The notes: a model not told the origin generated them from the sequence alone. 64,000 bases of DNA from an uncultured bacterium (GCA_937889595.1 CALAOR010000032.1:1-64000), one strand, 5' to 3'; positions 1 through 64,000 are shown, numbered from the stretch's first letter. A program made the numbers and translations.

Positions 1-1005
<1,005 letters not shown>

Positions 1006-1016
1006 CTTTTAATAGC

Positions 1017-1056
1017 GGTGCCGGTTGCCCCTAACAGGGCAACCGGTCCACCGCAG
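1017..1056 (+). other. Hairpin in 23S-5S spacer
   Basis: CCGGTTGCCC and GGGCAACCGG form a strong stem around 1022-1048, between the 23S end and the 5S gene. There is no T-tract after it, so it is more likely an rRNA processing stem than a terminator (inference). Confidence 0.5.
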
Positions 1057-1159
1057 TATTGATAAGATGGTAAAATCTTTTCTTCGACAAGTATTGCCTG
1101 CTCATAAACTGTATAAAATAGAGATGAAAAAGTAAGGTCTTTAGTTAGGCCGAAAGATA

Positions 1160-1269
<110 letters not shown>

Positions 1270-1279
<10 letters not shown>

Positions 1280-1371
1280 TAAAAAAATCCCCGGTAGGGA
1301 AACTTACCGGGGATTTTTCATTTTATTTGGCCGCAGAGTTTCCCTACCGGGGATTTTTTTAAGTCCAGCAA
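1270..1371. repeat. 35-bp perfect inverted repeat (5S tail + terminator)
   Basis: Bases 1270-1304 (last ten bases of 5S plus the first arm of the terminator) recur in exact reverse complement at 1337-1371, separated by 32 bases. The second arm therefore reads as a copy of the 5S 3' end and terminator from the opposite strand. It may act as a terminator for transcripts arriving from the right, or be a scar of an inversion. Confidence 0.9.
1287..1320 (+). terminator. rRNA operon terminator
   Basis: CCCCGGTAGGG and the nearly complementary TTACCGGGG form a hairpin followed by ATTTTT, directly after 5S. It is a typical Rho-independent terminator. Confidence 0.85.
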
Positions 1372-1384
1372 GGTTTTGACCTGC

Positions 1385-1412
1385 GTAGGGGCGGACCTAT
1401 GTGTCCGCCCGC
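1385..1412. repeat. REP family 1, single unit
   Basis: GTAGGGGCGGACC, then TATGTGT, then CCGCCCGC: a palindrome-forming unit identical in design to the units inside and after the RAYT gene just downstream. It sits in the spacer between the 5S region and that gene. Confidence 0.85.
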
Positions 1413-1525
1413 TGAGATTTAGATATTGAATTTGTTCTAACCGCAGGGTAGGGCATCAGCCCACCCATCCCCCGAAGGGGCCGCAATTGTCTTAAAATCT
1501 GCATTCCCAACCTACCCCCTATTGT

Positions 1526-1554
1526 TTGACCTTTATCTGTATTTATGTTATATT
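1526..1554 (+). promoter_or_regulatory. Sigma-70-like promoter of the RAYT gene
   Basis: TTGACC and TATATT are separated by 17 bases. The -10 element ends 27 bases before the ATG at 1582, which excludes any start further upstream. Confidence 0.65.
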
Positions 1555-1581
1555 GCCCTAAAATATAGAGGGGGTTTTAAC

Positions 1582-2253
1582 ATGTCCGATGATATAATTC
1601 TGCCTGTCCGTAAATCTCTGCGTTTAAAGCACTACAACTATTCCAATCCTGGTTTATATTTCATCACGCTCTGTGCCCAAAAAAAAGCAAATCTGTTTTG
1701 GAGCCAGCCTTTCAGCGGCATGAACCTAAACTCCGCCGGCACTATGCTCCAGCACTGGCTCGACGAACTGGAAAAAGCCTTCCTGCTGTCTATAAACTGT
1801 TCCACCATAATGCCGAACCACGTACATGTGATAATCCAGTTGTTCGATATTGATTTTGACCGCGTAGGGGCGGACCTGTGTGTCCGCCCGCCGCAGGCCG
1901 TTTCAACCAACGTCGTAATAACACGTAAAAACCCCACAGCGGGCGGACACACAGGTCCGCCCCTACAAGATCCAACAGCCAATGTCCCATCCCCATCCAT
2001 CCCCGCTATCCTACAGTGGTTCAAAACCATGTCCACTAACGCTTACATCCGAGGAGTGAAATCCGCCGCCTACCAGCCCTTCAACGGTTTATTATGGCAG
2101 CGCTCCTTTTACGATCACGTTATAAGATCCGAAAAAAGTCTTGAAAATATCCGCACATATATTATTAACAATCCGCTAAAGTGGGATCAAGACGCAGAAA
2201 ACTCACATGTTAAGCTGGATGTTAAAAAGTATTACGATGATCTGCTCTTGTAG
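1582..2253 (+). CDS. REP-associated tyrosine transposase (RAYT, Y1/HUH family)
   Basis: A 223-residue single-strand DNA transposase of the IS200-like Y1 class that acts on REP palindromes. The HUH metal site appears as NHVHVI at residues 79-84. The likely catalytic Tyr is Tyr177 in LWQRSFYDHVIR, and the family pattern WFKTMSTNAYIRGVK precedes it. The ATG at 1582 is chosen because GAGGGGG lies 6 bases or so upstream and the promoter lies at 1526-1554. Between the HUH motif and the conserved helix, residues about 94-127 are encoded by a head-to-head pair of REP units lying in frame (1864-1966), reading VGADLCVRP at its start. The stop codon TAG is itself part of the next REP unit. Whether the enzyme is still active is unknown. 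Confidence 0.9.
   Translation: MSDDIILPVRKSLRLKHYNYSNPGLYFITLCAQKKANLFWSQPFSGMNLNSAGTMLQHWLDELEKAFLLSINCSTIMPNHVHVIIQLFDIDFDRVGADLCVRPPQAVSTNVVITRKNPTAGGHTGPPLQDPTANVPSPSIPAILQWFKTMSTNAYIRGVKSAAYQPFNGLLWQRSFYDHVIRSEKSLENIRTYIINNPLKWDQDAENSHVKLDVKKYYDDLLL
1864..1966. repeat. REP family 1 pair inside the RAYT gene
   Basis: Two inverted units (1864-1892 and 1939-1966) of the GTAGGGGCGGACC / GGTCCGCCCCTAC type flank about 46 bases. They lie wholly within the transposase reading frame and do not break it. Confidence 0.9.
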
Positions 2254-2370
2254 GGGCGGACCTATGTGTCCGCCCGCCGCAGGACGTTTCGACCGTCCAG
2301 TCATGGTTGATTCCAAACACTGTTTCGCCACAAAACCCAGCAGCGGGCGGACACACAGGTCCGCCCCTAC
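2250..2370. repeat. REP family 1 pair after the RAYT gene
   Basis: Units 2250-2278 and 2343-2370 are inverted to each other, and the inner sequence resembles the inner part of the pair at 1864-1966 (CCGCAGG.CGTTTC). The TAG in GTAGGGG at 2251-2253 is the stop codon of the transposase gene. Confidence 0.9.
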
Positions 2371-2466
2371 GAGTTCCAACACCTAATGTCCGCAATATTT
2401 ATATACCCACACCCACCAAATATGATAAAATATAAAAAATAAAATTCCTAAAAAGGCGGTGTATCA

Positions 2467-3324
2467 ATGAATGACACAGTCAGGGATTTGACTTTATTGC
2501 TTTTGTACCTTACTTCCTGGGATGAGAAGATACCCGGTGGAAGCGTTAAGCGCAGTTGGAAGGGCTATCCCTTCGACGCTCTTAATGAACTGGAAAAGAA
2601 GAGGTATTTAAGCGGGGGAATGAAGTCAAAATCGGTCTATCTTAGCGAAAAGGGAGCTGCGTTTGCCAAAAAACTGGTTTCAAAGTATTACGTAGGCGGC
2701 ATGGAAAAGAAAGTAAAAACGCGGCCTAAGGTTTCGGATAAGGAATCGTATGTATTTGACATTGAGATAATGAATATAGAGCCAAGAATTTGGCGGAGGC
2801 TCGAGATCCCGGCTTCAACTACGCTTGACCAGCTCGCATACATAATCCTCGTCATGTTCGGCTGGGACGGAGGACATCTGCATGAGTTTACCATAGGAAA
2901 AAAGGATTACGGTATGAAAGAAACTGATGAATATGGTACTGACTTGATTGATGAAAAGGATGTAAAACTGTCGGAGTTCGGGCCGGCCGCTCTTAAGAGG
3001 TTCAGGTTTGATTACGATTTTGGCGACGGGTGGCAGCATGATATAAAACTGAAAAGTTCCGGAACGCTAAAAGGTTCCGAACCCTACCCGGTCTGCACGG
3101 GCGGCGCCAGGCACGCCCCGCCCGATGACTGCGGCGCCGAACCGGGCTATTACAAAATTTTGGAAGCCCTAAAAAATAAGGCCGACCCCACAGAAGAGCA
3201 GAAAGAATTGCTTGTCTGGCTCGGGGACAACTATGACCCGGAAGAGTTCAATGTAATGGAGATAAACGCGGAAATAAAGAATCCAAAACGTCTTGTAAAG
3301 TACTTTGAATCCTTGACTGATTAG
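2467..3324 (+). CDS. DUF6429-like / plasmid pRiA4b ORF-3-like protein
   Basis: A 285-residue protein with two parts. Residues 1-75 look like the small domain found at the N-terminus of some relatives (WKGYPFDALNELEKKRYLSG, recalled as DUF6429). From about residue 92 the sequence matches the pRiA4b ORF-3 / IS1096 TnpR-like family: IEPRIWRRLEIPAS, then FGWDGGHLHEF, then FDYDFGDGWQHDI. The family occurs on mobile and chromosomal DNA and has no established biochemical role. The start is supported by AAGGCGG 8 bases upstream. It stands alone between REP elements and the next gene. Confidence 0.8.
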   Translation: MNDTVRDLTLLLLYLTSWDEKIPGGSVKRSWKGYPFDALNELEKKRYLSGGMKSKSVYLSEKGAAFAKKLVSKYYVGGMEKKVKTRPKVSDKESYVFDIEIMNIEPRIWRRLEIPASTTLDQLAYIILVMFGWDGGHLHEFTIGKKDYGMKETDEYGTDLIDEKDVKLSEFGPAALKRFRFDYDFGDGWQHDIKLKSSGTLKGSEPYPVCTGGARHAPPDDCGAEPGYYKILEALKNKADPTEEQKELLVWLGDNYDPEEFNVMEINAEIKNPKRLVKYFESLTD

Positions 3325-3417
3325 GTATTCAGGCCGTGATGTCTGTCTATGTCGGTTGGGAAGGTGGAAAAAAGGTTGTTTTTTTTCACGTTTCTTGACA
3401 AATTATAATTTTGCAAT

Positions 3418-3443
3418 TGAGTGTGTATTTCAATCCACACTCA
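3418..3443. other. Small inverted repeat upstream of the TPR gene
   Basis: GAGTGTG and CACACTC are separated by about ten bases, in the spacer before the gene at 3502. TTGACA lies just upstream (about 3394). It may be an operator or transcript hairpin; there is no direct support for either. Confidence 0.35.
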
Positions 3444-3501
3444 AATACGGCAAAAATACCTGCTTTTTATGTGATGTCAGTGAGCTGATAAAGGAGCATT
3501 T

Positions 3502-4932
3502 ATGGATAGTATAGGCATTTACAGGAAAAAAATGAGGGAATTTGACGACCGCATTAACGCCTTTGTGGATTCAAAACCGGAAATACGCAGCCTGATAGGG
3601 TTGAAAGCAAAAGATTTTGAAAACAGTTTCCTGCCGGCAGACCAGACCGGTATGCTGCTTTTTGACTGGATTACATTTGATTACAGGGATAAATCCGGCC
3701 TTACTGTCCTGGATAAGTTCCTGGAAAACGGCGGGTTTGATTGGGAAGACAAGGCTACATATGCCGGGTTTAAGGACAATAAATTCGGTATATTTCATGT
3801 CAAGGCTGTGAAAACCGGCAAAGAAGCGGTGCTGGCCATGCTGCCACAGGGGAAAGAATACCATGTCTATGATACCACGATGACAAAAGAAGTAAAAAAA
3901 GGCGATGTCATAGTCACCAGGTTCATCGCGTTCAGGGATATTTATATACTATCCGGTCCAGTTTTAACATACCCGGAAACCATGGCTGATACTATGAAGG
4001 TCATATTTGAAGGAAAGGAAAAAACAGCTGCGGATTTCCAGTACACCCCGTTGGATCTCATCGACATGTTTGAAAAGCGCGGGACAAAAAAAGAAAAGAA
4101 AACGGATATATATGAAGCTGCCAAAGAAACGGGAATAAAAAAAGATAAAGTCGACGCACTGATGGAAAAAATCCATCTTGCCGCAAAAGACAGAAGCGTG
4201 GATCCAATGGCGCTTTTTAATGAGTTTATGGACAATGCCGGGAATTTTCACAACGAAACCATTGAAAAGCTTGCAGCAGCGTATTTTGATCGGTGGAACG
4301 CCATAGCCGCGGATAAAGGCGCGGAAAAAGGCCCGCTTGAAACGGCGCTCATAGCCGAGGCCATGAAAGAGGCCATCATAAAGGATGTAAAGCCGCTTGA
4401 AATAGAAGACCCGGTGGAAAGACAGCGGAAAGTCGATGAGTATAAGGAAAAGTGGCTGGTCACCCCGCTTGCCACACTGGAAGGAAGAACGCCTAAAAAG
4501 GCGATACTAAAGGAAAGGGAAAGCCGGGGTGACAGCCAAAAAGAGGTGGCATACTCCATGTTTTTTGACATGCCAAATCCGAAAAAAGCGGAGCAAAAAG
4601 CAGAAAAACTTTACAACGAAGCGCTTGAACTCATGAAAACGGAAAAATATGATGAAGCCATAAGTAAGTACCTGAAATATATCAAACTATACAGCGGCAA
4701 TCACATAGTATGGTATAACATGTCCATGTGTTACATAAAGCAGGGAATAGAATCATCCAGCCTGACGTGCATTAAAAACAGCCTGGACATAAAGCCGGAC
4801 TATGATTTCGCCGCAAAAGGGCTGAACAACCTGATAAACTACGGGAGCAGCGAAATAAGGGCAAAAGCAAAAAGAATGGCTAAAAAGTACGGCATTACAA
4901 TTCACAAATTGGGGATTGTCCCCGGTTTGTGA
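3502..4932 (+). CDS. Uncharacterised protein with C-terminal TPR
   Basis: A 476-residue soluble protein without signal peptide or membrane segment. The N-terminal half contains LLFDWITFDYRDKSGLTVLD, a pattern seen in large proteins that often carry SEC-C or related modules. Around residue 325 the stretch TPLATLEGRTPKKAI is the 'L.G.TP.eA' motif of such proteins. Residues about 358-455 form tetratricopeptide-like helices (AEKLYNEALELMKTEKYDEA). The middle is Lys/Glu-rich. AAGGAG precedes the ATG by 6 bases. I do not recognise a specific family; a protein-interaction role is inferred from the TPR part only. Confidence 0.6.
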   Translation: MDSIGIYRKKMREFDDRINAFVDSKPEIRSLIGLKAKDFENSFLPADQTGMLLFDWITFDYRDKSGLTVLDKFLENGGFDWEDKATYAGFKDNKFGIFHVKAVKTGKEAVLAMLPQGKEYHVYDTTMTKEVKKGDVIVTRFIAFRDIYILSGPVLTYPETMADTMKVIFEGKEKTAADFQYTPLDLIDMFEKRGTKKEKKTDIYEAAKETGIKKDKVDALMEKIHLAAKDRSVDPMALFNEFMDNAGNFHNETIEKLAAAYFDRWNAIAADKGAEKGPLETALIAEAMKEAIIKDVKPLEIEDPVERQRKVDEYKEKWLVTPLATLEGRTPKKAILKERESRGDSQKEVAYSMFFDMPNPKKAEQKAEKLYNEALELMKTEKYDEAISKYLKYIKLYSGNHIVWYNMSMCYIKQGIESSSLTCIKNSLDIKPDYDFAAKGLNNLINYGSSEIRAKAKRMAKKYGITIHKLGIVPGL

Positions 4933-4942
4933 ACAATGCTCT

Positions 4943-5065
4943 TGTATGGGCCGACCTGATTTGTCCGTTTAAGCCTTGGCGGAAGCGGATGTGTCGGCCC
5001 GTCGCCGGCCGTTTCAATCGACGCCGTCATTCCGCCGCAAAACCCAACAGCGGGGACCAATGTGT
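4943..5065. repeat. Degenerate REP family 1 pair
   Basis: CTTGTATGGGCCGACC and the later CAAAACCCAACAGCGGGGACC resemble the intact pair at 2250-2370 in order and spacing but carry many substitutions. It is a decayed copy, ending just before the toxin-antitoxin promoter. Confidence 0.65.
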
Positions 5066-5074
5066 ATAAAAAAC

Positions 5075-5103
5075 TTGACATTATGAACTTTAAAGTTTAT
5101 AGT
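5075..5103 (+). promoter_or_regulatory. Toxin-antitoxin promoter with palindromic operator
   Basis: TTGACA (5075-5080) and TATAGT (5098-5103) have the ideal 17-base spacing. The spacer contains the perfect palindrome AACTTTAAAGTT (5086-5097), extendable to about 20 imperfect bases. Autoregulation by the antitoxin or the toxin-antitoxin complex at this site is typical for such loci and is inferred here. Confidence 0.8.
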
Positions 5104-5139
5104 TGTCTATGTAAAACAACTTATAGAGGGGTGTTTTAG

Positions 5140-5490
5140 GTGGGCGAATATTATTATATGTTTTATACGGAAGGAAACAGGTGTTTTGCCGGGGACTTTA
5201 TCTTTGGTTTGAGTGAAAAAGAGCTGGGGAAGGTTAAGTATTATCTTGAGCTTCTTGAATCCAGAGGGCCTATGCTCAGGGAGCCTTATGCTAAAAAACT
5301 CAACGGCAACATATATGAATTGCGGCCGGGCTTTGGGAAGACCGAAATACGGTTGTTTTATTTTTGGGACGGCAATACCGCGTGGTTCGTGCATGGGATT
5401 ATAAAGAAGACCCAAAAGACGCCTGCGGAGGCGTTGCGGATTTCCGGGGAGCGGATGACAAGGTATTTTAAGGCAAAAGCCGGCAGATAA
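5140..5490 (+). CDS. HigB/Gp49-like toxin (RelE/ParE superfamily)
   Basis: A 116-residue protein of the phage-derived Gp49-like / HigB group, usually mRNA-cleaving toxins. Family features are LLESRGPMLREPYAKKL followed by NIYELRPGFGKTEIRLFYF and then a Lys-rich C-terminus with KKTQKTP. The start is GTG at 5140, preceded by TAGAGGGG. It lies 18 bases ahead of an XRE-type antitoxin gene, the toxin-first order usual for higBA. A second copy of this gene near 10.1 kb has lost most of its length, so this copy is probably the only functional toxin of the two. Confidence 0.85.
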   Translation: MGEYYYMFYTEGNRCFAGDFIFGLSEKELGKVKYYLELLESRGPMLREPYAKKLNGNIYELRPGFGKTEIRLFYFWDGNTAWFVHGIIKKTQKTPAEALRISGERMTRYFKAKAGR

Positions 5491-5508
5491 ATTACAGGAG
5501 GATTAGCA

Positions 5509-5826
5509 ATGAAAAAAACATACGTAGGCAAAGCTGGCAAAGTAAAGGTTTACGGTGCAAACCCCAAGAAATACTTTGATAAACTTATGAAAACCAGCGC
5601 TAATGCGCGCAAAGGTTATGATGAAGAGGTAATGTTTCATCTTGTGGACGGGTTGAACAAAGAGTTGTTAAAAGAACATATAACACCTTACGCCCTGGCG
5701 AAAAAGGCAGGCATAAGGCCGCAGGTCGTAAAAAGGATATTAAACGGCGCCCCTAACGCCGAGGTAAATACCATTTCCAAGATGGGCGAGAGCATGAACC
5801 TGCAATTGTGTTGGCATAAAAAATAG
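5509..5826 (+). CDS. HigA-like XRE antitoxin
   Basis: A 105-residue protein with a C-terminal helix-turn-helix (HITPYALAKKAGIRPQVVKR, residues about 57-76, then ILNG). It follows the toxin gene with an 18-base gap containing AGGAGG. The N-terminal half (KVKVYGANPKKYFDKL) is Lys/Tyr-rich and likely contacts the toxin. A paralogue at 10244-10561 is identical at 96 of 105 positions. It probably neutralises the toxin and represses the promoter at 5075-5103. Confidence 0.85.
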   Translation: MKKTYVGKAGKVKVYGANPKKYFDKLMKTSANARKGYDEEVMFHLVDGLNKELLKEHITPYALAKKAGIRPQVVKRILNGAPNAEVNTISKMGESMNLQLCWHKK

Positions 5827-5960
5827 GGGTAAAAGGGATATAGCAAAATGAGATATTTTTTGTTCGGAGAAAGAAGACGCAGTTTGAGGTCACAAATTGT
5901 GACCCCAATGCAAGTTTTAATATTTCCCGGACTATAATCCATAAGAATTGAGGGCATAAA

Positions 5961-6737
5961 ATGAAAAAGACCGTATATGTTGCCATATTGTTTGTTTTTA
6001 TCTCTATCATGTCCGGCGCGTCTTTTGCCGCTGATTCAGGGGCTCTTTATCAGGTTTCTACGCTTGGGGCTTTGCAGGAAGGGTTTTATGACGGCGTTAT
6101 CTCGCTGGATGTCCTTAAGGACAAGGGGGATTTTGGTATAGGAACCTTTGACTCTCTTGACGGGGAAATGTTACTGCTTGACGGCGTGTTTTATCAGGTA
6201 AGGTCCGACGGGCATGTATATTTGCCTGCCGGGAATACTCTGACGCCTTTTGCCGAAGTCATCTGGTTTAAGGAAGACATGACTTTGCCCATAAGCAGGT
6301 CTTTTACCTATAAGGGGCTTACCGGACTTATAGAAACCGCTTTTCCTTCCAGGAACCTGCCCTATGCGGTGCGTGTTGACGGGGAATTCAGTTATGTGAA
6401 GACCCGCAGCGTTCCTGCGCAGGTAAAACCGTTTTCGAGGCTTGCGGAAGTCGTAAAGACACAGCCGGTTTTTGAAATGAAAAATATAAAGGGAACAATA
6501 ATCGGCTTTTGGCTCCCGCAGTTTTACGGAGGCATCAATATGCCCGGGTTTCACCTGCACTTTATAAGCGCGGATAAAAAATCCGGAGGGCATTTGCTGG
6601 ACTGTTCAATAACTTCGGGCACGGTCCTGGTGGAATACATACATAATACCAGCCTTACCCTGCCTGAAAAATCGGATTTTTTCAAACTGGACCTTGATAA
6701 GACGGATAAAAAAGAACTTGAGAAAATTGAAAAATAG
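5961..6737 (+). CDS. budA: Alpha-acetolactate decarboxylase with signal peptide
   Basis: A 258-residue protein that converts acetolactate to acetoin. The zinc ligands are visible as His198 and His200 (FHLHF) and His211 (GGHLLDC). The GIGTFDSLDGEM segment (59-70) carries the conserved Glu. Residues 1-23 form a typical Sec signal peptide ending in SFAA, so the enzyme is predicted to be exported. Most family members are cytoplasmic, but secreted ones are known in some Bacillales. No acetolactate synthase gene is adjacent. ATAATCC at 5932 may be part of a -10 element. The neighbouring genes give no pathway hint. Confidence 0.88.
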   Translation: MKKTVYVAILFVFISIMSGASFAADSGALYQVSTLGALQEGFYDGVISLDVLKDKGDFGIGTFDSLDGEMLLLDGVFYQVRSDGHVYLPAGNTLTPFAEVIWFKEDMTLPISRSFTYKGLTGLIETAFPSRNLPYAVRVDGEFSYVKTRSVPAQVKPFSRLAEVVKTQPVFEMKNIKGTIIGFWLPQFYGGINMPGFHLHFISADKKSGGHLLDCSITSGTVLVEYIHNTSLTLPEKSDFFKLDLDKTDKKELEKIEK

Positions 6738-7133
6738 GATGAAAAATAAAACAGTCAGCCGGTTACAGATTGTAACCGGCTGAAAATTGCAAGGCGGTCA
6801 GTTAATTATAAATTGTCACTGTGTAAATCGAGATTTTCCCCTCTCCCTCGAAGGGAGAGGGTCAGGGAGATGGTGAAGAAGCGGCGCATAGCAACATTAC
6901 TCTAGACCAGCTTGTAATTTAAGCTAACGCTATATTTAATTGGGTTTTGCCGCTACGCCACCCCCATCCAGACCTTCTACCCCTCAAGGGGGTACTGTAA
7001 GGAGCCCCTTCGAGGGGGAAGGGGAAAGTGTTATAACTACAATAGTCTACAATGATATCTAGATTGTATTTTTTTGATAACCCCATAATCATATGATATA
7101 ATCACATCAAATAGTATTATCAGGAGGTTTAAC
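6738..7133. other. Intergenic region with hairpin repeats
   Basis: A 395-base stretch without a gene. It contains a stem at 6757-6783 (CAGCCGGTTACA / TGTAACCGGCTG), lacking a T-tract downstream, so possibly a weak terminator. Two purine/pyrimidine palindromic segments follow: CCCTCTCCCTCGAAGGGAGAGGG at about 6839-6861 and a CCCCTTCGAGGGGG unit near 7004-7020. These look like remnants of another dispersed REP-like repeat. The right end holds the promoter of the next gene. Confidence 0.55.
7094..7102 (+). promoter_or_regulatory. Extended -10 promoter of the RHH gene
   Basis: TGATATAAT matches the extended -10 consensus (TGnTATAAT), 32 bases before the ATG and upstream of a strong CAGGAGG ribosome binding site. 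Confidence 0.5.
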
Positions 7134-7397
7134 ATGAGGCACACACAGGCAATAAGCGTAACGATACCCGTGGAACTCGCCGAGCATATGAACAGGCTGC
7201 AAAAAACCAAGATGAAGAATTACAGCTCGATCGTTACTGAGGCTTTGAGCGATTATCTGGTGAAGGCAGAGTATGGGGCACAGGTAAATAAAATGTCCCA
7301 ATCGGCTTTGAAGGCGGGCATAATATCCGAGGAAGATATTGACAAAGCCGTCCATGAGGTGAAACACAGTGCGCACGATAAAAAAAATAACTGTTGA
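7134..7397 (+). CDS. Ribbon-helix-helix (CopG-like) antitoxin
   Basis: An 87-residue protein starting with the beta-strand ISVTIPVELAEHMNRL and the helix YSSIVTEALSDYLVK, the typical RHH DNA-binding fold (residues 7-47). The C-terminal part (SEEDIDKAVHEVKHS) is an amphipathic helix such as binds a partner toxin. AGGAGG lies 8 bases before ATG. Its 3' end overlaps the first codons of a PIN-type toxin gene that is broken by a stop after 15 codons. It is therefore probably an orphan antitoxin now. Confidence 0.8.
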   Translation: MRHTQAISVTIPVELAEHMNRLQKTKMKNYSSIVTEALSDYLVKAEYGAQVNKMSQSALKAGIISEEDIDKAVHEVKHSAHDKKNNC

Positions 7398-7416
7398 TTC
7401 CTATATCCTGATATAG
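7369..7416 (+). pseudogene. Remnant of a PIN-domain toxin
   Basis: GTG at 7369, overlapping the antitoxin gene in another frame, starts RTIKKITVDSYILI and hits TAG at 7414. This matches the usual beginning of antitoxin-linked PIN toxins (R.IKKVTVDTNILISAF). Reading on past the stop gives FFAGWQKTSRK, which also fits the family, then TAA about 65 bases later. No further toxin sequence is present, so the gene is both mutated and truncated. Confidence 0.6.
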
Positions 7417-7576
7417 TTTTTCGCGGGCTGGCAGAAAACATCCCGTAAAACCTACGGAATAAAAACATTTTCCTTGATTTAAACATCATTTTAGGTAAAA
7501 TCAGTGTTGAAAAACAGGCTGGTTGGTTTTGATAACGGATATCAGATATAAACTCTAAAACTCAGGGGTGACAAAA

Positions 7577-9856
7577 ATGAAAATTAGATCCGTAACATTA
7601 GTTCTTCCAATAGCGGTGTTATTTTTGTTCACGGGACTTTCCTTATCTTTGGGACAGACTGTTCCGGCGGCTCCGGCCAGGCAGGCTAAGCCGGCCGCAA
7701 AAGCTTCAAGCGCCGATGAAAAAGCCCGCGCGCTTCTTTACAAAATGACCCTGGATGAGAAAGTCGGACAGATGGTCCAGTACAGTTGCCGGGGAAACTG
7801 GGAATTCACGGAAACCGTCCAGAAAGACTGGGCCGCGGAAGGCATGATCGGCTCCTTTTTAAACGTCACCGGCGCCGCACAGACCAACGGTTACCAGAAA
7901 TATGTGATGGAAAATTCCCGTCTTCATATCCCGCTCCTGTTCGGACTGGACGTCATCCACGGTTACAGGACCATTTTTCCCGTTCCACTGGCCGAGGATT
8001 GCTGCTGGGACCCGGACCTTCTGGAAAAATGCGCGTCCGCGGCGGCCCATGAGGCTTCGGCAGCCGGAGTGCGCTGGACATTCGCGCCCATGGTTGACGT
8101 GAGCAGGGATCCGCGCTGGGGCCGGATTTGCGAAGGCTCGGGCGAGGACCCTTTCCTGGGTTCCGTGCTGGCTGCTGCGCGTGTCCGTGGTTTTCAGGGA
8201 AAATCCTTAAGCGACCCCGGCTCAATCGCGGCGTGCGCCAAGCACTATGTGGGTTACGGCGCCGCGGAAGCTGGCCGCGAATACAACACGACGGATATGT
8301 CGGAAATAGCATTGAGGGAAATTTATCTGCCGCCTTTTAAGGCCGCGGTTGACGCGGGCGTTGTGAGCATCATGAGCGCCTTTAACGACCTGTCGGGCGT
8401 GCCCGCCTCGGGCAACAGCCACACCATCCGGGAGATTCTCAAGGGCGAGTGGGGCTTTCAGGGTTTTGTGGTCTCGGATTGGGCCTCGGTAAAGGAACTC
8501 GTGTCGCACGGTTACGCGGCCGACGACCCGGAAGCCGTGCAAAAAGGCGTGCTGGCCGGCGTGGACATGGATATGCAGTCGGGTATTTATCATAATTACC
8601 TGGCAGATATTGCAAAGAAAAATAAGGTCCCTATGAAGCTCATTGACGACGCGGTGCTGCGTATACTTAAGGTCAAGTACGAGCTGGGCCTTTTTGATAA
8701 GCCGTATGCGGATGAGGAAAAGGAACTCTCCGCAATGACAACCCCCGAAAATCTGGACCTGGCACTTGCGGAGGCCAGGGAGTCCATAGTTTTGCTTAAA
8801 AATGAAAAGAACCTGCTGCCGCTTTCCAAGAATATAAAGACTGTCGCGGTTATCGGCACCCTGGCGGATTCAAAGAAGGACGCCTTGGGCGCATGGCACT
8901 GCCGCGGCGAGGAAGCCATGGAAAAGGTTGTAACGATACTGGACGGCATTAAGGCTGAGGTTTCGTCCCAGACCAGGGTTTTATACGCGGCCGGTGTGTC
9001 GCCCGCGGCGGAGGACGCGCCCCAAAATCTTATCGACGAGGCCGTCAATACCGCCAGGCAGGCCGACGTGGCGATAGTCGTGGCCGGCGAACTGCAAAAC
9101 ATGAGCGGTGAGGCTGCCAGCCGTACTTCGATTTCGCTTCCCGGCCGGCAGGAGGAAATGATCCGGGCTATTCAAAAAACGGGCGTGCCCGTAGTGCTGG
9201 TGCTCATGAACAGCCGGCCGCTTGCTATTCCCTGGGAGGCTGAAAACATTCCCTCTATCGTTGAGAGCTGGTTCCTCGGCCATACGCAGGGCTCTGCCGT
9301 AGCTCAAGTCCTTTTCGGGGACTTTAACCCATCCGGCCGCCTTGTTGTGACATTCCCGCGCAGCCTGGGCCAGGTGCCCATTTACTATGCCCAAAAGAAC
9401 ACGGGACGTCCGGGCAAAGCGGACGATAAATGGACTTCCCGTTACATCGACTCTCCCAACACGCCCCAGTTTCCCTTTGGCTTCGGATTGAGTTATACCG
9501 AATTCGAATACGCCAACCTGGAAATCACCCCGGTCACGCCGACCACAAAAGAGGGCCTGAAGGTAAAGGCGGATATCACCAACACAGGAAAGAATGCCGG
9601 CACCGAGATAGTGCAGGTTTATATACAGGACATAGCGGCCGACATTACCCAGCCAATAAGAAAGCTGGTGGACTTTAAGCGCCTGACCCTGGCCCCGGGC
9701 GAGAAAAAGACGGTGGAATTCAACCTGCCCGCCTCAAAGTTCGGTTACTACAATGAGAAGGGTCGGTTCGTGGTGAAGCCCGGAAGGTTCAATATCTGGG
9801 TGGCCAGGAACGCCGCCGACAGTTCGCTTTTTGCCGGCTTCAGGCTGGTTGAATAA
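7577..9856 (+). CDS. bglX: GH3 beta-glucosidase, exported
   Basis: A 759-residue glycoside hydrolase of family 3, releasing terminal glucose or related sugars from beta-linked oligosaccharides. The N-terminus is a signal peptide (FTGLSLSLG). The GH3 barrel runs over about 45-375, with CAKHYVGYG (substrate-binding Lys-His) and the nucleophile Asp301 in GFVVSDW. The GH3 C-terminal domain follows, and a fibronectin-III-like domain closes the protein (PFGFGLSYTEFEY then EIVQVYIQD). ATG at 7577 is preferred over the GTG three codons earlier because that GTG overlaps the Shine-Dalgarno CAGGGG. It may complete hydrolysis of products from the GH30 enzymes encoded further on, although it lacks their operator. 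Confidence 0.93.
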   Translation: MKIRSVTLVLPIAVLFLFTGLSLSLGQTVPAAPARQAKPAAKASSADEKARALLYKMTLDEKVGQMVQYSCRGNWEFTETVQKDWAAEGMIGSFLNVTGAAQTNGYQKYVMENSRLHIPLLFGLDVIHGYRTIFPVPLAEDCCWDPDLLEKCASAAAHEASAAGVRWTFAPMVDVSRDPRWGRICEGSGEDPFLGSVLAAARVRGFQGKSLSDPGSIAACAKHYVGYGAAEAGREYNTTDMSEIALREIYLPPFKAAVDAGVVSIMSAFNDLSGVPASGNSHTIREILKGEWGFQGFVVSDWASVKELVSHGYAADDPEAVQKGVLAGVDMDMQSGIYHNYLADIAKKNKVPMKLIDDAVLRILKVKYELGLFDKPYADEEKELSAMTTPENLDLALAEARESIVLLKNEKNLLPLSKNIKTVAVIGTLADSKKDALGAWHCRGEEAMEKVVTILDGIKAEVSSQTRVLYAAGVSPAAEDAPQNLIDEAVNTARQADVAIVVAGELQNMSGEAASRTSISLPGRQEEMIRAIQKTGVPVVLVLMNSRPLAIPWEAENIPSIVESWFLGHTQGSAVAQVLFGDFNPSGRLVVTFPRSLGQVPIYYAQKNTGRPGKADDKWTSRYIDSPNTPQFPFGFGLSYTEFEYANLEITPVTPTTKEGLKVKADITNTGKNAGTEIVQVYIQDIAADITQPIRKLVDFKRLTLAPGEKKTVEFNLPASKFGYYNEKGRFVVKPGRFNIWVARNAADSSLFAGFRLVE

Positions 9857-9954
9857 ACGACCCCGTAGTAAGCTGCGGGGTAGTTTATCCGCACTTTATA
9901 AAAGATAAAAAAGGTGCGGGTTTTCCGAGATTTATTTGGTTGTTTTCGGATTTT

Positions 9955-10046
9955 GTAGAGAGGGGGCTTGCTCCCTCTCGCCGCAGGCTTTAGATCGAAA
10001 CCGCAGTTTAGATCCCACTGAGAGAGGGAGCAAGCCCCCTCTCTAC
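9955..10046. repeat. REP family 2 pair
   Basis: GTAGAGAGGGGGCTTGC at 9955 is answered by the inverted GCAAGCCCCCTCTCTAC ending at 10046. It differs in sequence from family 1 but has the same head-to-head design. Copies or halves occur at 18203-18224 and 21340-23079. Confidence 0.88.
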
Positions 10047-10069
10047 AAAGACGTTACCCACAAAAAAAC

Positions 10070-10098
10070 TTGATATTATGAACTTTAAAGTTTATAGT
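10070..10098 (+). promoter_or_regulatory. Promoter-operator of the second toxin-antitoxin copy
   Basis: TTGATA and TATAGT with 17-base spacing and the identical AACTTTAAAGTT palindrome (10081-10092) between them, as at 5075-5103. The conserved palindrome in an otherwise drifting region supports an operator role. Confidence 0.75.
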
Positions 10099-10135
10099 TG
10101 TGTATATAAAACAACTTGGTTGAGGGGTGCTTTAG

Positions 10136-10227
10136 GTGAGCGAATATTATAATATGTTTTATACGGAGCCCTGCAGGTTTCCGAGGATCGGATGACCAGG
10201 TATTTTAAGGCAAAAAACGGAAGGTAA
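10136..10227 (+). pseudogene. Deleted HigB-like toxin
   Basis: The first ten codons (starting at GTG 10136) and the last codons (encoding RMTRYFKAK) match the toxin at 5140-5490. The middle is missing: the remnant is 92 bases against 351, a loss of 259 bases, which also shifts the frame. The toxin cannot be made. The antitoxin gene downstream is intact. Confidence 0.85.
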
Positions 10228-10243
10228 ATTAGGAGGATCAGCA

Positions 10244-10561
10244 ATGAAAAAAACGTACATAGGAAAAACGGGCAAAGTAAAGGTTTATGGAACAAACCCG
10301 AAGAAATACTTTGATAAACTGGTGAAAACCAGCGCTAATGCGCGCAAAGGCTATGATGAAGAGGTAATGCTTCATCTTGTGGACGGATTGAACAAAGAAC
10401 TGCTAAAAGAGCATGTTACACCATACGCCCTGGCGAAAAAAGCAAGCATAAGGCCGCAGGTTGTAAAAAGGATATTAAATGGTGCCACTAATGCCGAGGT
10501 CAATACCATTTCCAAGATGGGCGAGAGCATGAACCTGCAGTTGAGTTGGCATAAAAAATAG
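10244..10561 (+). CDS. Orphan HigA-like antitoxin
   Basis: A 105-residue paralogue of the antitoxin at 5509-5826, differing at nine positions, with the same HTH (TPYALAKKASIRPQVVKR). AGGAGG is present 9 bases upstream. The toxin gene in front is reduced to 92 bases. The protein could still repress both promoters or protect against the intact toxin, because the operator and the interaction half are conserved. That cross-action is inference. Confidence 0.85.
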   Translation: MKKTYIGKTGKVKVYGTNPKKYFDKLVKTSANARKGYDEEVMLHLVDGLNKELLKEHVTPYALAKKASIRPQVVKRILNGATNAEVNTISKMGESMNLQLSWHKK

Positions 10562-10875
10562 GAGTAAAGGGATATTGTTAAGTCGCGGTTTGAGGTCACA
10601 AGTTGTGACCTCAATGTTAAATCTTGATAACACCGATCATTTGTGTTTTATTTTGATTACTTCCTGCAGGCTCCTGTAGGGGCGGACCTGTGTGTCCGCC
10701 CGCTGAAGGACTTCGACTTTGCCTCGCAAAACCCTACAGCTGGCAAACACCATAAACCACAAGGGTTCGGTCCGCCTATACAACAACCTCCACATTTCGC
10801 GCTGTTATCTTTATGTATATCCACTATGATTAAATATGCTATAATCATTTTATGATACATTAAAAGGGGTGAAAA
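10562..10875. repeat. Intergenic region with one intact and one decayed REP family 1 unit
   Basis: An intact unit lies at 10676-10703 (GTAGGGGCGGACCTGTGTGT then CCGCCCGC). The facing unit at about 10735-10792 is altered but keeps GGTCCGCC and CCCTACAGC. A short stem (GAGGTCACA / TGTGACCTC) lies at 10592-10613. TATAAT at 10840-10845 may serve the next gene. Confidence 0.75.
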
Positions 10876-11079
10876 ATGGCGCGTCTAAACAAAAGGAATT
10901 TGGAATTGGGCATTAGTTTTTGGATAGGGGTTGGTTTGATGAGCATTATCAATGTCTGGAAAATCACCCGAAATCAGCATGCTATATCATATTCCTGGAT
11001 CATGTTCGGGCTTTCTGTAATTGCCATTATCATCTGCGTAGTCTTACTATATATAGTTAAAAAAAAGGCCGGGTCCTGA
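10876..11079 (+). CDS. Small protein with two membrane segments
   Basis: A 67-residue protein. Two hydrophobic stretches (about 11-27 and 42-61) are separated by a short polar loop (KITRNQHAIS), and the ends are basic (MARLNKR, KKKAGS). AAAAGGGG lies 7 bases before the ATG, and TATAAT lies about 30 bases upstream. No family recognised. It is likely a real inner-membrane protein because start signal, composition and promoter agree. Confidence 0.55.
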   Translation: MARLNKRNLELGISFWIGVGLMSIINVWKITRNQHAISYSWIMFGLSVIAIIICVVLLYIVKKKAGS

Positions 11080-11368
11080 TACTTAGGATAAAGCCCCGTC
11101 AGATCCGGCCATATAATCCCGCCGGGCGCCACGTTGACGGGGATAGAACCGGGAAATTGGGCGAAGATGGAGAACGGTGGAAATCATAGGTTCCTTAAAC
11201 AGGCTATAAGCAAGATGATTCCCGGAATGATTAAATAGTGATAAAATTGGTGTCATGATTTAAAGGTTAAAGTATACAAAATAACTGAAGAATAAAAGGT
11301 CAACTTACAATGACTGAGACTTATTAATTTTTGTATTTAGCAAATATGGTCACAAAAGGGTGATTATC

Positions 11369-13531
11369 ATGAATCAGAAAAGGAGTAATAAGAGATTATT
11401 TGTAATAGGGGCTGGAGCTAGTGTGGATGCTGGCATGGTTGCAAGTAAAGACTTATTATATGATGTAATCTCTTTTGCTCGAAAAGAACCATTGGAAAAA
11501 ACAGGTAGTGAATTTAAGGTTATGATCAGTCGTATATTAAGTCAATTAAAGCAAGTTTATCCAAATTTGGAAGAGGATAAATCGACTACTTGGCCAACTG
11601 TTGAAGAATACTTGGATAAAATTAACAATTTGCATATGCGAAGAAAATGGTGCGATGGCCTACTTCCAGCAACTGACGTTGTCGGTATCAATGCGGACAA
11701 AGAGATAATAACACTTTTGTATTGGTATATATTTAGTGTTTGTAGAAGGGAAGCTAATGATGCTTCGTTGAGTTATTGGCCCGATTTTATACGTTCTGAG
11801 ATTGGTGCAAGTGACGTGTTTGTGAGTTTGAATTATGATTGGTTATTTGAAAGGGTTTTGGCTGTAATGGAAAAGTTTAAATTTGAGAAATGGGACTTGA
11901 ATAAGATAAACGCAGCATTAAAACCAGATGCTTATCCTATTGAAAATTACGGAGGAGCATATGATTATATGGAAGTTTATAACGCCATTTTGACAAATAG
12001 ATTTTTTAAGCCCCATGGTTCTGTGAATTGGATGATAGGTAAAGAAGGAACCAGTATGGAAGATGGCTCTGAAACTTCTACGGGTTTTGGAACAAATGAT
12101 ATGACAAAGATATATTACGAAAATCAAGACAATGTCGTTTGTTATTTTCAAGGCTATTTAAAATATGGAGATCTTTATAACAAAGGCTTATTATTAGGGA
12201 TAGTACCTCCTTTTGGGATAAAGGGGTTTCTTAATCCAAGTCAAACACTAAAACTTATTGAAAGCAGAGAAAATAATGCAGATCAATATGTGCTACTCGA
12301 ACATCTTATTGATATACAACTTATGAAAACTGTTCAGAACATAAATTCTCTTAATGAAAAAGACGAAATATGGTTAATTGGCACTAATTTGGCATCTGAT
12401 AAATATTTGCTTGATCAAATAAGATTTAAGTCTCGCGAAATGCCTTTGATCAAAATATTTGTTATCTCGCCAGATTCTTTTGTGCCATTTGGCTTATTAA
12501 ATGAATTTGATAAGCTTTATTTTTGGAACGGAACTATGAAAGAATACTCAATCTCTTTAAAGAACAAGAATGTTATTGCAGCTTCGAATGACTGGGTTGG
12601 ACTTCAGGATGAGTTTGTCTTGTATGAGCGCTCTGAAAGCATTTTAAAGAATATGACTATATATTGGGAATTGCATAAAGTGGCTGATAAAATTGTAGCA
12701 ATTAAAGAAAGTGCTGACAAACACACAAATATGGAATTTGTTTTTTTATCGTATCTCAAATACTCTGCTAGTGTGTTTAAAAATATGTTACTTTTATTTA
12801 AAAATAACGGAATTGAAACTATGTATGTTATCCCTTTTGCTAATAGGTATCTGTTGGAAATTTTAACTATAATTCAAAGCATCTTATTTATTTTACAATT
12901 ACAATCTACGAATTTTGAATTCGCGGATTATCCTGCATTAATTAAATTTAGAAGCATGGATGTTGACGAAAAAGAACTCTTATTGGAAAGGATATCAGAT
13001 GTAATAATAGCTCATAACGCAATAGTGACAAGATCTTGCGATTACAGACTTAATAATGTTACTGAAGTGATTCTTACAAGAGACGAGATGAAACAATGGA
13101 TAATTGATGACAAGGAAATTGATCTAATAATTAAGACGCTGTTCGGAAAGTTCACGGAACAAGAACGTTCTGAAATCAAGCTAGATTTTATTAAAAACAT
13201 AAAAAAGCCATGGGATGGGGTAAATGTAAAGACTAGAATTGACTTTATTCAGGCGGCGTCAGTTCACACAAACTCTGCGTCAACTAAATTTATAACGAAT
13301 TTGTGCGACAATTTATCAACGTATATTCATGGAAATACATTGTTCAGGAGCGATGCTTATATTCCGGGATATGATTCTGCATATCAGTTAAAATACAATG
13401 AACAACTTAAGAAAGATTTTATAGTGTTGGGCTTTTGTTTTGCGTATGTTTTGAGCAATTGCGACGAAATACTTAAAATGAATTTAAATGCAGAAATTGA
13501 AGGGTTATTTAACCAATTAAAAAAGTTGTAG
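11369..13531 (+). CDS. Large SIR2-like domain protein, probable defence gene
   Basis: A 720-residue protein. The N-terminal half has SIR2-family NAD-binding features: FVIGAGASVDAGM (11-23), VFVSLNYDWLFERVL (about 151-165) and FKPHGSVNW (about 215). Prokaryotic SIR2-like domains of this kind commonly deplete NAD during phage infection. The C-terminal 300 or so residues are not recognisable to me and may be the sensor. It is not adjacent to HerA, Argonaute or TIR genes, so it would act alone. Codon use and composition are clearly more AT-rich than the flanking genes, which suggests acquisition. ATG at 11369 follows AAAAGGG by 8 bases. Confidence 0.75.
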   Translation: MNQKRSNKRLFVIGAGASVDAGMVASKDLLYDVISFARKEPLEKTGSEFKVMISRILSQLKQVYPNLEEDKSTTWPTVEEYLDKINNLHMRRKWCDGLLPATDVVGINADKEIITLLYWYIFSVCRREANDASLSYWPDFIRSEIGASDVFVSLNYDWLFERVLAVMEKFKFEKWDLNKINAALKPDAYPIENYGGAYDYMEVYNAILTNRFFKPHGSVNWMIGKEGTSMEDGSETSTGFGTNDMTKIYYENQDNVVCYFQGYLKYGDLYNKGLLLGIVPPFGIKGFLNPSQTLKLIESRENNADQYVLLEHLIDIQLMKTVQNINSLNEKDEIWLIGTNLASDKYLLDQIRFKSREMPLIKIFVISPDSFVPFGLLNEFDKLYFWNGTMKEYSISLKNKNVIAASNDWVGLQDEFVLYERSESILKNMTIYWELHKVADKIVAIKESADKHTNMEFVFLSYLKYSASVFKNMLLLFKNNGIETMYVIPFANRYLLEILTIIQSILFILQLQSTNFEFADYPALIKFRSMDVDEKELLLERISDVIIAHNAIVTRSCDYRLNNVTEVILTRDEMKQWIIDDKEIDLIIKTLFGKFTEQERSEIKLDFIKNIKKPWDGVNVKTRIDFIQAASVHTNSASTKFITNLCDNLSTYIHGNTLFRSDAYIPGYDSAYQLKYNEQLKKDFIVLGFCFAYVLSNCDEILKMNLNAEIEGLFNQLKKL

Positions 13532-13589
13532 AACCGTTTAGGCAGTTTTAGATTACTAAATATAAGTTGAGAAAACAGGAGGAAGTCAC

Positions 13590-14585
<996 letters not shown>

Positions 14586-14662
14586 TGCGGAGTTTGAGCT
14601 TATACTATCTGCCCGGCAAAGGGGCGGGGAAGCTATTAAATATTAAGTTTTAATTTAAAATG

Positions 14663-14691
14663 TTGAATTATAATTTGTAAAATGATATATT
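14663..14691 (+). promoter_or_regulatory. Promoter of the envelope operon
   Basis: TTGAAT and TATATT with 17-base spacing, ending 38 bases before the ATG at 14730. Confidence 0.5.
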
Positions 14692-14729
14692 ATTCTATCA
14701 ACTAAAATTCTTGAGTGGCGGCGGAAACG

Positions 14730-15575
14730 ATGAAAAGGGGCGGGCTGTATTTTTTTATAATTTCAATAATTTGTCTTGTTTTTTTTACATATTCATACGC
14801 CGAAGATATCATAAAAATGAAAGATGGAAAAGTCTACAAGGGCGTCATAGTTTCCTATAAAAAAGGGAAATATACCATCATGATAAATAGTAAAAAATAC
14901 ACCATCCCTGAATCCGAAGTTTCTCGTATTTGGTGGCTTGCCACCCAGCCTGAACTTGATGTTAACCTTGTCGGGGAGAAAATATCAGACAGCAGACTCA
15001 AGGATGAGAACCCCTTCAGGTTATATTTAAAGACTGAATTATTCCGCTTGACGCCCTTTTCGCAAAAAATAATGGACGTTTATACGAACGGCATGCAGGG
15101 CATCGGGGGATCGATTGGTTTTGACCAGAATCTTGACGGGGGCGCATTGGGGTTTATGGTTGGCGGCGGGGAAGGCAAATCCACGCTTGATAGTTATGGC
15201 ACATTATCCGATGTAAAACTAAAAGCATCCTTTTTTAACCTTTATATAATAAAGACGCAGCGTTTTTTGAAGGATTTCTTCATACAGCCGTGCTTTGAGC
15301 TTGGAGTAGGCTTTCAATTGATGACCGAGGAGGCGGATTTTGTTTTCGGGCCCATGAAAAAAACATACCCCGGGATGATGGGTAAGTTGCTGCTCGGCGC
15401 GGACATCAAGCCGCTTGATTTTTTGACATTTGACATAAAGGCGGGGTACTTTGCGGACTCTCAGCGCTCGACACCCAGGCTGATCTCTTATCCGGTTCAA
15501 GACAGCGACATTATCGTCAACTACGCACTGGCGCAATACCTGTATATCGGGGCCGGAATAAGGTACGTATTTTAA
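14730..15575 (+). CDS. Predicted outer-membrane protein with N-terminal small beta domain
   Basis: A 281-residue protein with signal peptide (hydrophobic core FFIISIICLVFF, ending YSYAED). A short segment DIIKMKDGKVYKGVIVSYKK resembles the SH3-like repeat seen before envelope beta-barrels. The C-terminal two thirds alternate aromatic and glycine-rich strands and end in a strand with terminal Phe (YIGAGIRYVF), as outer-membrane barrels do. First gene of a four-gene run with gaps of 10 to 40 bases. A GTG five codons upstream is an alternative start. Confidence 0.6.
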   Translation: MKRGGLYFFIISIICLVFFTYSYAEDIIKMKDGKVYKGVIVSYKKGKYTIMINSKKYTIPESEVSRIWWLATQPELDVNLVGEKISDSRLKDENPFRLYLKTELFRLTPFSQKIMDVYTNGMQGIGGSIGFDQNLDGGALGFMVGGGEGKSTLDSYGTLSDVKLKASFFNLYIIKTQRFLKDFFIQPCFELGVGFQLMTEEADFVFGPMKKTYPGMMGKLLLGADIKPLDFLTFDIKAGYFADSQRSTPRLISYPVQDSDIIVNYALAQYLYIGAGIRYVF

Positions 15576-15594
15576 TGGATCAAAAGGTGGAAAA

Positions 15595-16257
15595 ATGAAA
15601 AAAATATATGCCTGCATCATACTTTTGACGGCAATGGCCGGTTTATCCTCCTGCCACCTATCTATAGGTTACCCTGAAAGGCAGGGCATCATCAGCAGGG
15701 CTTCGCTGACTCCCCACAAAATTGTTTTGGTCGGAAAAGTCGAGTTTGACCCGCCGATGCCCGATACCAAACAGGAGCTTAATTGTCCCTGGCCTTCATA
15801 TTTCAGGAACCTGATGTGGATGGTATGCAAGAACGAATTAAGGGGCCTCGACTATCCGGACAAGCTTTTTCCAACTTCTCCTGATTTTGGAGGCAGGATT
15901 GTGGCTCCGCTTGGCGAGACTTTCTACGTTTTAACCGACGCAGACAGGCCTTTTTACATACTGGCGGGAGTTATTTACATGAGCATATACAATTACGGCA
16001 GCGGGGGGCGTTATTATTCCTCCATATATCCCGGGAGTTTTTTCATAAACATTAAACCTGGGGATGAAGCTGTTTACATAGGCACCATAAGGTATCACAG
16101 GGATAATTTTTATGGCCTGAAAAAAGTTGAGATAATAGACGAGTATGACCGCGAAATGCCGCAGTTCAGGGTCAGGTTCGGCGCAATGAAGCTTAGCAAG
16201 GCGGTAATAAGGCAGCCCAGGGAAGACGCGGTGTTTAAAATGGGAGTACCATACTGA
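15595..16257 (+). CDS. Lipoprotein of unknown function
   Basis: A 220-residue protein with a lipobox at residues 17-20 (LSSC), then a domain rich in Pro/Tyr with no family I can name. AAAAGGTGG lies just before the start. The 19-base gap from the barrel gene suggests shared translation and perhaps a common complex at the outer membrane. Confidence 0.65.
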   Translation: MKKIYACIILLTAMAGLSSCHLSIGYPERQGIISRASLTPHKIVLVGKVEFDPPMPDTKQELNCPWPSYFRNLMWMVCKNELRGLDYPDKLFPTSPDFGGRIVAPLGETFYVLTDADRPFYILAGVIYMSIYNYGSGGRYYSSIYPGSFFINIKPGDEAVYIGTIRYHRDNFYGLKKVEIIDEYDREMPQFRVRFGAMKLSKAVIRQPREDAVFKMGVPY

Positions 16258-16294
16258 TCCCGGGCATTTAATTAAAAACTATGAAAGGCAAAAA

Positions 16295-17635
16295 ATGAAA
16301 ACTAAGATTATTGCGGCGGTTATGTCTGTTTTTTTTAGCGCTTCCGTTTTGGCGTCTGACGCCGGGTTAAAGGCCGCCATTGCCAAGTGCAAGACCGCTG
16401 TGGTCGTGGTCATAGGTTATGACAAGACCGGCAGGGAAAAGTGCCAGGGTACGGGTTTTTTTGTCGGACCGGCCGGGCAGATAGCCACAAATGCGCACGT
16501 GGTCGATGAAGCCGAAAAAATCGGAATAAAGACAACGGATGGAAAGAAATATTTTTTAAATAAGGTTATAAGCTCGGACGAGACCGCAGATATGTTTATA
16601 TTTTCCGTGGAAGGCATTGCCTCATCGCCGAATTACCTGCGTGTTTCCAGCGGCAAGGCCGAGGAGGGCGATCCGGTTTACGTTATCGGCACCCCGATGG
16701 GATTGGAGCAGACAGTGTCCACCGGCATAGTGTCCGGAATCAGGAAAAAAGAAGGTTTTGGTTTCTATTACCAGATCACGGCGCCCATATCGCCCGGTTC
16801 GTCGGGTAGCCCGGTAATGAACGATAGCGGGCAGGTCATAGGCATAGCAACAATGCAGTTTACAGAAGGACAGAACCTGAATTTTGTCATGCCTTCTGAA
16901 AAACTCACGGATATCATGACGAAAAACGCATCTATAACGTTTGAACAGTGGTCGGAAAAAGGGTATAGCGTAGTGCCTTCGTCGGAATACGGGCTTTTAA
17001 AGCTTGGAGAGAGGCTTTATGAAAAAGGAAAGTACAAGGAAGCCATGTATTTCGCAAACATGCTTATAAAGAAAAATGCGGGATACGCCGAGGCATATAA
17101 TCTGATGGCCGAATGTTTAACCGAAGAAGAGAGAAGGGACGACGCGTACAAATATATAAAGTACGCGGCAAAAATCGGTTCGAAAAAGGAAAGTTTCCAC
17201 AACAGCCTTGGAGTAAGGTACGCGGACATCGATATGGATGACCTTGCGGCGAAGGAATACTATCAGGAGATAAATATAAACCCGAAAAATTACATGCCGT
17301 ACTATAACCTCGCCGCGCTTTACGCCAGGAACGGCATGCTTGACGACGCTTTTGCCATAATAGACAAGGGTATAAAGGTATCTGAAAACCCATCTGAACT
17401 TTACGCTAAAAGCGGGGATATATACATGAAAAACGCTGATTCCGACATTGCCTTTGAAAGTTATAAAAAAGCTGTTGAGATGGACCCGTATAACGAGGAC
17501 GCCTATTATGGCATGGGCCGTATTTACGTGGAAGATGATGATAAGCAGGGCGCCATGGATACATACCGCACGCTGTCAAAAATATCGGTTAATAAAGCAG
17601 ATAGGCTTTATATGCTTATCCATCAGCATTTTTAA
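16295..17635 (+). CDS. HtrA-like serine protease with C-terminal TPR
   Basis: A 446-residue exported protein. After the signal peptide (FFSASVLAS) comes a trypsin-like domain with the catalytic triad visible: His68 (TNAHVV), Asp99 (ETADMFIF), Ser170 (PGSSGSPV). No PDZ domain follows; instead residues about 225-440 form six or so TPR-like repeats (PKNYMPYYNLAALYARNGML). That arrangement suggests protein-binding helices replace PDZ for substrate selection. It sits between two lipoprotein genes and would act in the periplasm in envelope quality control or processing of its operon partners (inference). Confidence 0.85.
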   Translation: MKTKIIAAVMSVFFSASVLASDAGLKAAIAKCKTAVVVVIGYDKTGREKCQGTGFFVGPAGQIATNAHVVDEAEKIGIKTTDGKKYFLNKVISSDETADMFIFSVEGIASSPNYLRVSSGKAEEGDPVYVIGTPMGLEQTVSTGIVSGIRKKEGFGFYYQITAPISPGSSGSPVMNDSGQVIGIATMQFTEGQNLNFVMPSEKLTDIMTKNASITFEQWSEKGYSVVPSSEYGLLKLGERLYEKGKYKEAMYFANMLIKKNAGYAEAYNLMAECLTEEERRDDAYKYIKYAAKIGSKKESFHNSLGVRYADIDMDDLAAKEYYQEININPKNYMPYYNLAALYARNGMLDDAFAIIDKGIKVSENPSELYAKSGDIYMKNADSDIAFESYKKAVEMDPYNEDAYYGMGRIYVEDDDKQGAMDTYRTLSKISVNKADRLYMLIHQHF

Positions 17636-17645
17636 AGGAGTAAAA

Positions 17646-18197
17646 ATGAAACACTTGATGATCCTGTGCGTGTTGGCGGCCGCAATTATTTCAGCCGGGT
17701 GCGGGACAGCGCCTGTTATAATTGAGAAAGCGAATAAAGATTCTGTTTTTTTATACGGATACATAGACACGACGGAGTACGCATCAGGCAAAGAAATGAC
17801 CGGTTTGAACATAAAGCAGATAACCCCGCCCACCGACGATCCTTACCTGTCCGTGAAAACGGTTAACGGTTATTTTTATAACGATAAACTTTTGCCGGGG
17901 ATATACTGCCTTGACAATTGCATGGCTGAAAACTGGAGTTTCACGATACCTGTGGACTTGGGGTGCCTGAATATAAAGAAAAAGGGCGGAATTCGTTATT
18001 TTGGGTCCTATATGATAGTTAGGAAACCCAGCGGGGTTGCTTTAAAGCTGTCGGAAAATACAGATGAAGCTGCGGTCATAGCGCAAATGCTTAAAATGAC
18101 CATAAAAGGGACCACTACGGAAATAGCGCTTTCAAAAAGACTGAAAGTACTGCAAGAAGCGAAGCAAAGGAAAAAGAACATACCCCATGTAGAATAA
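17646..18197 (+). CDS. Lipoprotein of unknown function
   Basis: A 183-residue protein with a lipobox at residues 16-19 (SAGC). AAAGGAG lies 5 bases before ATG 17646, 10 bases after the protease stop codon. The mature part contains short beta-type segments and a basic C-terminal helix (KRLKVLQEAKQRKKN). It closes the four-gene envelope operon. No family recognised. Confidence 0.65.
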   Translation: MKHLMILCVLAAAIISAGCGTAPVIIEKANKDSVFLYGYIDTTEYASGKEMTGLNIKQITPPTDDPYLSVKTVNGYFYNDKLLPGIYCLDNCMAENWSFTIPVDLGCLNIKKKGGIRYFGSYMIVRKPSGVALKLSENTDEAAVIAQMLKMTIKGTTTEIALSKRLKVLQEAKQRKKNIPHVE

Positions 18198-18549
18198 GGG
18201 CAAGGGAGCAAGCCCCCTCTCTACAAATTCTCAGAGCAGGTGTCAGCTTAAAGAATGGGTCAGGCCTTTACCTGATACTTGATAAAAATCCGCGCATGTC
18301 AAATCTCCGCTTATTTTCAACACAAAAATCAAAATTCCCGAATTATCCGGGCGCCGGCTTTACAGCTTTTTTTGCCGCATAGAAAAAAGTCGATATAAAG
18401 TTGAATCCCGCCGTTTTCCGCAGCTTATATTTCGTGTATCTTCCAGTTGCAGGTAAAAATCGATGTCTTTACAAGGGGGAAGGTTCAACAAGGAACTTAC
18501 GGATTTCGCCGGTTAAAACCGGTAAAAACACTGAAAAGGAGATAAGGCC
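18198..18549. repeat. Intergenic region with half REP family 2 unit
   Basis: Bases 18203-18224 (AGGGAGCAAGCCCCCTCTCTAC) are one unit of REP family 2 without a partner. The remaining sequence up to the catalase start shows no gene and no convincing terminator. A Shine-Dalgarno AAGGAGATAAGG ends the region. Confidence 0.7.
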
Positions 18550-20652
18550 ATGGAAAATAATATGAAAAAAAAGCAAACCCGGAAAAACGAAGAGGGAAGC
18601 GGGGTTGTAACCGGAATTGGTCATGGCGGAGAACTTCACCAGACCTCAGGTAATGGAAGCCCGGAGCTGACCACCAACCAGGGCGTCCCCATATCTGACG
18701 GGCAGAATTCACTTAAGGCAAACGAGCACGGGCCGACCCTCGTGGAAGATTTCATACTACGCGAAAAGATAACCCATTTCGACCACGAACGCATTCCTGA
18801 ACGCATTGTACACGCCCGCGCCACCGGCGCGCACGGATATTTTGAGCTTACGGAATCACTCGAAGAGTACACGACCGCTTCGGTGCTTACGGAAAAAGGC
18901 GCGCGGACCCCGGTTTTTACCCGCATTTCAACGGTGGCGGGAGGAGCGGGTTCCGTGGATACTCCCCGCGATATACGCGGGTTCGCCGTCAAATTTTATA
19001 CAAAGCAGGGCAACTGGGACCTTGTTGGAAACAATATACCGGTATTTTTTATCCAGGATGCCATTAAATTTCCGGACCTTATACATGCGGTGAAAATGGA
19101 ACCGGACCGCGGATTTCCACAGTCGGCGTCGGCTCACGACACTTTCTGGGATTTTATATCACTTACTCCTGAATCCATGCATACGGTCATGTGGATAATG
19201 TCCGACCGCACATTGCCCAGGTCCTTAAGGATGATAGAAGGTTTCGGGGTTCACACTTTCCGTTTGATTAACTCCGCCGGCAGGTCGACGTTCGTAAAAT
19301 ATCACTGGAGGCCGAAACTCGGGCTGCAGTCCACCATATGGGATGAAACGGTTAAAATATCGGGCGCTGACCAGGATTACCACCGGAGGGATATGTTTGA
19401 GGCCATAGCATCAGGAAAATTTCCGGAATGGGAGCTGTTTGTCCAGCTTTTTACGAGCGAGCAGGCTGAACAATTCCCGTTCGACCATCTTGACCCGACA
19501 AAACTCATACCTGAGGAACTTGTGCCGCTGAAAAAAATCGGCCGTATGGTCTTAAACCGCTGGCCGGATAATTTCTTTGCGGAAACCGAACAGGTGGCAT
19601 ATTGCCCGTCGCATATCGTTCCGGGCATGGATTTCTCGAATGACCCGCTTTTGCAGGGCAGGCTTTTGTCCTATCACGATACGCAGCTCTCACGTCTGGG
19701 CACCGTTAACTTCCATCAGATACCCATTAACGCACCCAAGTGCCCGTTCGGGAACCATCAGCGCGACGGACACATGCAAATGGGGCACCCGACGGGCCGC
19801 GTTTCATACGAACCGAATTCATTGTCCGGAAATTCACCGAGGGAATCGCCGATGAACGGTTTTCACAGCCTGCCGTCGCTGGAAACAGGAGAAAAAGCCC
19901 GGGTGCGTTCGGAGAGTTTTAAGGACCATTACAGCCAGGCACGGCAGTTCTATATAAGCCAGACAGACCATGAGCAGTCTCACATAGCTTCGGCGCTGGT
20001 CTTTGAGCTGTCCAAAGTGGAGCATCCGCATATCAGGGAAGCCATTGTGGGGCACCTCAGGCATATAGATGAAAAGCTGGCGAGCCGGACAGCTTCGGCT
20101 CTTGGAATGAATAAATTACCCGCAGCGCCGCCCAGCGCGGCTCCGGTCATGGATCTGCCGCCTTCTACGGCTTTAAGGACGATAGGTAATATGAAGGATA
20201 CGCTGATGGGCCGCACTATAGCTATACTGGTAATGGACGGTTCTGACGGAATTTTGATCAACGGGTTAAAGAAAGCGGCCGAAGACGCGGGCGCGGACGC
20301 CAAGATCATAGCGCCCAGGATAGGCGGTATAAAGCTTGCAGACGGTTCCGCTATGGATGTGGACGGACAACTGCCGGGCTCGCCGTCGGTTTTATTTGAT
20401 GCGATAGCGGTTGTAATCCCCGAAGATGGGGCAAAAGCGCTCCTAAATGAAAGTTCGGCCGTTGATTTTGTGCGCGACGCGTTCGTTCATCTAAAGGCGA
20501 TCGCGGTGGATAAGGGCGGACGGGCGCTGCTCTCCGGCGTCAATATAAAGCCGGACGCGGGGTTGGTTGAAGCGGCTGAAACCGCCCTGTTTATTGCAGC
20601 GGCCAAAACACGCCAATGGGACAGGGAAAAAAATGTGAGGACCCTTATATAA
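18550..20652 (+). CDS. katE: Large-subunit monofunctional catalase (clade 2)
   Basis: A 700-residue haem catalase that splits hydrogen peroxide to water and oxygen. The distal His88 (RIVHARATGAHG), Asn161 (LVGNNIPVFF) and the proximal haem Tyr segment LLSYHDTQ are present. The length and the extra C-terminal domain (from about 545, GRTIAILVMDGSDG) of DJ-1/PfpI flavodoxin-like fold mark the large-subunit type such as E. coli HPII. The N-terminal extension with THFDHERIPER is standard. Strong AAGGAG before ATG. It is followed after 33 bases by an SRPBCC gene and then a terminator, so the two probably form one transcript. Confidence 0.96.
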   Translation: MENNMKKKQTRKNEEGSGVVTGIGHGGELHQTSGNGSPELTTNQGVPISDGQNSLKANEHGPTLVEDFILREKITHFDHERIPERIVHARATGAHGYFELTESLEEYTTASVLTEKGARTPVFTRISTVAGGAGSVDTPRDIRGFAVKFYTKQGNWDLVGNNIPVFFIQDAIKFPDLIHAVKMEPDRGFPQSASAHDTFWDFISLTPESMHTVMWIMSDRTLPRSLRMIEGFGVHTFRLINSAGRSTFVKYHWRPKLGLQSTIWDETVKISGADQDYHRRDMFEAIASGKFPEWELFVQLFTSEQAEQFPFDHLDPTKLIPEELVPLKKIGRMVLNRWPDNFFAETEQVAYCPSHIVPGMDFSNDPLLQGRLLSYHDTQLSRLGTVNFHQIPINAPKCPFGNHQRDGHMQMGHPTGRVSYEPNSLSGNSPRESPMNGFHSLPSLETGEKARVRSESFKDHYSQARQFYISQTDHEQSHIASALVFELSKVEHPHIREAIVGHLRHIDEKLASRTASALGMNKLPAAPPSAAPVMDLPPSTALRTIGNMKDTLMGRTIAILVMDGSDGILINGLKKAAEDAGADAKIIAPRIGGIKLADGSAMDVDGQLPGSPSVLFDAIAVVIPEDGAKALLNESSAVDFVRDAFVHLKAIAVDKGGRALLSGVNIKPDAGLVEAAETALFIAAAKTRQWDREKNVRTLI

Positions 20653-20685
20653 TTCCGGTATTTTTGTCGAAAAAAGGAGGTTTTT

Positions 20686-21240
20686 ATGAAAAAAATTTTT
20701 GGTTGGGTTTTAGTCGCATTGGTTTTGGTTGTCGCGGGGATACTTGGGTATGCCGCCACAAAACCGGACGCTTTCAGGATAGAGAGGTCTGTAACCGTCA
20801 ACGCGCCGGCGGAAAGGATTTATCCTTTGATTGAGGATTTCCGCGCCTGGGAGCAGTGGTCGCCTTTTCCTGCCGGTGAGAAAATCACCTACAGCGGGGC
20901 GGTAAAAGGCAAGGGCTCTATAACCAATTGGTCGGGCAAGACGACGGGTGAGGGAAGCAGGGAAATAACCGAGACAGTGCCGCTGGAAATGGTTAAAATG
21001 AAACTTGATTTCCCCGCGATGAAAACCCAGTTCATGGTTGAGTTTATACTAAAACGCGAAGGCGAAGGCACCAGGGTGACATGGGCGAATTACGGCTCCA
21101 ACCCTTATATGGCGAAGGTATTCGGTCTTTTTATGAGCATGGATAATATGATGGGTGACGACATACAGGTCCGCCTTGCGAGCCTTAAAAAGGTTGTCGA
21201 AGCCATGCCGGTCACGGCCAAACCAATGAAGAAAAAATAA
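20686..21240 (+). CDS. SRPBCC (START-like) protein with membrane anchor
   Basis: A 184-residue protein. Residues 5-24 form a single membrane segment or uncleaved signal (GWVLVALVLVVAGILGYAA). The rest is an SRPBCC ligand-binding fold typical of polyketide-cyclase/AHSA1 relatives: RSVTVNAPAERIYPLIEDF, then WEQWSPF. The ligand is unknown. AAAGGAGG lies before ATG. Coupling to catalase suggests expression under the same stress conditions. Confidence 0.8.
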   Translation: MKKIFGWVLVALVLVVAGILGYAATKPDAFRIERSVTVNAPAERIYPLIEDFRAWEQWSPFPAGEKITYSGAVKGKGSITNWSGKTTGEGSREITETVPLEMVKMKLDFPAMKTQFMVEFILKREGEGTRVTWANYGSNPYMAKVFGLFMSMDNMMGDDIQVRLASLKKVVEAMPVTAKPMKKK

Positions 21241-21261
21241 AAAAAAGTTAATTTATTATAA

Positions 21262-21309
21262 CAAGGCTCCGGTTTGATGCCGATGGCATCGCCCGGAGCC
21301 TTGTTTTTT
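21262..21309 (+). terminator. Rho-independent terminator after the catalase operon
   Basis: CAAGGCTCCGG pairs with CCGGAGCCTTG (21293-21303), with an inner stem GATGCC/GGCATC, followed by TTTTTT. Confidence 0.88.
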
Positions 21310-21433
21310 ATAGAGGGGCAATTTTGTGATTTCAATTTTGTAGAGAGGGGGCTTGCCCCCTCTCACCGTGATATTTATGACCCGGGGTGTTCAACGGCCC
21401 GGCGTTCTACGGCCCGCTGGGAGAGGGGGCAAG

Positions 21434-23063
21434 GAGTCTGTCTCAAAAGTCCCTTCTCAAAAATATTTTTAGTTCTTTGACAGTAATGGTATAATGGTTT
21501 CAAATCCGAATCAAGGAGAAACCAAATGCCAACAATAAGAGCCGAAAGAAATCAAATGTTTTTATTGCCACCAGCTATAGAAGATTGGGTTCCCAAAGAT
21601 CATATCGCCCGTTTTGTGGTGCAATTCATTGAGGAACTGCCTTTGGAACAAATGGGTTTTGCGGTAGAAGAAGAGATGGGCCGCCCGAGTTATTCAGTTG
21701 ATGTTTTGCTTGGAGCTTGGATATTCGGCATACTTGACGGCAAAAAGAGCAGCAGGAAGATAGAAAAGATGACATATGATTCAATGGCCATGATTTGGAT
21801 AACCGGAAATAACCGTCCTGACCACAATACCTTTTGGCGATTTTTCAAAAAAAACAAAATGCAAATCAGTGGTTTAATGAAAGAAACGGTGCGCCTGGCA
21901 ATTCATAATAATATGGTTGGTTTTGAACTTCAGGCGGTTGATGGCACGAAGATTCAATCGGATGTTAATAAGGAAAAAACAAAAACAATAAAGGATATGA
22001 ACAAAAAAATCCATGAACTGGACCGCGAAATAGACAGAATAATGAAGGAAATTGAAGAGAACGATCGGCAGGATGATGAAGACGGCAAAGGCGGATATGG
22101 AATGCCGAAAGAACTTCAGGACAAAGAAAATCTGAAGAAAACAATCAAGGCCCACATAGAACGGATGAAGAACGAGGGTAAAACATCAGAGAATCCAGCT
22201 GATAAAGACAGCCGGTTCATGATGACAAGGGGCAAAGGACTCCAACAGGCATATAACGCACAGGCTGTTGTGGATTCAAAAAAACAGATAATAATAGCCG
22301 AAGACGTGACCAATGAAGCATCAGATGCCCATCTGTTAAACGGCATGATAGAAAAAGCAGAGATAAATACCGGCAAAGAACAAACAGTAACACTTGCCGA
22401 CGGAGGATACTACTCCCCCGAAGAACTTGCTCAAGCGCAATTAAAAAGCAGAAACATAGCGGTGAATCTCCCGCAGGATGACGGCGATAAGCCGTACGGA
22501 AAAGCAAATTTTAAATATGACAATAAAACAGATGAGTATGTATGCCCCAAAAACGGCAGACTTGAATATGTTTCAGAACGAACAAAGGAATCAGGAAAAC
22601 AAACACGGATATACCGATGCAGGGATCATATAAGCTGTCCTTCCAGGTTCGAATGCAGCAAGATGAAATCTGGCAGGATAATTGAGGCTACCAAATTCGA
22701 GGAAACAGTCCTTGCGTACAGAGAAACGGCCAAGACTCAGAATTGGAAGGAACTACTGCGGAAAAGAAAAACTATAGTTGAACCTGTATTTGGACGGGTA
22801 AAAAACATTTTGGGCTTCACGAGGTTCAGTTTCAGAGGCCTTGAAAACGTAAAAATACAATGGTCGTTTGTCTGCGCAGTGCATAATATAAAGACGATGT
22901 ATGCACTCTGGCGCGAAGGTAAGGTTAAATTAAGGACGAATCCAGGTTAAAATTCAGCCTTCAAAACGAGCAAGGTCCAAAAAAGAAAAAGAAAAAAAAG
23001 AAGGATAAAAAACAGAACGGCAATGAGCAGAGTTGGGAACTTAAGGAGTTTTGAGACAGACTC
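21434..23063 (+). mobile_element. IS1182-family insertion sequence, complete
   Basis: A 1630-bp element. Terminal inverted repeats GAGTCTGTCTCAAAA (left) and TTTTGAGACAGACTC (right) are perfect over 15 bases. A 4-bp target duplication CAAG occurs at 21430-21433 and 23064-23067. It encodes one intact transposase. The target is the centre of a REP family 2 palindrome. Confidence 0.93.
21526..22950 (+). CDS. IS1182-family transposase
   Basis: A 474-residue DDE transposase. The N-terminal DUF772-type domain begins with the family pattern FLLPPAIEDWVPKDHIARFV. Acidic catalytic residues are likely Asp in AVDGTKIQSD (about 139), Asp in TLADGGYYSPE (about 290) and Glu in KTIVEPVFGRVK (about 418). 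A Lys/Glu-rich coiled segment lies at 145-225, and a Cys-bearing zinc-like segment (YVCPKNG then CRDHISCPSRFEC) lies near 345-385. The frame is intact, and with perfect ends and a target duplication the element may still be active. AAGGAG precedes the start. Confidence 0.93.
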   Translation: MPTIRAERNQMFLLPPAIEDWVPKDHIARFVVQFIEELPLEQMGFAVEEEMGRPSYSVDVLLGAWIFGILDGKKSSRKIEKMTYDSMAMIWITGNNRPDHNTFWRFFKKNKMQISGLMKETVRLAIHNNMVGFELQAVDGTKIQSDVNKEKTKTIKDMNKKIHELDREIDRIMKEIEENDRQDDEDGKGGYGMPKELQDKENLKKTIKAHIERMKNEGKTSENPADKDSRFMMTRGKGLQQAYNAQAVVDSKKQIIIAEDVTNEASDAHLLNGMIEKAEINTGKEQTVTLADGGYYSPEELAQAQLKSRNIAVNLPQDDGDKPYGKANFKYDNKTDEYVCPKNGRLEYVSERTKESGKQTRIYRCRDHISCPSRFECSKMKSGRIIEATKFEETVLAYRETAKTQNWKELLRKRKTIVEPVFGRVKNILGFTRFSFRGLENVKIQWSFVCAVHNIKTMYALWREGKVKLRTNPG

Positions 23064-23110
23064 CAAGCCCCCTCTCTACGAATACAAGATACAGGAACAT
23101 CATATGATGC

Positions 23111-23138
23111 TTGGATCCTATTGATTTTATAGTATAAT
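23111..23138 (+). promoter_or_regulatory. Promoter of the DUF1801 gene
   Basis: TTGGAT and TATAAT, spacer 16 bases. Transcription would start near 23145, which favours the downstream ATG at 23193. Confidence 0.5.
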
Positions 23139-23192
23139 ACGGATATGAAGTTGAAATCAATTGCTGAATATAAAATACGGAGCGTGGCAAAG

Positions 23193-23606
23193 ATGGCACA
23201 AAAACAAGAGGCGGCAGGCAAGGCGGGCTCCGAACTTATCAGCGAAAAGATCGCCGAATTAGGCGACTGGAGAGGCAAGACGCTGGCAAAGATGCGCGCC
23301 CTTATCAAGGCGGCCGACCCTGATGTTTTGGAAGAGGTGAAGTGGGCCGGGACCCCGGTTTGGTCCCATGACGGGATCATCTGCACGGGAGAGACTTACA
23401 AGGCGGTAGTCAAGCTGACTTTCGCCAAGGGCGCGGCCCTGAAAGACCCTGCCAAGCTCTTCAACTCGAGCCTTGACGGGAACACAAGGCGCGCCATCGA
23501 CATTCCCGAAGGCGGGAAGATCGACTCGAATGCGTTCAAGGCGCTCATCCGCGCGGCAGTCGCTCTCAATACTTCCGGCGGAAAGAAACCTGCGAAACGC
23601 AGGTGA
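23193..23606 (+). CDS. DUF1801 (YdhG-like) protein
   Basis: A 137-residue protein of the small DUF1801 family: WRGKTLAKMRALIKAADPDV, then EEVKWAGTPVWSHDG, then VKLTFAKGAAL, and a basic tail (KKPAKRR). The fold is related to a putative iron/ligand-binding family, but its function is not established. The promoter just upstream makes an earlier ATG (23145) unlikely. It follows the IS element and precedes a phosphoesterase gene by 39 bases. Confidence 0.8.
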   Translation: MAQKQEAAGKAGSELISEKIAELGDWRGKTLAKMRALIKAADPDVLEEVKWAGTPVWSHDGIICTGETYKAVVKLTFAKGAALKDPAKLFNSSLDGNTRRAIDIPEGGKIDSNAFKALIRAAVALNTSGGKKPAKRR

Positions 23607-23645
23607 GTAATATACAGACGGTTATAAATGAACAGGGAGTGCAGA

Positions 23646-24761
23646 ATGATTAATATCCGTTTGCAAAAAATGCTGTTTGTATTAATGATGTTATTTTTTA
23701 TCATATTTCCGGCCTGGTCCTGGGCGGGGACCTTGATGCGGCCTTATCTTCAGGCTCCCGGACAAGACTCCATTTATGTGCTTGTGGAGTCTGATTCCCG
23801 GACTATTCCCGCAATGGTGGAGTACGGAAAAACACCGGCTTATGGCCTTACGGCGTCGGCTGAGATTGTTGACGATACCACACTTCCTTCATATATTCAT
23901 AAGATACGGATATCGGGTCTGTTACCGGCAACGAAATACCATTACAGGGTAATATACGGAACAACGGCAGGAGAGGACATTACCTTTAAGACTGGTGCCG
24001 GACCGGACAAGGCATTCAGGTTTGCTTTCATGGCTGACTGCCATGCAAACATTCGTGTGCATGGGGACATAGACGTTCTAATGAAAGAAAAACAGCCCGA
24101 CTTTTTGATTTACGGCGGGGATATATGTTCTTCAGGGGACTATAATTCCTTTAAAAATGAGTTTTTTATACAGCCGGAGCTTGACCTTATATCCCGCGTC
24201 CCTTTCTTTTTGTCCCCGGGCAACCATGAAGGTTGGGGGAAGAATACCAGGGCTTTCACCAAACAGCCGGATTCGGGCTCGGGTACTGCGGATTATTATT
24301 CGTTTGATCGGGGCGCGGCGCATTTTCTGGTACTTAACACCGAGGTTGATTTTAGCGCTGCCAGCCCCCAGTATAAGTTCGCTCAATCAGACCTTGCCGC
24401 GACTGGAAAAAAATGGAAGATAGCGGTCTTTCATAAACCCGCATACGCAAACGGAGGAGACTGGTGGGGACTGCCGGATCCAATGAGGGAACTCGCGGAA
24501 AAAGTGCTGTCTCCGGCCGGCGTCCAGCTGGTGCTGGCGGGACATATGCACTATTACCAGCATAATTATTCAAACGGAACGCATCATCTTGTCGTCAGTT
24601 CGGCCGGCGGCTACCAGGAAAACCCGGTTGATGACATTTACACCATAAAAGGGGATAAAGGCTATCATTATGCCGTGGTGGATGTTGATTCGTTATCCCT
24701 TTGTGTGCGGGTCTACAACGGAGCTGGAACGCTTGTTGATACGGTTTCGCCGCTGCCTTAA
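23646..24761 (+). CDS. Exported metallophosphoesterase with N-terminal fibronectin-like domain
   Basis: A 371-residue protein resembling purple acid phosphatase/PhoD-type enzymes. Signal peptide (FVLMMLFFIIFPAWSWAG), then a beta-sandwich of the type preceding purple acid phosphatases (ISGLLPATKYHYRVIYG). The catalytic domain shows FMADCHAN, YGGDICSSGDY, SPGNHE, and AGHMHYYQ, which together give the Asp/His/Asn metal ligands. The first motif is DCH rather than the usual DTH/DMG. Substrate unknown. ATG 23646 has GGGAG upstream. Confidence 0.85.
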   Translation: MINIRLQKMLFVLMMLFFIIFPAWSWAGTLMRPYLQAPGQDSIYVLVESDSRTIPAMVEYGKTPAYGLTASAEIVDDTTLPSYIHKIRISGLLPATKYHYRVIYGTTAGEDITFKTGAGPDKAFRFAFMADCHANIRVHGDIDVLMKEKQPDFLIYGGDICSSGDYNSFKNEFFIQPELDLISRVPFFLSPGNHEGWGKNTRAFTKQPDSGSGTADYYSFDRGAAHFLVLNTEVDFSAASPQYKFAQSDLAATGKKWKIAVFHKPAYANGGDWWGLPDPMRELAEKVLSPAGVQLVLAGHMHYYQHNYSNGTHHLVVSSAGGYQENPVDDIYTIKGDKGYHYAVVDVDSLSLCVRVYNGAGTLVDTVSPLP

Positions 24762-24971
24762 AAAATATGGCTTCAACTTCCGCATACGCAACCGGGTTTT
24801 GAGCCTAAACCGTAAAAAGTCAATTTACAGGGCTCGCCGCTGCTTCCGTTGATGGTATGGCTCGTAATGATAGCTTTAAGGTTATTTAAACTCGGTAAAA
24901 ACGGAGCAGTTCAAAGTGCTGCGTTAAATCTTAGAGGCAAGGTAATTATTAATTTCGTCAAACAGAGCGGG

Positions 24972-26429
24972 CTACAAAGGTATTTTTACATCCAGCCTTA
25001 CATCCCAGTTGCGCCTGTCCATGGTGGCATGCGGGTTAATGTTTATGTCGTCATAGACAGTATAACCTGCGCCGACAGCCAGGTCCATAAGTTCTGTTTT
25101 AATTGCAATACCGCCTGTGGCTTCAATATCGGATACAGCGGTTATTCCTGAAAGTTTTTCCATGAGAAAAGGCCAGTTGCAGCCCAGGCGCAGGGTAATG
25201 AGTTTGGACAGGTTATATTCCGCACCGCCCCTTACTCCGGCATATTTCTGTATATAATATCCGCCGGCAGAGCCGGTTTCGGCAAACAATTCCAGGGGAA
25301 CGCTGAATGTGCCGTCAGTATATGAGGCTCCGCCGGAAACAAGCACCTGAAAATCAGTGTTCCTTCCCGAAACCGGCATGCCCACTAACACAAAACCCCT
25401 GTGATAAGCGTAATCGTAAACCGTGCCAAGGGCAGCCGCCGCAAATATCAGGTTTTCTCCGGCATGATATCTGAATTTAAAACTTGCATCATATTCCGTG
25501 CCTGTTAAGGAGTCGTATCCGGTATTATTGGCCATAACACTGCCTGTATAACTTCTGTCCAGTATCGCGCCAAAGGTCAACAGGGCCTCAATGACATTAT
25601 TTATCCTGTATGCGGCTCCTGCGCCGATATTAATCCCCCTGGCATCAAATTCATTTTTTGTATTGTCCGGCGGGCTGGATATGTTTGATTCATATCCGGA
25701 AAAAGCCGCGATATTGCTGAAAGACGCGATGCTATCATTCCCGGGCAGCGTTTTTATGTTTCCCAGCAGGCCCTGCTTGTGCCCGGCCGACAGCGCAATG
25801 CTGAGCGAGTCGGATATTTTATAGCACAAATCCGCCAGAAACTCCGGTTTGGAAGCCCACATATAAATGCCGGACAGCACGGTACCGTCCGAAGTTGTAA
25901 AACTGCTGACTTTAAATTCCTTATTGTAAACCGCGTACCTGAACATGGCTCCGGTTGTGATATTTTTATCGATCCTTGAGGCATACTGTATTTCCCCTCC
26001 GAAAAATTTGTTCCACGAGTACATATTAGAAGAATGGTATTCAACTTCGCCGGTATAGAAATAGTACGGCTTTACCACAATGACGTCATTATCATCCAGC
26101 CAGCAGTTTATGTAGTTGTTTTTATCGTCCATGAAATTAAAAGTGAACTGGTCGGAGCCCCTGTTGATATTATATTTCTGGTGGTTCACTGAGGCCAGCG
26201 GCGAGAGGGATATCATGTTCTGCCTATCCCTTTCCAAAATTCCCGAAGCAAAACCTTCTTCATACAGATCGAACATTGACGCGCTGTCGGGAAGCACCGA
26301 ATCAACCCTTCCCAGAGCCAGGAGCCTGGCAGGCACTCCGTCCATCATGCTGTCCGCAAAAGTGCAGGGCGTAAAAAGAATGTAAAAAAAAGCGGCTAAT
26401 ACCGCCAAAAAAAATATTTTTCTTGTCAT
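24972..26429 (-). CDS. Predicted outer-membrane beta-barrel protein
   Basis: A 485-residue protein on the minus strand. Signal peptide (FFLAVLAAFFYILFTPCTFA), then a region RLLALGRVDSVLPDSASMFDLYEEG that recalls the plug region of FadL/PorV-like barrels (ALG...DSAS). Many alternating strands follow, ending in RLDVKIPL. Glycine- and tyrosine-rich composition throughout. It is 16 bases from a lipoprotein gene transcribed in the same direction, upstream of it, so the two likely form an operon. Specific function unknown. Confidence 0.65.
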   Translation of the reverse strand: MTRKIFFLAVLAAFFYILFTPCTFADSMMDGVPARLLALGRVDSVLPDSASMFDLYEEGFASGILERDRQNMISLSPLASVNHQKYNINRGSDQFTFNFMDDKNNYINCWLDDNDVIVVKPYYFYTGEVEYHSSNMYSWNKFFGGEIQYASRIDKNITTGAMFRYAVYNKEFKVSSFTTSDGTVLSGIYMWASKPEFLADLCYKISDSLSIALSAGHKQGLLGNIKTLPGNDSIASFSNIAAFSGYESNISSPPDNTKNEFDARGINIGAGAAYRINNVIEALLTFGAILDRSYTGSVMANNTGYDSLTGTEYDASFKFRYHAGENLIFAAAALGTVYDYAYHRGFVLVGMPVSGRNTDFQVLVSGGASYTDGTFSVPLELFAETGSAGGYYIQKYAGVRGGAEYNLSKLITLRLGCNWPFLMEKLSGITAVSDIEATGGIAIKTELMDLAVGAGYTVYDDININPHATMDRRNWDVRLDVKIPL

Positions 26430-26445
26430 TTTATCTCCCGCATCA

Positions 26446-27396
26446 TTAAGACGTTATTTGTATATTGTCCACCCATCCCGCGTCATAACCCGCGGTCTGG
26501 GTGCCGGACTTGGAGTAAATCCATGACAGCGCATGGACACCCGCGCCCGTAATGGTATAGGAATAATCCGTCCAATCCGCCTCTCCACTGTATGAAGCGA
26601 CAGAAATCCCGTCAACCTGGAAGAAAATGGCATCAACGTCGTCGAAACCCTTATCCGATTCCGAGGATACTTTCCATTTGAAATTGACCGTGCATGGCCC
26701 GATCACTTGCGTTGAGAATGCGGCGCTTTGCGAATAGGACAGGTGCGGACTCTGCGCCGCGCCGTTGCCTACGCTGTAAATATTTCCCTGGCCGTACCAT
26801 ATGCCGTCGCCGCTGAAGGAAAAGGTAAGGGAATGGTTGTCTACCGCAGTATTGAAGTTAACGGGTATGACATCAGGAAGACGGGTCACGGTGATGTCAT
26901 ATCCCTTGTCGGGCCCGTTATTGTTGTTCCTTGAGGCCCGGAATTGAAAGATCCCGCTTGAGGCCGGGTAAATGGTCATGACGCATGTCGCATTGTCCTG
27001 GGACTGGGAATAAAGTTCGTAGCTATTGTTCCCATCCCACAGGAAAAAGTCATCAAAATATGCGCCGGGTGTCGAGGCAGCCGCCTTGATCTGGTATACA
27101 GCGCCCGCGGTTACGCTGAACTTGAAATAATCATCCGTGCCGTCGAACATGTTGTGGTGCTGGGATGCGCCGTTCGTGGCAATTGCGGTTGCGCTGTTCG
27201 GATTATTGTCGGGTTCATATGCGTCGTTTTCGTTGTCGGCTGTTGTTGTGGCAGTGAACGTGGCTGTCGCGGAAATAACGGCATTCGCGGTTGGAGTCTT
27301 CGCCGGGTCCGGCGAACCATACGGCGAATGCCCGCAGCCGGGAAATGAGAGTAATACGACCGCGAAAACCGCCGTGATAATAATTGTTTTTTTCAT
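26446..27396 (-). CDS. Lipoprotein with pre-peptidase C-like and beta-sandwich domains
   Basis: A 316-residue lipoprotein (lipobox at 18-21, FPGC). A short Thr/Ala-rich linker (ATATFTATTTA) leads to a domain like bacterial pre-peptidase C-terminal (PPC) modules: DAYEPDNNPNSATAIA, then DDYFKFSVTAG. A second sandwich follows (VNFKWKVSSESDKGFDDVDA and WTDYSYTITGAGVHAL). Such domains bind carbohydrate or protein at the cell surface. ATG at 27396 has AGGAGGGG upstream. First gene of the minus-strand pair, divergent from a LacI gene. Confidence 0.75.
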   Translation of the reverse strand: MKKTIIITAVFAVVLLSFPGCGHSPYGSPDPAKTPTANAVISATATFTATTTADNENDAYEPDNNPNSATAIATNGASQHHNMFDGTDDYFKFSVTAGAVYQIKAAASTPGAYFDDFFLWDGNNSYELYSQSQDNATCVMTIYPASSGIFQFRASRNNNNGPDKGYDITVTRLPDVIPVNFNTAVDNHSLTFSFSGDGIWYGQGNIYSVGNGAAQSPHLSYSQSAAFSTQVIGPCTVNFKWKVSSESDKGFDDVDAIFFQVDGISVASYSGEADWTDYSYTITGAGVHALSWIYSKSGTQTAGYDAGWVDNIQITS

Positions 27397-27533
27397 GTGC
27401 CCCTCCTGGAAAGGTTTATAATTTAACACAATACGATAAACGCCTGAGAAAATCAATCGAAAAAGGAGGTGTGAAAAAGGAAGGTGTCACACATGTAAGT
27501 GATTGTCAATTGATAGATTTCATCACGCGCGTC

Positions 27534-27562
27534 TTGTAAATCCGGTAGAAATGGATTATAAT
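27534..27562 (+). promoter_or_regulatory. Leaderless-type promoter of LacI regulator 1
   Basis: TTGTAA and TATAAT, 17-base spacer; the -10 ends six bases before the ATG at 27569, and no Shine-Dalgarno is present. The transcript should start at or next to the start codon. Confidence 0.7.
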
Positions 27563-27568
27563 ATCCCC

Positions 27569-28582
27569 ATGAAACTCATAACCATAAAAGACATAGCAAA
27601 AAAAATGGGAATCAGCCATTCGACTGTGTCGAGGTCCATAAATGACGACCCGCAGATCAGCAAAGCGACACGGGACAGGGTCAAGAAAATCATAAATGAG
27701 ATGCATTATTATCCGAACGCGGTAGCGCGCGGCCTGGCGAGGGCGCGATCAAACACAATAGCCGTCGTTACCCCTTCGTTTTTTTCCCCCTTTTCAGTGG
27801 AAATCATGCGCGGCATAGAGCCTGAAATAATCAGGTCCAGGTATGAAATGAATTACCTGTCGCCGCGGAGGTATCTGGATGCGAATTCATGGGGGCTGGA
27901 CAGCATCCTGTATGAGAGAATATTGAATGAAAAAAAGGCGGCCGCAATCATAATAATATCGGGGAACCTGTATGGCGGGAAAAATATTATAGGCAGGTAC
28001 AGGAAAGCGGGGATACATGTGGTGTTCATAGAAGGCGGGGATAAATGGGGGCACAGGGTGCGTTATGACAACGAAGCGGCCGCGGATATGGCTGTAAAAC
28101 ACCTGATCAGCAGGAATCGGAAAAAAATCGGGCTGATGGTCGGTAATGACAGGGTAGTGGAAAGCATGAAAGAAAGGCGGCATGGGTTCGTAAAAGCAAT
28201 GCGGCGGAACGGGCGGGTCGCGGATGAAAATAACATGTTTGTTTTTTATGAGGACAGCCCTGACATACAGCGGGTGGCGCTGGATTTTTTTATTAAAAAT
28301 AAGGTCGACGCTATATACGTAGCGTCCGGAGACAGTGACGCGCAGCGGCTGCTGGATGAAGCCGAAAAATCAGGCATTAAGGTCCCTGACGATATTGCGA
28401 TCATCAGCCAGGACGACATGGCGACGGCCAGTGTCGTAAAATTGACGGCTGTCAGGCAGCCGATCGTTGAAATGGGGAAAAAAGCGATCGAGCTGGCAGT
28501 TTCGGCCATAGAGACAAATAATAAGAAAAACATGAGGGATGAAATATTTTATCCGGAGCTTGTGGTCAGAAAAACAACGTAG
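27569..28582 (+). CDS. LacI-family transcription regulator 1
   Basis: A 337-residue regulator. HTH and hinge: TIKDIAKKMGISHSTVSRSI (5-24) and YYPNAVARGLARARS. The C-terminal part is a sugar-binding-type effector domain (TIAVVTPSFFSPF, then VDAIYVASGDSDA and IISQDDMATA), followed by RQPIVEMGKKAIELA. It closely resembles regulator 2 at 37613-38623. Lying directly upstream of the CE4-like gene, whose promoter contains a CACGTG-centred palindrome, it is a candidate repressor of that gene and of the GH30 genes. A longer reading from 27503 is excluded by the promoter position. Confidence 0.93.
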   Translation: MKLITIKDIAKKMGISHSTVSRSINDDPQISKATRDRVKKIINEMHYYPNAVARGLARARSNTIAVVTPSFFSPFSVEIMRGIEPEIIRSRYEMNYLSPRRYLDANSWGLDSILYERILNEKKAAAIIIISGNLYGGKNIIGRYRKAGIHVVFIEGGDKWGHRVRYDNEAAADMAVKHLISRNRKKIGLMVGNDRVVESMKERRHGFVKAMRRNGRVADENNMFVFYEDSPDIQRVALDFFIKNKVDAIYVASGDSDAQRLLDEAEKSGIKVPDDIAIISQDDMATASVVKLTAVRQPIVEMGKKAIELAVSAIETNNKKNMRDEIFYPELVVRKTT

Positions 28583-28685
28583 GAAATCCTATTTCACCGT
28601 TTAACGGGCTAAAAGCGCTGCCCCCGATAAAATCGCTGAAAAACATGCCTATAAATCACAATAAAAATAAAAATACCGATTTTAC

Positions 28686-28714
28686 TTGATTTTTACGCAC
28701 ACGTGTGCGATAAT
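28686..28714 (+). promoter_or_regulatory. Promoter with LacI-type operator (CE4-like gene)
   Basis: TTGATT and GATAAT with a 17-base spacer. The perfect 14-base palindrome CGCACACGTGTGCG occupies 28696-28709, filling the spacer and touching -10. A repressor bound here would block polymerase. Confidence 0.85.
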
Positions 28715-28822
28715 TACATTGGAAATGCATACTAACCAATATGCACTTATGGTCGCAAATGGTTAACCGGTTAAACACAACTTGACCGGATGCCGCCCAA
28801 ATCAAAACCCGCGGAGATTGAT

Positions 28823-31063
28823 ATGAAACGCAAAGAAGACAGTTTAAATTGCCGAAAAGAACTGCAGGTTTTGAAGCTGAAGAAAAGGTCTTCGTTTACA
28901 TGCGTAATGATCATTTCGTTTATTGCGTTGTTTTTCTCAACGGCAGTTTACGGCGCAGACAAACAATACGCGTATACCCTTGATTACTCCGCCTTACCGG
29001 CAGATATATTCAAAAGGCAGATAACCATAAATGTTTCCGTCGGGACCGCGTCATCCACTAATGTCACGGCCGACGGCTCTCCTATAATATGCACATATAC
29101 CGCATCCACAGGAACATGTTCCTTTTCGCTGTCGAAACAGGCAGCCAGCCTCGTTGTAACGGCGGTAAACTGGACCGCCGGCGGCACGGGCGCGGCGACA
29201 AAGGCGACCCTGTTGGATAACAGGAAGTGGGCGTATTCGTTCACGTTCGACGACTGTTATGCCTCAGACTATACGCTTGATCTCCCGTATTTTTCGGCGA
29301 GGAATATGAGGGCAGGCGTGGGCGTCGTGACGAACTGGATAGGCGGCGGAAGTTACCTGAGCAGGACTCAGTTGGACGCGCTTTTTAACGCAGGCTGGAG
29401 CATTTTAAATCATTCAACCAGCCACCCGCAAAGCACCATATCCTGCTCAAACCTGGCCACCTATGTCGGGGCCGCAAAGACCACTTTGGAATCATGGTAC
29501 CCGAACAATTACAAGAATATTTATTTCATCTATCCTTACCTGGAAACCGGATATCAGACGTGTCTTTCCACAGCCGGGTATTTCCGCGGAGCCGAGGATG
29601 TGGACGGCACAAATTATGTGGATACTTTCAGCGCTATAGGCTGGTTTAACCTGTATAGGCACGGGATGTACGCGAATATCTCAACGTCACAGGCGAACGC
29701 GTGGGCCGATACAGCGGCGTCAGACGCAAGACCGCGGTGGATGATAACGTTTACGCACCAGACATATGCAGGCAGCAGCACGCCCGGCACCTACGACACG
29801 AACGAAGCCACGCTTCAGCCCCATATTAATTATGTATACACGACATACGGGGACGGGGGCACCACAAAGAACATGTGGTTCGCGCCGTCAGATGAGGTTT
29901 TGATGTATCTGTTTACAAGGCAATACCTGGTTATAAACGCAGTCTCGGTGCCTACACCCACAAATACTCCGAGCATGCCGACCCCGACGAGGTCCAGGAC
30001 CACGACATTTACCATGACATCCACCCCGACCAGCACCGGGACTTTTACCCAGACGCCGTCATACTCTCGGACAGCGACGCTGACTTTCACAAGGACCATA
30101 TCACCATCGCCTACAAACACCCTGGTCAATACCGCCACTTTCACGGCGACGAGGACGAATTCAGCTTCGCCGACGGCTTCTTTTAGTTCCACGAACACGC
30201 CTGCAAACACGGCGACCCCGGCGAATACGCCGGTGAATACGGCCACGTTGACGGCCACCCGCATATCTTCACCTACTTCTACGGTTAACGCTACGAATAC
30301 GCCGGCCAATACGGCGACATTAACCGGCACTGCGATGAACACGGCCACCAATACGCCGGTTATAACCCCGACAAACTCGTCCACGGCGCAGGCCACGCAG
30401 ACCTATACTCCCCGCGGCACGGCAACTGAGCCGGCGTCCATGACCCCCTCGGCGGTTTTTACAAATACCGGATCACGGACCAGCACGCCTGTTTTAACCA
30501 TGACCAATACGCCTGTATTTTCCACGACCAGCACACAGGTTAATACGCCCACATATACCATGACAGTACAGCCGTCGTTTACCGCTACAAAGATTCCTAC
30601 ACTCACATATACGGTTACGCCTTCGGCCACGGCCACTGCTTCGCAAACTGCCGTCCAGACCGGCACCTTTACACGCACTGTCACGCGGACGGCAACACCT
30701 ACGTATACAACTACCATACCGGCCCCGACAGCCACGAATACAGCCGTGATTGGCGACAAGTTTGAGATAAACAACCCCGTGATTTATCCAAATCCGTATA
30801 GTCTTCATGGGGGAGGACTGATTATAGGAATGGACCTGACGAGGCCTGCCGATAGGATCAACATACGAATATATACGGTTTCATACCGGCAGATTGCGGA
30901 TATAACGGAAAGCGGATATTTTCTCGGCAGGGTCAAGCTGCCTGTCCCGGACAGGTATTTAGACCGGCTCGCGAACGGCATATATTATATGAAGGCGGCA
31001 GGAGAGGGATATGGGAATGAAAAAGCGGTTTCAAAGCCGGTACAGCTGATAATATTAAGGTAG
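28823..31063 (+). CDS. Secreted CE4/NodB-like polysaccharide deacetylase with Thr/Pro linker
   Basis: A 746-residue protein. After a signal segment (about 24-45, FIALFFSTAVYGA) and a small beta domain, the NodB-like domain has SFTFDDC (140-145) and NHSTSH (196-201), giving the Asp and two His metal ligands; canonical TFDDG has Gly in place of Cys145. It may remove acetyl groups from xylan or chitin-like polymers. Residues about 385-645 form a Thr-rich linker full of NTP and TAT units. The last 90 residues (from NPVIYPNPYSL) are the C-terminal module shared with the GH30 enzymes. GGAGATTGAT precedes the ATG. Confidence 0.8.
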   Translation: MKRKEDSLNCRKELQVLKLKKRSSFTCVMIISFIALFFSTAVYGADKQYAYTLDYSALPADIFKRQITINVSVGTASSTNVTADGSPIICTYTASTGTCSFSLSKQAASLVVTAVNWTAGGTGAATKATLLDNRKWAYSFTFDDCYASDYTLDLPYFSARNMRAGVGVVTNWIGGGSYLSRTQLDALFNAGWSILNHSTSHPQSTISCSNLATYVGAAKTTLESWYPNNYKNIYFIYPYLETGYQTCLSTAGYFRGAEDVDGTNYVDTFSAIGWFNLYRHGMYANISTSQANAWADTAASDARPRWMITFTHQTYAGSSTPGTYDTNEATLQPHINYVYTTYGDGGTTKNMWFAPSDEVLMYLFTRQYLVINAVSVPTPTNTPSMPTPTRSRTTTFTMTSTPTSTGTFTQTPSYSRTATLTFTRTISPSPTNTLVNTATFTATRTNSASPTASFSSTNTPANTATPANTPVNTATLTATRISSPTSTVNATNTPANTATLTGTAMNTATNTPVITPTNSSTAQATQTYTPRGTATEPASMTPSAVFTNTGSRTSTPVLTMTNTPVFSTTSTQVNTPTYTMTVQPSFTATKIPTLTYTVTPSATATASQTAVQTGTFTRTVTRTATPTYTTTIPAPTATNTAVIGDKFEINNPVIYPNPYSLHGGGLIIGMDLTRPADRINIRIYTVSYRQIADITESGYFLGRVKLPVPDRYLDRLANGIYYMKAAGEGYGNEKAVSKPVQLIILR
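29950..30745 (+). repeat. Thr/Pro-coding low-complexity tract (CE4-like gene)
   Basis: About 800 bases of irregular ACG/ACN-rich repeats coding for the linker. No exact long period is seen. Open frames on the minus strand here are mirror effects of the codon bias. Confidence 0.7.
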
Positions 31064-31166
31064 ATTAACGGGATTATGCGCCTGAAATTGGAGTTCCAAT
31101 TTAGGGTTTCAGAGGGTTTCAAAGCGGATTGCTAAGGTTGCGGAAACAGGAACACCGGGAGAATTT

Positions 31167-34085
31167 ATGCTCTATACGAAAGGTAATCGAAAGCTACGTA
31201 GTGCAACTATATTTCTGTTTATAATTATTATTAGCGCACCGGCTGTATTGAACGCGTCCAGTTGCGCACCAACTTCGGCGGTACTATGTGCCGCGGTTGA
31301 CGATAACGCTGATATATATGTAAACGGAACTTTTATCGCCAATATTGGATATTGCGATGCAGGCGCGGCCTGCACCCCTGTGTGCATCAATTTAAATACA
31401 ATACAGATGAGTGCCCTGACGGACAACGGGAACGTGATAGCTGTATATGATCAGAATGCGAACTGCTGTGAAGTATGGGCGTCATGGACGCTCGATATAA
31501 CGTGCGGGCCCGGAGCAATGGCGGGAAAACAGGTAATTGTTTCAAACGATAACAGGCCGGTTGACCTGCATTATGACACCACCTGTATGTGCGGAACTAC
31601 ATCGCCGTGCTTGACCCCCAATCCTTCACCGACGCCTCTAGGCGCGTATCAATGGTATAACCCCCTATATGTCGAAACTCCAAGCGCATGGGTGACCCCT
31701 GTCGCTATGACCGGAAAAAAGAACGGAAAAAGGCTGTATGACCCCAGCACAGGGAATCTGCTGACGGCCCTGAGCTATGCAAGCACCATGAGCACAGGGT
31801 GCGGGGCACTATGGTTCAGGGAGGGTTTTAACATGCTGACCACGAACCCGACGCCGGCGGTGCCGCCGCAGTTCACGATCCTAAAATCAGCAACAACTTC
31901 AACCGGCATAATGGGCAACCAGAAGCTGACATTTAATCTTCATGTCTGCAATAACGGCAGCGGGACAGGCGGAAATCCCGTATCCATAGCCGACACATGG
32001 GACCCGACCGACGTGTGGCAGTTCCAGGGTTTTATATCCGGAGGCGCGAATGTCGGATGGAACTTTACGGATATTTATATGGGGAACATTTCGGCATCAT
32101 CGGGCAACGGGCCGCCGACAACTATTACTTTCAATAACGGTTTCCTGGCTAATACATGCTATGACGTATCGTTTATTCTTCAGTCGTTCAGCAATGCGTC
32201 GTTTGGCGCGGTATGGCATAATATAGCGGACCTCAAATACCTGGGCTCGCCCACCATAGAGTCGACGGTGGTTCTACGTAATGCCACGCCGACGGTGACG
32301 CCAACATATACCAGATCGCCGACACCCACTGTGACACGGACTTTTACACCTACCTATACGCCGACCTACACAGCGACACCGACTTTTACTTCAACAAGCA
32401 CGCCGACATATACGCCGACACGGACTTTTACACCTACCTATACGCCGACCTACACAGCGACACCGACTTTTACTTCAACAAGCACGCCGACATATACGCC
32501 GACACGGACTTTTACACCTACCTATACGCCGACCTACACAGCGACACCGACTTTTACTTCAACAAGCACGCCGACATATACGGCTACTTTTACGCCGACA
32601 TTCACGGCAACGAACACGCGCACTTATACGCCGACTTTTACAGCCACACCCACGATCACCGAAACCTCGATGAATACGCCGACGAACACGCCGACCGTGA
32701 CCCCTACATTTACGGCGACAAAGACATTCACGCCGACATTCACGGCAACGAACACGAGCACTTATACGCCGACTTTTACAGCCACACCCACGATCACCGA
32801 AACCTCTATGAATACGCCGACGAACACGCCGACCGTGACCCCGACATTTACGGCGACAAAGACATTCACGCCGACATTCACGCATACAAGCACGATGACG
32901 TTTACGCCGACTTATACCGCAACGCCGACATACACGGCAACCATGACCTTTTCACCTACATTTACATACACGGACACCCTTACATTTACCCCTACGTATA
33001 CAAGCGCATATACGTCCACAGCCACGGAAACTGTTACGCGTACCTATACTTCTTCGCCTACGATAACAATGACCCCTACGATAAAGCCGACCGTAACGCC
33101 GACGCCTCCCATGGCTTATTTGTTAAAGATCTCGGTTTATAACGAGGCAGGGGAACTTGTGCGCGCCATAATTGTTGCCGGCACGTATAACGCGATGACA
33201 AATGTCGTGACCGATATTAACGGCAACCATGCAGCTACAACCCTCGGTTCCAGCGGCTTGATGAATATAACAATACCCGGAGTAGAGCTTGACGGTTCAG
33301 CTTTAAGCGTCACATGGGACTCAAAGACAGACGGCGGGCAGTTAGCCGCGTCAGGCGCGTATATCATCAGGGTTGACCAGGTTGACACATACAAACGCGA
33401 CACGGCCGTGATAATACCCGTGACAGTGATCAGGAACGAAACATACGTGGAACTGGATATATATAACAGCGCCGGAGAACTTGTGAGGTCTATAATTGAT
33501 TATAATTTTGTGTTCCCGCCGGGTTCCGCTCCCGGGCCCGCGGTGGGCGTGAATATGGACGTCCCCGCGCTCATCTTGTCAAATAAGGGCAATGCGGCTC
33601 CGGTTCAGATCAGGTTTGGGACGCCGGTTAATGATTTCATGTTATGGGACGGAAAAAACAACAATGGGATGGCCGTTTCCAGCGGGGTTTATGTGGCGAA
33701 GATCCTGATCAAAACAGAATCTATGCTGATAGCGGTAGCGATAAGCAATGTGACCGTATTGAAGCTGGACAACGTTTTTTTAAGCGGCATTAAAGCCGTG
33801 CCAAATCCGTACGACGGCACAGGAAATGGCATTGAATTGCGCTGGGGAGCAAATGATACGGGAACCGCGGTGATCAGCATATATAATATAAAGGGCGAAC
33901 TTGTAAGCACTATTCACGAAAAGCTTGAAACCGGAAGGGCCATGTGGAATATCACGACATCCAGGGGAAATCAGGTCTCAAACGGATTGTATGTGGCTGT
34001 GCTGCAGGGAGTATCCAGCAGCGGCAACAGGGGGAATTTGAGGATTAAATTATATGTGAACAGAATGCCGGTGTCAACGCAGTAA
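31167..34085 (+). CDS. Secreted Thr/Pro-repeat surface protein
   Basis: A 972-residue exported protein without a recognised enzyme domain. The N-terminal part is Cys-rich ([19 protein letters not shown], a lectin-like or 'choice-of-anchor' type fold) up to about 370. A linker of about 280 residues follows, with exact tandem repeats. Two C-terminal modules follow ([17 protein letters not shown] and [15 protein letters not shown]), then a last one with [13 protein letters not shown], all like FlgD-type Ig or type A sorting modules. It lacks the CACGTG operator of its neighbours. GGGAG lies before the ATG. Likely surface adhesion or display. Confidence 0.65.
32341..32587 (+). repeat. 84-bp tandem repeat, about three copies
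   Basis: A 28-codon unit (CTTTTACACC... start points 32341, 32425, 32509) repeated nearly without change within the surface-protein gene. The near identity suggests recent expansion. Confidence 0.9.
32598..32885 (+). repeat. 138-bp tandem repeat, about two copies
   Basis: A 46-codon unit starting ACATTCACGGCAACGAACAC at 32598 and 32736, with a few silent changes, next to the 84-bp array. Confidence 0.88.
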
Positions 34086-34237
34086 TTTTATTGCACACCA
34101 GAACGGCATCCAAAAAAGGGACCATGGTAATATTGAGATAGAAAAGCAAAATGAGCCGCCCTGCGGCAGCAGGGCAGAAAGGCACCGGGTATTTCGGCGT
34201 CTGTCACAACCGAAAGGGTCAAATTTACGCAAAAAAC

Positions 34238-34266
34238 TTGACTTTTACGCACACGTGTGCGATAAT
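34238..34266 (+). promoter_or_regulatory. Promoter with LacI-type operator (GH30 gene 1)
   Basis: TTGACT and GATAAT, 17-base spacer, with CGCACACGTGTGCG at 34248-34261. Base for base the same spacer as at 28692-28708. Confidence 0.88.
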
Positions 34267-34314
34267 AGATGTGGAACGTTTAAATAAAAATTTATTATGC
34301 GTCAGGAGAGGTAT

Positions 34315-37299
34315 ATGGCGAATAAAATTAATGCTGTAAAAGTGGGACTAGTTGCGGGTATTTTTCTGCTCACCCCTGCGATCATGCAGGCGGCTGCATG
34401 TTCGGTAAACGCAGGGGCTACACACCAGGTCATCAGCGGTTTCGGCGCGTGCAGCCAATGGGTCGAAAGCAAGATCACTGCTGCGCTCGCGACGCAATTC
34501 TGGGCGGACGACAATGTGAACGGCCATGCCGGGCTGTCCATCATACGCATCGGTATTCCACCCCAAGGCAGCAGCAATTGGGCCGCGCCATGCAATTCTG
34601 CTAAACAGGCGCTTGCCATCAATCCTAACATCAAGGTTTTCGCCAGCCCGTGGAGCCCGCCGGCGAACTACAAGAATAACAATTCAACCACAGGCAACAA
34701 CACCGGCAATACCGGCACCAACCCGGGTGGCAACACCAACCAGCTCAACACCTCGCACTACGGCGACTATGCCACTTACCTGACGAACTTTGTCAACACC
34801 TGCAAGAACACCTACGGGTTCAACCTTTACGCGCTTTCTGTCCAGAACGAGCCTGACTACGACACATCTTACGATTCCTGCGTCTGGTCAAACACGACCA
34901 TGGACACATTCATAGGGACCAACCTGGGACCAGCCCTCCAGACTGCCGGCTATACCAACATCATCATGATGCCCGAGTCATTCGCCTGCAATCTGAACAT
35001 GTCCGCCACCACAATGGGCGACGCGAACGCGGCGAAATACGTGAAGGTCATAGGAGAGCACCTGTACGGAGGCGGCCCCAACGCGTTACCTGCCAGCTAC
35101 GCAACCACTGCCGGCCACCCGTTGGAGATGTGGGAAACCGAATATTCGATGAAAACCAGCACTAACGACATAACCAGCGGCATTTTTTACGCGAACTCGC
35201 TTCATAAATGCGTTGTAGACAATAATTACAATGCCTGGTGCTACTGGTGGCTGGTGTTAAGTTCGGGTACCGACGATGAGGGCCTGTGCGACACCAACGG
35301 CACACCGACAAAGAGGCTCTATACCCTGGGCAATTACAGCAAGTTCGTCAGGCCCGGTTACGTGCGCATAGACGCTACAGCGGCGCCGACGTCAGGACTG
35401 CTATGCTCGGCGTACCAGGACCCGGTATCAGGCAAGTTCGCAATAGTCGTCATTAACTCGAGTTCATCGTCCGTAAGCCAGCAGTTTAACCTTAGCGGGC
35501 TTTCTGCGACGACGGTTACGCCGTGGCTCACGGACGCGAGCAACAACCTGGTTGCGCAGTCTGCCGTACCCGTGTCGGCCAATTCGTTTACGTATAACAT
35601 TCCCGCGCAGTGCGTTATAAGCTTCGCGGGGGCAGGCGGGCCCTCGAATACGCCGACACTAACGCTTACCGTTAACCCGGCCTGGACAAAGACCTTTACT
35701 CCCACAGTCACACCCACGGTCAGCAGCATCCTGCTTGACGATATGGAAGACGGCAATAATATAAATAACTGGGGAGGCAACTGGTATTGTTATTCGGGCA
35801 CAGGCACCACAATAACCCCCATACCTTCAAATTATTCCATGACAGCAGGCGGCATGCCCGGGTCACTGCTTTACAGGGCGCAGATCATCGCAACTGTAGC
35901 CGACTACGCCGGACTGGGAACGAACTTAAATTTGGCAGTGACCGCGGTTGACCTGACAAATTATACGGCTGTGGAATTCTGGGTAAAAGGGAACGGGGGT
36001 ACGTACTGGTTCCAGTTCACACAGCCGTCGATCACTGACGGGGACAACTTCGGCGTCTCGTTCACGGCGCCGGCTGCGTGGACAAAAGTGACGGTGCCGA
36101 TCAATGCCGCTTCTTTGAGCCAGCGCGGGTACGGAACCGCGTCTACTTTCACCCAAAACGCGATAGTCGCGCTGCAGTGGGCGAGCAACGCAAACGGCGC
36201 GCTTGACATAGAGGTCGATAATGTCCAGCTCCTGACTAACATGGCTATGACGCCCACGAATTCACCCACTGTTTCGCGTACGCCGACATATACCTTTACA
36301 AGAACGCCTTCAAATACATTTACGAGAACGCCTGTGAACACGCCCACATATACATATACCGTGACAAGGACAAATACGGCGGCAAACACTTTAACGGACA
36401 CGCCTGTCAGCACATTTACATATACAGGCACCTGCACCAGGACGCTGGTCAATACGGCAACAGGCACAAATACGACAACTCCGCCGCCTACCTATACCAA
36501 TACACCCGTCAACACGCCGACATATACAGCGACAAAGACGAACACTCCGGTAAATACAGCCACGAATACGCTCATAACGACTCCAACCAGCACTCCTGCA
36601 GGGACATTGACGAATACGCCCGTGGTCACCCTGACAAATACCCCGTTAAATACCGCAACATCGACATACACTGTCACTGCGCCTCCTTCCAAGACAAATA
36701 CGCCGGTAAATACATCTACCAACACTGTTATTGCAATCCCAACCAGCACACCGCAGGGCACGTTGACAGGGACGCCTGTGGTAACGCTGACAAACACGCG
36801 GGTGAATACGGCAACAAACACAAGTTCGGCCAGTCCGATTTCGACATTTACCATGACGCCGACATGGACCAGAACTTCGACATATACTTCCACACTTACC
36901 GTGACACCGTCATTCACGCCAAGCGGAACGCGCACTCAACAGCCGACAAATACCTGCACGGCGACGAATACGCCTACGCTTGCGCCGTCCGGCCGCACGG
37001 CTATCGAGGATGTGATCATATATCCCAATCCTGTGCCGCTGGACAGTGATTTAAAACTGCTGGTCAGGATATCCGGATGCCCGGCTGAAATAAACCTCCG
37101 CCTTTATACAACCGGATTCAGGCTCGTTACGGATAAAACATGGAAGACAGGCCTTTCATATCCTGTTTCAGATCTGTCCGTGCCGGCAATATATTTAAAC
37201 AAGCTCGCAAACGGGTCGTATTATTATGTGCTTTCACTTACCGGATGCGACAGGACAAAGGCACAAACGAGAAAAGGCGTATTGTTAATGCTCAGATAG
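34315..37299 (+). CDS. GH30 endo-xylanase-like enzyme 1, with carbohydrate-binding-like domain
   Basis: A 994-residue secreted enzyme. Signal peptide to about 27. The GH30 barrel has ISGFGACSQWV, FASPWSPPANYK, the acid/base Glu179 (SVQNEPDY) and the nucleophile probably Glu276 (WETE). Closest in style to subfamily 8 glucuronoxylanases. A C-terminal beta-sandwich of the barrel ends near 440. Residues about 475-640 resemble a CIA30/CBM11-like binding domain (LLDDMEDGNNINNW, then LDIEVDNVQLL). A long Thr-rich linker and the shared C-terminal module (VIIYPNPVPL) follow. GGAGAGG lies 6 bases before ATG 34315. Presumed role: cleavage of xylan outside the cell. Confidence 0.88.
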   Translation: MANKINAVKVGLVAGIFLLTPAIMQAAACSVNAGATHQVISGFGACSQWVESKITAALATQFWADDNVNGHAGLSIIRIGIPPQGSSNWAAPCNSAKQALAINPNIKVFASPWSPPANYKNNNSTTGNNTGNTGTNPGGNTNQLNTSHYGDYATYLTNFVNTCKNTYGFNLYALSVQNEPDYDTSYDSCVWSNTTMDTFIGTNLGPALQTAGYTNIIMMPESFACNLNMSATTMGDANAAKYVKVIGEHLYGGGPNALPASYATTAGHPLEMWETEYSMKTSTNDITSGIFYANSLHKCVVDNNYNAWCYWWLVLSSGTDDEGLCDTNGTPTKRLYTLGNYSKFVRPGYVRIDATAAPTSGLLCSAYQDPVSGKFAIVVINSSSSSVSQQFNLSGLSATTVTPWLTDASNNLVAQSAVPVSANSFTYNIPAQCVISFAGAGGPSNTPTLTLTVNPAWTKTFTPTVTPTVSSILLDDMEDGNNINNWGGNWYCYSGTGTTITPIPSNYSMTAGGMPGSLLYRAQIIATVADYAGLGTNLNLAVTAVDLTNYTAVEFWVKGNGGTYWFQFTQPSITDGDNFGVSFTAPAAWTKVTVPINAASLSQRGYGTASTFTQNAIVALQWASNANGALDIEVDNVQLLTNMAMTPTNSPTVSRTPTYTFTRTPSNTFTRTPVNTPTYTYTVTRTNTAANTLTDTPVSTFTYTGTCTRTLVNTATGTNTTTPPPTYTNTPVNTPTYTATKTNTPVNTATNTLITTPTSTPAGTLTNTPVVTLTNTPLNTATSTYTVTAPPSKTNTPVNTSTNTVIAIPTSTPQGTLTGTPVVTLTNTRVNTATNTSSASPISTFTMTPTWTRTSTYTSTLTVTPSFTPSGTRTQQPTNTCTATNTPTLAPSGRTAIEDVIIYPNPVPLDSDLKLLVRISGCPAEINLRLYTTGFRLVTDKTWKTGLSYPVSDLSVPAIYLNKLANGSYYYVLSLTGCDRTKAQTRKGVLLMLR

Positions 37300-37435
37300 A
37301 TCATGATCAATATAGCGCAGGGATCATAGACCTGAAAATCGCATTGGAGTATGGTTTGCATAAGCTACACTAATAACAAAGGCGTGTAACTTATGCGTAG
37401 ATTATCGGTATAGATAAAATCACCCACCCGGCATC

Positions 37436-37464
37436 TTGCAAATCCAAGTTTATTGTATTATAAT
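37436..37464 (+). promoter_or_regulatory. Promoter of the deleted LacI gene
   Basis: TTGCAA and TATAAT, 17-base spacer, -10 ending six bases before ATG 37471: the same layout as the promoter of regulator 1. It may now drive the intact regulator 2 gene downstream. Confidence 0.65.
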
Positions 37465-37470
37465 ATTACC

Positions 37471-37542
37471 ATGAAACTTTAATCCGTCAAAATGTTTGAT
37501 GAAATTTTATATCCCGGGCTGATGATCATAAAGGCAACTTAA
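37471..37542 (+). pseudogene. Fossil of a LacI-family gene (start and end only)
   Basis: The first codons ATGAAACTT match the start of the two neighbouring regulators. After about 20 bases the sequence becomes DEILYPGLMIIKAT and a stop, matching their last residues (DEIFYPELVIRKTT). About 940 bases of the gene body are gone. The promoter is intact. Confidence 0.75.
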
Positions 37543-37612
37543 AGCCGCAGGATGCACTGCCGGAGGATTCCCGCGCAAAATGGATCCTGCCGGGTAAAAA
37601 AAAGGAGACGGC

Positions 37613-38623
37613 ATGAAACTGACCACCATAAAGGATATAGCAAAAAAACTCGGTATAAGCCATACCACGGTGTCGAGGTCGATCAACAACGCACCGTATA
37701 TAAGCAAGAAAACGAAGGCGCGCGTGCTTAAACTCGCCGAAAAAATGAATTATATTCCGAACCTTGCCGCGAGGGGCCTTGCGCGCGGCAAGTCAAACAC
37801 CATAGCCGTAGTGACCTTTTCATATTTCGGTGTTTTTCCCACGGAGATAATGCGCGGAATAGAACCTGAAATAATAAAAACGAAATACGACATAATTTAT
37901 TACACGACCAACCGGTATACTTACATCGGGACCGCGGGCAAGGAAGCCTATATTTTTGAAAAGATACTGAATGAAAAAAAAGCAGATGCCCTCATAGTGC
38001 TGTCGGGCAAGCTTTACGGGGGAAAAGGTATTATAGACAGGTTCAAAAAAGCCGGTGTTCACCTGGTATTCATCGAAGGCAAGGATACATGGGGCCATCG
38101 CGTGCATTATGACAATAATTACGCATCTGTACTGGCTGTTAACCACCTCATTGAAAGGAAAAGGAAGAAAATAGGGATGCTGACCGGCAATACAGAGGAT
38201 GTGCAGAGTTACAAGGAAAGAAAGGCGGGTTTTATAAAGGCGATGCGCGGACACGGCAGGGAAGGCGCGGAAGGGAATATTTTTGAATACCACGAAGACA
38301 CGCCAGAAATGCATAAAAATGCCCTTAACTTTTTTTTAAGGAACAAGATAGACGCCTTATATGTGGCGTCCGGCGAGGAACACGCGATGAGGATCATCAT
38401 GGAAGCGCAGAAGCTTGGAATAAAAATACCAGGCGACCTGTCCATAATAGGGCAGGACGATACATTTCTTGCGCAGGCCACAGGCATGACCGTTATAAGG
38501 CAGCCGATCGCGGAGATGGGCAGGAAAGCAATAGAGCTCGCGGTCCGGGCAATAGAAGAAAAAGGATTGGCAATGCAGGATGAAATTTTTTATCCGGAGC
38601 TTGTCATAAGAAAAACAACTTAA
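37613..38623 (+). CDS. LacI-family transcription regulator 2
   Basis: A 336-residue regulator with HTH TIKDIAKKLGISHTTVSRSI (5-24), hinge YIPNLAARGLARGKS and a periplasmic-binding-protein-like effector domain with IIGQDDTFLAQA. It is a close paralogue of regulator 1 (27569-28582): the same recognition helix except for one residue, and the same tail. It lies between the two GH30 genes, whose promoters carry CACGTG-centred palindromes, so it probably binds those sites. AAAGGAG lies 6 bases before the ATG, unlike regulator 1, which is leaderless. Confidence 0.93.
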   Translation: MKLTTIKDIAKKLGISHTTVSRSINNAPYISKKTKARVLKLAEKMNYIPNLAARGLARGKSNTIAVVTFSYFGVFPTEIMRGIEPEIIKTKYDIIYYTTNRYTYIGTAGKEAYIFEKILNEKKADALIVLSGKLYGGKGIIDRFKKAGVHLVFIEGKDTWGHRVHYDNNYASVLAVNHLIERKRKKIGMLTGNTEDVQSYKERKAGFIKAMRGHGREGAEGNIFEYHEDTPEMHKNALNFFLRNKIDALYVASGEEHAMRIIMEAQKLGIKIPGDLSIIGQDDTFLAQATGMTVIRQPIAEMGRKAIELAVRAIEEKGLAMQDEIFYPELVIRKTT

Positions 38624-38721
38624 ACGTGTAAGTTCACAGTGCTAAAAATATAAAAAATACATTATTCCATAAACAACCATATAAACAAGGCAATAAATCG
38701 TACAAAAAATCATATATTAAT

Positions 38722-38775
38722 TTGACTTTTACGCACACGTGTGTTATAAATGTACAAAAGAACACGTGTGCGTAA
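38722..38775 (+). promoter_or_regulatory. Promoter with two LacI-type operators (GH30 gene 2)
   Basis: TTGACT and TATAAA, 17-base spacer. Operator 1, CGCACACGTGTGTT (38732-38745), overlaps the spacer and -10. Operator 2, AACACGTGTGCG (38761-38772), lies inverted just past the start point; centres are 27 bases apart. Confidence 0.85.
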
Positions 38776-38821
38776 AAAATAAGGTTGAAAAAATATAAAA
38801 AAAGAAAAAAGAGGTGTTCAA

Positions 38822-41722
38822 ATGAGGAAATGGTTAACCGGTTTACTTGTTCTTCTCACGGCTCTGGCTTCACAGGTTTTTGCAGGAACTGCGACGATCA
38901 ACTCCGCCACAAAATACCAAACGATCTCAGGTTTCGGCGCAAGCAGCCAATGGGTCGAAAGCAAGATCACGTCCTCGCTCGCGACCACTTTCTGGGCGGA
39001 CGATTCCGTGAACGGTCATGCCGGGCTATCCATTATCCGCCTCGGTGTCGACGATTCCGGCAACAGCAACTGGGGTACTGCCTGTGGTTCGGCAACCCAG
39101 GCGCTGAAAATCAACCCAAACGTATTGGTCTTCGCCAGCCCGTGGAGCCCTCCGGCAAAGTGGAAGAACAACAACGCGACCACCGGCAACAATACCGGCA
39201 ACACCAACGGCAACCCTGGCAGCAACACCAACCAGCTCAGCACCTCGCACTACAGCGACTATGCAACTTATCTTACGAACTTCGTCAAAGCCTGCAAGAG
39301 CACTTATGGATTTAACCTTTACGCGTTATCGGTCCAGAACGAGCCTGATTACGATGTCACCTACGACTCCTGCCTCTGGTCCGCTTCGGCCTTTGACAGC
39401 TTCATCGGCACATACCTGGGCCCGACCCTCGCGACCGCTGGCTTCAATAATATAATTATGATGCCCGAGTCGTTCGCGTGCAACATGAGCCTTGCCGCGA
39501 CCACCATGGGCGACGCGAACGCCGCGAAATACGTGAGGGCTGTAGGTCAGCACCTGTACGGCGGCGGGCCAAACCCGATGCCGGCCAGTTATTCCACAAC
39601 TGCCGGCCATACAGTCGAGATGTGGGAGACCGAGACCTCGGAGAAAACCAGCGGCGGCGCCATAGACAGCGGCATCTACTATGCCAACCAGCTTCATAAA
39701 TGCATCGTGGACAATAATTATAACGCTTATTGCTACTGGTGGCTGGTCAACATGAACTCCGATGATGAGGGTCTGTGCGACAGCAGCGGCAACCCGACAA
39801 AGAGGCTCTATACCATAGGTAACTACAGCAAGTTTGTCAAGCCGGGCTACGTGCGCATAGGCGCCACAGAGGCGCCGACGTCAGGCTTAAGCTGCTCGGC
39901 ATACCAGGATCCGAAAACAGGCAAGTTCGCGATAGTCGTAATAAACCAGAATTCGTCGGCCACAAGCCAGCAGTTTAGTCTTAGCGGGATTTCTGCGACG
40001 TCGGTTACGCCCTGGATCACGGACGCGAGCAACAATCTCGTGCAGCAGTCTGCTGTGGCCGTTTCCGGCGGCAGTTTTACCGTTTCGCTGCCTGCGCAGA
40101 GCGTAATGTCCTTCGTAGGCACTTCAGGAGCTGTCACAACGCCGGTTACGACAAATACTTTCACAAAGACGAACACGCCCGTGGCACCGACAAATACTTT
40201 CACAAAGACGAACACACCCGTGGCACCGACAAATACTTTCACAAAAACGAACACGCCCGTAGCGCCGACAAATACTTTCACAAAAACGAACACGCCCGTG
40301 GCGCCGACAAATACTTTCACAAAGACAAACACGCCTGTGGCGCCGACAAATACTTCCACAAAGACGAACACGCCCGTGGCGCCGACAGCGACAATCACGC
40401 AAACAAGTACGCCGATAACACCAACGACAGTGCCTACAAGCATTCCTACTATAGTGCCAACAATAGTCCCGACAGTTGTTCCGACGGATGTTCCGCCAAC
40501 AATAGTCCCGACAGTTATTCCGACAGTTGTGCCGCCAACAATAGTCCCGACAGTTGTTCCGACGGATGTTCCGCCAACAATAGTCCCGACAGTTATTCCG
40601 ACAGTTGTGCCGCCAACAATAGTCCCGACAGTTGTCCCCACAGATGTGCCGCCAACAATAATCCCGACGGTCGTTCCCACAGATGTGCCGCCAACTGTAA
40701 TTCCGACAGCAATTCCCACAAATGTGCCACCAACTGTAATTCCGACAGCAATTCCCACAAATGTGCCGCCAACTGCAATTCCTACAGCAATTCCCACAAA
40801 TGTGCCGCCAACTGCAATTCCAACAAACAGTCCCACCGTGGTTTTGCCTACAGCGACTTATACATTTACACCGGGAACGGGGATATCTTCAATTGTGATA
40901 AAATTAAGGGAAGGCGATACCAACAACAGTACAAGCAGCCCGCATCCCCAGATACAGGTAATAAACCGCGGAACTGCCGCTTTAAACCTGAACAATGTAG
41001 AAGTAAGATACTGGTTCAACTGCGATTGTACGGGCCAGGCTGTACAGGTATATGTAGACTGGGCGGGAAAAATGCCCCAGGGCCAGACCGTAGGCTCCAA
41101 TGTCCAGGCTTCGGTTGTGCAGGCAAACAGGGGGGGCCAGACCGGTTATTTGAGCTTTAAATTTACGGGCAATATAACATTGCAGCCCAATGAATATGTC
41201 GAGATACAGGCGAGGTTCAATAAATCAGACTGGTCAAACATGACGCAGTCCAATGACTGGAGTTTCTCTAATTCACAGAGCTGGACCGAGTCCATGAAAG
41301 TCACAGGTTATTCCGGCGGGACGCTCGTATGGGGGCAGGAACCTCCTACTTCGCAAACTTTGGTTATGGTTGCGAATGTCATAACATATCCAAATCCCGC
41401 GACATCGGCGAGCGGCGCGACACTCAAGTACACTATCGTGCCTAACAGCAGCGTAAGCGCAGCCGGTACAGATAAGAACATATATGTACCGGACCCTTCC
41501 ACTGTAGTTTATCTGAGGATTTTCACCACCTCGGGCAGGCTGATATGGCAGCAAACTCTTGAAGGGGTTTATTATGTCTCGACAGGCGAGCATTCCGTGA
41601 AATGGAACGGAAGGACAGCCGGAGGGTATGAACTTGCCGCCGGGTCCTATACATTACAGGTCGAATTAAAGGAAAAGAACGGGTCCAGCAAAGGCTTTTT
41701 CACTGTCATAATGTCCAGATAA
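38822..41722 (+). CDS. GH30 endo-xylanase-like enzyme 2, with CBM3
   Basis: A 966-residue secreted enzyme, paralogue of the enzyme at 34315. Signal peptide to about 22; GH30 domain with FASPWSPPAKWK, Glu174 (SVQNEPDY) and Glu271 (WETE). A linker of about 240 residues has two repeat types, TNTFTKTNTPVAP and VPT/VPP-based. Then a family 3 cellulose-binding module (about 690-840: IQVINRGTAALNLNNVEVRY, then SDWSNMTQSNDWSF) and the C-terminal module (VITYPNPATSA). The CBM3 would hold the xylanase on cellulose in plant cell walls. Its own operator pair lies upstream and a terminator downstream. Confidence 0.92.
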   Translation: MRKWLTGLLVLLTALASQVFAGTATINSATKYQTISGFGASSQWVESKITSSLATTFWADDSVNGHAGLSIIRLGVDDSGNSNWGTACGSATQALKINPNVLVFASPWSPPAKWKNNNATTGNNTGNTNGNPGSNTNQLSTSHYSDYATYLTNFVKACKSTYGFNLYALSVQNEPDYDVTYDSCLWSASAFDSFIGTYLGPTLATAGFNNIIMMPESFACNMSLAATTMGDANAAKYVRAVGQHLYGGGPNPMPASYSTTAGHTVEMWETETSEKTSGGAIDSGIYYANQLHKCIVDNNYNAYCYWWLVNMNSDDEGLCDSSGNPTKRLYTIGNYSKFVKPGYVRIGATEAPTSGLSCSAYQDPKTGKFAIVVINQNSSATSQQFSLSGISATSVTPWITDASNNLVQQSAVAVSGGSFTVSLPAQSVMSFVGTSGAVTTPVTTNTFTKTNTPVAPTNTFTKTNTPVAPTNTFTKTNTPVAPTNTFTKTNTPVAPTNTFTKTNTPVAPTNTSTKTNTPVAPTATITQTSTPITPTTVPTSIPTIVPTIVPTVVPTDVPPTIVPTVIPTVVPPTIVPTVVPTDVPPTIVPTVIPTVVPPTIVPTVVPTDVPPTIIPTVVPTDVPPTVIPTAIPTNVPPTVIPTAIPTNVPPTAIPTAIPTNVPPTAIPTNSPTVVLPTATYTFTPGTGISSIVIKLREGDTNNSTSSPHPQIQVINRGTAALNLNNVEVRYWFNCDCTGQAVQVYVDWAGKMPQGQTVGSNVQASVVQANRGGQTGYLSFKFTGNITLQPNEYVEIQARFNKSDWSNMTQSNDWSFSNSQSWTESMKVTGYSGGTLVWGQEPPTSQTLVMVANVITYPNPATSASGATLKYTIVPNSSVSAAGTDKNIYVPDPSTVVYLRIFTTSGRLIWQQTLEGVYYVSTGEHSVKWNGRTAGGYELAAGSYTLQVELKEKNGSSKGFFTVIMSR
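40149..40395 (+). repeat. 39-bp tandem repeat, about six copies
   Basis: A 13-codon unit (ACAAATACTTTCACAAAGAC...) repeated about six times in the linker of GH30 enzyme 2, with mostly silent differences. Confidence 0.9.
40455..40850 (+). repeat. Val-Pro-Thr/Pro tandem repeats
   Basis: Units such as CCAACAATAGTCCCGACAGT alternate in long near-identical blocks (period about 48 and multiples), coding VPPTIVPT-type linker. Copies grade from identical to altered toward the CBM3. Confidence 0.8.
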
Positions 41723-41752
41723 ATTTATTATATAAAGAATTACCGGAACGGT

Positions 41753-41790
41753 AAAAAAACACCATGGGTGCGAGCCCATGGTGTTTTTTG
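41753..41790 (+). terminator. Terminator after GH30 enzyme 2
   Basis: ACACCATGGG and CCCATGGTGT form a ten-base-pair stem followed by TTTTTT, 37 bases after the stop codon. Confidence 0.92.
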
Positions 41791-41891
41791 TTTCTGCAGG
41801 TGCCCGGAGTTCCCGGGCTTGAGTTTGTTTTGCGGACGGCGTATTTCGCCGTCCCTGATCAAAAACCGGGAAAGCCCGGTATAATTATTCC

Positions 41892-41920
41892 TTGCCAACG
41901 GCCAAGGCTCCCATTATAAT
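41892..41920 (+). promoter_or_regulatory. Promoter of LacI regulator 3
   Basis: TTGCCA and TATAAT with 17-base spacing, 38 bases before the ATG at 41958. Confidence 0.7.
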
Positions 41921-41957
41921 GCTTGTAAAAGGATTTAAAAACTTTTACGGAGATTGC

Positions 41958-42986
41958 ATGAAACAACTTACAATAAAAGACATAGCCGAAAGAGCCGGGG
42001 TGACAAAAGCGACCGTGTCTATGGTCATAAATGATTATAAAAGGATACCCCAGGCGACAAAGGACAGGATCCGGAAAATAATGGAAGAGCTGGATTTCCA
42101 CCCGAATGAATCCGCGCGTGTTCTCGCAAAAGGCAGGACAGAGGCAATAGCGTTCATAGCCACAAGGTACGCGGCGCCTTTTATCTCAAACGTGCTTGAC
42201 TCGCTGGAACAGAGGGCTTTTTACGCCAACAGGTACGTGCAGGGGGTAGTCCCTTACTCGACAAGGAACGAGCAGGAGGTCAAGGAACTTTTTCTTAAAA
42301 AGATCCTGACCGGCAAAAAAGCGGACGCTGTAATAATGCTCACCGTAAAGCCGTCCGAAGAAACAGCCGCGCATTACAAAAAAGCCGGGATACCGCTCGT
42401 TTTGATCGAGAACAGGATGAAAGACGCGCACTCTATCATAATAGACAATTTTTATGGCGCGGAAAAAGCGGCTGCGCATTTCATTAAAACAGGCAGAAAA
42501 AATGCGGGATTGATAGTGGGGGAAGCGATACAGCCGCCGAGCAGGGATATTAATATGCCCGCGATCGACCGCAGGGCAGGGTTCATTTCCGGGCTGAAAA
42601 AACACGGGCTTGAACTTCCGGAAAAAAACATAGAGGTCATTCATGCGTATAATTACGAGGATGGGAAAAGAAGCCTGGATAATTTCCTGAAAAAGGGCGC
42701 GGGCCTTGACGCTGTTTTTTGCGCCGCCGGCGATATGGTCGCGATGGGGCTTTTGGAGCGGGCAAATGAACTCGGCATAAGGATACCTGACGATCTCGCG
42801 GTAATAGGCTTTGATGATGTACTCGCAGCGCGGCATTTGAACCCGCCGCTCACTACCGTGAGGCAGCCGCTCGATGAGATCGGGATAATGGCTTTTGACA
42901 TGGCGATAGATGCAATAGACGGGAAATTAAAGACATTTAAACACATAAAGATCGAACCCGATCTTATCATACGAAAGTCCGCCTGA
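41958..42986 (+). CDS. LacI-family transcription regulator 3
   Basis: A 342-residue regulator. HTH TIKDIAERAGVTKATVSMVI with a recognition helix unlike regulators 1 and 2 (TKATVSMV rather than SH.TVSRS), so it should bind a different operator. Effector domain with VIGFDDVLAARHLNPPLTTV, typical of sugar-responsive LacI proteins. ACGGAGA precedes the ATG. Its stop overlaps the next start (TGATG), so it is translationally coupled to a release-factor-like gene, an unexpected partner. Confidence 0.92.
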   Translation: MKQLTIKDIAERAGVTKATVSMVINDYKRIPQATKDRIRKIMEELDFHPNESARVLAKGRTEAIAFIATRYAAPFISNVLDSLEQRAFYANRYVQGVVPYSTRNEQEVKELFLKKILTGKKADAVIMLTVKPSEETAAHYKKAGIPLVLIENRMKDAHSIIIDNFYGAEKAAAHFIKTGRKNAGLIVGEAIQPPSRDINMPAIDRRAGFISGLKKHGLELPEKNIEVIHAYNYEDGKRSLDNFLKKGAGLDAVFCAAGDMVAMGLLERANELGIRIPDDLAVIGFDDVLAARHLNPPLTTVRQPLDEIGIMAFDMAIDAIDGKLKTFKHIKIEPDLIIRKSA

Positions 42987-43396
42987 TGGATTCCGGCCAT
43001 TCTTTAACGCGTCTTGAAGCTGTTAATCTGCGGCTTGCCAGATTAGGGGTACGTGAGACGGACCTGTCAGAGCAGTTCATCCATTCCGGCGGCAAAGGCG
43101 GACAGAATGTAAATAAGGTTTCGAGCGCGGTTAGATTGAGATATGGCACGGAGGACGTCAAGTGCATGGAAGAGCGCTCCCAGCTGCTCAACCGCGTGCG
43201 CGCGCGGGAAATACTGGCTGACAGGCTCGAAAAGAAGCGCGAGAATGTGCAGCTTTCCGAACGCTCTGAGGCGCTGAAAATACGCAAACAAAAAGCAGGC
43301 AGGCCGCGTTCCATAAAGCGGCAGATACTTATGGACAAGCGTAAAAACAGCCAGATGAAAAAAAACCGTTCCTATAGGCCGGACTCGGATTTCTGA
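42986..43396 (+). CDS. RF-1 domain protein (ArfB-like)
   Basis: A 136-residue protein with the class I release-factor catalytic loop: HSGGKGGQNVNKVSSAVRL, GGQ at 38-40. It lacks codon-recognition domains and has a basic tail (KKRKNSQMKKNR type), as in ArfB/YaeJ, which frees ribosomes stalled without a stop codon. The position of the GGQ near the N-terminus agrees. The tail is shorter and less regular than in ArfB, so a related small RF-like family is possible. ATG overlaps the LacI stop by one base. Confidence 0.85.
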   Translation: MDSGHSLTRLEAVNLRLARLGVRETDLSEQFIHSGGKGGQNVNKVSSAVRLRYGTEDVKCMEERSQLLNRVRAREILADRLEKKRENVQLSERSEALKIRKQKAGRPRSIKRQILMDKRKNSQMKKNRSYRPDSDF

Positions 43397-43471
43397 TAAA
43401 ATCCGGGATAAGCATGCGCAATTCACCATTGTTCTTTGTTTTACAAATATCTGATTTAAAAAGGAGATGTT

Positions 43472-43849
43472 ATGGGTTCTGTTATGTTCAGCGTGGTTGT
43501 TTTGGGCGTATTTTTTCTGGCACAGATCTTTGCGGGGAGCCGGCTTGGGCATGCAGGGAAGCCTTATAAAGCCGCGGGAATGGCCGGCCATATTATCCTG
43601 TCTTTGTTTATAGTCGTTCTATTAAGCGCTTCGGTCTATAAACTTCACGGGATTACCGCGGGAAAATTGTATTCCATGCTATCATTGCATGTCACAGGTG
43701 TGTTATTGCTGATAAACATCATATCCGGGATAATATTGACCGTCGTCAAGAAGGACAACCCGGCACTGGTATTAACGCATAAAGTTACGTCATTACTTAT
43801 GGCTGTTTCGGTCATAGCCTGTATTATATTCCTGGCCGTAAAGATCTGA
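43472..43849 (+). CDS. Four-helix membrane protein
   Basis: A 125-residue protein with four hydrophobic helices (about 3-20, 38-58, 66-88, 104-123). His residues near membrane positions (AGHIILSL, LHVTGVLL, THKVTSLL) would suit haem b binding, as in small cytochrome b561-like proteins, but this is only an inference. AAAGGAGATG precedes the start. No family named. Confidence 0.6.
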   Translation: MGSVMFSVVVLGVFFLAQIFAGSRLGHAGKPYKAAGMAGHIILSLFIVVLLSASVYKLHGITAGKLYSMLSLHVTGVLLLINIISGIILTVVKKDNPALVLTHKVTSLLMAVSVIACIIFLAVKI

Positions 43850-43923
43850 TAATTATGCGGATTTGTTTTATGTGATTTTGAACCGGATTTTACCGCGCTT
43901 ATATCGCCAGGCAGGCTGCATTG

Positions 43924-45096
43924 TCAGGCGGACGGGAAATTCTGAAGCATCAGGGCCTTAAATACCCTAACCCCTTCTTCAAGTTCATCTATGCCTATGG
44001 ATTCTTTTGCAGTATGAGCCAGCGTACCGTCGCCGGGACCGATCACTACGCAGGGCAGTCCGGCCCGGCTTAAGGTACCCGCGTCCGTGGCAAACTGCGC
44101 GCCTATTGGGACGGCGTCCAAGCCGGTTTTTTTAACCGCGTCCAGCGTCCAGGTGATAAAGGGGGACTTAATGTCCTGCGCAAGCGGGTCATCTTTGAAT
44201 TCTGAGCGCGCGCAAACATCCAGGGCCGGATCGGCCCGGCTCAGGCGCAGAAGGACTTTTTCAACCTCGGGCAGGACGGATTCGACATCTTCGCCCGGCA
44301 TGACCCTGCGGTCCACACGTATGGTGCATTCATCAGGTATGGCGTTCACCTGCCGGCCGCCGTGTATCATATTTATAGAGCACTGCGCTTTGCCGCACAG
44401 GGAATCAACTGCGGTAAGGCGGTTTATATATTCTTTTTCCAGGGCATCCATGACAGTAGCCATATCTTTTATCGCCGACCTCCCTTTGGAAGGCTCCGAA
44501 GCGTGGGCCGCCCGGCCTTTTGTCGTAACGGCAAAGTGCGCTATGCCGGCATGGGCCACAACCGGCTTTAATGATGTGGGTTCAGCAACTATGACACCGG
44601 CGGGTTTAAACCAAAGCGAGTGCAGGTGGGTTTCGGCGAAGGCCGTTGCCCCGTTCCTGTGCTGTTCCTCGTCAATGGTGAACAGGAGCGCGATGTTGTT
44701 TGGGCCGCCGGACAATGTAATTTCCTTAAGGGCCCACAGGATGCCAGCAATGCAGCCCTTATCATCGCAGGCTCCCCGGCCAAGTATCCTGCCGTCTTTT
44801 TCCATTGCCCCGAAAGGGGCAAAGTCCATGCCATCGCTTGAAACAGTATCCATATGCGCGCAGAAAATAATCCAGGGAGCCGAACTATTAAATTCCTTTG
44901 AGACAAGCAGGTTGTTGCCGCATCCGGGAACATTTAATAACCGTGTTTCCAGGCCAAAGGATCCGGCGCAACCCTGTATATATACCGCAAGGTCATGCTC
45001 CGCGTCTTTGGCGCCTGTTATGAATTGGTTCACCGAAGGGATGCGGACAAGCGAAACAAGCAGATCTTTGACTGTTAAGGGCATTTTGAATTCCAT
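43924..45096 (-). CDS. M20-family metallopeptidase (ArgE/DapE-like)
   Basis: A 390-residue zinc hydrolase. Metal and catalytic motifs: CAHMDTV (79-85), GRGACDDKG, TIDEEQHRNG (catalytic Glu) and a dimerisation domain with the usual His-rich loop (AHASEPSKG). Likely acts on an N-acyl amino acid or dipeptide in the cytoplasm; the substrate cannot be told from sequence. The start at 45096 has GGGAGG upstream. It stands alone on the minus strand, convergent with the membrane protein gene. Confidence 0.88.
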   Translation of the reverse strand: MEFKMPLTVKDLLVSLVRIPSVNQFITGAKDAEHDLAVYIQGCAGSFGLETRLLNVPGCGNNLLVSKEFNSSAPWIIFCAHMDTVSSDGMDFAPFGAMEKDGRILGRGACDDKGCIAGILWALKEITLSGGPNNIALLFTIDEEQHRNGATAFAETHLHSLWFKPAGVIVAEPTSLKPVVAHAGIAHFAVTTKGRAAHASEPSKGRSAIKDMATVMDALEKEYINRLTAVDSLCGKAQCSINMIHGGRQVNAIPDECTIRVDRRVMPGEDVESVLPEVEKVLLRLSRADPALDVCARSEFKDDPLAQDIKSPFITWTLDAVKKTGLDAVPIGAQFATDAGTLSRAGLPCVVIGPGDGTLAHTAKESIGIDELEEGVRVFKALMLQNFPSA

Positions 45097-45319
45097 CAAC
45101 AAACCTCCCGGTTTTTATCAGCCATATTGAAGATCCATGGCCGCATCCTATTATACAGCCTGTTCCAATTTAGTCAACAAGGCCGCGGTTACCTAAAATC
45201 GCCGCTTTACATGTTGCCAGCCTGAAGTTTCAGTGGTAAAATTACTGTACGGTAAATAAAGGGTCCAGTTTATACAAGTTTTTCTCCAGGTCCATCAGTC
45301 TGTTTGGGAGCTGTCATTA

Positions 45320-46078
45320 GTGCAAAGTATTGGCTGGTTAAAAGGGTTTTTTGAGAGCGGGTTTTATGAAAAATACTGGGGCTGGAAATATACTGCGGAT
45401 GAAACCAGGCAGCTTGCGGAGGACGCACTCAAGCTTTTAGGGGCACAGAGCGGGCATATACTGGACTGGTGCGGCGGCTGGGGCAGGGTATCGATTTATT
45501 TCGCGCAAAAAGGGATGAAAGTCACCATCCTTGATTTTATGGTGGAATATTTAAAAAGGGCGGAAGAGATTTTTGACCAAAACAAGCTTGACGTGACGCT
45601 CGTACCCGCGGACTGCAGGGTAACACCTTCATGGATCCAGGCAGACTACGCCGCGTGCACATTCTGTTCGATCGGGTTCTATAACGACAGGGAGCAGGTC
45701 GACGCTTTTCGCAGCCTGTACGGCGCCCTTAAATACGGGGGGAAGTTCATAGTGGACTGCATGAACAGGGATTACATGGCAAGGCTTTTGAAACCCGTGG
45801 GCGAGGAAAAAAGGCGGGACGGTTACAGCTTCAGGCAGAATAATGATTTTGACAAGACTGACGGCATACTGCATTCGAGCATGGAAATAAGGGACGCAAA
45901 GGGCGCTTTGGAAGCCGAGCATGAGTTTCACCAGCGCATATACAGGCCTGAAGAGCTGCGGGCACTGCTTGTTTCATCCGGTTTCAGGGTGGATGAAATT
46001 TACGGGGATTACAGCGGCAACCCGGTGTCAGACGGCATTCCGCAGATAGTGGTTGTGGCAAGCAAGCCCGGACATTAG
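45320..46078 (+). CDS. Class I SAM-dependent methyltransferase
   Basis: A 252-residue protein with motif I ILDWCGGWGRVSIYFA, where DxGCGxGR is altered to DWCGGWGR, and motif II KVTILDFM. Later motifs: YAACTFCSIGFYND and GGKFIVDCMNRDYM. The substrate is unknown; proteins of this type often methylate small molecules. GTG start, with GGGAG about 12 bases upstream. No operon partners. Confidence 0.8.
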   Translation: MQSIGWLKGFFESGFYEKYWGWKYTADETRQLAEDALKLLGAQSGHILDWCGGWGRVSIYFAQKGMKVTILDFMVEYLKRAEEIFDQNKLDVTLVPADCRVTPSWIQADYAACTFCSIGFYNDREQVDAFRSLYGALKYGGKFIVDCMNRDYMARLLKPVGEEKRRDGYSFRQNNDFDKTDGILHSSMEIRDAKGALEAEHEFHQRIYRPEELRALLVSSGFRVDEIYGDYSGNPVSDGIPQIVVVASKPGH

Positions 46079-46169
46079 ATTTGGGAGTTAATTGTTGAAA
46101 AAAGATGGATATATATGGTAATGTGTTAAGCTACCGGACGGGAACTGAAAAAAATTATTGGAGGAAAAA

Positions 46170-46670
46170 ATGAAAAAGCCAATTTTGTTTATCGTGGTTC
46201 TATTGTTTGCTTTAAGCGCCGGACTCGCGGCAAAGGTCAGGATCGGCGGGCATGAGGTTTCCGATGAATCCTATCTTGGCGCAAAAGGGTTCGGGATCGG
46301 CATTGTGCTGGGAGTAACAAACGGCCTGAGCATAAAGAACTGGGTCAGCCGCAACAACGCGTTACAGTTTGACGCGAATTGGGATTTAAATTACGGGGCA
46401 ATGGGCCTGGGCGCGGCGTATTTGATCCACAATTTTGAATTCATTGAGGCGGATAACAATAAGTTCCCGCTGTATTTCGGCATAAAGGGCTGGGCATCTT
46501 TCGCGCCCGGAGGCATTGCGGCGGGCATACAGGTGCCGCTGGGAATAGCATGGATACCAAGGCGCGCGCCGATAGATGTTTTTATACAGGTAGAGCCGGG
46601 TATAAGCGTAATACCATCGGTGCATTTCGCGCCGGGTGGCGGGATCGGCATAAGGTTCTGGTTAAGTTAA
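46170..46670 (+). CDS. Small outer-membrane protein
   Basis: A 166-residue protein with signal peptide (FIVVLLFALSAGLAA). Gly-rich alternating strands (FGIGIVLGVTNGLSIKNW ... GGGIGIRFWLS) fit an eight-stranded barrel of the type with BAPKO_0422-like features. GGAGG lies 6 bases before ATG 46170. Function unknown. Confidence 0.65.
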   Translation: MKKPILFIVVLLFALSAGLAAKVRIGGHEVSDESYLGAKGFGIGIVLGVTNGLSIKNWVSRNNALQFDANWDLNYGAMGLGAAYLIHNFEFIEADNNKFPLYFGIKGWASFAPGGIAAGIQVPLGIAWIPRRAPIDVFIQVEPGISVIPSVHFAPGGGIGIRFWLS

Positions 46671-46766
46671 ACCAAGGCTCAAAATACGGCCAAAGAACAG
46701 TATATCAAGTGATAGTGCCGCCCATCATTGGTTCCTGAAAAAGTCCCGCATTGTGAAAGGGCATGG

Positions 46767-47672
46767 ATGAAAAAGAACCCCGTGTTATTGATAATTTCCA
46801 TTATTTTACTTTACACAACCTGGTCGTCCACGTACCTTGCCATACGCGTGGCTGTGCGGACCATACCTCCTTTGATTATGACCTCGTCCCGTTTTATAAT
46901 TGCGGGGATGCTTATGTACCTGCTTGCGCTTATGCGCGGGGAAAAACAGCCTGCCCCAAAGGAATGGCTCGCAGCGGCGCTGATAGGGACAATACTGTTC
47001 CTTATGTCAAACGTCCTGTTATGCGTTGCCGAACAGACTGTCGATTCAGGCGTATCGGCAATCGCCGTATCATCCGGCGCTTTGTGGATGTGCCTGTTCT
47101 CCGGGTTTTTCGGGAAGTGGCCAAGCAGGATAGAATGGCTCGGCATTATCACGGGTTTTGCGGGGATATTGATATTAAACCTTGGCGGCACGGCAAAAGG
47201 GAACCTAAGCGGCGGGCTCGTCCTTATATTATCAGCCATGATATGGTCATTCGGTTCTGTGTTAAGCAAAAAGATACGGGTGCCTTCCGGTTTTATGGGC
47301 AGCGGTATTGAGATGTTCTTTGGCGGATTGGCGAGCCTGATCACGGCCGTTTTACTCCGCCAGAATTTCAACATACACCCTTCGGCTGAATCCATAACAG
47401 CGCTTATATATTTAATTATCGTGGGCGGCATGGTGGGATTTTCTTCATTTATGTACGTGTTGCAGAATGCAAGGCCGGCGCTTGCGTCAAGCTACGCATA
47501 CGTGAATACGATCGGAGCGGTATTTTTGGGCGCCATACTTTTAAAAGAAAAGATCAGCGCGTCCGAGATAGGCGCCCTTATTGTCGTGGTGGCAGGGGTT
47601 GTAATCGTCGCGACAGCGCACACTTGGCCGGGGCAGAAGGCCAAATTTTCTGATGAAAATTTGGAAGGGTAA
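46767..47672 (+). CDS. EamA/DMT-family transporter
   Basis: A 301-residue inner-membrane protein with ten helices in two EamA repeats (about 6-130 and 143-283). Typical features: WSSTYLAIRVAVRTIPPL near the start, and ALASSYAYVNTIGAVFLGA in the second repeat. It resembles YedA-type permeases that export amino acids or metabolites; the substrate is not known. Start ATG 46767 follows GAAAGGG. Confidence 0.88.
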   Translation: MKKNPVLLIISIILLYTTWSSTYLAIRVAVRTIPPLIMTSSRFIIAGMLMYLLALMRGEKQPAPKEWLAAALIGTILFLMSNVLLCVAEQTVDSGVSAIAVSSGALWMCLFSGFFGKWPSRIEWLGIITGFAGILILNLGGTAKGNLSGGLVLILSAMIWSFGSVLSKKIRVPSGFMGSGIEMFFGGLASLITAVLLRQNFNIHPSAESITALIYLIIVGGMVGFSSFMYVLQNARPALASSYAYVNTIGAVFLGAILLKEKISASEIGALIVVVAGVVIVATAHTWPGQKAKFSDENLEG

Positions 47673-47907
47673 GGAGGAAGGGTTTAGGAGTAAGGAAAAC
47701 GGTTGGTACCATAAAACTATCAGGAAATTTATTGCTGCTTACATTTAATTCTTAAATCCGGCCCGCAGCTTAATCTCTTATTTACTTCATGCCAACAGCA
47801 GGATATAATGAACTTGGGTTTGCGTAGGGATTAGATTGCGCGTTTATACCGGGAGAAACGGTTTAAGATACCAAACGGGATGTTGACAATGCTTTTAAGG
47901 AGGCAAC

Positions 47908-48798
47908 ATGAAAAACATGCTTTACGGAATGGTTATAATCTCGGTTATTTCTTTTGTCGTATCAGGATGCGCCAAGAGTCATAACCCGTCTTCGCCGCTG
48001 ATACAGCCGACCGATACAGCGATCGGGACGGCGACTGTGACGGAAACTATTTCCCCAACTTTTTCCATCACGCAAACAGAGACCGTTTCCCAAACTTTTT
48101 CCATTACACAAACAGAGACTGTTTCCCCAACTTTTTCCATTACACAAACAGCAACGCCGACTCTGACAGCAACGGCGTCGCCTACGATTACGCCCTTATA
48201 TGAAAGTTTCAGGCGGGGGGTTTATCCCGACGCTTCCTACGCCGGAGTGGCTGATGCCGAAATATATAAAAACTATCCGGATTCCAATTGGGGCGGATGT
48301 GCAGGTTATGGCGCGGGTGTATTGGCCACGTCAATACTCCGCTCGCTGGTGAAGTATGATGTTTCTTCCATAAGCACCGGGGTATATGTGGTAAAAAGCA
48401 CAATAACAGTGCAAAAATTTTATTGCGCCGGGGGAATAAGCCAGCTTTTTTACCCCTTGACCGCGGATTTTATTGAAGGCAACGGCTGCAATGTTACGAC
48501 AACCGGAACTGCAACATGGAACAGCAGCGGATCCGCGCCCTGGACCGCGCAGGGCGGCGATTACCAGGCGTCGCCCGCAAGCGACCCGCTCGCCATTGAC
48601 TGCGGTTTTCAGTCGTTCACATTCACGCTGAGCAATCCGGTTGTCGAAGGATGGATAAACAGCCCTTCGGGCAACCATGGGTTGATCCTGATCGCCGCTG
48701 ATGAGGTAAATGACGCGAACGCTTTCCGCATGTCTTCGTCGGAATCGACGGACCCCAATTACAGGCCGCTGCTGGAAATTTATTATTACAGGCCTTAA
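47908..48798 (+). CDS. DNRLRE-domain lipoprotein
   Basis: A 296-residue lipoprotein (lipobox at 18-21, VSGC). A short linker has SPTFSITQTETV repeated three times (24-nt to 36-nt periodic). The C-terminal domain of about 200 residues is a DNRLRE type: SYAGVADAEIYKNYPDSNWG, RSLVKYDVSSI, and the end NYRPLLEIYY. Such domains lie on surface proteins and may bind carbohydrate. AAGGAGG is before the ATG. Fourth protein in the window with a Thr-rich linker. Confidence 0.8.
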   Translation: MKNMLYGMVIISVISFVVSGCAKSHNPSSPLIQPTDTAIGTATVTETISPTFSITQTETVSQTFSITQTETVSPTFSITQTATPTLTATASPTITPLYESFRRGVYPDASYAGVADAEIYKNYPDSNWGGCAGYGAGVLATSILRSLVKYDVSSISTGVYVVKSTITVQKFYCAGGISQLFYPLTADFIEGNGCNVTTTGTATWNSSGSAPWTAQGGDYQASPASDPLAIDCGFQSFTFTLSNPVVEGWINSPSGNHGLILIAADEVNDANAFRMSSSESTDPNYRPLLEIYYYRP

Positions 48799-48807
48799 TA
48801 AATGCCT

Positions 48808-48813
48808 TATAAT
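48808..48813 (+). promoter_or_regulatory. -10 element, six bases before ATG (GT9 gene)
   Basis: TATAAT at 48808-48813, then six bases, then ATG 48820. No Shine-Dalgarno. A weak -35 (ATTACA, 17-18 bases upstream) lies in the end of the preceding gene. Same geometry as LacI regulator 1. Confidence 0.5.
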
Positions 48814-48819
48814 CCTTCC

Positions 48820-49836
48820 ATGAAATCCAAACAGCAAATATACCTCAAAAAGATAAACAGCGTCCTGTTTGTCAGGCTTGGCAAGCTCGGGGATATGATG
48901 GTCTCAAGCATGCTTATCAACCGCGTCAGGCGCGCTTATCCAAACCTTAAAATAGGCCTCATAACCCTGCCCAGGAGCAGGGAACTTTTTAAATATAATA
49001 AGGATATAAATATCCTCAAAACCTGGCTGCCCGTGACCCTGCCCCTGCTTGCGCTGACCGAGAGAATACGCGGGTGGGACCTTTTGGCCGACTTAAATGA
49101 CGAGCCGTCCCGCAGGTCGCTGCTTGCGCTGCGCCTGATAAGGCCGAAACAAAGCATGGCTTTTAAAAACTCAAAAAGCACGGGCGTTTTTGATATTACC
49201 GTGCCGACCCTGGAAAAGGAAAAAAGTCATGTCCTTGACAGGCTTGGAGTTTATTTGCAGGCGCTCGGAATAAACAAAAATAAAAATGAAATGAAGCCTT
49301 TTGTTTCATTAGCTCACGGTTCCCTTGACAACGTTAAAATGGCGCAGGATAAAATAACGAAAAAAAAAGGGGCAATAGTCGCGCTGAATATCTCGGCCGG
49401 CCATGAATCCCGCTACTGGGGGCTTGAAAAGTGGGAAACGCTTGCAAAGTCCCTGCTCAGGGTATCGCCAAAAGTATACCTGAGGGTCCTTTACGCGCCT
49501 GCGGATGAAAAGCTTGCGGCTGTACTCAGGGAAAAACTGCCTGCTGAAAGGCTGATGCCGCCTGGGGGCGGGTCCCTGAACGGATTTTTAACTGATATTG
49601 CCGCAGCCGATATGCTGGTGTCGCCCGATACATCCGCGGTACATGCCGCATGTGCTTTCGGCGTGCCTGTTCTCGGGCTCTACCCCGAACCATATTGGAA
49701 TTTTGTTTCATGGAAACCGCTTGGAAAGAAAAATTATGCGATCCGTTCCACCAAAGATGGGGTTGCCTCAATTGCCGCAGATGAGGCTGTAAAGGCGGCG
49801 GTGAATATGGCAAAAAAGATAATTAACAGGCTGTAA
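48820..49836 (+). CDS. Glycosyltransferase family 9 (heptosyltransferase-like)
   Basis: A 338-residue protein of the ADP-heptose:LPS heptosyltransferase family. N-terminal VLFVRLGKLGDMMVSSMLIN, and C-terminal donor site MLVSPDTSAVHAACAFGVPVLGLY. In diderms it adds heptose or another sugar to lipopolysaccharide core in the inner leaflet. An ATG six codons earlier (48802) is possible, but TATAAT lies between it and the chosen start. The presence of this enzyme supports an LPS-type outer membrane. Confidence 0.88.
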   Translation: MKSKQQIYLKKINSVLFVRLGKLGDMMVSSMLINRVRRAYPNLKIGLITLPRSRELFKYNKDINILKTWLPVTLPLLALTERIRGWDLLADLNDEPSRRSLLALRLIRPKQSMAFKNSKSTGVFDITVPTLEKEKSHVLDRLGVYLQALGINKNKNEMKPFVSLAHGSLDNVKMAQDKITKKKGAIVALNISAGHESRYWGLEKWETLAKSLLRVSPKVYLRVLYAPADEKLAAVLREKLPAERLMPPGGGSLNGFLTDIAAADMLVSPDTSAVHAACAFGVPVLGLYPEPYWNFVSWKPLGKKNYAIRSTKDGVASIAADEAVKAAVNMAKKIINRL

Positions 49837-49883
49837 CTTTTTTGCCGCGGTTTAAATAAAAAAAACCGATGAAAACTTTTTTG

Positions 49884-49892
49884 TGTTATAAT
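49884..49892 (+). promoter_or_regulatory. Extended -10 promoter of the FHA-cyclase gene
   Basis: TGTTATAAT matches TGnTATAAT. It rules out the ATG at 49869 and points to a start at 49914 or later. Confidence 0.5.
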
Positions 49893-49931
49893 TGTCCAAT
49901 ACCAGAACCTAAAATGCGGAGGATGCGGAAC

Positions 49932-51065
49932 GTGAAACTTACTTTCAATTGCGGCGTATGCGGCAAACAGGAAACCCTCGAACTTTCGGATAAAAATAAA
50001 ACTTACATCATAGGCCGGGATATTGACGGCCTGGATGTAAAACTTTGTTCGGACGAGAAAAGTACACTATCGCGCATACAGGCCCATATAAAATGGGACA
50101 GGAACAACTGGCGCATATTTGACGGGTGGCCGCCTGAAAGCGTAAGCAAGCAGGAAACCAAGATATCAAAGGCTTCCATGGCGGGCACATTCATGAAAAG
50201 AAGCACTGAGATCCGTATGATGCAGTACGGCGTAGGGGAGGAACTCAGGCATGGCGATATTGTTTATTTTGTTGTGACAGCCAAGTCTGACAGGGCGTCA
50301 ATAAATACATGGCTGAAAACAGCGGGTCCTGACGCGCTGGCGGTTTTTTATAAATATAACGGCTTTTTATTCCCTGAAGACGCCGAGCATTATGAAGGGT
50401 TCAAGTATAAAGTAACCATAGACGCGAAAGAACCGCAGGAAACCCAGGCCGGGTCAAAAAACCTCTATGCGACCAAAGGCCTGGCCCGGCAGCTTGAGCC
50501 GGGAAAGATTTACTACAACGCATGCGTCAGCTTTGATATACGTTCCAGCACTGAAGCTGATCTTGAAACACAGCGTAACCACTGGATACCCCAGTTTAAT
50601 TCCATATTCAACGATTTGCTGGTAGATTACAGTAATTATCTCCTGATACTGGTGGGCGACGGGGCATATGTGTGTTTCCTGGGAGACCGGGAGGATGAAG
50701 ACGTCAATTTCAAGTTTGCCACCAGATTTATCGAGAAGCTTCACCTGATAAACGCCGAGAACAAAAAAAAGAAGATCAAGGAATGGAAGATACGCATAGC
50801 CGTGAATAACGGCAAGGACCTTCTTTCGCAGGTGGATGTGGCCGGACAAAAGAGCCTGAATGTGTACGGCAATACAATTACCATAACTTCCAGGCTCATG
50901 TCGCATGCGAAATCAGAAGGCGATGAGATAATCGTGGGCATACCGTTCCATCAGGAATTTAACAACAAAAAGTTTTACAAGACAAACTACCAGCAAACCC
51001 CGGGGGAAACAGTGGATAAAAACGGGGTGCTGCATCATTATTATATATATAAAAGGATTATTTGA
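49932..51065 (+). CDS. FHA domain plus class III nucleotide cyclase
   Basis: A 377-residue soluble protein. It begins with a CGVCG knuckle, then an FHA domain (about 20-125: TYIIGRDIDGLDVKL, STLSRIQAHIKW), which binds phospho-Thr. Residues about 180-370 form a class III adenylate/guanylate cyclase domain: YNACVSFDIRSST (metal Asp) and LLILVGDGAYVCFLG (second Asp). It would couple a Ser/Thr kinase signal to cAMP or cGMP production. No kinase gene is in the window. GTG 49932 has GGAGG 9 bases upstream; ATG 49914 and 49923 are alternatives. Confidence 0.78.
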   Translation: MKLTFNCGVCGKQETLELSDKNKTYIIGRDIDGLDVKLCSDEKSTLSRIQAHIKWDRNNWRIFDGWPPESVSKQETKISKASMAGTFMKRSTEIRMMQYGVGEELRHGDIVYFVVTAKSDRASINTWLKTAGPDALAVFYKYNGFLFPEDAEHYEGFKYKVTIDAKEPQETQAGSKNLYATKGLARQLEPGKIYYNACVSFDIRSSTEADLETQRNHWIPQFNSIFNDLLVDYSNYLLILVGDGAYVCFLGDREDEDVNFKFATRFIEKLHLINAENKKKKIKEWKIRIAVNNGKDLLSQVDVAGQKSLNVYGNTITITSRLMSHAKSEGDEIIVGIPFHQEFNNKKFYKTNYQQTPGETVDKNGVLHHYYIYKRII

Positions 51066-51257
51066 TCCTGCCCAGCGGGTAAAAATTTCATCCGTGCCGG
51101 ACACGATAAGGGATTTCATGGTTTTATAGGGACTTCCTACAGTATATCCGTAATCCACATTCCGCAATTTAAGTAATTGACTACATTATTAACCGTGATA
51201 TAATCATATTCATTGATGTTTTGGTATTCGATATGCTATTTCTAAATGGAGGGCAGG

Positions 51258-52334
51258 ATGAAAAAACCGGTACTCTTATTATTATCTTTATTATTGATTA
51301 TTTCTTTGCCTATATTTGCCGAGGATAAACCTGCCGATCCGTCAGCCGGCGTCGGCGTGCAGGGGGATATTTCTATGGATGCCTCGCAACTATTGTCTGA
51401 TGATACGGCATCACCCGCAAAAGCGCCGCAGGGTGATGTTTCCGTGCAGGGCAGTATCTCGACGGACGCTTCACAGGCCATGCCTGACATTCCTGGAACG
51501 CCGGGAGGGACTCCGCAGGATCCAGGGCAGCTTATGCCTGATAATTCAGGCGCACCGGAGCAAGGGGCAACAGGGCTCGAGGGAATGGACCAGATGCCCG
51601 GGGACACCGCAGCGCAGCCGCAGACAGTGACCGCGCAAAAACAGTCAAAACCCGCGCCTGCGGCAAAAAAAGTTCCCGCTCCCGTCAAACCGCCGCTGCC
51701 AAAATACAAAGCAGTTCCTTACACCAATGACCTGCGTATTATGGACGCAAAAACCGGCGAGCTGGGGCAGGTTGATACGCTGCACCGTTACATGGACTGG
51801 AGGGTCAAGGCATCCACTTCCATGGAAAAGAAAAAACACTTCCCGACGGACACCAACGATTTAAACGCGTATACGGCGTGGGTTGAGAATAAGGACGGTT
51901 ACGGCGAAGGCGAGAGTTTAACCCTGTATATGGACCCGATCTATTTTTCGGCGATTGAGGAAGGCGGAGTTGACTCCGTGAAATGCACGGGGCTTAAGAT
52001 CATTAACGGATATAATAAGTCACACGAAGACTGGTTCAATAATTCCAGGGTTAAAATAATGAAAATATACCAAAATAACAAACCTTTCTGCCTGATAGAA
52101 CTTTATGATTCCACAAACTGGCAGGATATAAAATTTAAAAAGCCGATGATGATAAAACCCGGCGACACGATAAAGGCTAAAATTGTCGAGGTTTTTGAAG
52201 GGTACAAATACGCAAACGCGGCTATAACCGAGTTCCTGCTTGTAGGAAAACCGGGCGGCAGTGTCATAGGTTATGACCAGATGAACGGAAAGTCCATGAC
52301 TAACGTAAGGAACGGCGGGATGTATTTCAAATAA
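51258..52334 (+). CDS. Exported protein with NADase-type glycan-binding-like domain
   Basis: A 358-residue protein. Signal peptide 1-21 (LLLLSLLLIISLPIFA), then about 120 residues of low-complexity Pro/Gln/Asp/Ala with a repeated VQGDISMDASQ unit, then AAKKVPAPVKPPLPK. The C-terminal 210 residues show NDLNAYTAWVENKDGYGEGE, LKIINGYNKSHEDWFNNSRV and KIMKIYQNN. This pattern is that of the discoidin-like domain annotated as NADase-type glycan-binding. A periplasmic or surface ligand-binding role is inferred. GGAGGGCAGG precedes ATG 51258. Confidence 0.7.
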   Translation: MKKPVLLLLSLLLIISLPIFAEDKPADPSAGVGVQGDISMDASQLLSDDTASPAKAPQGDVSVQGSISTDASQAMPDIPGTPGGTPQDPGQLMPDNSGAPEQGATGLEGMDQMPGDTAAQPQTVTAQKQSKPAPAAKKVPAPVKPPLPKYKAVPYTNDLRIMDAKTGELGQVDTLHRYMDWRVKASTSMEKKKHFPTDTNDLNAYTAWVENKDGYGEGESLTLYMDPIYFSAIEEGGVDSVKCTGLKIINGYNKSHEDWFNNSRVKIMKIYQNNKPFCLIELYDSTNWQDIKFKKPMMIKPGDTIKAKIVEVFEGYKYANAAITEFLLVGKPGGSVIGYDQMNGKSMTNVRNGGMYFK

Positions 52335-52352
52335 TACGCCTGATAAAATATC

Positions 52353-52382
52353 AAAGGGCGGTGCTATGCGCCGCCCTTTTTT
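52353..52382 (+). terminator. Terminator after the glycan-binding-like gene
   Basis: AAAGGGCGG and CCGCCCTTT arms around a short loop, followed by TTTTT; it ends just before the next gene's ribosome binding site. Confidence 0.85.
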
Positions 52383-52396
52383 AATTGAGGTGTTTT

Positions 52397-52993
52397 GTGG
52401 GTCTTAGAAAAGCAGCCTGTATAATGCTCGCCTTGGTGATCATTTCCGCGCCGCTTACAGCAGCCGATACGACCGAAAGCTGGATGGGCGCGGATTCAGG
52501 GGCGCAGGACTTATATAAACCGACTGTAAAAAATGAGGACATGTCATTTCTGCAGCCCATAGAAATGTGCGGTATGGCAGCGGGGATCTATCTCGCATGC
52601 AGGTCCGGTATAATGAGCAACTCTATGGCCGTATACAAAACAAAAACGGATATATGGTCGACTGTAAGTAATACCGGGATTGTGGCATTGACCGTATTCG
52701 CCGGGGCGTTAATAGGCGGGGTGGCAACCGCCACGGCTTTCGGGCCCATGGACCCGGATTTTGAGACCATAAAGGAACTGAATTTATCCGGCGGTGCAAG
52801 GACAACCATGGTTATTTCAGGCGCGCTTTTGATGGGCGCAGGCGGTTATATGGGATACAGGGTGGGCGGGCAATCCCCCGGTAAATACGGTGAAGCAATA
52901 CTAATAGGTTCGCTTGCGGGCGCCATTGTGGGGTCATATTTGGGGGAACTCCTCGGCAAACTTATGTTTGGGGAACAGAAGAAAATAAAATAA
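52397..52993 (+). CDS. Membrane protein with glycine-rich helices
   Basis: A 198-residue protein beginning with a signal-type segment (ACIMLALVIISAPLTAADT), then three further hydrophobic Gly/Ala-rich helices (MAAGIYLACRSGI, VFAGALIGGVATATAF, AILIGSLAGAIVGSYLG). The Gly-zipper pattern resembles small outer- or inner-membrane proteins. GTG 52397 follows GAGGTG; the reading extends upstream to 52385. No family recognised. Confidence 0.55.
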   Translation: MGLRKAACIMLALVIISAPLTAADTTESWMGADSGAQDLYKPTVKNEDMSFLQPIEMCGMAAGIYLACRSGIMSNSMAVYKTKTDIWSTVSNTGIVALTVFAGALIGGVATATAFGPMDPDFETIKELNLSGGARTTMVISGALLMGAGGYMGYRVGGQSPGKYGEAILIGSLAGAIVGSYLGELLGKLMFGEQKKIK

Positions 52994-53028
52994 TGCGGCC
53001 GCAGTGTATAGATGTAGAGACTGTTGGA

Positions 53029-53150
53029 AAAGCCAGCAAAGGGCGGGCAGCATGATATGCTGCCCCTACAAGTGCAGGCAGATATTTGTAGGGGTCGAAT
53101 ATTATTCGACCCCTAACGATGGCTTTTAGGGGTTTTCCGACAGTATCATA
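53029..53150. repeat. Nested palindromic repeat (third type)
   Basis: An outer imperfect inverted repeat CTGTTGGAAAAGCCA ... TGGCTTTTAGGGGTTTTCCGACAG encloses two hairpins: GGGCAGCAT/ATGCTGCCC and TAGGGGTCGAATA/TATTCGACCCCTA. Size and structure suggest a REP-like or MITE-like unit. Confidence 0.75.
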
Positions 53151-53196
53151 AATAAAACAATCCGGGTGTTGGCTGGATAAAAATCAAGGTGAAAAA

Positions 53197-54033
53197 ATGG
53201 GAATCGAAGAAAAAATAATATACGAAGACGACGATTATGTGGTTGTAAACAAGGACTCAGGTATGCTCGCGATACCCGACAGGTATAACAAGGACCTGCC
53301 GAACCTGTATGACATGCTGACCGAAAAATACGGCAAGATTTTCATAGTGCACAGGCTCGACAAGGACACCAGCGGCGCCATAATATTCGCTAAAAATCCT
53401 GAAGCGCACAGGGACTTGAGCATAAAGTGGGAAGAAGGCGGGGTATCAAAAACATATTACGCGCTGGTAACCGGAAGGTTTGATGAGGCGCAGGGCAACA
53501 TAAACCTGCCGATAGGACCCTTAAAAAAGAAAAAAGGCGTAATGGTCGTAGATAAGCGCAACGGCAAGGAAGCTTTTACCAGCTACAAGGTGCTTGAAAA
53601 ATACAGGGAATACACGTATCTGGAAGTTACCCCCAAGACCGGCCGCACCCACCAGATCAGGGTGCACCTGGCCGCGATAGGCCACCCGCTCGTGGTCGAT
53701 CCGCTGTACAACAGGAAAGAGGCAATACTTAACCTGGGAAAAAGGGAAGAAAAAATAGAACCGCAGAATTTCAAGACAAAAAAGAAGCAGGAAATAAAGC
53801 CAAAAATATCGAAGGAAATGCTTGAAAAGATCAGGAAGCAGGCCGAAGAAAAAAGCAAGGCCGCGCCGATCATAGGCCGTTTGCCTCTGCACGCGGGCAA
53901 GATAAGGTTCATGCACTACAGGACGAACGAGTTCGTGGAAATAGAGGCGCCGATGCCCAAAGACATGAGGACGACGCTGGATGTGCTGAGCCTGCAGAGT
54001 TTCTTTATGAACAAGGAAAAAAAGACGCTGTAA
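53197..54033 (+). CDS. RluA-family pseudouridine synthase
   Basis: A 278-residue enzyme that isomerises uridine in RNA. Catalytic motif VHRLDKDTSG with Asp55; other family motifs TGRTHQIRVHLAAIGHPLV and the C-terminal PLHAGKIRF type segment. An insertion of about 55 Lys/Glu-rich residues (190-245) splits the usual LHA region from the core. No S4 domain. Specific target (23S, tRNA) cannot be told. Confidence 0.9.
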   Translation: MGIEEKIIYEDDDYVVVNKDSGMLAIPDRYNKDLPNLYDMLTEKYGKIFIVHRLDKDTSGAIIFAKNPEAHRDLSIKWEEGGVSKTYYALVTGRFDEAQGNINLPIGPLKKKKGVMVVDKRNGKEAFTSYKVLEKYREYTYLEVTPKTGRTHQIRVHLAAIGHPLVVDPLYNRKEAILNLGKREEKIEPQNFKTKKKQEIKPKISKEMLEKIRKQAEEKSKAAPIIGRLPLHAGKIRFMHYRTNEFVEIEAPMPKDMRTTLDVLSLQSFFMNKEKKTL

Positions 54034-54269
54034 TGTCGATCTTACATGCGGCGTAGGGGTGACGCGCTGCGTCACCCGAACGTGGGCATTTGAAACCGGG
54101 TTTGAAAGACGGCTTAGAGGCCGACGCGCGGCGAAAATTCGGGAACGGCTCTGAAACTACGCTTGTCTTCTACTCTACTGACCCCGGACCGCCCCTTGTT
54201 ATCGCGGCAGCGCACAAACAAATTGAAACGGCATTATTACACACGTATGTAAAAATGTCTTGACTAATT
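54034..54269. other. Intergenic region: palindrome and intron-end fragment
   Basis: GTGACGCGCTGCGTCAC (54058-54074) is a palindrome of REP-like look. Bases 54131-54180 (GGGAACGGCTCTGAAACTAC then TACTCTACTG) match the 3' ends of the intron-related copies at 59572-59664 and 60888-60982. Confidence 0.6.
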
Positions 54270-54605
54270 TACATAGCTGATGAAGCCGCCAGGTTTGAAA
54301 ACTTCACTGCGCTCGAACTGCTTGCCCGTGTGGACCTGTGGAATGACGCGGGAAGCGGCAAATACGCCCTTAATTTCGTACGCAACAGGGACGGTAAAGA
54401 AACCGATTTTCTTATCACAAAAAACAATGTCCCGTATTTGTTGGTTGAGGCCAAACTGAATGAAACAAAGATAGATCCGCATCACATCACAAATTCTGAA
54501 AAGCTTGGTAAAATACCGTTTGTTCAGGTTACGGCAAAAGAAAATGCATATAGAAAAGAAAGTAATTTAACCTGGGCGGTATCTGCTTCAAGGTTTTTTG
54601 GCTGA
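54270..54605 (+). pseudogene. 3' remnant of an AAA ATPase (DUF4143 part)
   Basis: About 111 codons reading AARFENFTALELLARVDLWND, then NRDGKETDFLITKNNVPYLL and VEAKL. This is the C-terminal nuclease-like segment (DUF4143, E.DFL...VEAK) of a widespread family of AAA ATPases of about 400 residues. The ATPase part is absent, and there is no start codon before GTG 54330. It is likely a deletion remnant. Confidence 0.75.
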
Positions 54606-54704
54606 TAAATATGAGAGGTTAGGGGTAAACCTTAAAGCGGTAGATAGCCCCCGTCGGAACTGCAGGGATTGGCTCTGAATTTGCGTAATCCCGTGTTTTT
54701 ACCA

Positions 54705-54740
54705 TCAACAATTTGCTCAGTCAACTGAGCAAATTGTTGA
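54705..54740. other. 17-bp perfect palindrome upstream of the nucleotidyltransferase gene
   Basis: TCAACAATTTGCTCAGT, two bases, and its exact complement. It lies 120 bases before the gene at 54861. It could be an operator, a recombination site or a transcript hairpin without T-tract. Confidence 0.75.
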
Positions 54741-54790
54741 CAAGAAATTAAAGCAGCACCACTTTCATCAATAATTTAATTGACAAAACA

Positions 54791-54853
54791 TAACTTATAA
54801 TATATTATATGTTTATAAAATAAATTATAAGTACGCATAATAAATTATAAGGC
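54791..54853 (+). promoter_or_regulatory. AT-rich control region with direct repeats
   Basis: AATAAATTATAAG occurs twice in direct orientation (about 54820-54852), after a palindromic CTTATAATATATTATATG segment. The next gene starts with a HTH domain, so these are candidate autoregulatory sites. Confidence 0.5.
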
Positions 54854-54860
54854 GGTAAAA

Positions 54861-55403
54861 ATGACCAATAAAAACCCTTTACTTGAGGGCACAAACAGTC
54901 TGAAAGTCCTGTCGTATATTTCCGGTCGTCCCGGGGAGGGCATCCTGGCCAAGGAAATAGAATCCGCCACCGGCATAAGCACCATGGGGGTATACCTGGC
55001 GCTTAAAGAGTTTGAAGCCGTTTCGTATGTGACGGCGGACAAAAAAGGGAAATCCTTCACTTACAGGCTTAACCACAAAAATCCGCAGATAAAACAATTC
55101 AAAGCACTTAAAAATGTCATAGACATCGGGCCTCTTGTTGAAAAGCTGAAGGAATACTCCGAAAAAATCATCCTGTTCGGCAGCGCGGCAAGGGGTGAAG
55201 ACGGCTTTGACAGTGATTATGACCTTTTCATAGCAACGGAAGAAAAGGAAAGCGTCCTGGAAGTCCTCGGGAAATTCAAAAGCAGACGAAAAATACAGGC
55301 AAAGGCTGCGGGGGCCGTGGAATTGGCCGATATAAAAAAGAATGACGCTGTATTTTATAATGAGGTGATGCGGGGAATAACGCTCTGGGAAAGTGAAAAA
55401 TGA
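54861..55403 (+). CDS. Winged-helix plus nucleotidyltransferase fusion (MNT-like)
   Basis: A 180-residue protein. Residues 8-68 are a winged helix-turn-helix (GILAKEIESATGISTMGVYL). Residues 90-175 are a minimal nucleotidyltransferase: IILFGSAARGEDGFDSDYDLF, with Gly-Ser and the two Asp of the DxD motif. MNT proteins pair with HEPN toxins and inactivate them by adding AMP (known for MntA-HepT). Here the antitoxin also carries its own DNA-binding domain. The next reading frame overlaps by four bases. AAGGCGG lies before ATG. Confidence 0.85.
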   Translation: MTNKNPLLEGTNSLKVLSYISGRPGEGILAKEIESATGISTMGVYLALKEFEAVSYVTADKKGKSFTYRLNHKNPQIKQFKALKNVIDIGPLVEKLKEYSEKIILFGSAARGEDGFDSDYDLFIATEEKESVLEVLGKFKSRRKIQAKAAGAVELADIKKNDAVFYNEVMRGITLWESEK

Positions 55404-55549
55404 ATTTTGACTACAAGGAATGCGTTGAAAAAGGCAAAATAAAAGAGTATTCAAGAGGACAAGAGCTCGCGCCTAAAGAATTAAAAGAGGGCGAAGAAGA
55501 CTATATGACAGCTGATGATAGTTTTAAAGATGAAAAATTCAAATTATAA
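55400..55549 (+). CDS. Truncated HEPN-like partner, 49 residues
   Basis: A reading frame starting within the ATGA overlap at the end of the nucleotidyltransferase gene. The sequence DYKECVEKGKIKEYSRG then APKELKEGEEDYMTADDSF resembles the first helices of HEPN proteins encoded after MNT genes. It stops after 49 residues, so the catalytic RxxxxH helix is absent. It may be a decayed toxin or a genuinely short protein. Confidence 0.55.
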   Translation: MNFDYKECVEKGKIKEYSRGQELAPKELKEGEEDYMTADDSFKDEKFKL

Positions 55550-55902
55550 GTGCCATGAGTGTGCGGAGGATCTCGACAGAAAAGTGGAGGAATGTCTGTT
55601 TTAGATTTGGATTTTGGGTAGGGAATAAATTATAAAAGCTATAAGCAAGTTGACCCCAGACCACACCAGACCACACTAAATTTGTGTTATCGGGTAAACA
55701 TAAGATGATTGAAAACAATTTCAAGATTTAAACTGCTTGCAAATTTTGGGGTGCAAAACATATTGGAAAGATGTATAATATACTCGTGACCTTATAGGAT
55801 CAACAACTAAAACACCTGGAGCTGATAATGACTGGCATGGGAAAATCTTTGATTAACGGCACATGTTTTACCTGTTTGAAACTGTTATTAAGGCAAATTT
55901 AA
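55550..55902 (+). other. Spacer before the HNH-TPR gene
   Basis: This 353-base stretch has a possible HEPN C-terminal scrap (EDLDRKVEECLF, ending about 55602) and a TATAAT at 55774-55779. It also holds a 24-residue leader frame at 55828-55902 (listed separately). No other gene seen. Confidence 0.5.
55828..55902 (+). CDS. Possible 24-residue leader peptide
   Basis: ATG at 55828 with CTGGAG 8 bases upstream. It encodes MTGMGKSLINGTCFTCLKLL (first 20) and ends with TAA directly abutting the ATG of the HNH gene (TAAATG). The HNH gene itself has a weak ribosome binding site (AAGG, 9 bases), so translation may be coupled through this frame. It could also be chance. Confidence 0.4.
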   Translation: MTGMGKSLINGTCFTCLKLLLRQI

Positions 55903-58900
55903 ATGGCAGACATACCGATTAATGAGGTGAAAATTCTTTTAGCAAAGTCAAGCGGAAGATGCGCATACACTGGATGCGGAAAAAATTTGATAACTATCAG
56001 CGAACATGGCGCAGAACCAGTATTTAGCGGAGAGATAGCGCATATAATTTCCGCAAAACATAAAGGACCGCGGGGAAATTCTCAAACCCAGTGCGCAAAC
56101 AAAAACTCACATAAAAACTTGATTCTATTTTGTGGAGAACACCATTTTTTGGTTGATTCAAGACCCGACATTTATACTGAAGAAATACTTTTGCAAATGA
56201 AAAAGAAGCACGAAAACAGATTTATTAAATGGATTGAAACTATTTCCCTATTGCGCCCGGAAACCGATGCTTTGGAAAAATCACCAATAACAGCGCCGAT
56301 TAAAAACAAGCTTGATAAAGCTAAAGAACTCGTTGGCACGGGAAATTTTACGGGCGCGATTGCAATCCTTGAGGGCGCTCTCTGTGACTCGGATATCTCA
56401 AATAGTGTTGAAGCAAAAATTAAAGTCAGGTCTGCACTTGCTTATGCGCTTTATCAAAAACATGATGAGTTTGAAAGGCCGGAAAAATTGTTTCGCGAAG
56501 CGCTTTCTTTAACGTCCATAAGCGACATTAAAGAAAGAACTAAAATAGTTAATGATCTTGGAGATTTACTCGTTTTTTCCGGAAAATTGGATGAAGCGCA
56601 GTCGGTGCTTTACTTGGCTCTTGAATCTTCAAGAGGCATCAATGATTCCGAGGAACTGGTATCTGTGCTTATTTCGATTAGTATTCTTGAGCGAATTTTG
56701 GGTAAGCATGATAGCGGTATTGAAAGGTTGAATGAAGCTTTGAAATTACTATTTCAAAATAACCTTATCGCGGAAAGTAAAGATAAAAAACATAACGATA
56801 TAAATATAGCAGTTTGTTACGTTAATTTGGCCCAAATATATCAGGAGACTGGGGATATACAAGAAGTTTTGGTGTTATTCGAAAAAGCCGAGAAACTATA
56901 TAATGATTCAGATGAAAAATTTGATATAGCAAAAATCTCTTTGTTACGCGGTAAGACGTATTGTCTAAATGCAGATTGGCAAAAAGCGTTTGATTCTTAC
57001 AAGCTAGCCTTGAAAATATTCGAAAATATCAAAAACTATGAATGGATCGCGAGGTCTTACGAAAGGATTGCTCGCTTATTTAGTAAACATGACAAAATTG
57101 AAGAGGCGTTTGCCACGATGCTGCGAGCTGTGGAAAATATAAAAAAATCTGATAACCCGAGCGAACAAGTTGACTATATTCTATATGAAGCAGATCTTCT
57201 TCGTCTGCTGAAAATCAAGAAAGCAAAAAATGATATAAATCAAAAAATTTCTCGATTAAAAATCGGCATACCCGACAATGAGTTGGATAAATTTTATCTA
57301 AAAATCTCAGAGGAATTAAAGAATGTAGACGAAGCAATTCTTGAAGCTATTGCTGAAGATGAGCAAATAAATATGTTGCTGAACCAAGCGAAGGATCTTG
57401 TAGAAAAAAATGATTTGAGTGAACACTCAATTGCAATAATTGTGGAAGAATCCGAGAAATTCACTTTGCAAGGCGATGAAGAGAAAAGGCGTTCTTTACT
57501 GGTTGGAGCAATTGTTTTAATTCAAAAACAATTGCAAAAATCTGTTTTTCCGAAAAGCCGGGCTCGTTTTATGGAAACCGTAGGAAATCTGTATATGAAA
57601 ATTGGAGATAATTCCGAAGCGCTGAAATGGGTGAATTTGGCGGGAGATATATATGAAAAGACAGGAAATGTTTACGGTTTGGCCAAATATCATGGACTAC
57701 GAGCTAATTTTTTTAGATTGCAAGGCCTTTTGAACGAGGCTATTTTAGAATACCGTCAATCTTTGACTTTGCTTGATGGACGAAGTTTTAATGATCTTAT
57801 TGTCGAAATGAAAATTAATTTAGCATCAGTCCTATGGAAAAATGGCGAATTTATTGAAGCCAAATCGCTTCTTGATGAATCTGAACGTGTTTGTAAACAG
57901 TATCGTTTGGATGACTATGTCCCGGTTATTGGAAGAAACCGTAACGCGATTAATAAGGAAATTGCCGCGGCTCAAGCCCCAGCACATACACTTGCTGATT
58001 TGTTGTTAAGTCTCGAACAATTGATAAGTTATAATCCTGAATACGCGATGACATATTTGATGTTTTGGTATTTTTCTTGGCAAACAGAATTATTGGCTTT
58101 GGTGCGTTCCGGTTCTAACTTGTCTTTCATGGCAATAACGGATAATGTCGAAACTTTTTTGCAATTTTCTAAAAAATACAGGCGGATAGCAGATCATTTT
58201 CTCATGTCAACATCTACACCTTATGATGTCGAAGTGAAAATTAAATATTTTCCAATACCTGCAAACTGGTTATTTCCAAAGACATTCCCGTTTATTTTTA
58301 GAAAAATAGATAAAGCAATCGACGGAGAGGCGATAAGAAATAATGTCCATAATGACGATTCCAAAATTTTGCGGGGAATTAAGATGTCTGGACCGGCGGA
58401 CGTTTTGCCAAAATATATTTTGGTTGATTCGAAGACGAATAAGAAAGGCGAAGGGACAATGTTTGACATTTATGGCTCCTGTATTCCAAAGGAAGCAATT
58501 GATTTGATGATAAATAAATCGACGAACGAATTGATCGATTTACGTACGATATGGTTCCCGACAAGTCGTTCCGTTTCAAAAGACCCATTTTTAACCGATC
58601 TAGTCATAGGCTATGAACGGGGTGTTGTTCCGTTATTTTTTAATCAACTCCCGACTTCGGATTCTGTCATCGATGTTGGAAGCGTTAAAATACCAATCCA
58701 AAATTCATTTTTGCAGAATGACAATTCGAAATTGTTCTTGAAATGGAGGAATAAAATAACGGAAATAAACAGCATGGTTAAAAAAGAAGCCCAAGCCGCT
58801 TTGATTGAACTGTCTGGAATGTTCATCCAAAACATTGAAAACACGGAAACAATTTTTTCTGCACTTGAAATTCATTTATTTGAATTTGAGAAAGATGCCA

Positions 58901-58962
58901 AACGTGTTATTGAGATTGTGATCCTTGTGTTGGACACTAACTTGTCAGACAAATCGGCCTAA
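55903..58962 (+). CDS. HNH nuclease with long TPR array (1019 residues)
   Basis: A large soluble protein. Residues 8-95 are an HNH-type nuclease module: zinc-like CAYTGCG (20-26), GEIAHIISA with His47, KGPRGN, and NLILFCGEHHFLVD (72-85) with Cys77 and His80/81. Residues about 125-680 are tetratricopeptide repeats (YGLAKYHGLRANFFRLQGLL is one). The last 300 residues have no family I recognise. Nuclease plus sensor-type repeats, in AT-rich DNA beside PLD, GHKL and methyltransferase genes, suggests a phage-defence protein; this is inferred, not known. Confidence 0.75.
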   Translation: MADIPINEVKILLAKSSGRCAYTGCGKNLITISEHGAEPVFSGEIAHIISAKHKGPRGNSQTQCANKNSHKNLILFCGEHHFLVDSRPDIYTEEILLQMKKKHENRFIKWIETISLLRPETDALEKSPITAPIKNKLDKAKELVGTGNFTGAIAILEGALCDSDISNSVEAKIKVRSALAYALYQKHDEFERPEKLFREALSLTSISDIKERTKIVNDLGDLLVFSGKLDEAQSVLYLALESSRGINDSEELVSVLISISILERILGKHDSGIERLNEALKLLFQNNLIAESKDKKHNDINIAVCYVNLAQIYQETGDIQEVLVLFEKAEKLYNDSDEKFDIAKISLLRGKTYCLNADWQKAFDSYKLALKIFENIKNYEWIARSYERIARLFSKHDKIEEAFATMLRAVENIKKSDNPSEQVDYILYEADLLRLLKIKKAKNDINQKISRLKIGIPDNELDKFYLKISEELKNVDEAILEAIAEDEQINMLLNQAKDLVEKNDLSEHSIAIIVEESEKFTLQGDEEKRRSLLVGAIVLIQKQLQKSVFPKSRARFMETVGNLYMKIGDNSEALKWVNLAGDIYEKTGNVYGLAKYHGLRANFFRLQGLLNEAILEYRQSLTLLDGRSFNDLIVEMKINLASVLWKNGEFIEAKSLLDESERVCKQYRLDDYVPVIGRNRNAINKEIAAAQAPAHTLADLLLSLEQLISYNPEYAMTYLMFWYFSWQTELLALVRSGSNLSFMAITDNVETFLQFSKKYRRIADHFLMSTSTPYDVEVKIKYFPIPANWLFPKTFPFIFRKIDKAIDGEAIRNNVHNDDSKILRGIKMSGPADVLPKYILVDSKTNKKGEGTMFDIYGSCIPKEAIDLMINKSTNELIDLRTIWFPTSRSVSKDPFLTDLVIGYERGVVPLFFNQLPTSDSVIDVGSVKIPIQNSFLQNDNSKLFLKWRNKITEINSMVKKEAQAALIELSGMFIQNIENTETIFSALEIHLFEFEKDAKRVIEIVILVLDTNLSDKSA

Positions 58963-59039
58963 GTTAGATGTAGGTCTGTAGAGAGTTGTTTTGCCGTTTG
59001 GTTTTGTTATAGGCAACGCCAGTAAAAAAAGCACATTTT

Positions 59040-59668
59040 TGTAGAGTGGCAAAGCTTACACGCTAAAGTGGATCCACCGTGACGGTATAATTTATTGCAT
59101 GAGGGCATGGATGTATAAATAAGCAACCTCGTGGGAAACACGGGAGTAATTGGATGAGATGAAATTAAACCTTGGGAAAAGATTGTCAACTCTCAAGTAA
59201 AGGACTGAGATTAGTTCCTGTGGTTTTCCCAGCTCGGCCCCCGCCCACGCCAGCCCAGCCCGAATCCCAGGCGGCGGCAACGCAGGGGAAAAAGAGGAAG
59301 ACGGGACGGGGGAATTGACAACAGCGATATCGCAAATATAGGGACTGTCCCTAAATTTGCTTTCGCGCGTAAGGCGTGTTCGTGAGGTTCATCCGCAGGC
59401 GTGGCATCAAGCGCGGTGAAAAAGAAGAACGTTTCTCGATAACGCAAATATAGGGACTTGCTTGCACGCCAAAGCAGAACTAATGCGACGGCGTGCCCCT
59501 AAATTTGCGTTATCAATCGCTATCGGAAAGCCGTATGAGGGAAAACCTCAAGTACGGTTTGATGAGAGGATGCAGGAAATAGTGCAACTGTTGTGGGATG
59601 AATCAGCCGCGTGCTGCTAAAGTCCGGGAACAGCCCTGAAACTGCGGTTGTGTTATACGCTACTGGCA
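59040..59668 (+). ncRNA. ORF-less group II intron (5' end uncertain)
   Basis: Domain V is clear at 59529-59560: AGCCGTA pairs with TACGGTTT, TGAGG with CCTCA, with a GAAA-type loop and two-base bulge. Upstream, AAGCAACCTCGTGGGAAACAC and the AGATTGTCAACTCTCAAGTA region resemble domain I of bacterial introns. The domain VI region and 3' end run to about 59668. Domain IV has no reverse transcriptase; it holds two palindromic segments instead (59332-59360 and about 59438-59512). The 5' end (GUGYG) was not located, so the left boundary is a guess. Confidence 0.65.
59332..59512. repeat. Palindromic repeats within the intron
   Basis: GCAAATATAGGGAC and GTCCCTAAATTTGC form one unit (59332-59360). 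A second, longer inverted pair of the same arms (TAACGCAAATATAGGGAC ... CCCTAAATTTGCGTTA) spans about 59438-59512. They resemble known GGGACAGTCCC-type dispersed repeats. Confidence 0.7.
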
Positions 59669-59702
59669 CTGGTTCTTTTCGCATAGAAATTAGGAGGAAA
59701 AA

Positions 59703-60872
59703 ATGATAGAAATTTTAGAAAATGAAAAATTCAAGACCAAATTTGTTGATGCTATGGCAAGTTTTAACCAGTATTATTGGGCAGTCGCTTGGGCTGGAAA
59801 GAACTTTGATGTTTCGGAATTGTTATTTAAAAATCAAAATAAAATGAAGAAAATTGCTGTGGGTCTTCATTTTTATCAAACACATCCGTATTTTATCAAG
59901 AGGGCGATTCAATTAAATGAAGTTAAGTTTATTAAACAACCGGAAGGAACATTTCATACTAAAACATATTTATTTTTAAATGATGAAAAAAATTGGGTGG
60001 CCTTTATCGGCAGCGCAAACTTTACAAAATCGGCATTTACTGAAAACACCGAAACAATGATTATGATTACTTCTGAAAGCAACATCGTGTTTGATTCCAT
60101 AATGGAAGTCGTCAATCAAAGTTGGGAAAAAGCAAAGAGCTTTACAAGGACTGAGTTTAGCCGGTATAAAAAGATATGGGCTGAAAAAAACAAATACACA
60201 AGAAAACTAATGGAACCATTTGTAAAATCGAAAAAGGATATTAAAGAGGCACCGGTAAAAGATATGTCATGGAATGAGTTTATAGAAGGAGTAAAAGAAG
60301 ATAAACACGGGTATAAAAACCGCATAGATATGATGAATAAAGTGCAAGAGTACTTTAAAAAAACGCAGGACTTTGGATTAATGGACAAAAAGATTAAAAG
60401 GCAAATTGCCGGGTTTGCCGGGATAGAAGAAAAAGTCAACTGGGGCTGGTTCGGTAGCATGATGGGCGCTGGACTTTTTAAAAAGGCAATCAATGATAAT
60501 GATCAAAATGTCCGAAATGCCATTAATGCAATTCCCTTTGAAGGTAAAGTGTCGTCGGAAAACTTTAAAGATTTTGTACTTAATTACAAAAAAACATTTA
60601 AGTCAGGGAGTTGGATGGCGACCGCAACGAGATTGCTTGCTACGAAACGACCTGATGTTTTTGTTTGTTTAGATAACAAAAATAAAAGATTACTTTCACA
60701 AAATTTTGCTATCAAGCAATCCGAAATGTCGTATGAACGTTATTGGGATGAAATTATCGGCAATATAGAAAAATCGAAATGGTGGAATGATTTAACTAAA
60801 AAAAATGAAGAGGAAGCAAAGGTCTATAAGTATCGAGCTGCTTTTTTAGATGCTCTTTATTACGAGGAATAG
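59703..60872 (+). CDS. PLD-like (NgoFVII-type) protein
   Basis: A 389-residue protein with a phospholipase D-type nuclease site: FHTKTYLF (His85, Lys87) and GSANFTKS (103-110), present once, so a dimer would form the full site. Such domains occur in restriction enzymes of the NgoFVII/BfiI kind. The rest (about 165-389) is Lys-rich and helical, with WMATATRLLATKRPD; it could be the DNA-recognition part. AGGAGG precedes the ATG. The gene is flanked by two 95-base direct repeats related to the intron 3' end. Confidence 0.78.
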   Translation: MIEILENEKFKTKFVDAMASFNQYYWAVAWAGKNFDVSELLFKNQNKMKKIAVGLHFYQTHPYFIKRAIQLNEVKFIKQPEGTFHTKTYLFLNDEKNWVAFIGSANFTKSAFTENTETMIMITSESNIVFDSIMEVVNQSWEKAKSFTRTEFSRYKKIWAEKNKYTRKLMEPFVKSKKDIKEAPVKDMSWNEFIEGVKEDKHGYKNRIDMMNKVQEYFKKTQDFGLMDKKIKRQIAGFAGIEEKVNWGWFGSMMGAGLFKKAINDNDQNVRNAINAIPFEGKVSSENFKDFVLNYKKTFKSGSWMATATRLLATKRPDVFVCLDNKNKRLLSQNFAIKQSEMSYERYWDEIIGNIEKSKWWNDLTKKNEEEAKVYKYRAAFLDALYYEE

Positions 60873-60887
60873 TATTAAATCGATTGA

Positions 60888-60982
60888 GCAGGCGGAAATA
60901 GGGCAACTGTTGTGGGATGAACCAGCCGCGTGCGGCTAAAGTCCGGGAACAGCCCTAAAACTGCGCCTGTGTTCTACTCTAC
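60888..60982 (+). repeat. Second copy of the intron domain VI/3' end
   Basis: It matches 59572-59664 over its whole length with scattered changes (CAACTGTTGTGGGATGAA, CAGCCGCGTGC, GTCCGGGAACAGCCCT). No domain V precedes it. With the first copy it forms a direct repeat around the PLD gene. Confidence 0.85.
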
Positions 60983-61054
60983 TGATGCTTTATTTTTCGA
61001 ATCTGAGATAAATGCTTGGCACTCGGTTCGACACTCGGTTCGATTAAATTCTGC

Positions 61055-61084
61055 TTGGTACAATGTCTGATATTTTGTTATAAT
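61055..61084 (+). promoter_or_regulatory. Promoter of the GHKL operon
   Basis: TTGGTA and TATAAT with an 18-base spacer, 36 bases before the ATG at 61120. A short tandem ACTCGGTTCGAC doublet lies just upstream (about 61020-61042). Confidence 0.55.
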
Positions 61085-61119
61085 GATTGAATTGCAAATG
61101 AAATGTTGAAGGAGAAAAA

Positions 61120-62718
61120 ATGCCAATTGAACAAGCAAAAATAATGGTCAGCGCAAGAATATTACGTCATATTAGTAGAGGTATTTATCGGACACCGGCG
61201 GGAGCATTAAAAGAACTAATTAGCAATGCTCATGATGCAGGTGCATTAAATGTAACAATAAATTCCGGGTTTCCGTTATTTGAAAAAATTGTTATTACTG
61301 ATGACGGCAAAGGGATGACTTTGGAAAAGTATAATGACATCATTAAGCACATAGGACTAAGTGATAAAACCGCCGGCGATTCTTTTAAAATGGAAGGAAA
61401 AGCAAATATTCATACTAGAAAAACAATTGGACATTATGGAATTGGATTATTAGCTATTGGCCAATTGTGTAAAAAAGTAAGAATTACAAGTAAAACGAAG
61501 GGTTCCGTTGATGGATTTGAGGCACTTATCGACTTTGACCAATTCGAAGTGGAAAAAATTGATGGTATTGAAAGATCTGTTATAAAAGATGAAGAGAAAA
61601 TTGAAAGAAAAGACAAGGAAAATAAATCCAAAAAGGAAGAACAAATTCAAATTGGGGTGTGCGAACTTAAAAAAATAAAGTATGATGAAAAAATGAAAGA
61701 CAAGCAATTTACTAAAATCGAACTAGAACAAACGCGGGACTTTGTTCAAAAAAAATTATCGGGACAAATGCTAGATGGGTATGTAGGTTTGACAAAGGAA
61801 AAAAAATACTGCGCGAACTTTCAGGAGTTGCTAAAATTATACAGAGAAAAAGAATCGGAAATTAAACATGGACAATACCCGTATGAAAAGTTAATTTGGG
61901 AGTTGGCGGTTTATTGTCCTGTTGGTTATCCAAAAATAGATATATTTAAGAAAGGCGACCTGAAACACTTTGATGAAATAGCTGAAGCGGTCGATTTTAA
62001 AGTTGTAATTGATGGACTTGAAATTACCAAACCATATGAGGATAGCTTCTTCAAAGATGAAAATGAAGAAATAAGAAAGATTTTTAAATGGAAAGAGGAA
62101 AAATATTTACAAAATAAAAAAATAAGTGGTTATTTGATCTTTAGAGGTAAAATAAGGCCTAAAAGTATGCAGGGCGTATTAGTCAGAGAAGGTGGTGTGG
62201 CCGTTGGTATGTATGATGTAAATTTTCTTGAATATCCTTTTCACGAAGGCCCTAAATTTGAACAAATAACTGGGGAAATTTTTGTTGAAGGGTTATCGGG
62301 TGCCCTTAATATCGACAGAAGTAGTTTCAATGAGACGGATGACACATATTTAGCGATGATAAAATGGATACATAATAAATTACATGATGAAGTTTTTTCT
62401 GTGATTAAAGCTGAAGGGCAACAAAAAAGAGAAAATATTGAAGTGCTATTTCAGAGTATTTTCAAAAAGTTTATTAAAGGTTCAAAATTTGATGGCAAAG
62501 TTCAATTTAAGAAACTAGCAGAAAGTAAAAAGTTATTTATGAGTGAAAAAGACCTGTTAATTATTAATACAAAAAATCGTTTAGGAAAACCGAATACAAA
62601 AAACTTAAACAAACTATTAGTCGCTTCGGCGTTAATATTAAATAAACTTGTTTCTGCAGACGATATGGAACAGATTTTAGAGAATTTGTTTGTTGCGGAA
62701 AGAGAGATGAAAAAATGA
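61120..62718 (+). CDS. GHKL (Hsp90/MutL/MORC-like) ATPase
   Basis: A 532-residue protein. The N-terminal ATP-binding fold has ELISNAHDAGA (Asn36), ITDDGKGMT (59-67) and TIGHYGIGLLA (102-112). Then a Lys/Glu-rich charged segment (about 160-190) and a second domain with LIFRGKIRPKSMQGVLVREG and GALNIDRSSF, as in related ATPases. GHKL ATPases of this type occur in gene clusters with C5 methyltransferases and nucleases in bacterial defence. First gene of a tight three-gene operon; its stop overlaps the next start (ATGA). Confidence 0.85.
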   Translation: MPIEQAKIMVSARILRHISRGIYRTPAGALKELISNAHDAGALNVTINSGFPLFEKIVITDDGKGMTLEKYNDIIKHIGLSDKTAGDSFKMEGKANIHTRKTIGHYGIGLLAIGQLCKKVRITSKTKGSVDGFEALIDFDQFEVEKIDGIERSVIKDEEKIERKDKENKSKKEEQIQIGVCELKKIKYDEKMKDKQFTKIELEQTRDFVQKKLSGQMLDGYVGLTKEKKYCANFQELLKLYREKESEIKHGQYPYEKLIWELAVYCPVGYPKIDIFKKGDLKHFDEIAEAVDFKVVIDGLEITKPYEDSFFKDENEEIRKIFKWKEEKYLQNKKISGYLIFRGKIRPKSMQGVLVREGGVAVGMYDVNFLEYPFHEGPKFEQITGEIFVEGLSGALNIDRSSFNETDDTYLAMIKWIHNKLHDEVFSVIKAEGQQKRENIEVLFQSIFKKFIKGSKFDGKVQFKKLAESKKLFMSEKDLLIINTKNRLGKPNTKNLNKLLVASALILNKLVSADDMEQILENLFVAEREMKK

Positions 62719-63719
62719 GTGATATTTCTGAAAAAATGAGAACCTGCCCGTTAAAACAACATATAAGGATGGAGTTGTGGGAAAAATACATACGAAAGAT
62801 TAAGAATAACAATATTTCATATCTAACCCTCTACTGCCCAACCATGATGGATATTAAGTATTTTACAAAAGTTGGTCTAATTACGCACGAGGATAATACA
62901 TACAAAGGCGTAGTTGGGATAACCAATAATTCGAAGGATTATGCGGCGGCAATAGCAAGCCTAAATGGTCGGATAGAGTTGCTTTTGGAGGGTACCGCAA
63001 ATGATGTTATTAATTCAAGAGATGGGAAAATCACTAAACAAATTTTAAGTAAATTCCCATTTGATGCAATTAATCTGGACTATTGTGATTATATTTTTGG
63101 TTCAAGAGATACAGAGTTTTTATCTTCGGATTTGCTTGATTTTATTTCGATTATGCAAAAACAAAACGAGAGTAATTGTAAAGAATTCGTATTATTTTTA
63201 ACAACGCGCTCTGATGTGAATGCTACTGGCGGTGGCTTTGCTAAATCTTTTAAAAGCTCTTTAAAACGAAGTATTAGTGACAATATAGAGAAGTATCCTG
63301 TTTTCAAACAGAAATTTATATCAAATTTCAACACTTCTGAGTTGAATGCCTTTGAAAGAGATAATTATGATTACTTCATCGCTGTGGGAATAATTAAACT
63401 ATTATTAAAGGAATTGTTTACGCACGGATATACAATTAAAGACTGTAATGCCAATTGGTTGATTCGAAACGATGAATCTCCGTTGAGATCCCTTTTACAC
63501 CTTGCTTTTCATATAAGTAGACCCAAAGCGACTGTAAAAAAATTAGTTTCGGACATTGGGAAAAGCGAATATGGCGGTGAGATAATATTGGATAGAATTA
63601 AAGCTGGGCACACGAATAAGTATACTGTAAAAAGTGATTTTGAGAGATTGAACTCTATGTATTCAGTTCTCATAGGTAGTTTTGGAACATTCGAAATAGA
63701 CACACCTAAGCCAATTTGA
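62715..63719 (+). CDS. Unknown protein of the GHKL-methyltransferase operon
   Basis: A 334-residue protein between an ATPase and a DNA methyltransferase, overlapping the first by four bases. It has alternating alpha/beta pattern in the first 170 residues (ISYLTLYCPTMMDIKYF, FPFDAINLDYCDYIF, EFVLFLTTRSD), reminiscent of a Rossmann-type methyltransferase fold without the Gly-rich loop. The second half is helical. No catalytic residues can be named. Its place suggests a structural or target-recognising subunit. Confidence 0.6.
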   Translation: MSDISEKMRTCPLKQHIRMELWEKYIRKIKNNNISYLTLYCPTMMDIKYFTKVGLITHEDNTYKGVVGITNNSKDYAAAIASLNGRIELLLEGTANDVINSRDGKITKQILSKFPFDAINLDYCDYIFGSRDTEFLSSDLLDFISIMQKQNESNCKEFVLFLTTRSDVNATGGGFAKSFKSSLKRSISDNIEKYPVFKQKFISNFNTSELNAFERDNYDYFIAVGIIKLLLKELFTHGYTIKDCNANWLIRNDESPLRSLLHLAFHISRPKATVKKLVSDIGKSEYGGEIILDRIKAGHTNKYTVKSDFERLNSMYSVLIGSFGTFEIDTPKPI

Positions 63720-63721
63720 TT

Positions 63722-64000
63722 ATGTCCAATTTTATAAAAAAGAAATTATCAGTTTTGAATAATAAGATAATTAACATCTCGGATAAATTTCCGATTTTAT
63801 CATTTTTTACAGGTGGAGGTTTTTTGGATATTGGCTTTATTCAGGCCGGATTCAATGTTGTGTGGACAAATGAATCGAATCATGTTTTTGCAGATTTATA
63901 TGAATATGGTATGAATAGCTGGCTTGAATCTAATAATTCAAAAAAAGTTCTTATAAGTGATCGACGTAGTATTGAAAAAATATATGTACCTGATATTATT
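63722..64000 (+). CDS. C5-cytosine DNA methyltransferase, 5' part
   Basis: The first 93 residues of a gene cut by the window end. FPILSFFTGGGFLDIGFIQAG matches C5-methyltransferase motif I (here shortened to SFFTGGGFLDIGFIQAG) followed by FNVVWTNES (motif II Glu region). It starts two bases after the stop of the preceding gene. It probably supplies the self-marking part of a restriction-like system. Confidence 0.85.
   Translation, partial: MSNFIKKKLSVLNNKIINISDKFPILSFFTGGGFLDIGFIQAGFNVVWTNESNHVFADLYEYGMNSWLESNNSKKVLISDRRSIEKIYVPDII

Follow-up and report, generated by a model that had tools for sequence, protein, structure and literature searches.

A putative LacI-family operator in three secreted-enzyme promoters of an uncultured FCPU426/Goldbacteria bacterium

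The locus described here raises the question of why three promoters of secreted-enzyme genes carry a common palindrome between their -35 and -10 boxes, and which protein reads it. The source is a soil/peat bacterium of the candidate phylum FCPU426/Goldbacteria, which is uncultured and for which a cellulose-degrading member has been reported (PMC7031533), and a literature search on regulation in FCPU426/Goldbacteria found no regulatory study. An earlier note on this DNA had proposed a small, self-contained xylan/cellulose response system served by two closely related LacI-family regulators. The palindrome probably serves a local LacI-family regulon as its operator, at which LacA and/or LacB would bind and block polymerase until the release of a sugar induces the genes, a reading that draws on the sequence and on what is known of the family. 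The window is the whole stretch of DNA analyzed (64,000 nucleotides), and all positions are counted from its first letter.

The palindrome and the promoters that carry it

The features of the cluster are as follows, the copies of the palindrome being labeled operator sites 1-4.

27534-27562, plus strand: lacA promoter (TTGTAA-17-TATAAT), no operator copy
27569-28582, plus strand: lacA, LacI-family regulator of 337 aa (Pfam LacI and Peripla_BP_3), recognition helix SHSTVSR
28686-28714, plus strand: promoter P1 (TTGATT-17-GATAAT), operator in the spacer
28692-28713: operator site 1, TTTACGCACACGTGTGCGATAA, containing the exact 14-bp palindrome at 28696-28709
28763-28774: palindrome of a second type, TTAACCGGTTAA, in the P1 leader
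28823-31063, plus strand: secreted polysaccharide deacetylase (PF01522; TFDD and NHSTSH motifs) with a Thr/Pro-rich linker
31167-34085, plus strand: secreted Thr/Pro-repeat protein of 972 aa with a FlgD-like Ig domain, without an operator of its own
34224-34231: bare half-site TTTACGCA near operator site 2
34238-34266, plus strand: promoter P2 (TTGACT-17-GATAAT), operator in the spacer
34244-34265: operator site 2, containing the exact 14-bp palindrome at 34248-34261
34297-37299, plus strand: GH30a, secreted GH30 xylanase-like protein of 1000 aa (PF02055; best PDB match 5cxp, E 1e-57)
37436-37542, plus strand: LacI relic, promoter TTGCAA-17-TATAAT and a start codon fused to C-terminal codons (MKL*SVKMFDEILYPGLMIIKAT*)
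37613-38623, plus strand: lacB, LacI-family regulator of 336 aa, recognition helix SHTTVSR
38722-38750, plus strand: promoter P3 (TTGACT-17-TATAAA)
38728-38745: operator site 3, TTTACGCACACGTGTGTT, with a shortened right half that improves the -10 box
38759-38776: operator site 4, AGAACACGTGTGCGTAAA, in mirrored orientation, with 27 bp between its centre and that of site 3
38822-41722, plus strand: GH30b, secreted GH30 plus CBM3 xylanase-like protein (best PDB match 5cxp, E 4e-63)
38834-38845: palindrome TTAACCGGTTTA, a one-mismatch copy of TTAACCGGTTAA, inside the first codons of GH30b
41958-42986, plus strand: lacC, third LacI-family regulator with a distinct helix (TKATVSM), conserved beside the GH30b orthologue

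Promoter P1 leads to the deacetylase gene, P2 to GH30a, and P3 to GH30b; the gene for the 972-aa protein is probably co-transcribed from P1. GH30a and GH30b (~71% identical) both display the hallmarks of GH30 xylanases, namely the TIM barrel (PF02055) and both catalytic glutamates (QNEP and WETE). A glucuronate-binding loop is characteristic of the XynC-type GH30_8 glucuronoxylanases; the loop after WW in the two enzymes differs from the XynC type, and their best match is 5cxp, not XynC. The proposed link to xylan is supported by these two GH30 enzymes, which are nearest to solved GH30 xylanases and one of which carries a CBM3. Every secreted protein encoded at 28823-41722 of the window has long Thr/Pro-rich repeat linkers, which are likewise found in relatives' genes.

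The placement of the palindrome in the spacer of three secreted-enzyme promoters is borne out: sites 1-3 (at 28696, 34248, and 38732) each occupy the 17-bp -35/-10 spacer of P1, P2, and P3, respectively, and the common TTGAnT-17-nATAAw architecture is present at all three as claimed. The copies at 28696-28709 and 34248-34261 are exact (CGCACACGTGTGCG, a 14-bp palindrome), but the copy at 38732-38745 (CGCACACGTGTGTT) is imperfect, with two mismatches to the 14-mer and a palindromic core of 10 bp. The inverted second site, which had been given as 38761, is found as a mirrored 14-mer at 38759-38772 (AGAACACGTGTGCG, or TTTACGCACACGTGTT when read on the minus strand), with two mismatches and an 8-bp core. 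A longer string, TTTACGCACACGTGTG, has three exact copies, and its mirrored copy at 38761-38776 (minus strand) is one mismatch off. The palindrome is even with a central CG (halves CGCACAC and GTGTGCG; extended half TTTACGCACAC), as is typical of LacI-regulon operators, and it likewise lies close to the start of carbohydrate genes that adjoin a regulator gene, the distance from the end of the main site to the start codon being 114 bp for the deacetylase, 36 bp for GH30a, and 77 bp for GH30b.

Elsewhere in the window, two near-identical promoters (5075-5103 and 10070-10098; TTGACA/TTGATA-17-TATAGT) contain a different palindrome, AACTTTAAAGTT, in the spacer. The first leads to a Gp49/HigB-like toxin gene (5140-5490; PF05973) followed by a likely antitoxin gene (5509-5826); at the second copy the toxin gene is broken and the antitoxin gene is intact (10244-10561). 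From their sequence, these look like promoters of a duplicated toxin-antitoxin operon with an autoregulatory operator.

Rarity of the site and constraint on the promoter box

Within the window, allowing as many as three mismatches to the 14-mer gave five matches, an unremarkable level that was reached in 6 of 100 shuffles. The genome search that had been suggested for listing the full regulon was run as pattern searches of 3,420,853 bases (99% complete), using a 16-bp pattern because a perfect 22-bp palindrome pattern missed site 3 (four mismatches). Exact TTTACGCACACGTGTG was seen three times genome-wide versus ~0.002 times expected, and matches to the 16-mer with zero to two mismatches on both strands of the whole genome occur only at the four cluster sites, which dispels the concern that the site might be frequent in unrelated promoters. 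The regulon is limited to the three promoters. At three mismatches, the genome contains 16 matches compared with 14 for the reversed-pattern control; the two that were inspected (C81:34086 and C93:1024) lie inside unrelated coding genes and were rejected as regulon members.

A box of ~28 bp aligned on the operator is 89-96% identical among the three promoters, while the flanks on both sides are only 20-35% identical, unalignable, and at the level of unrelated DNA, and the GH30a and GH30b genes are 78% identical in DNA. These values indicate that the box was conserved while its surroundings were lost, and the identity of the box argues for selection, not recent copying. The cluster was built by duplication (e.g., lacA and lacB at 59% identity, GH30a and GH30b at ~71%, and the relic before lacB), and the common box could on that account be merely a remnant of a recently duplicated promoter segment that holds no regulator site. 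We consider this highly improbable: the abrupt end of identity at the box edges, with flanks at random level, argues strongly against it, unconstrained DNA is unlikely to be palindromic, and symmetry is kept despite letter changes in the paralogous and sister promoters.

With up to one mismatch, the second palindrome, TTAACCGGTTAA, occurs at 21 places genome-wide, the control at 3; of the 15 places examined, several precede genes for other secreted proteins and several are within coding genes. Its places include G000 C8:10388 and C76:174622. Upstream of the GH30 promoters at C8, C273, and C202, a related element, TTTACCGGTTAA, has been conserved. The recurrence of TTAACCGGTTAA suggests that another regulator probably overlays the regulon, TTAACCGGTTAA being the probable operator of this second, wider regulator. 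The cluster is therefore unlikely to be self-contained, and this part of the original proposal fails, since the element lies in or near two of the cluster's leaders, is present in the sister GH30 promoters, and turns up again ahead of genes for other secreted proteins.

Candidate binders and related LacI-GH30 modules

All three regulators contain PF00356 and PF13377 above cut-off, with an N-terminal LacI helix-turn-helix followed by a sensor domain of the periplasmic-binding-protein type, and belong to the LacI family. LacA and LacB are indeed related (59% identical), but the earlier count of two was wrong: a third regulator, LacC (34% identical to them), and a relic are also present. The called lacA open reading frame begins with TTG at 27503, and the ATG at 27569 comes after the -10 box; the coding remnant of the relic (37471-37542), which also gave BLAST matches, lies directly before lacB. 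The lacA/lacB and GH30a/GH30b paralogues and the relic suggest that the cluster grew by duplication and loss. No operator was found at the regulator genes' own promoters (27534-27562 and 37436-37464), leaving no sign of autoregulation there, and the level of LacA and LacB should thus not depend on the same switch.

The genome contains 24 LacI-like matches, of which four (LacA, LacB, C37:2675, and C8:9218) form a close clade. The recognition helix H-x-T-V-S-R is present in all four clade members and absent from the 12 other LacI proteins of this genome that were read, one of which (L031) departs from it only at the last residue. Each of the four clade genes has a nearby promoter with a palindrome of the LacA/LacB-operator class: the C37 module contains AACACAAGTGTT within the spacer and GCGCACGTGCGC downstream, and the C8 module contains TTCACGTGTAA upstream and AAACGTGTGCA downstream of its GH30 promoter. 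LacA and LacB are, by these correspondences, the likely binders of the operator. With so many LacI-like proteins in the genome, the palindrome could instead be bound by LacC, by one of ~20 other LacI proteins, or by a non-LacI factor, LacA and LacB acting elsewhere; lacC is conserved next to the GH30b orthologue in the same-genus genome, and the second palindrome suggests the action of several regulators at the cluster. This arrangement is quite unlikely, given that the recognition helices of LacC and of the other LacI proteins read are different and that the palindrome class follows the LacA/LacB clade, even where the neighbouring genes are not the same, as at C8 and C37.

Scanning GTDB genome contigs for lacB yielded one close relative only, in a same-genus FCPU426 genome (FCPU426 bacterium palsa_1178; G003), plus two remote LacI proteins. 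In G003, orthologues of lacB, GH30b, and lacC occur together; the GH30 protein is 82% identical, its promoter has CACACGTGTG, and TGCAAACGTTTGCAAACACACGTGTGCA is located after the -10 box. The G003 orthologues of the C8 LacI-GH30 pair retain GCAAACGTGTGCA. Overall, diverged palindromes were found in promoters, mostly of GH30 genes, near both other clade members in the cluster's own genome and near two of three in G003. The surroundings of the LacI relatives in G001 (two), G003:C101, and G037, some of which are on short contigs, showed no recognisable operator.

Exact GCRMACGTKYGC occurs at six places in four family genomes, compared with seven for the reversed control, so that only the locations are informative. 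All five places in G000 and G003 have a clade LacI gene no more than 5 kb away, and the sixth is in G002, a genome without a clade LacI gene; clade LacI neighbourhoods make up ~1% of the sequence in the three genomes carrying the clade. The computed chance of this association (1.5e-10) is too favourable and overstates the case because the pattern was widened after the relatives' sites had been seen. The placement of GCRMACGTKYGC beside clade LacI genes is nonetheless striking.

The promoter regions downstream of LacB (P3) and of the C37 LacI gene show homology along most of their extent, yet both arms of their palindromes have diverged in sequence, with the symmetry and the 27-bp spacing kept. 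Measured between centres, paired palindromes are separated by 27 bp both at P3 and at the C37 counterpart of P3, by 54 bp at C8 and C273, and by 14 at C202. Symmetry and spacing would be maintained in this way by a pair of bound dimers, and the few cases available offer a lead in this direction.

Farther along C37 (G000, L051), two exact copies of TATGAACGTTCATA (14226-14239 and 14282-14295; centres 56 bp apart) precede another GH30 gene, whose promoter resembles the C8 and C273 GH30 promoters. Beyond this pair, no exact copy was found elsewhere in the genome, and looser matches were at control level. The pair is likely the private operator of a different LacI protein.

How occupancy of the sites would affect transcription is inferred from what is known of LacI-type repressors, which normally repress from sites within the spacer or at the start site. 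LacA and/or LacB dimers may sit on sites built from TTTACGCACAC and GTGTGCGTAAA in the -35/-10 spacer; at P3, a second occupied site would also cover the start site. A bound dimer would exclude polymerase from the promoter until a plant-polysaccharide sugar, most likely a xylo-oligosaccharide, releases it, and this release would turn on the deacetylase, the 972-aa protein, and the two GH30 xylanases. Judged from sequence, an activator role instead of repression is conceivable. More broadly, LacA and LacB might bind the box other than as a simple block (e.g., by activation at one promoter, or by competition of the paralogues, answering different sugars, for one operator). The presence of two paralogues with near-identical recognition helices for one operator set would fit such a switch, as would the palindrome pairs kept at 27 bp in P3 and its C37 paralogue and at 54 bp in C8/C273. 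It is unlikely, however, given the repression usual for such positions and a geometry set that is small and partly common by descent.

Taking the block by LacA and/or LacB as the preferred reading at this cluster, a tentative and on balance doubtful extension is that paralogous LacI-GH30 modules multiplied and diverged in the phylum as private channels. Each would keep the promoter frame while the letters, number, and spacing (27 or 54 bp) of its operators change with the neighbouring LacI protein, and TTAACCGGTTAA would link the modules into a wider polysaccharide network.

Relation to known systems

The operator of E. coli PurR is ACGCAAACGTTTGCGT, from which the cluster's ACGCACACGTGTGCGT differs only at one position per half, the third base counted from the centre. 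LacB and PurR are relatives within the LacI family, but the targets and effector class of PurR are unrelated, and the score of LacB is higher with CcpA than with PurR. A 16-bp PurR-like palindrome, GCGCAAACGTTTGCGC, was also observed in an intergenic region of G002 (C108:2070-2081; L087 1501-1512), a family member without the LacA/LacB clade.

Known LacI-family regulons combine an even palindrome having a central CG with local control of carbohydrate genes, and autoregulation is common but not obligatory, occurring in 72% of the regulators (PMC4052901). The cluster resembles these local regulons in its CG-centred even palindrome, its regulators adjoining the targets, its few targets, and its carbohydrate genes; it differs in that the promoters of the regulator genes carry no site, two close paralogues accompany a single operator set, and the targets are secreted polysaccharide-degrading enzymes. 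In Clostridium thermocellum, GlyR3 is encoded inside the celC-glyR3-licA operon that it represses, answers laminaribiose, and has the operator TGAACGCGCGTACA (PMC5483248). The likeness is that of a LacI-family repressor beside glycoside hydrolase genes with a palindrome near the start site; unlike GlyR3, LacA and LacB have separate promoters without an operator, and the differing operators set the systems apart. XynR of the Caldicellulosiruptorales is a global xylan regulator of ~26 genes, among them transporter genes and the one encoding XynR itself, with operators of the type GAAANCGNTTTC (PMC12285236). It shares with the cluster LacI-family control of xylanase genes and CG-centred operators, whereas the cluster regulon comprises three promoters and is again distinguished by its operators. 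A literature search on LacI operators inside the promoter spacer found nothing specific.

LacI control of carbohydrate, cellulase, and xylanase genes is thus already known (GlyR3, XynR), and the novelty lies in the operator, in the phylum, and in the multiplication of LacI-GH30 modules. The cluster offers a concrete and testable regulator-operator-enzyme assignment in FCPU426/Goldbacteria, and the paralogous LacI-GH30 modules, with their slightly different operators, form a small natural series for the co-divergence of repressor and operator specificity.
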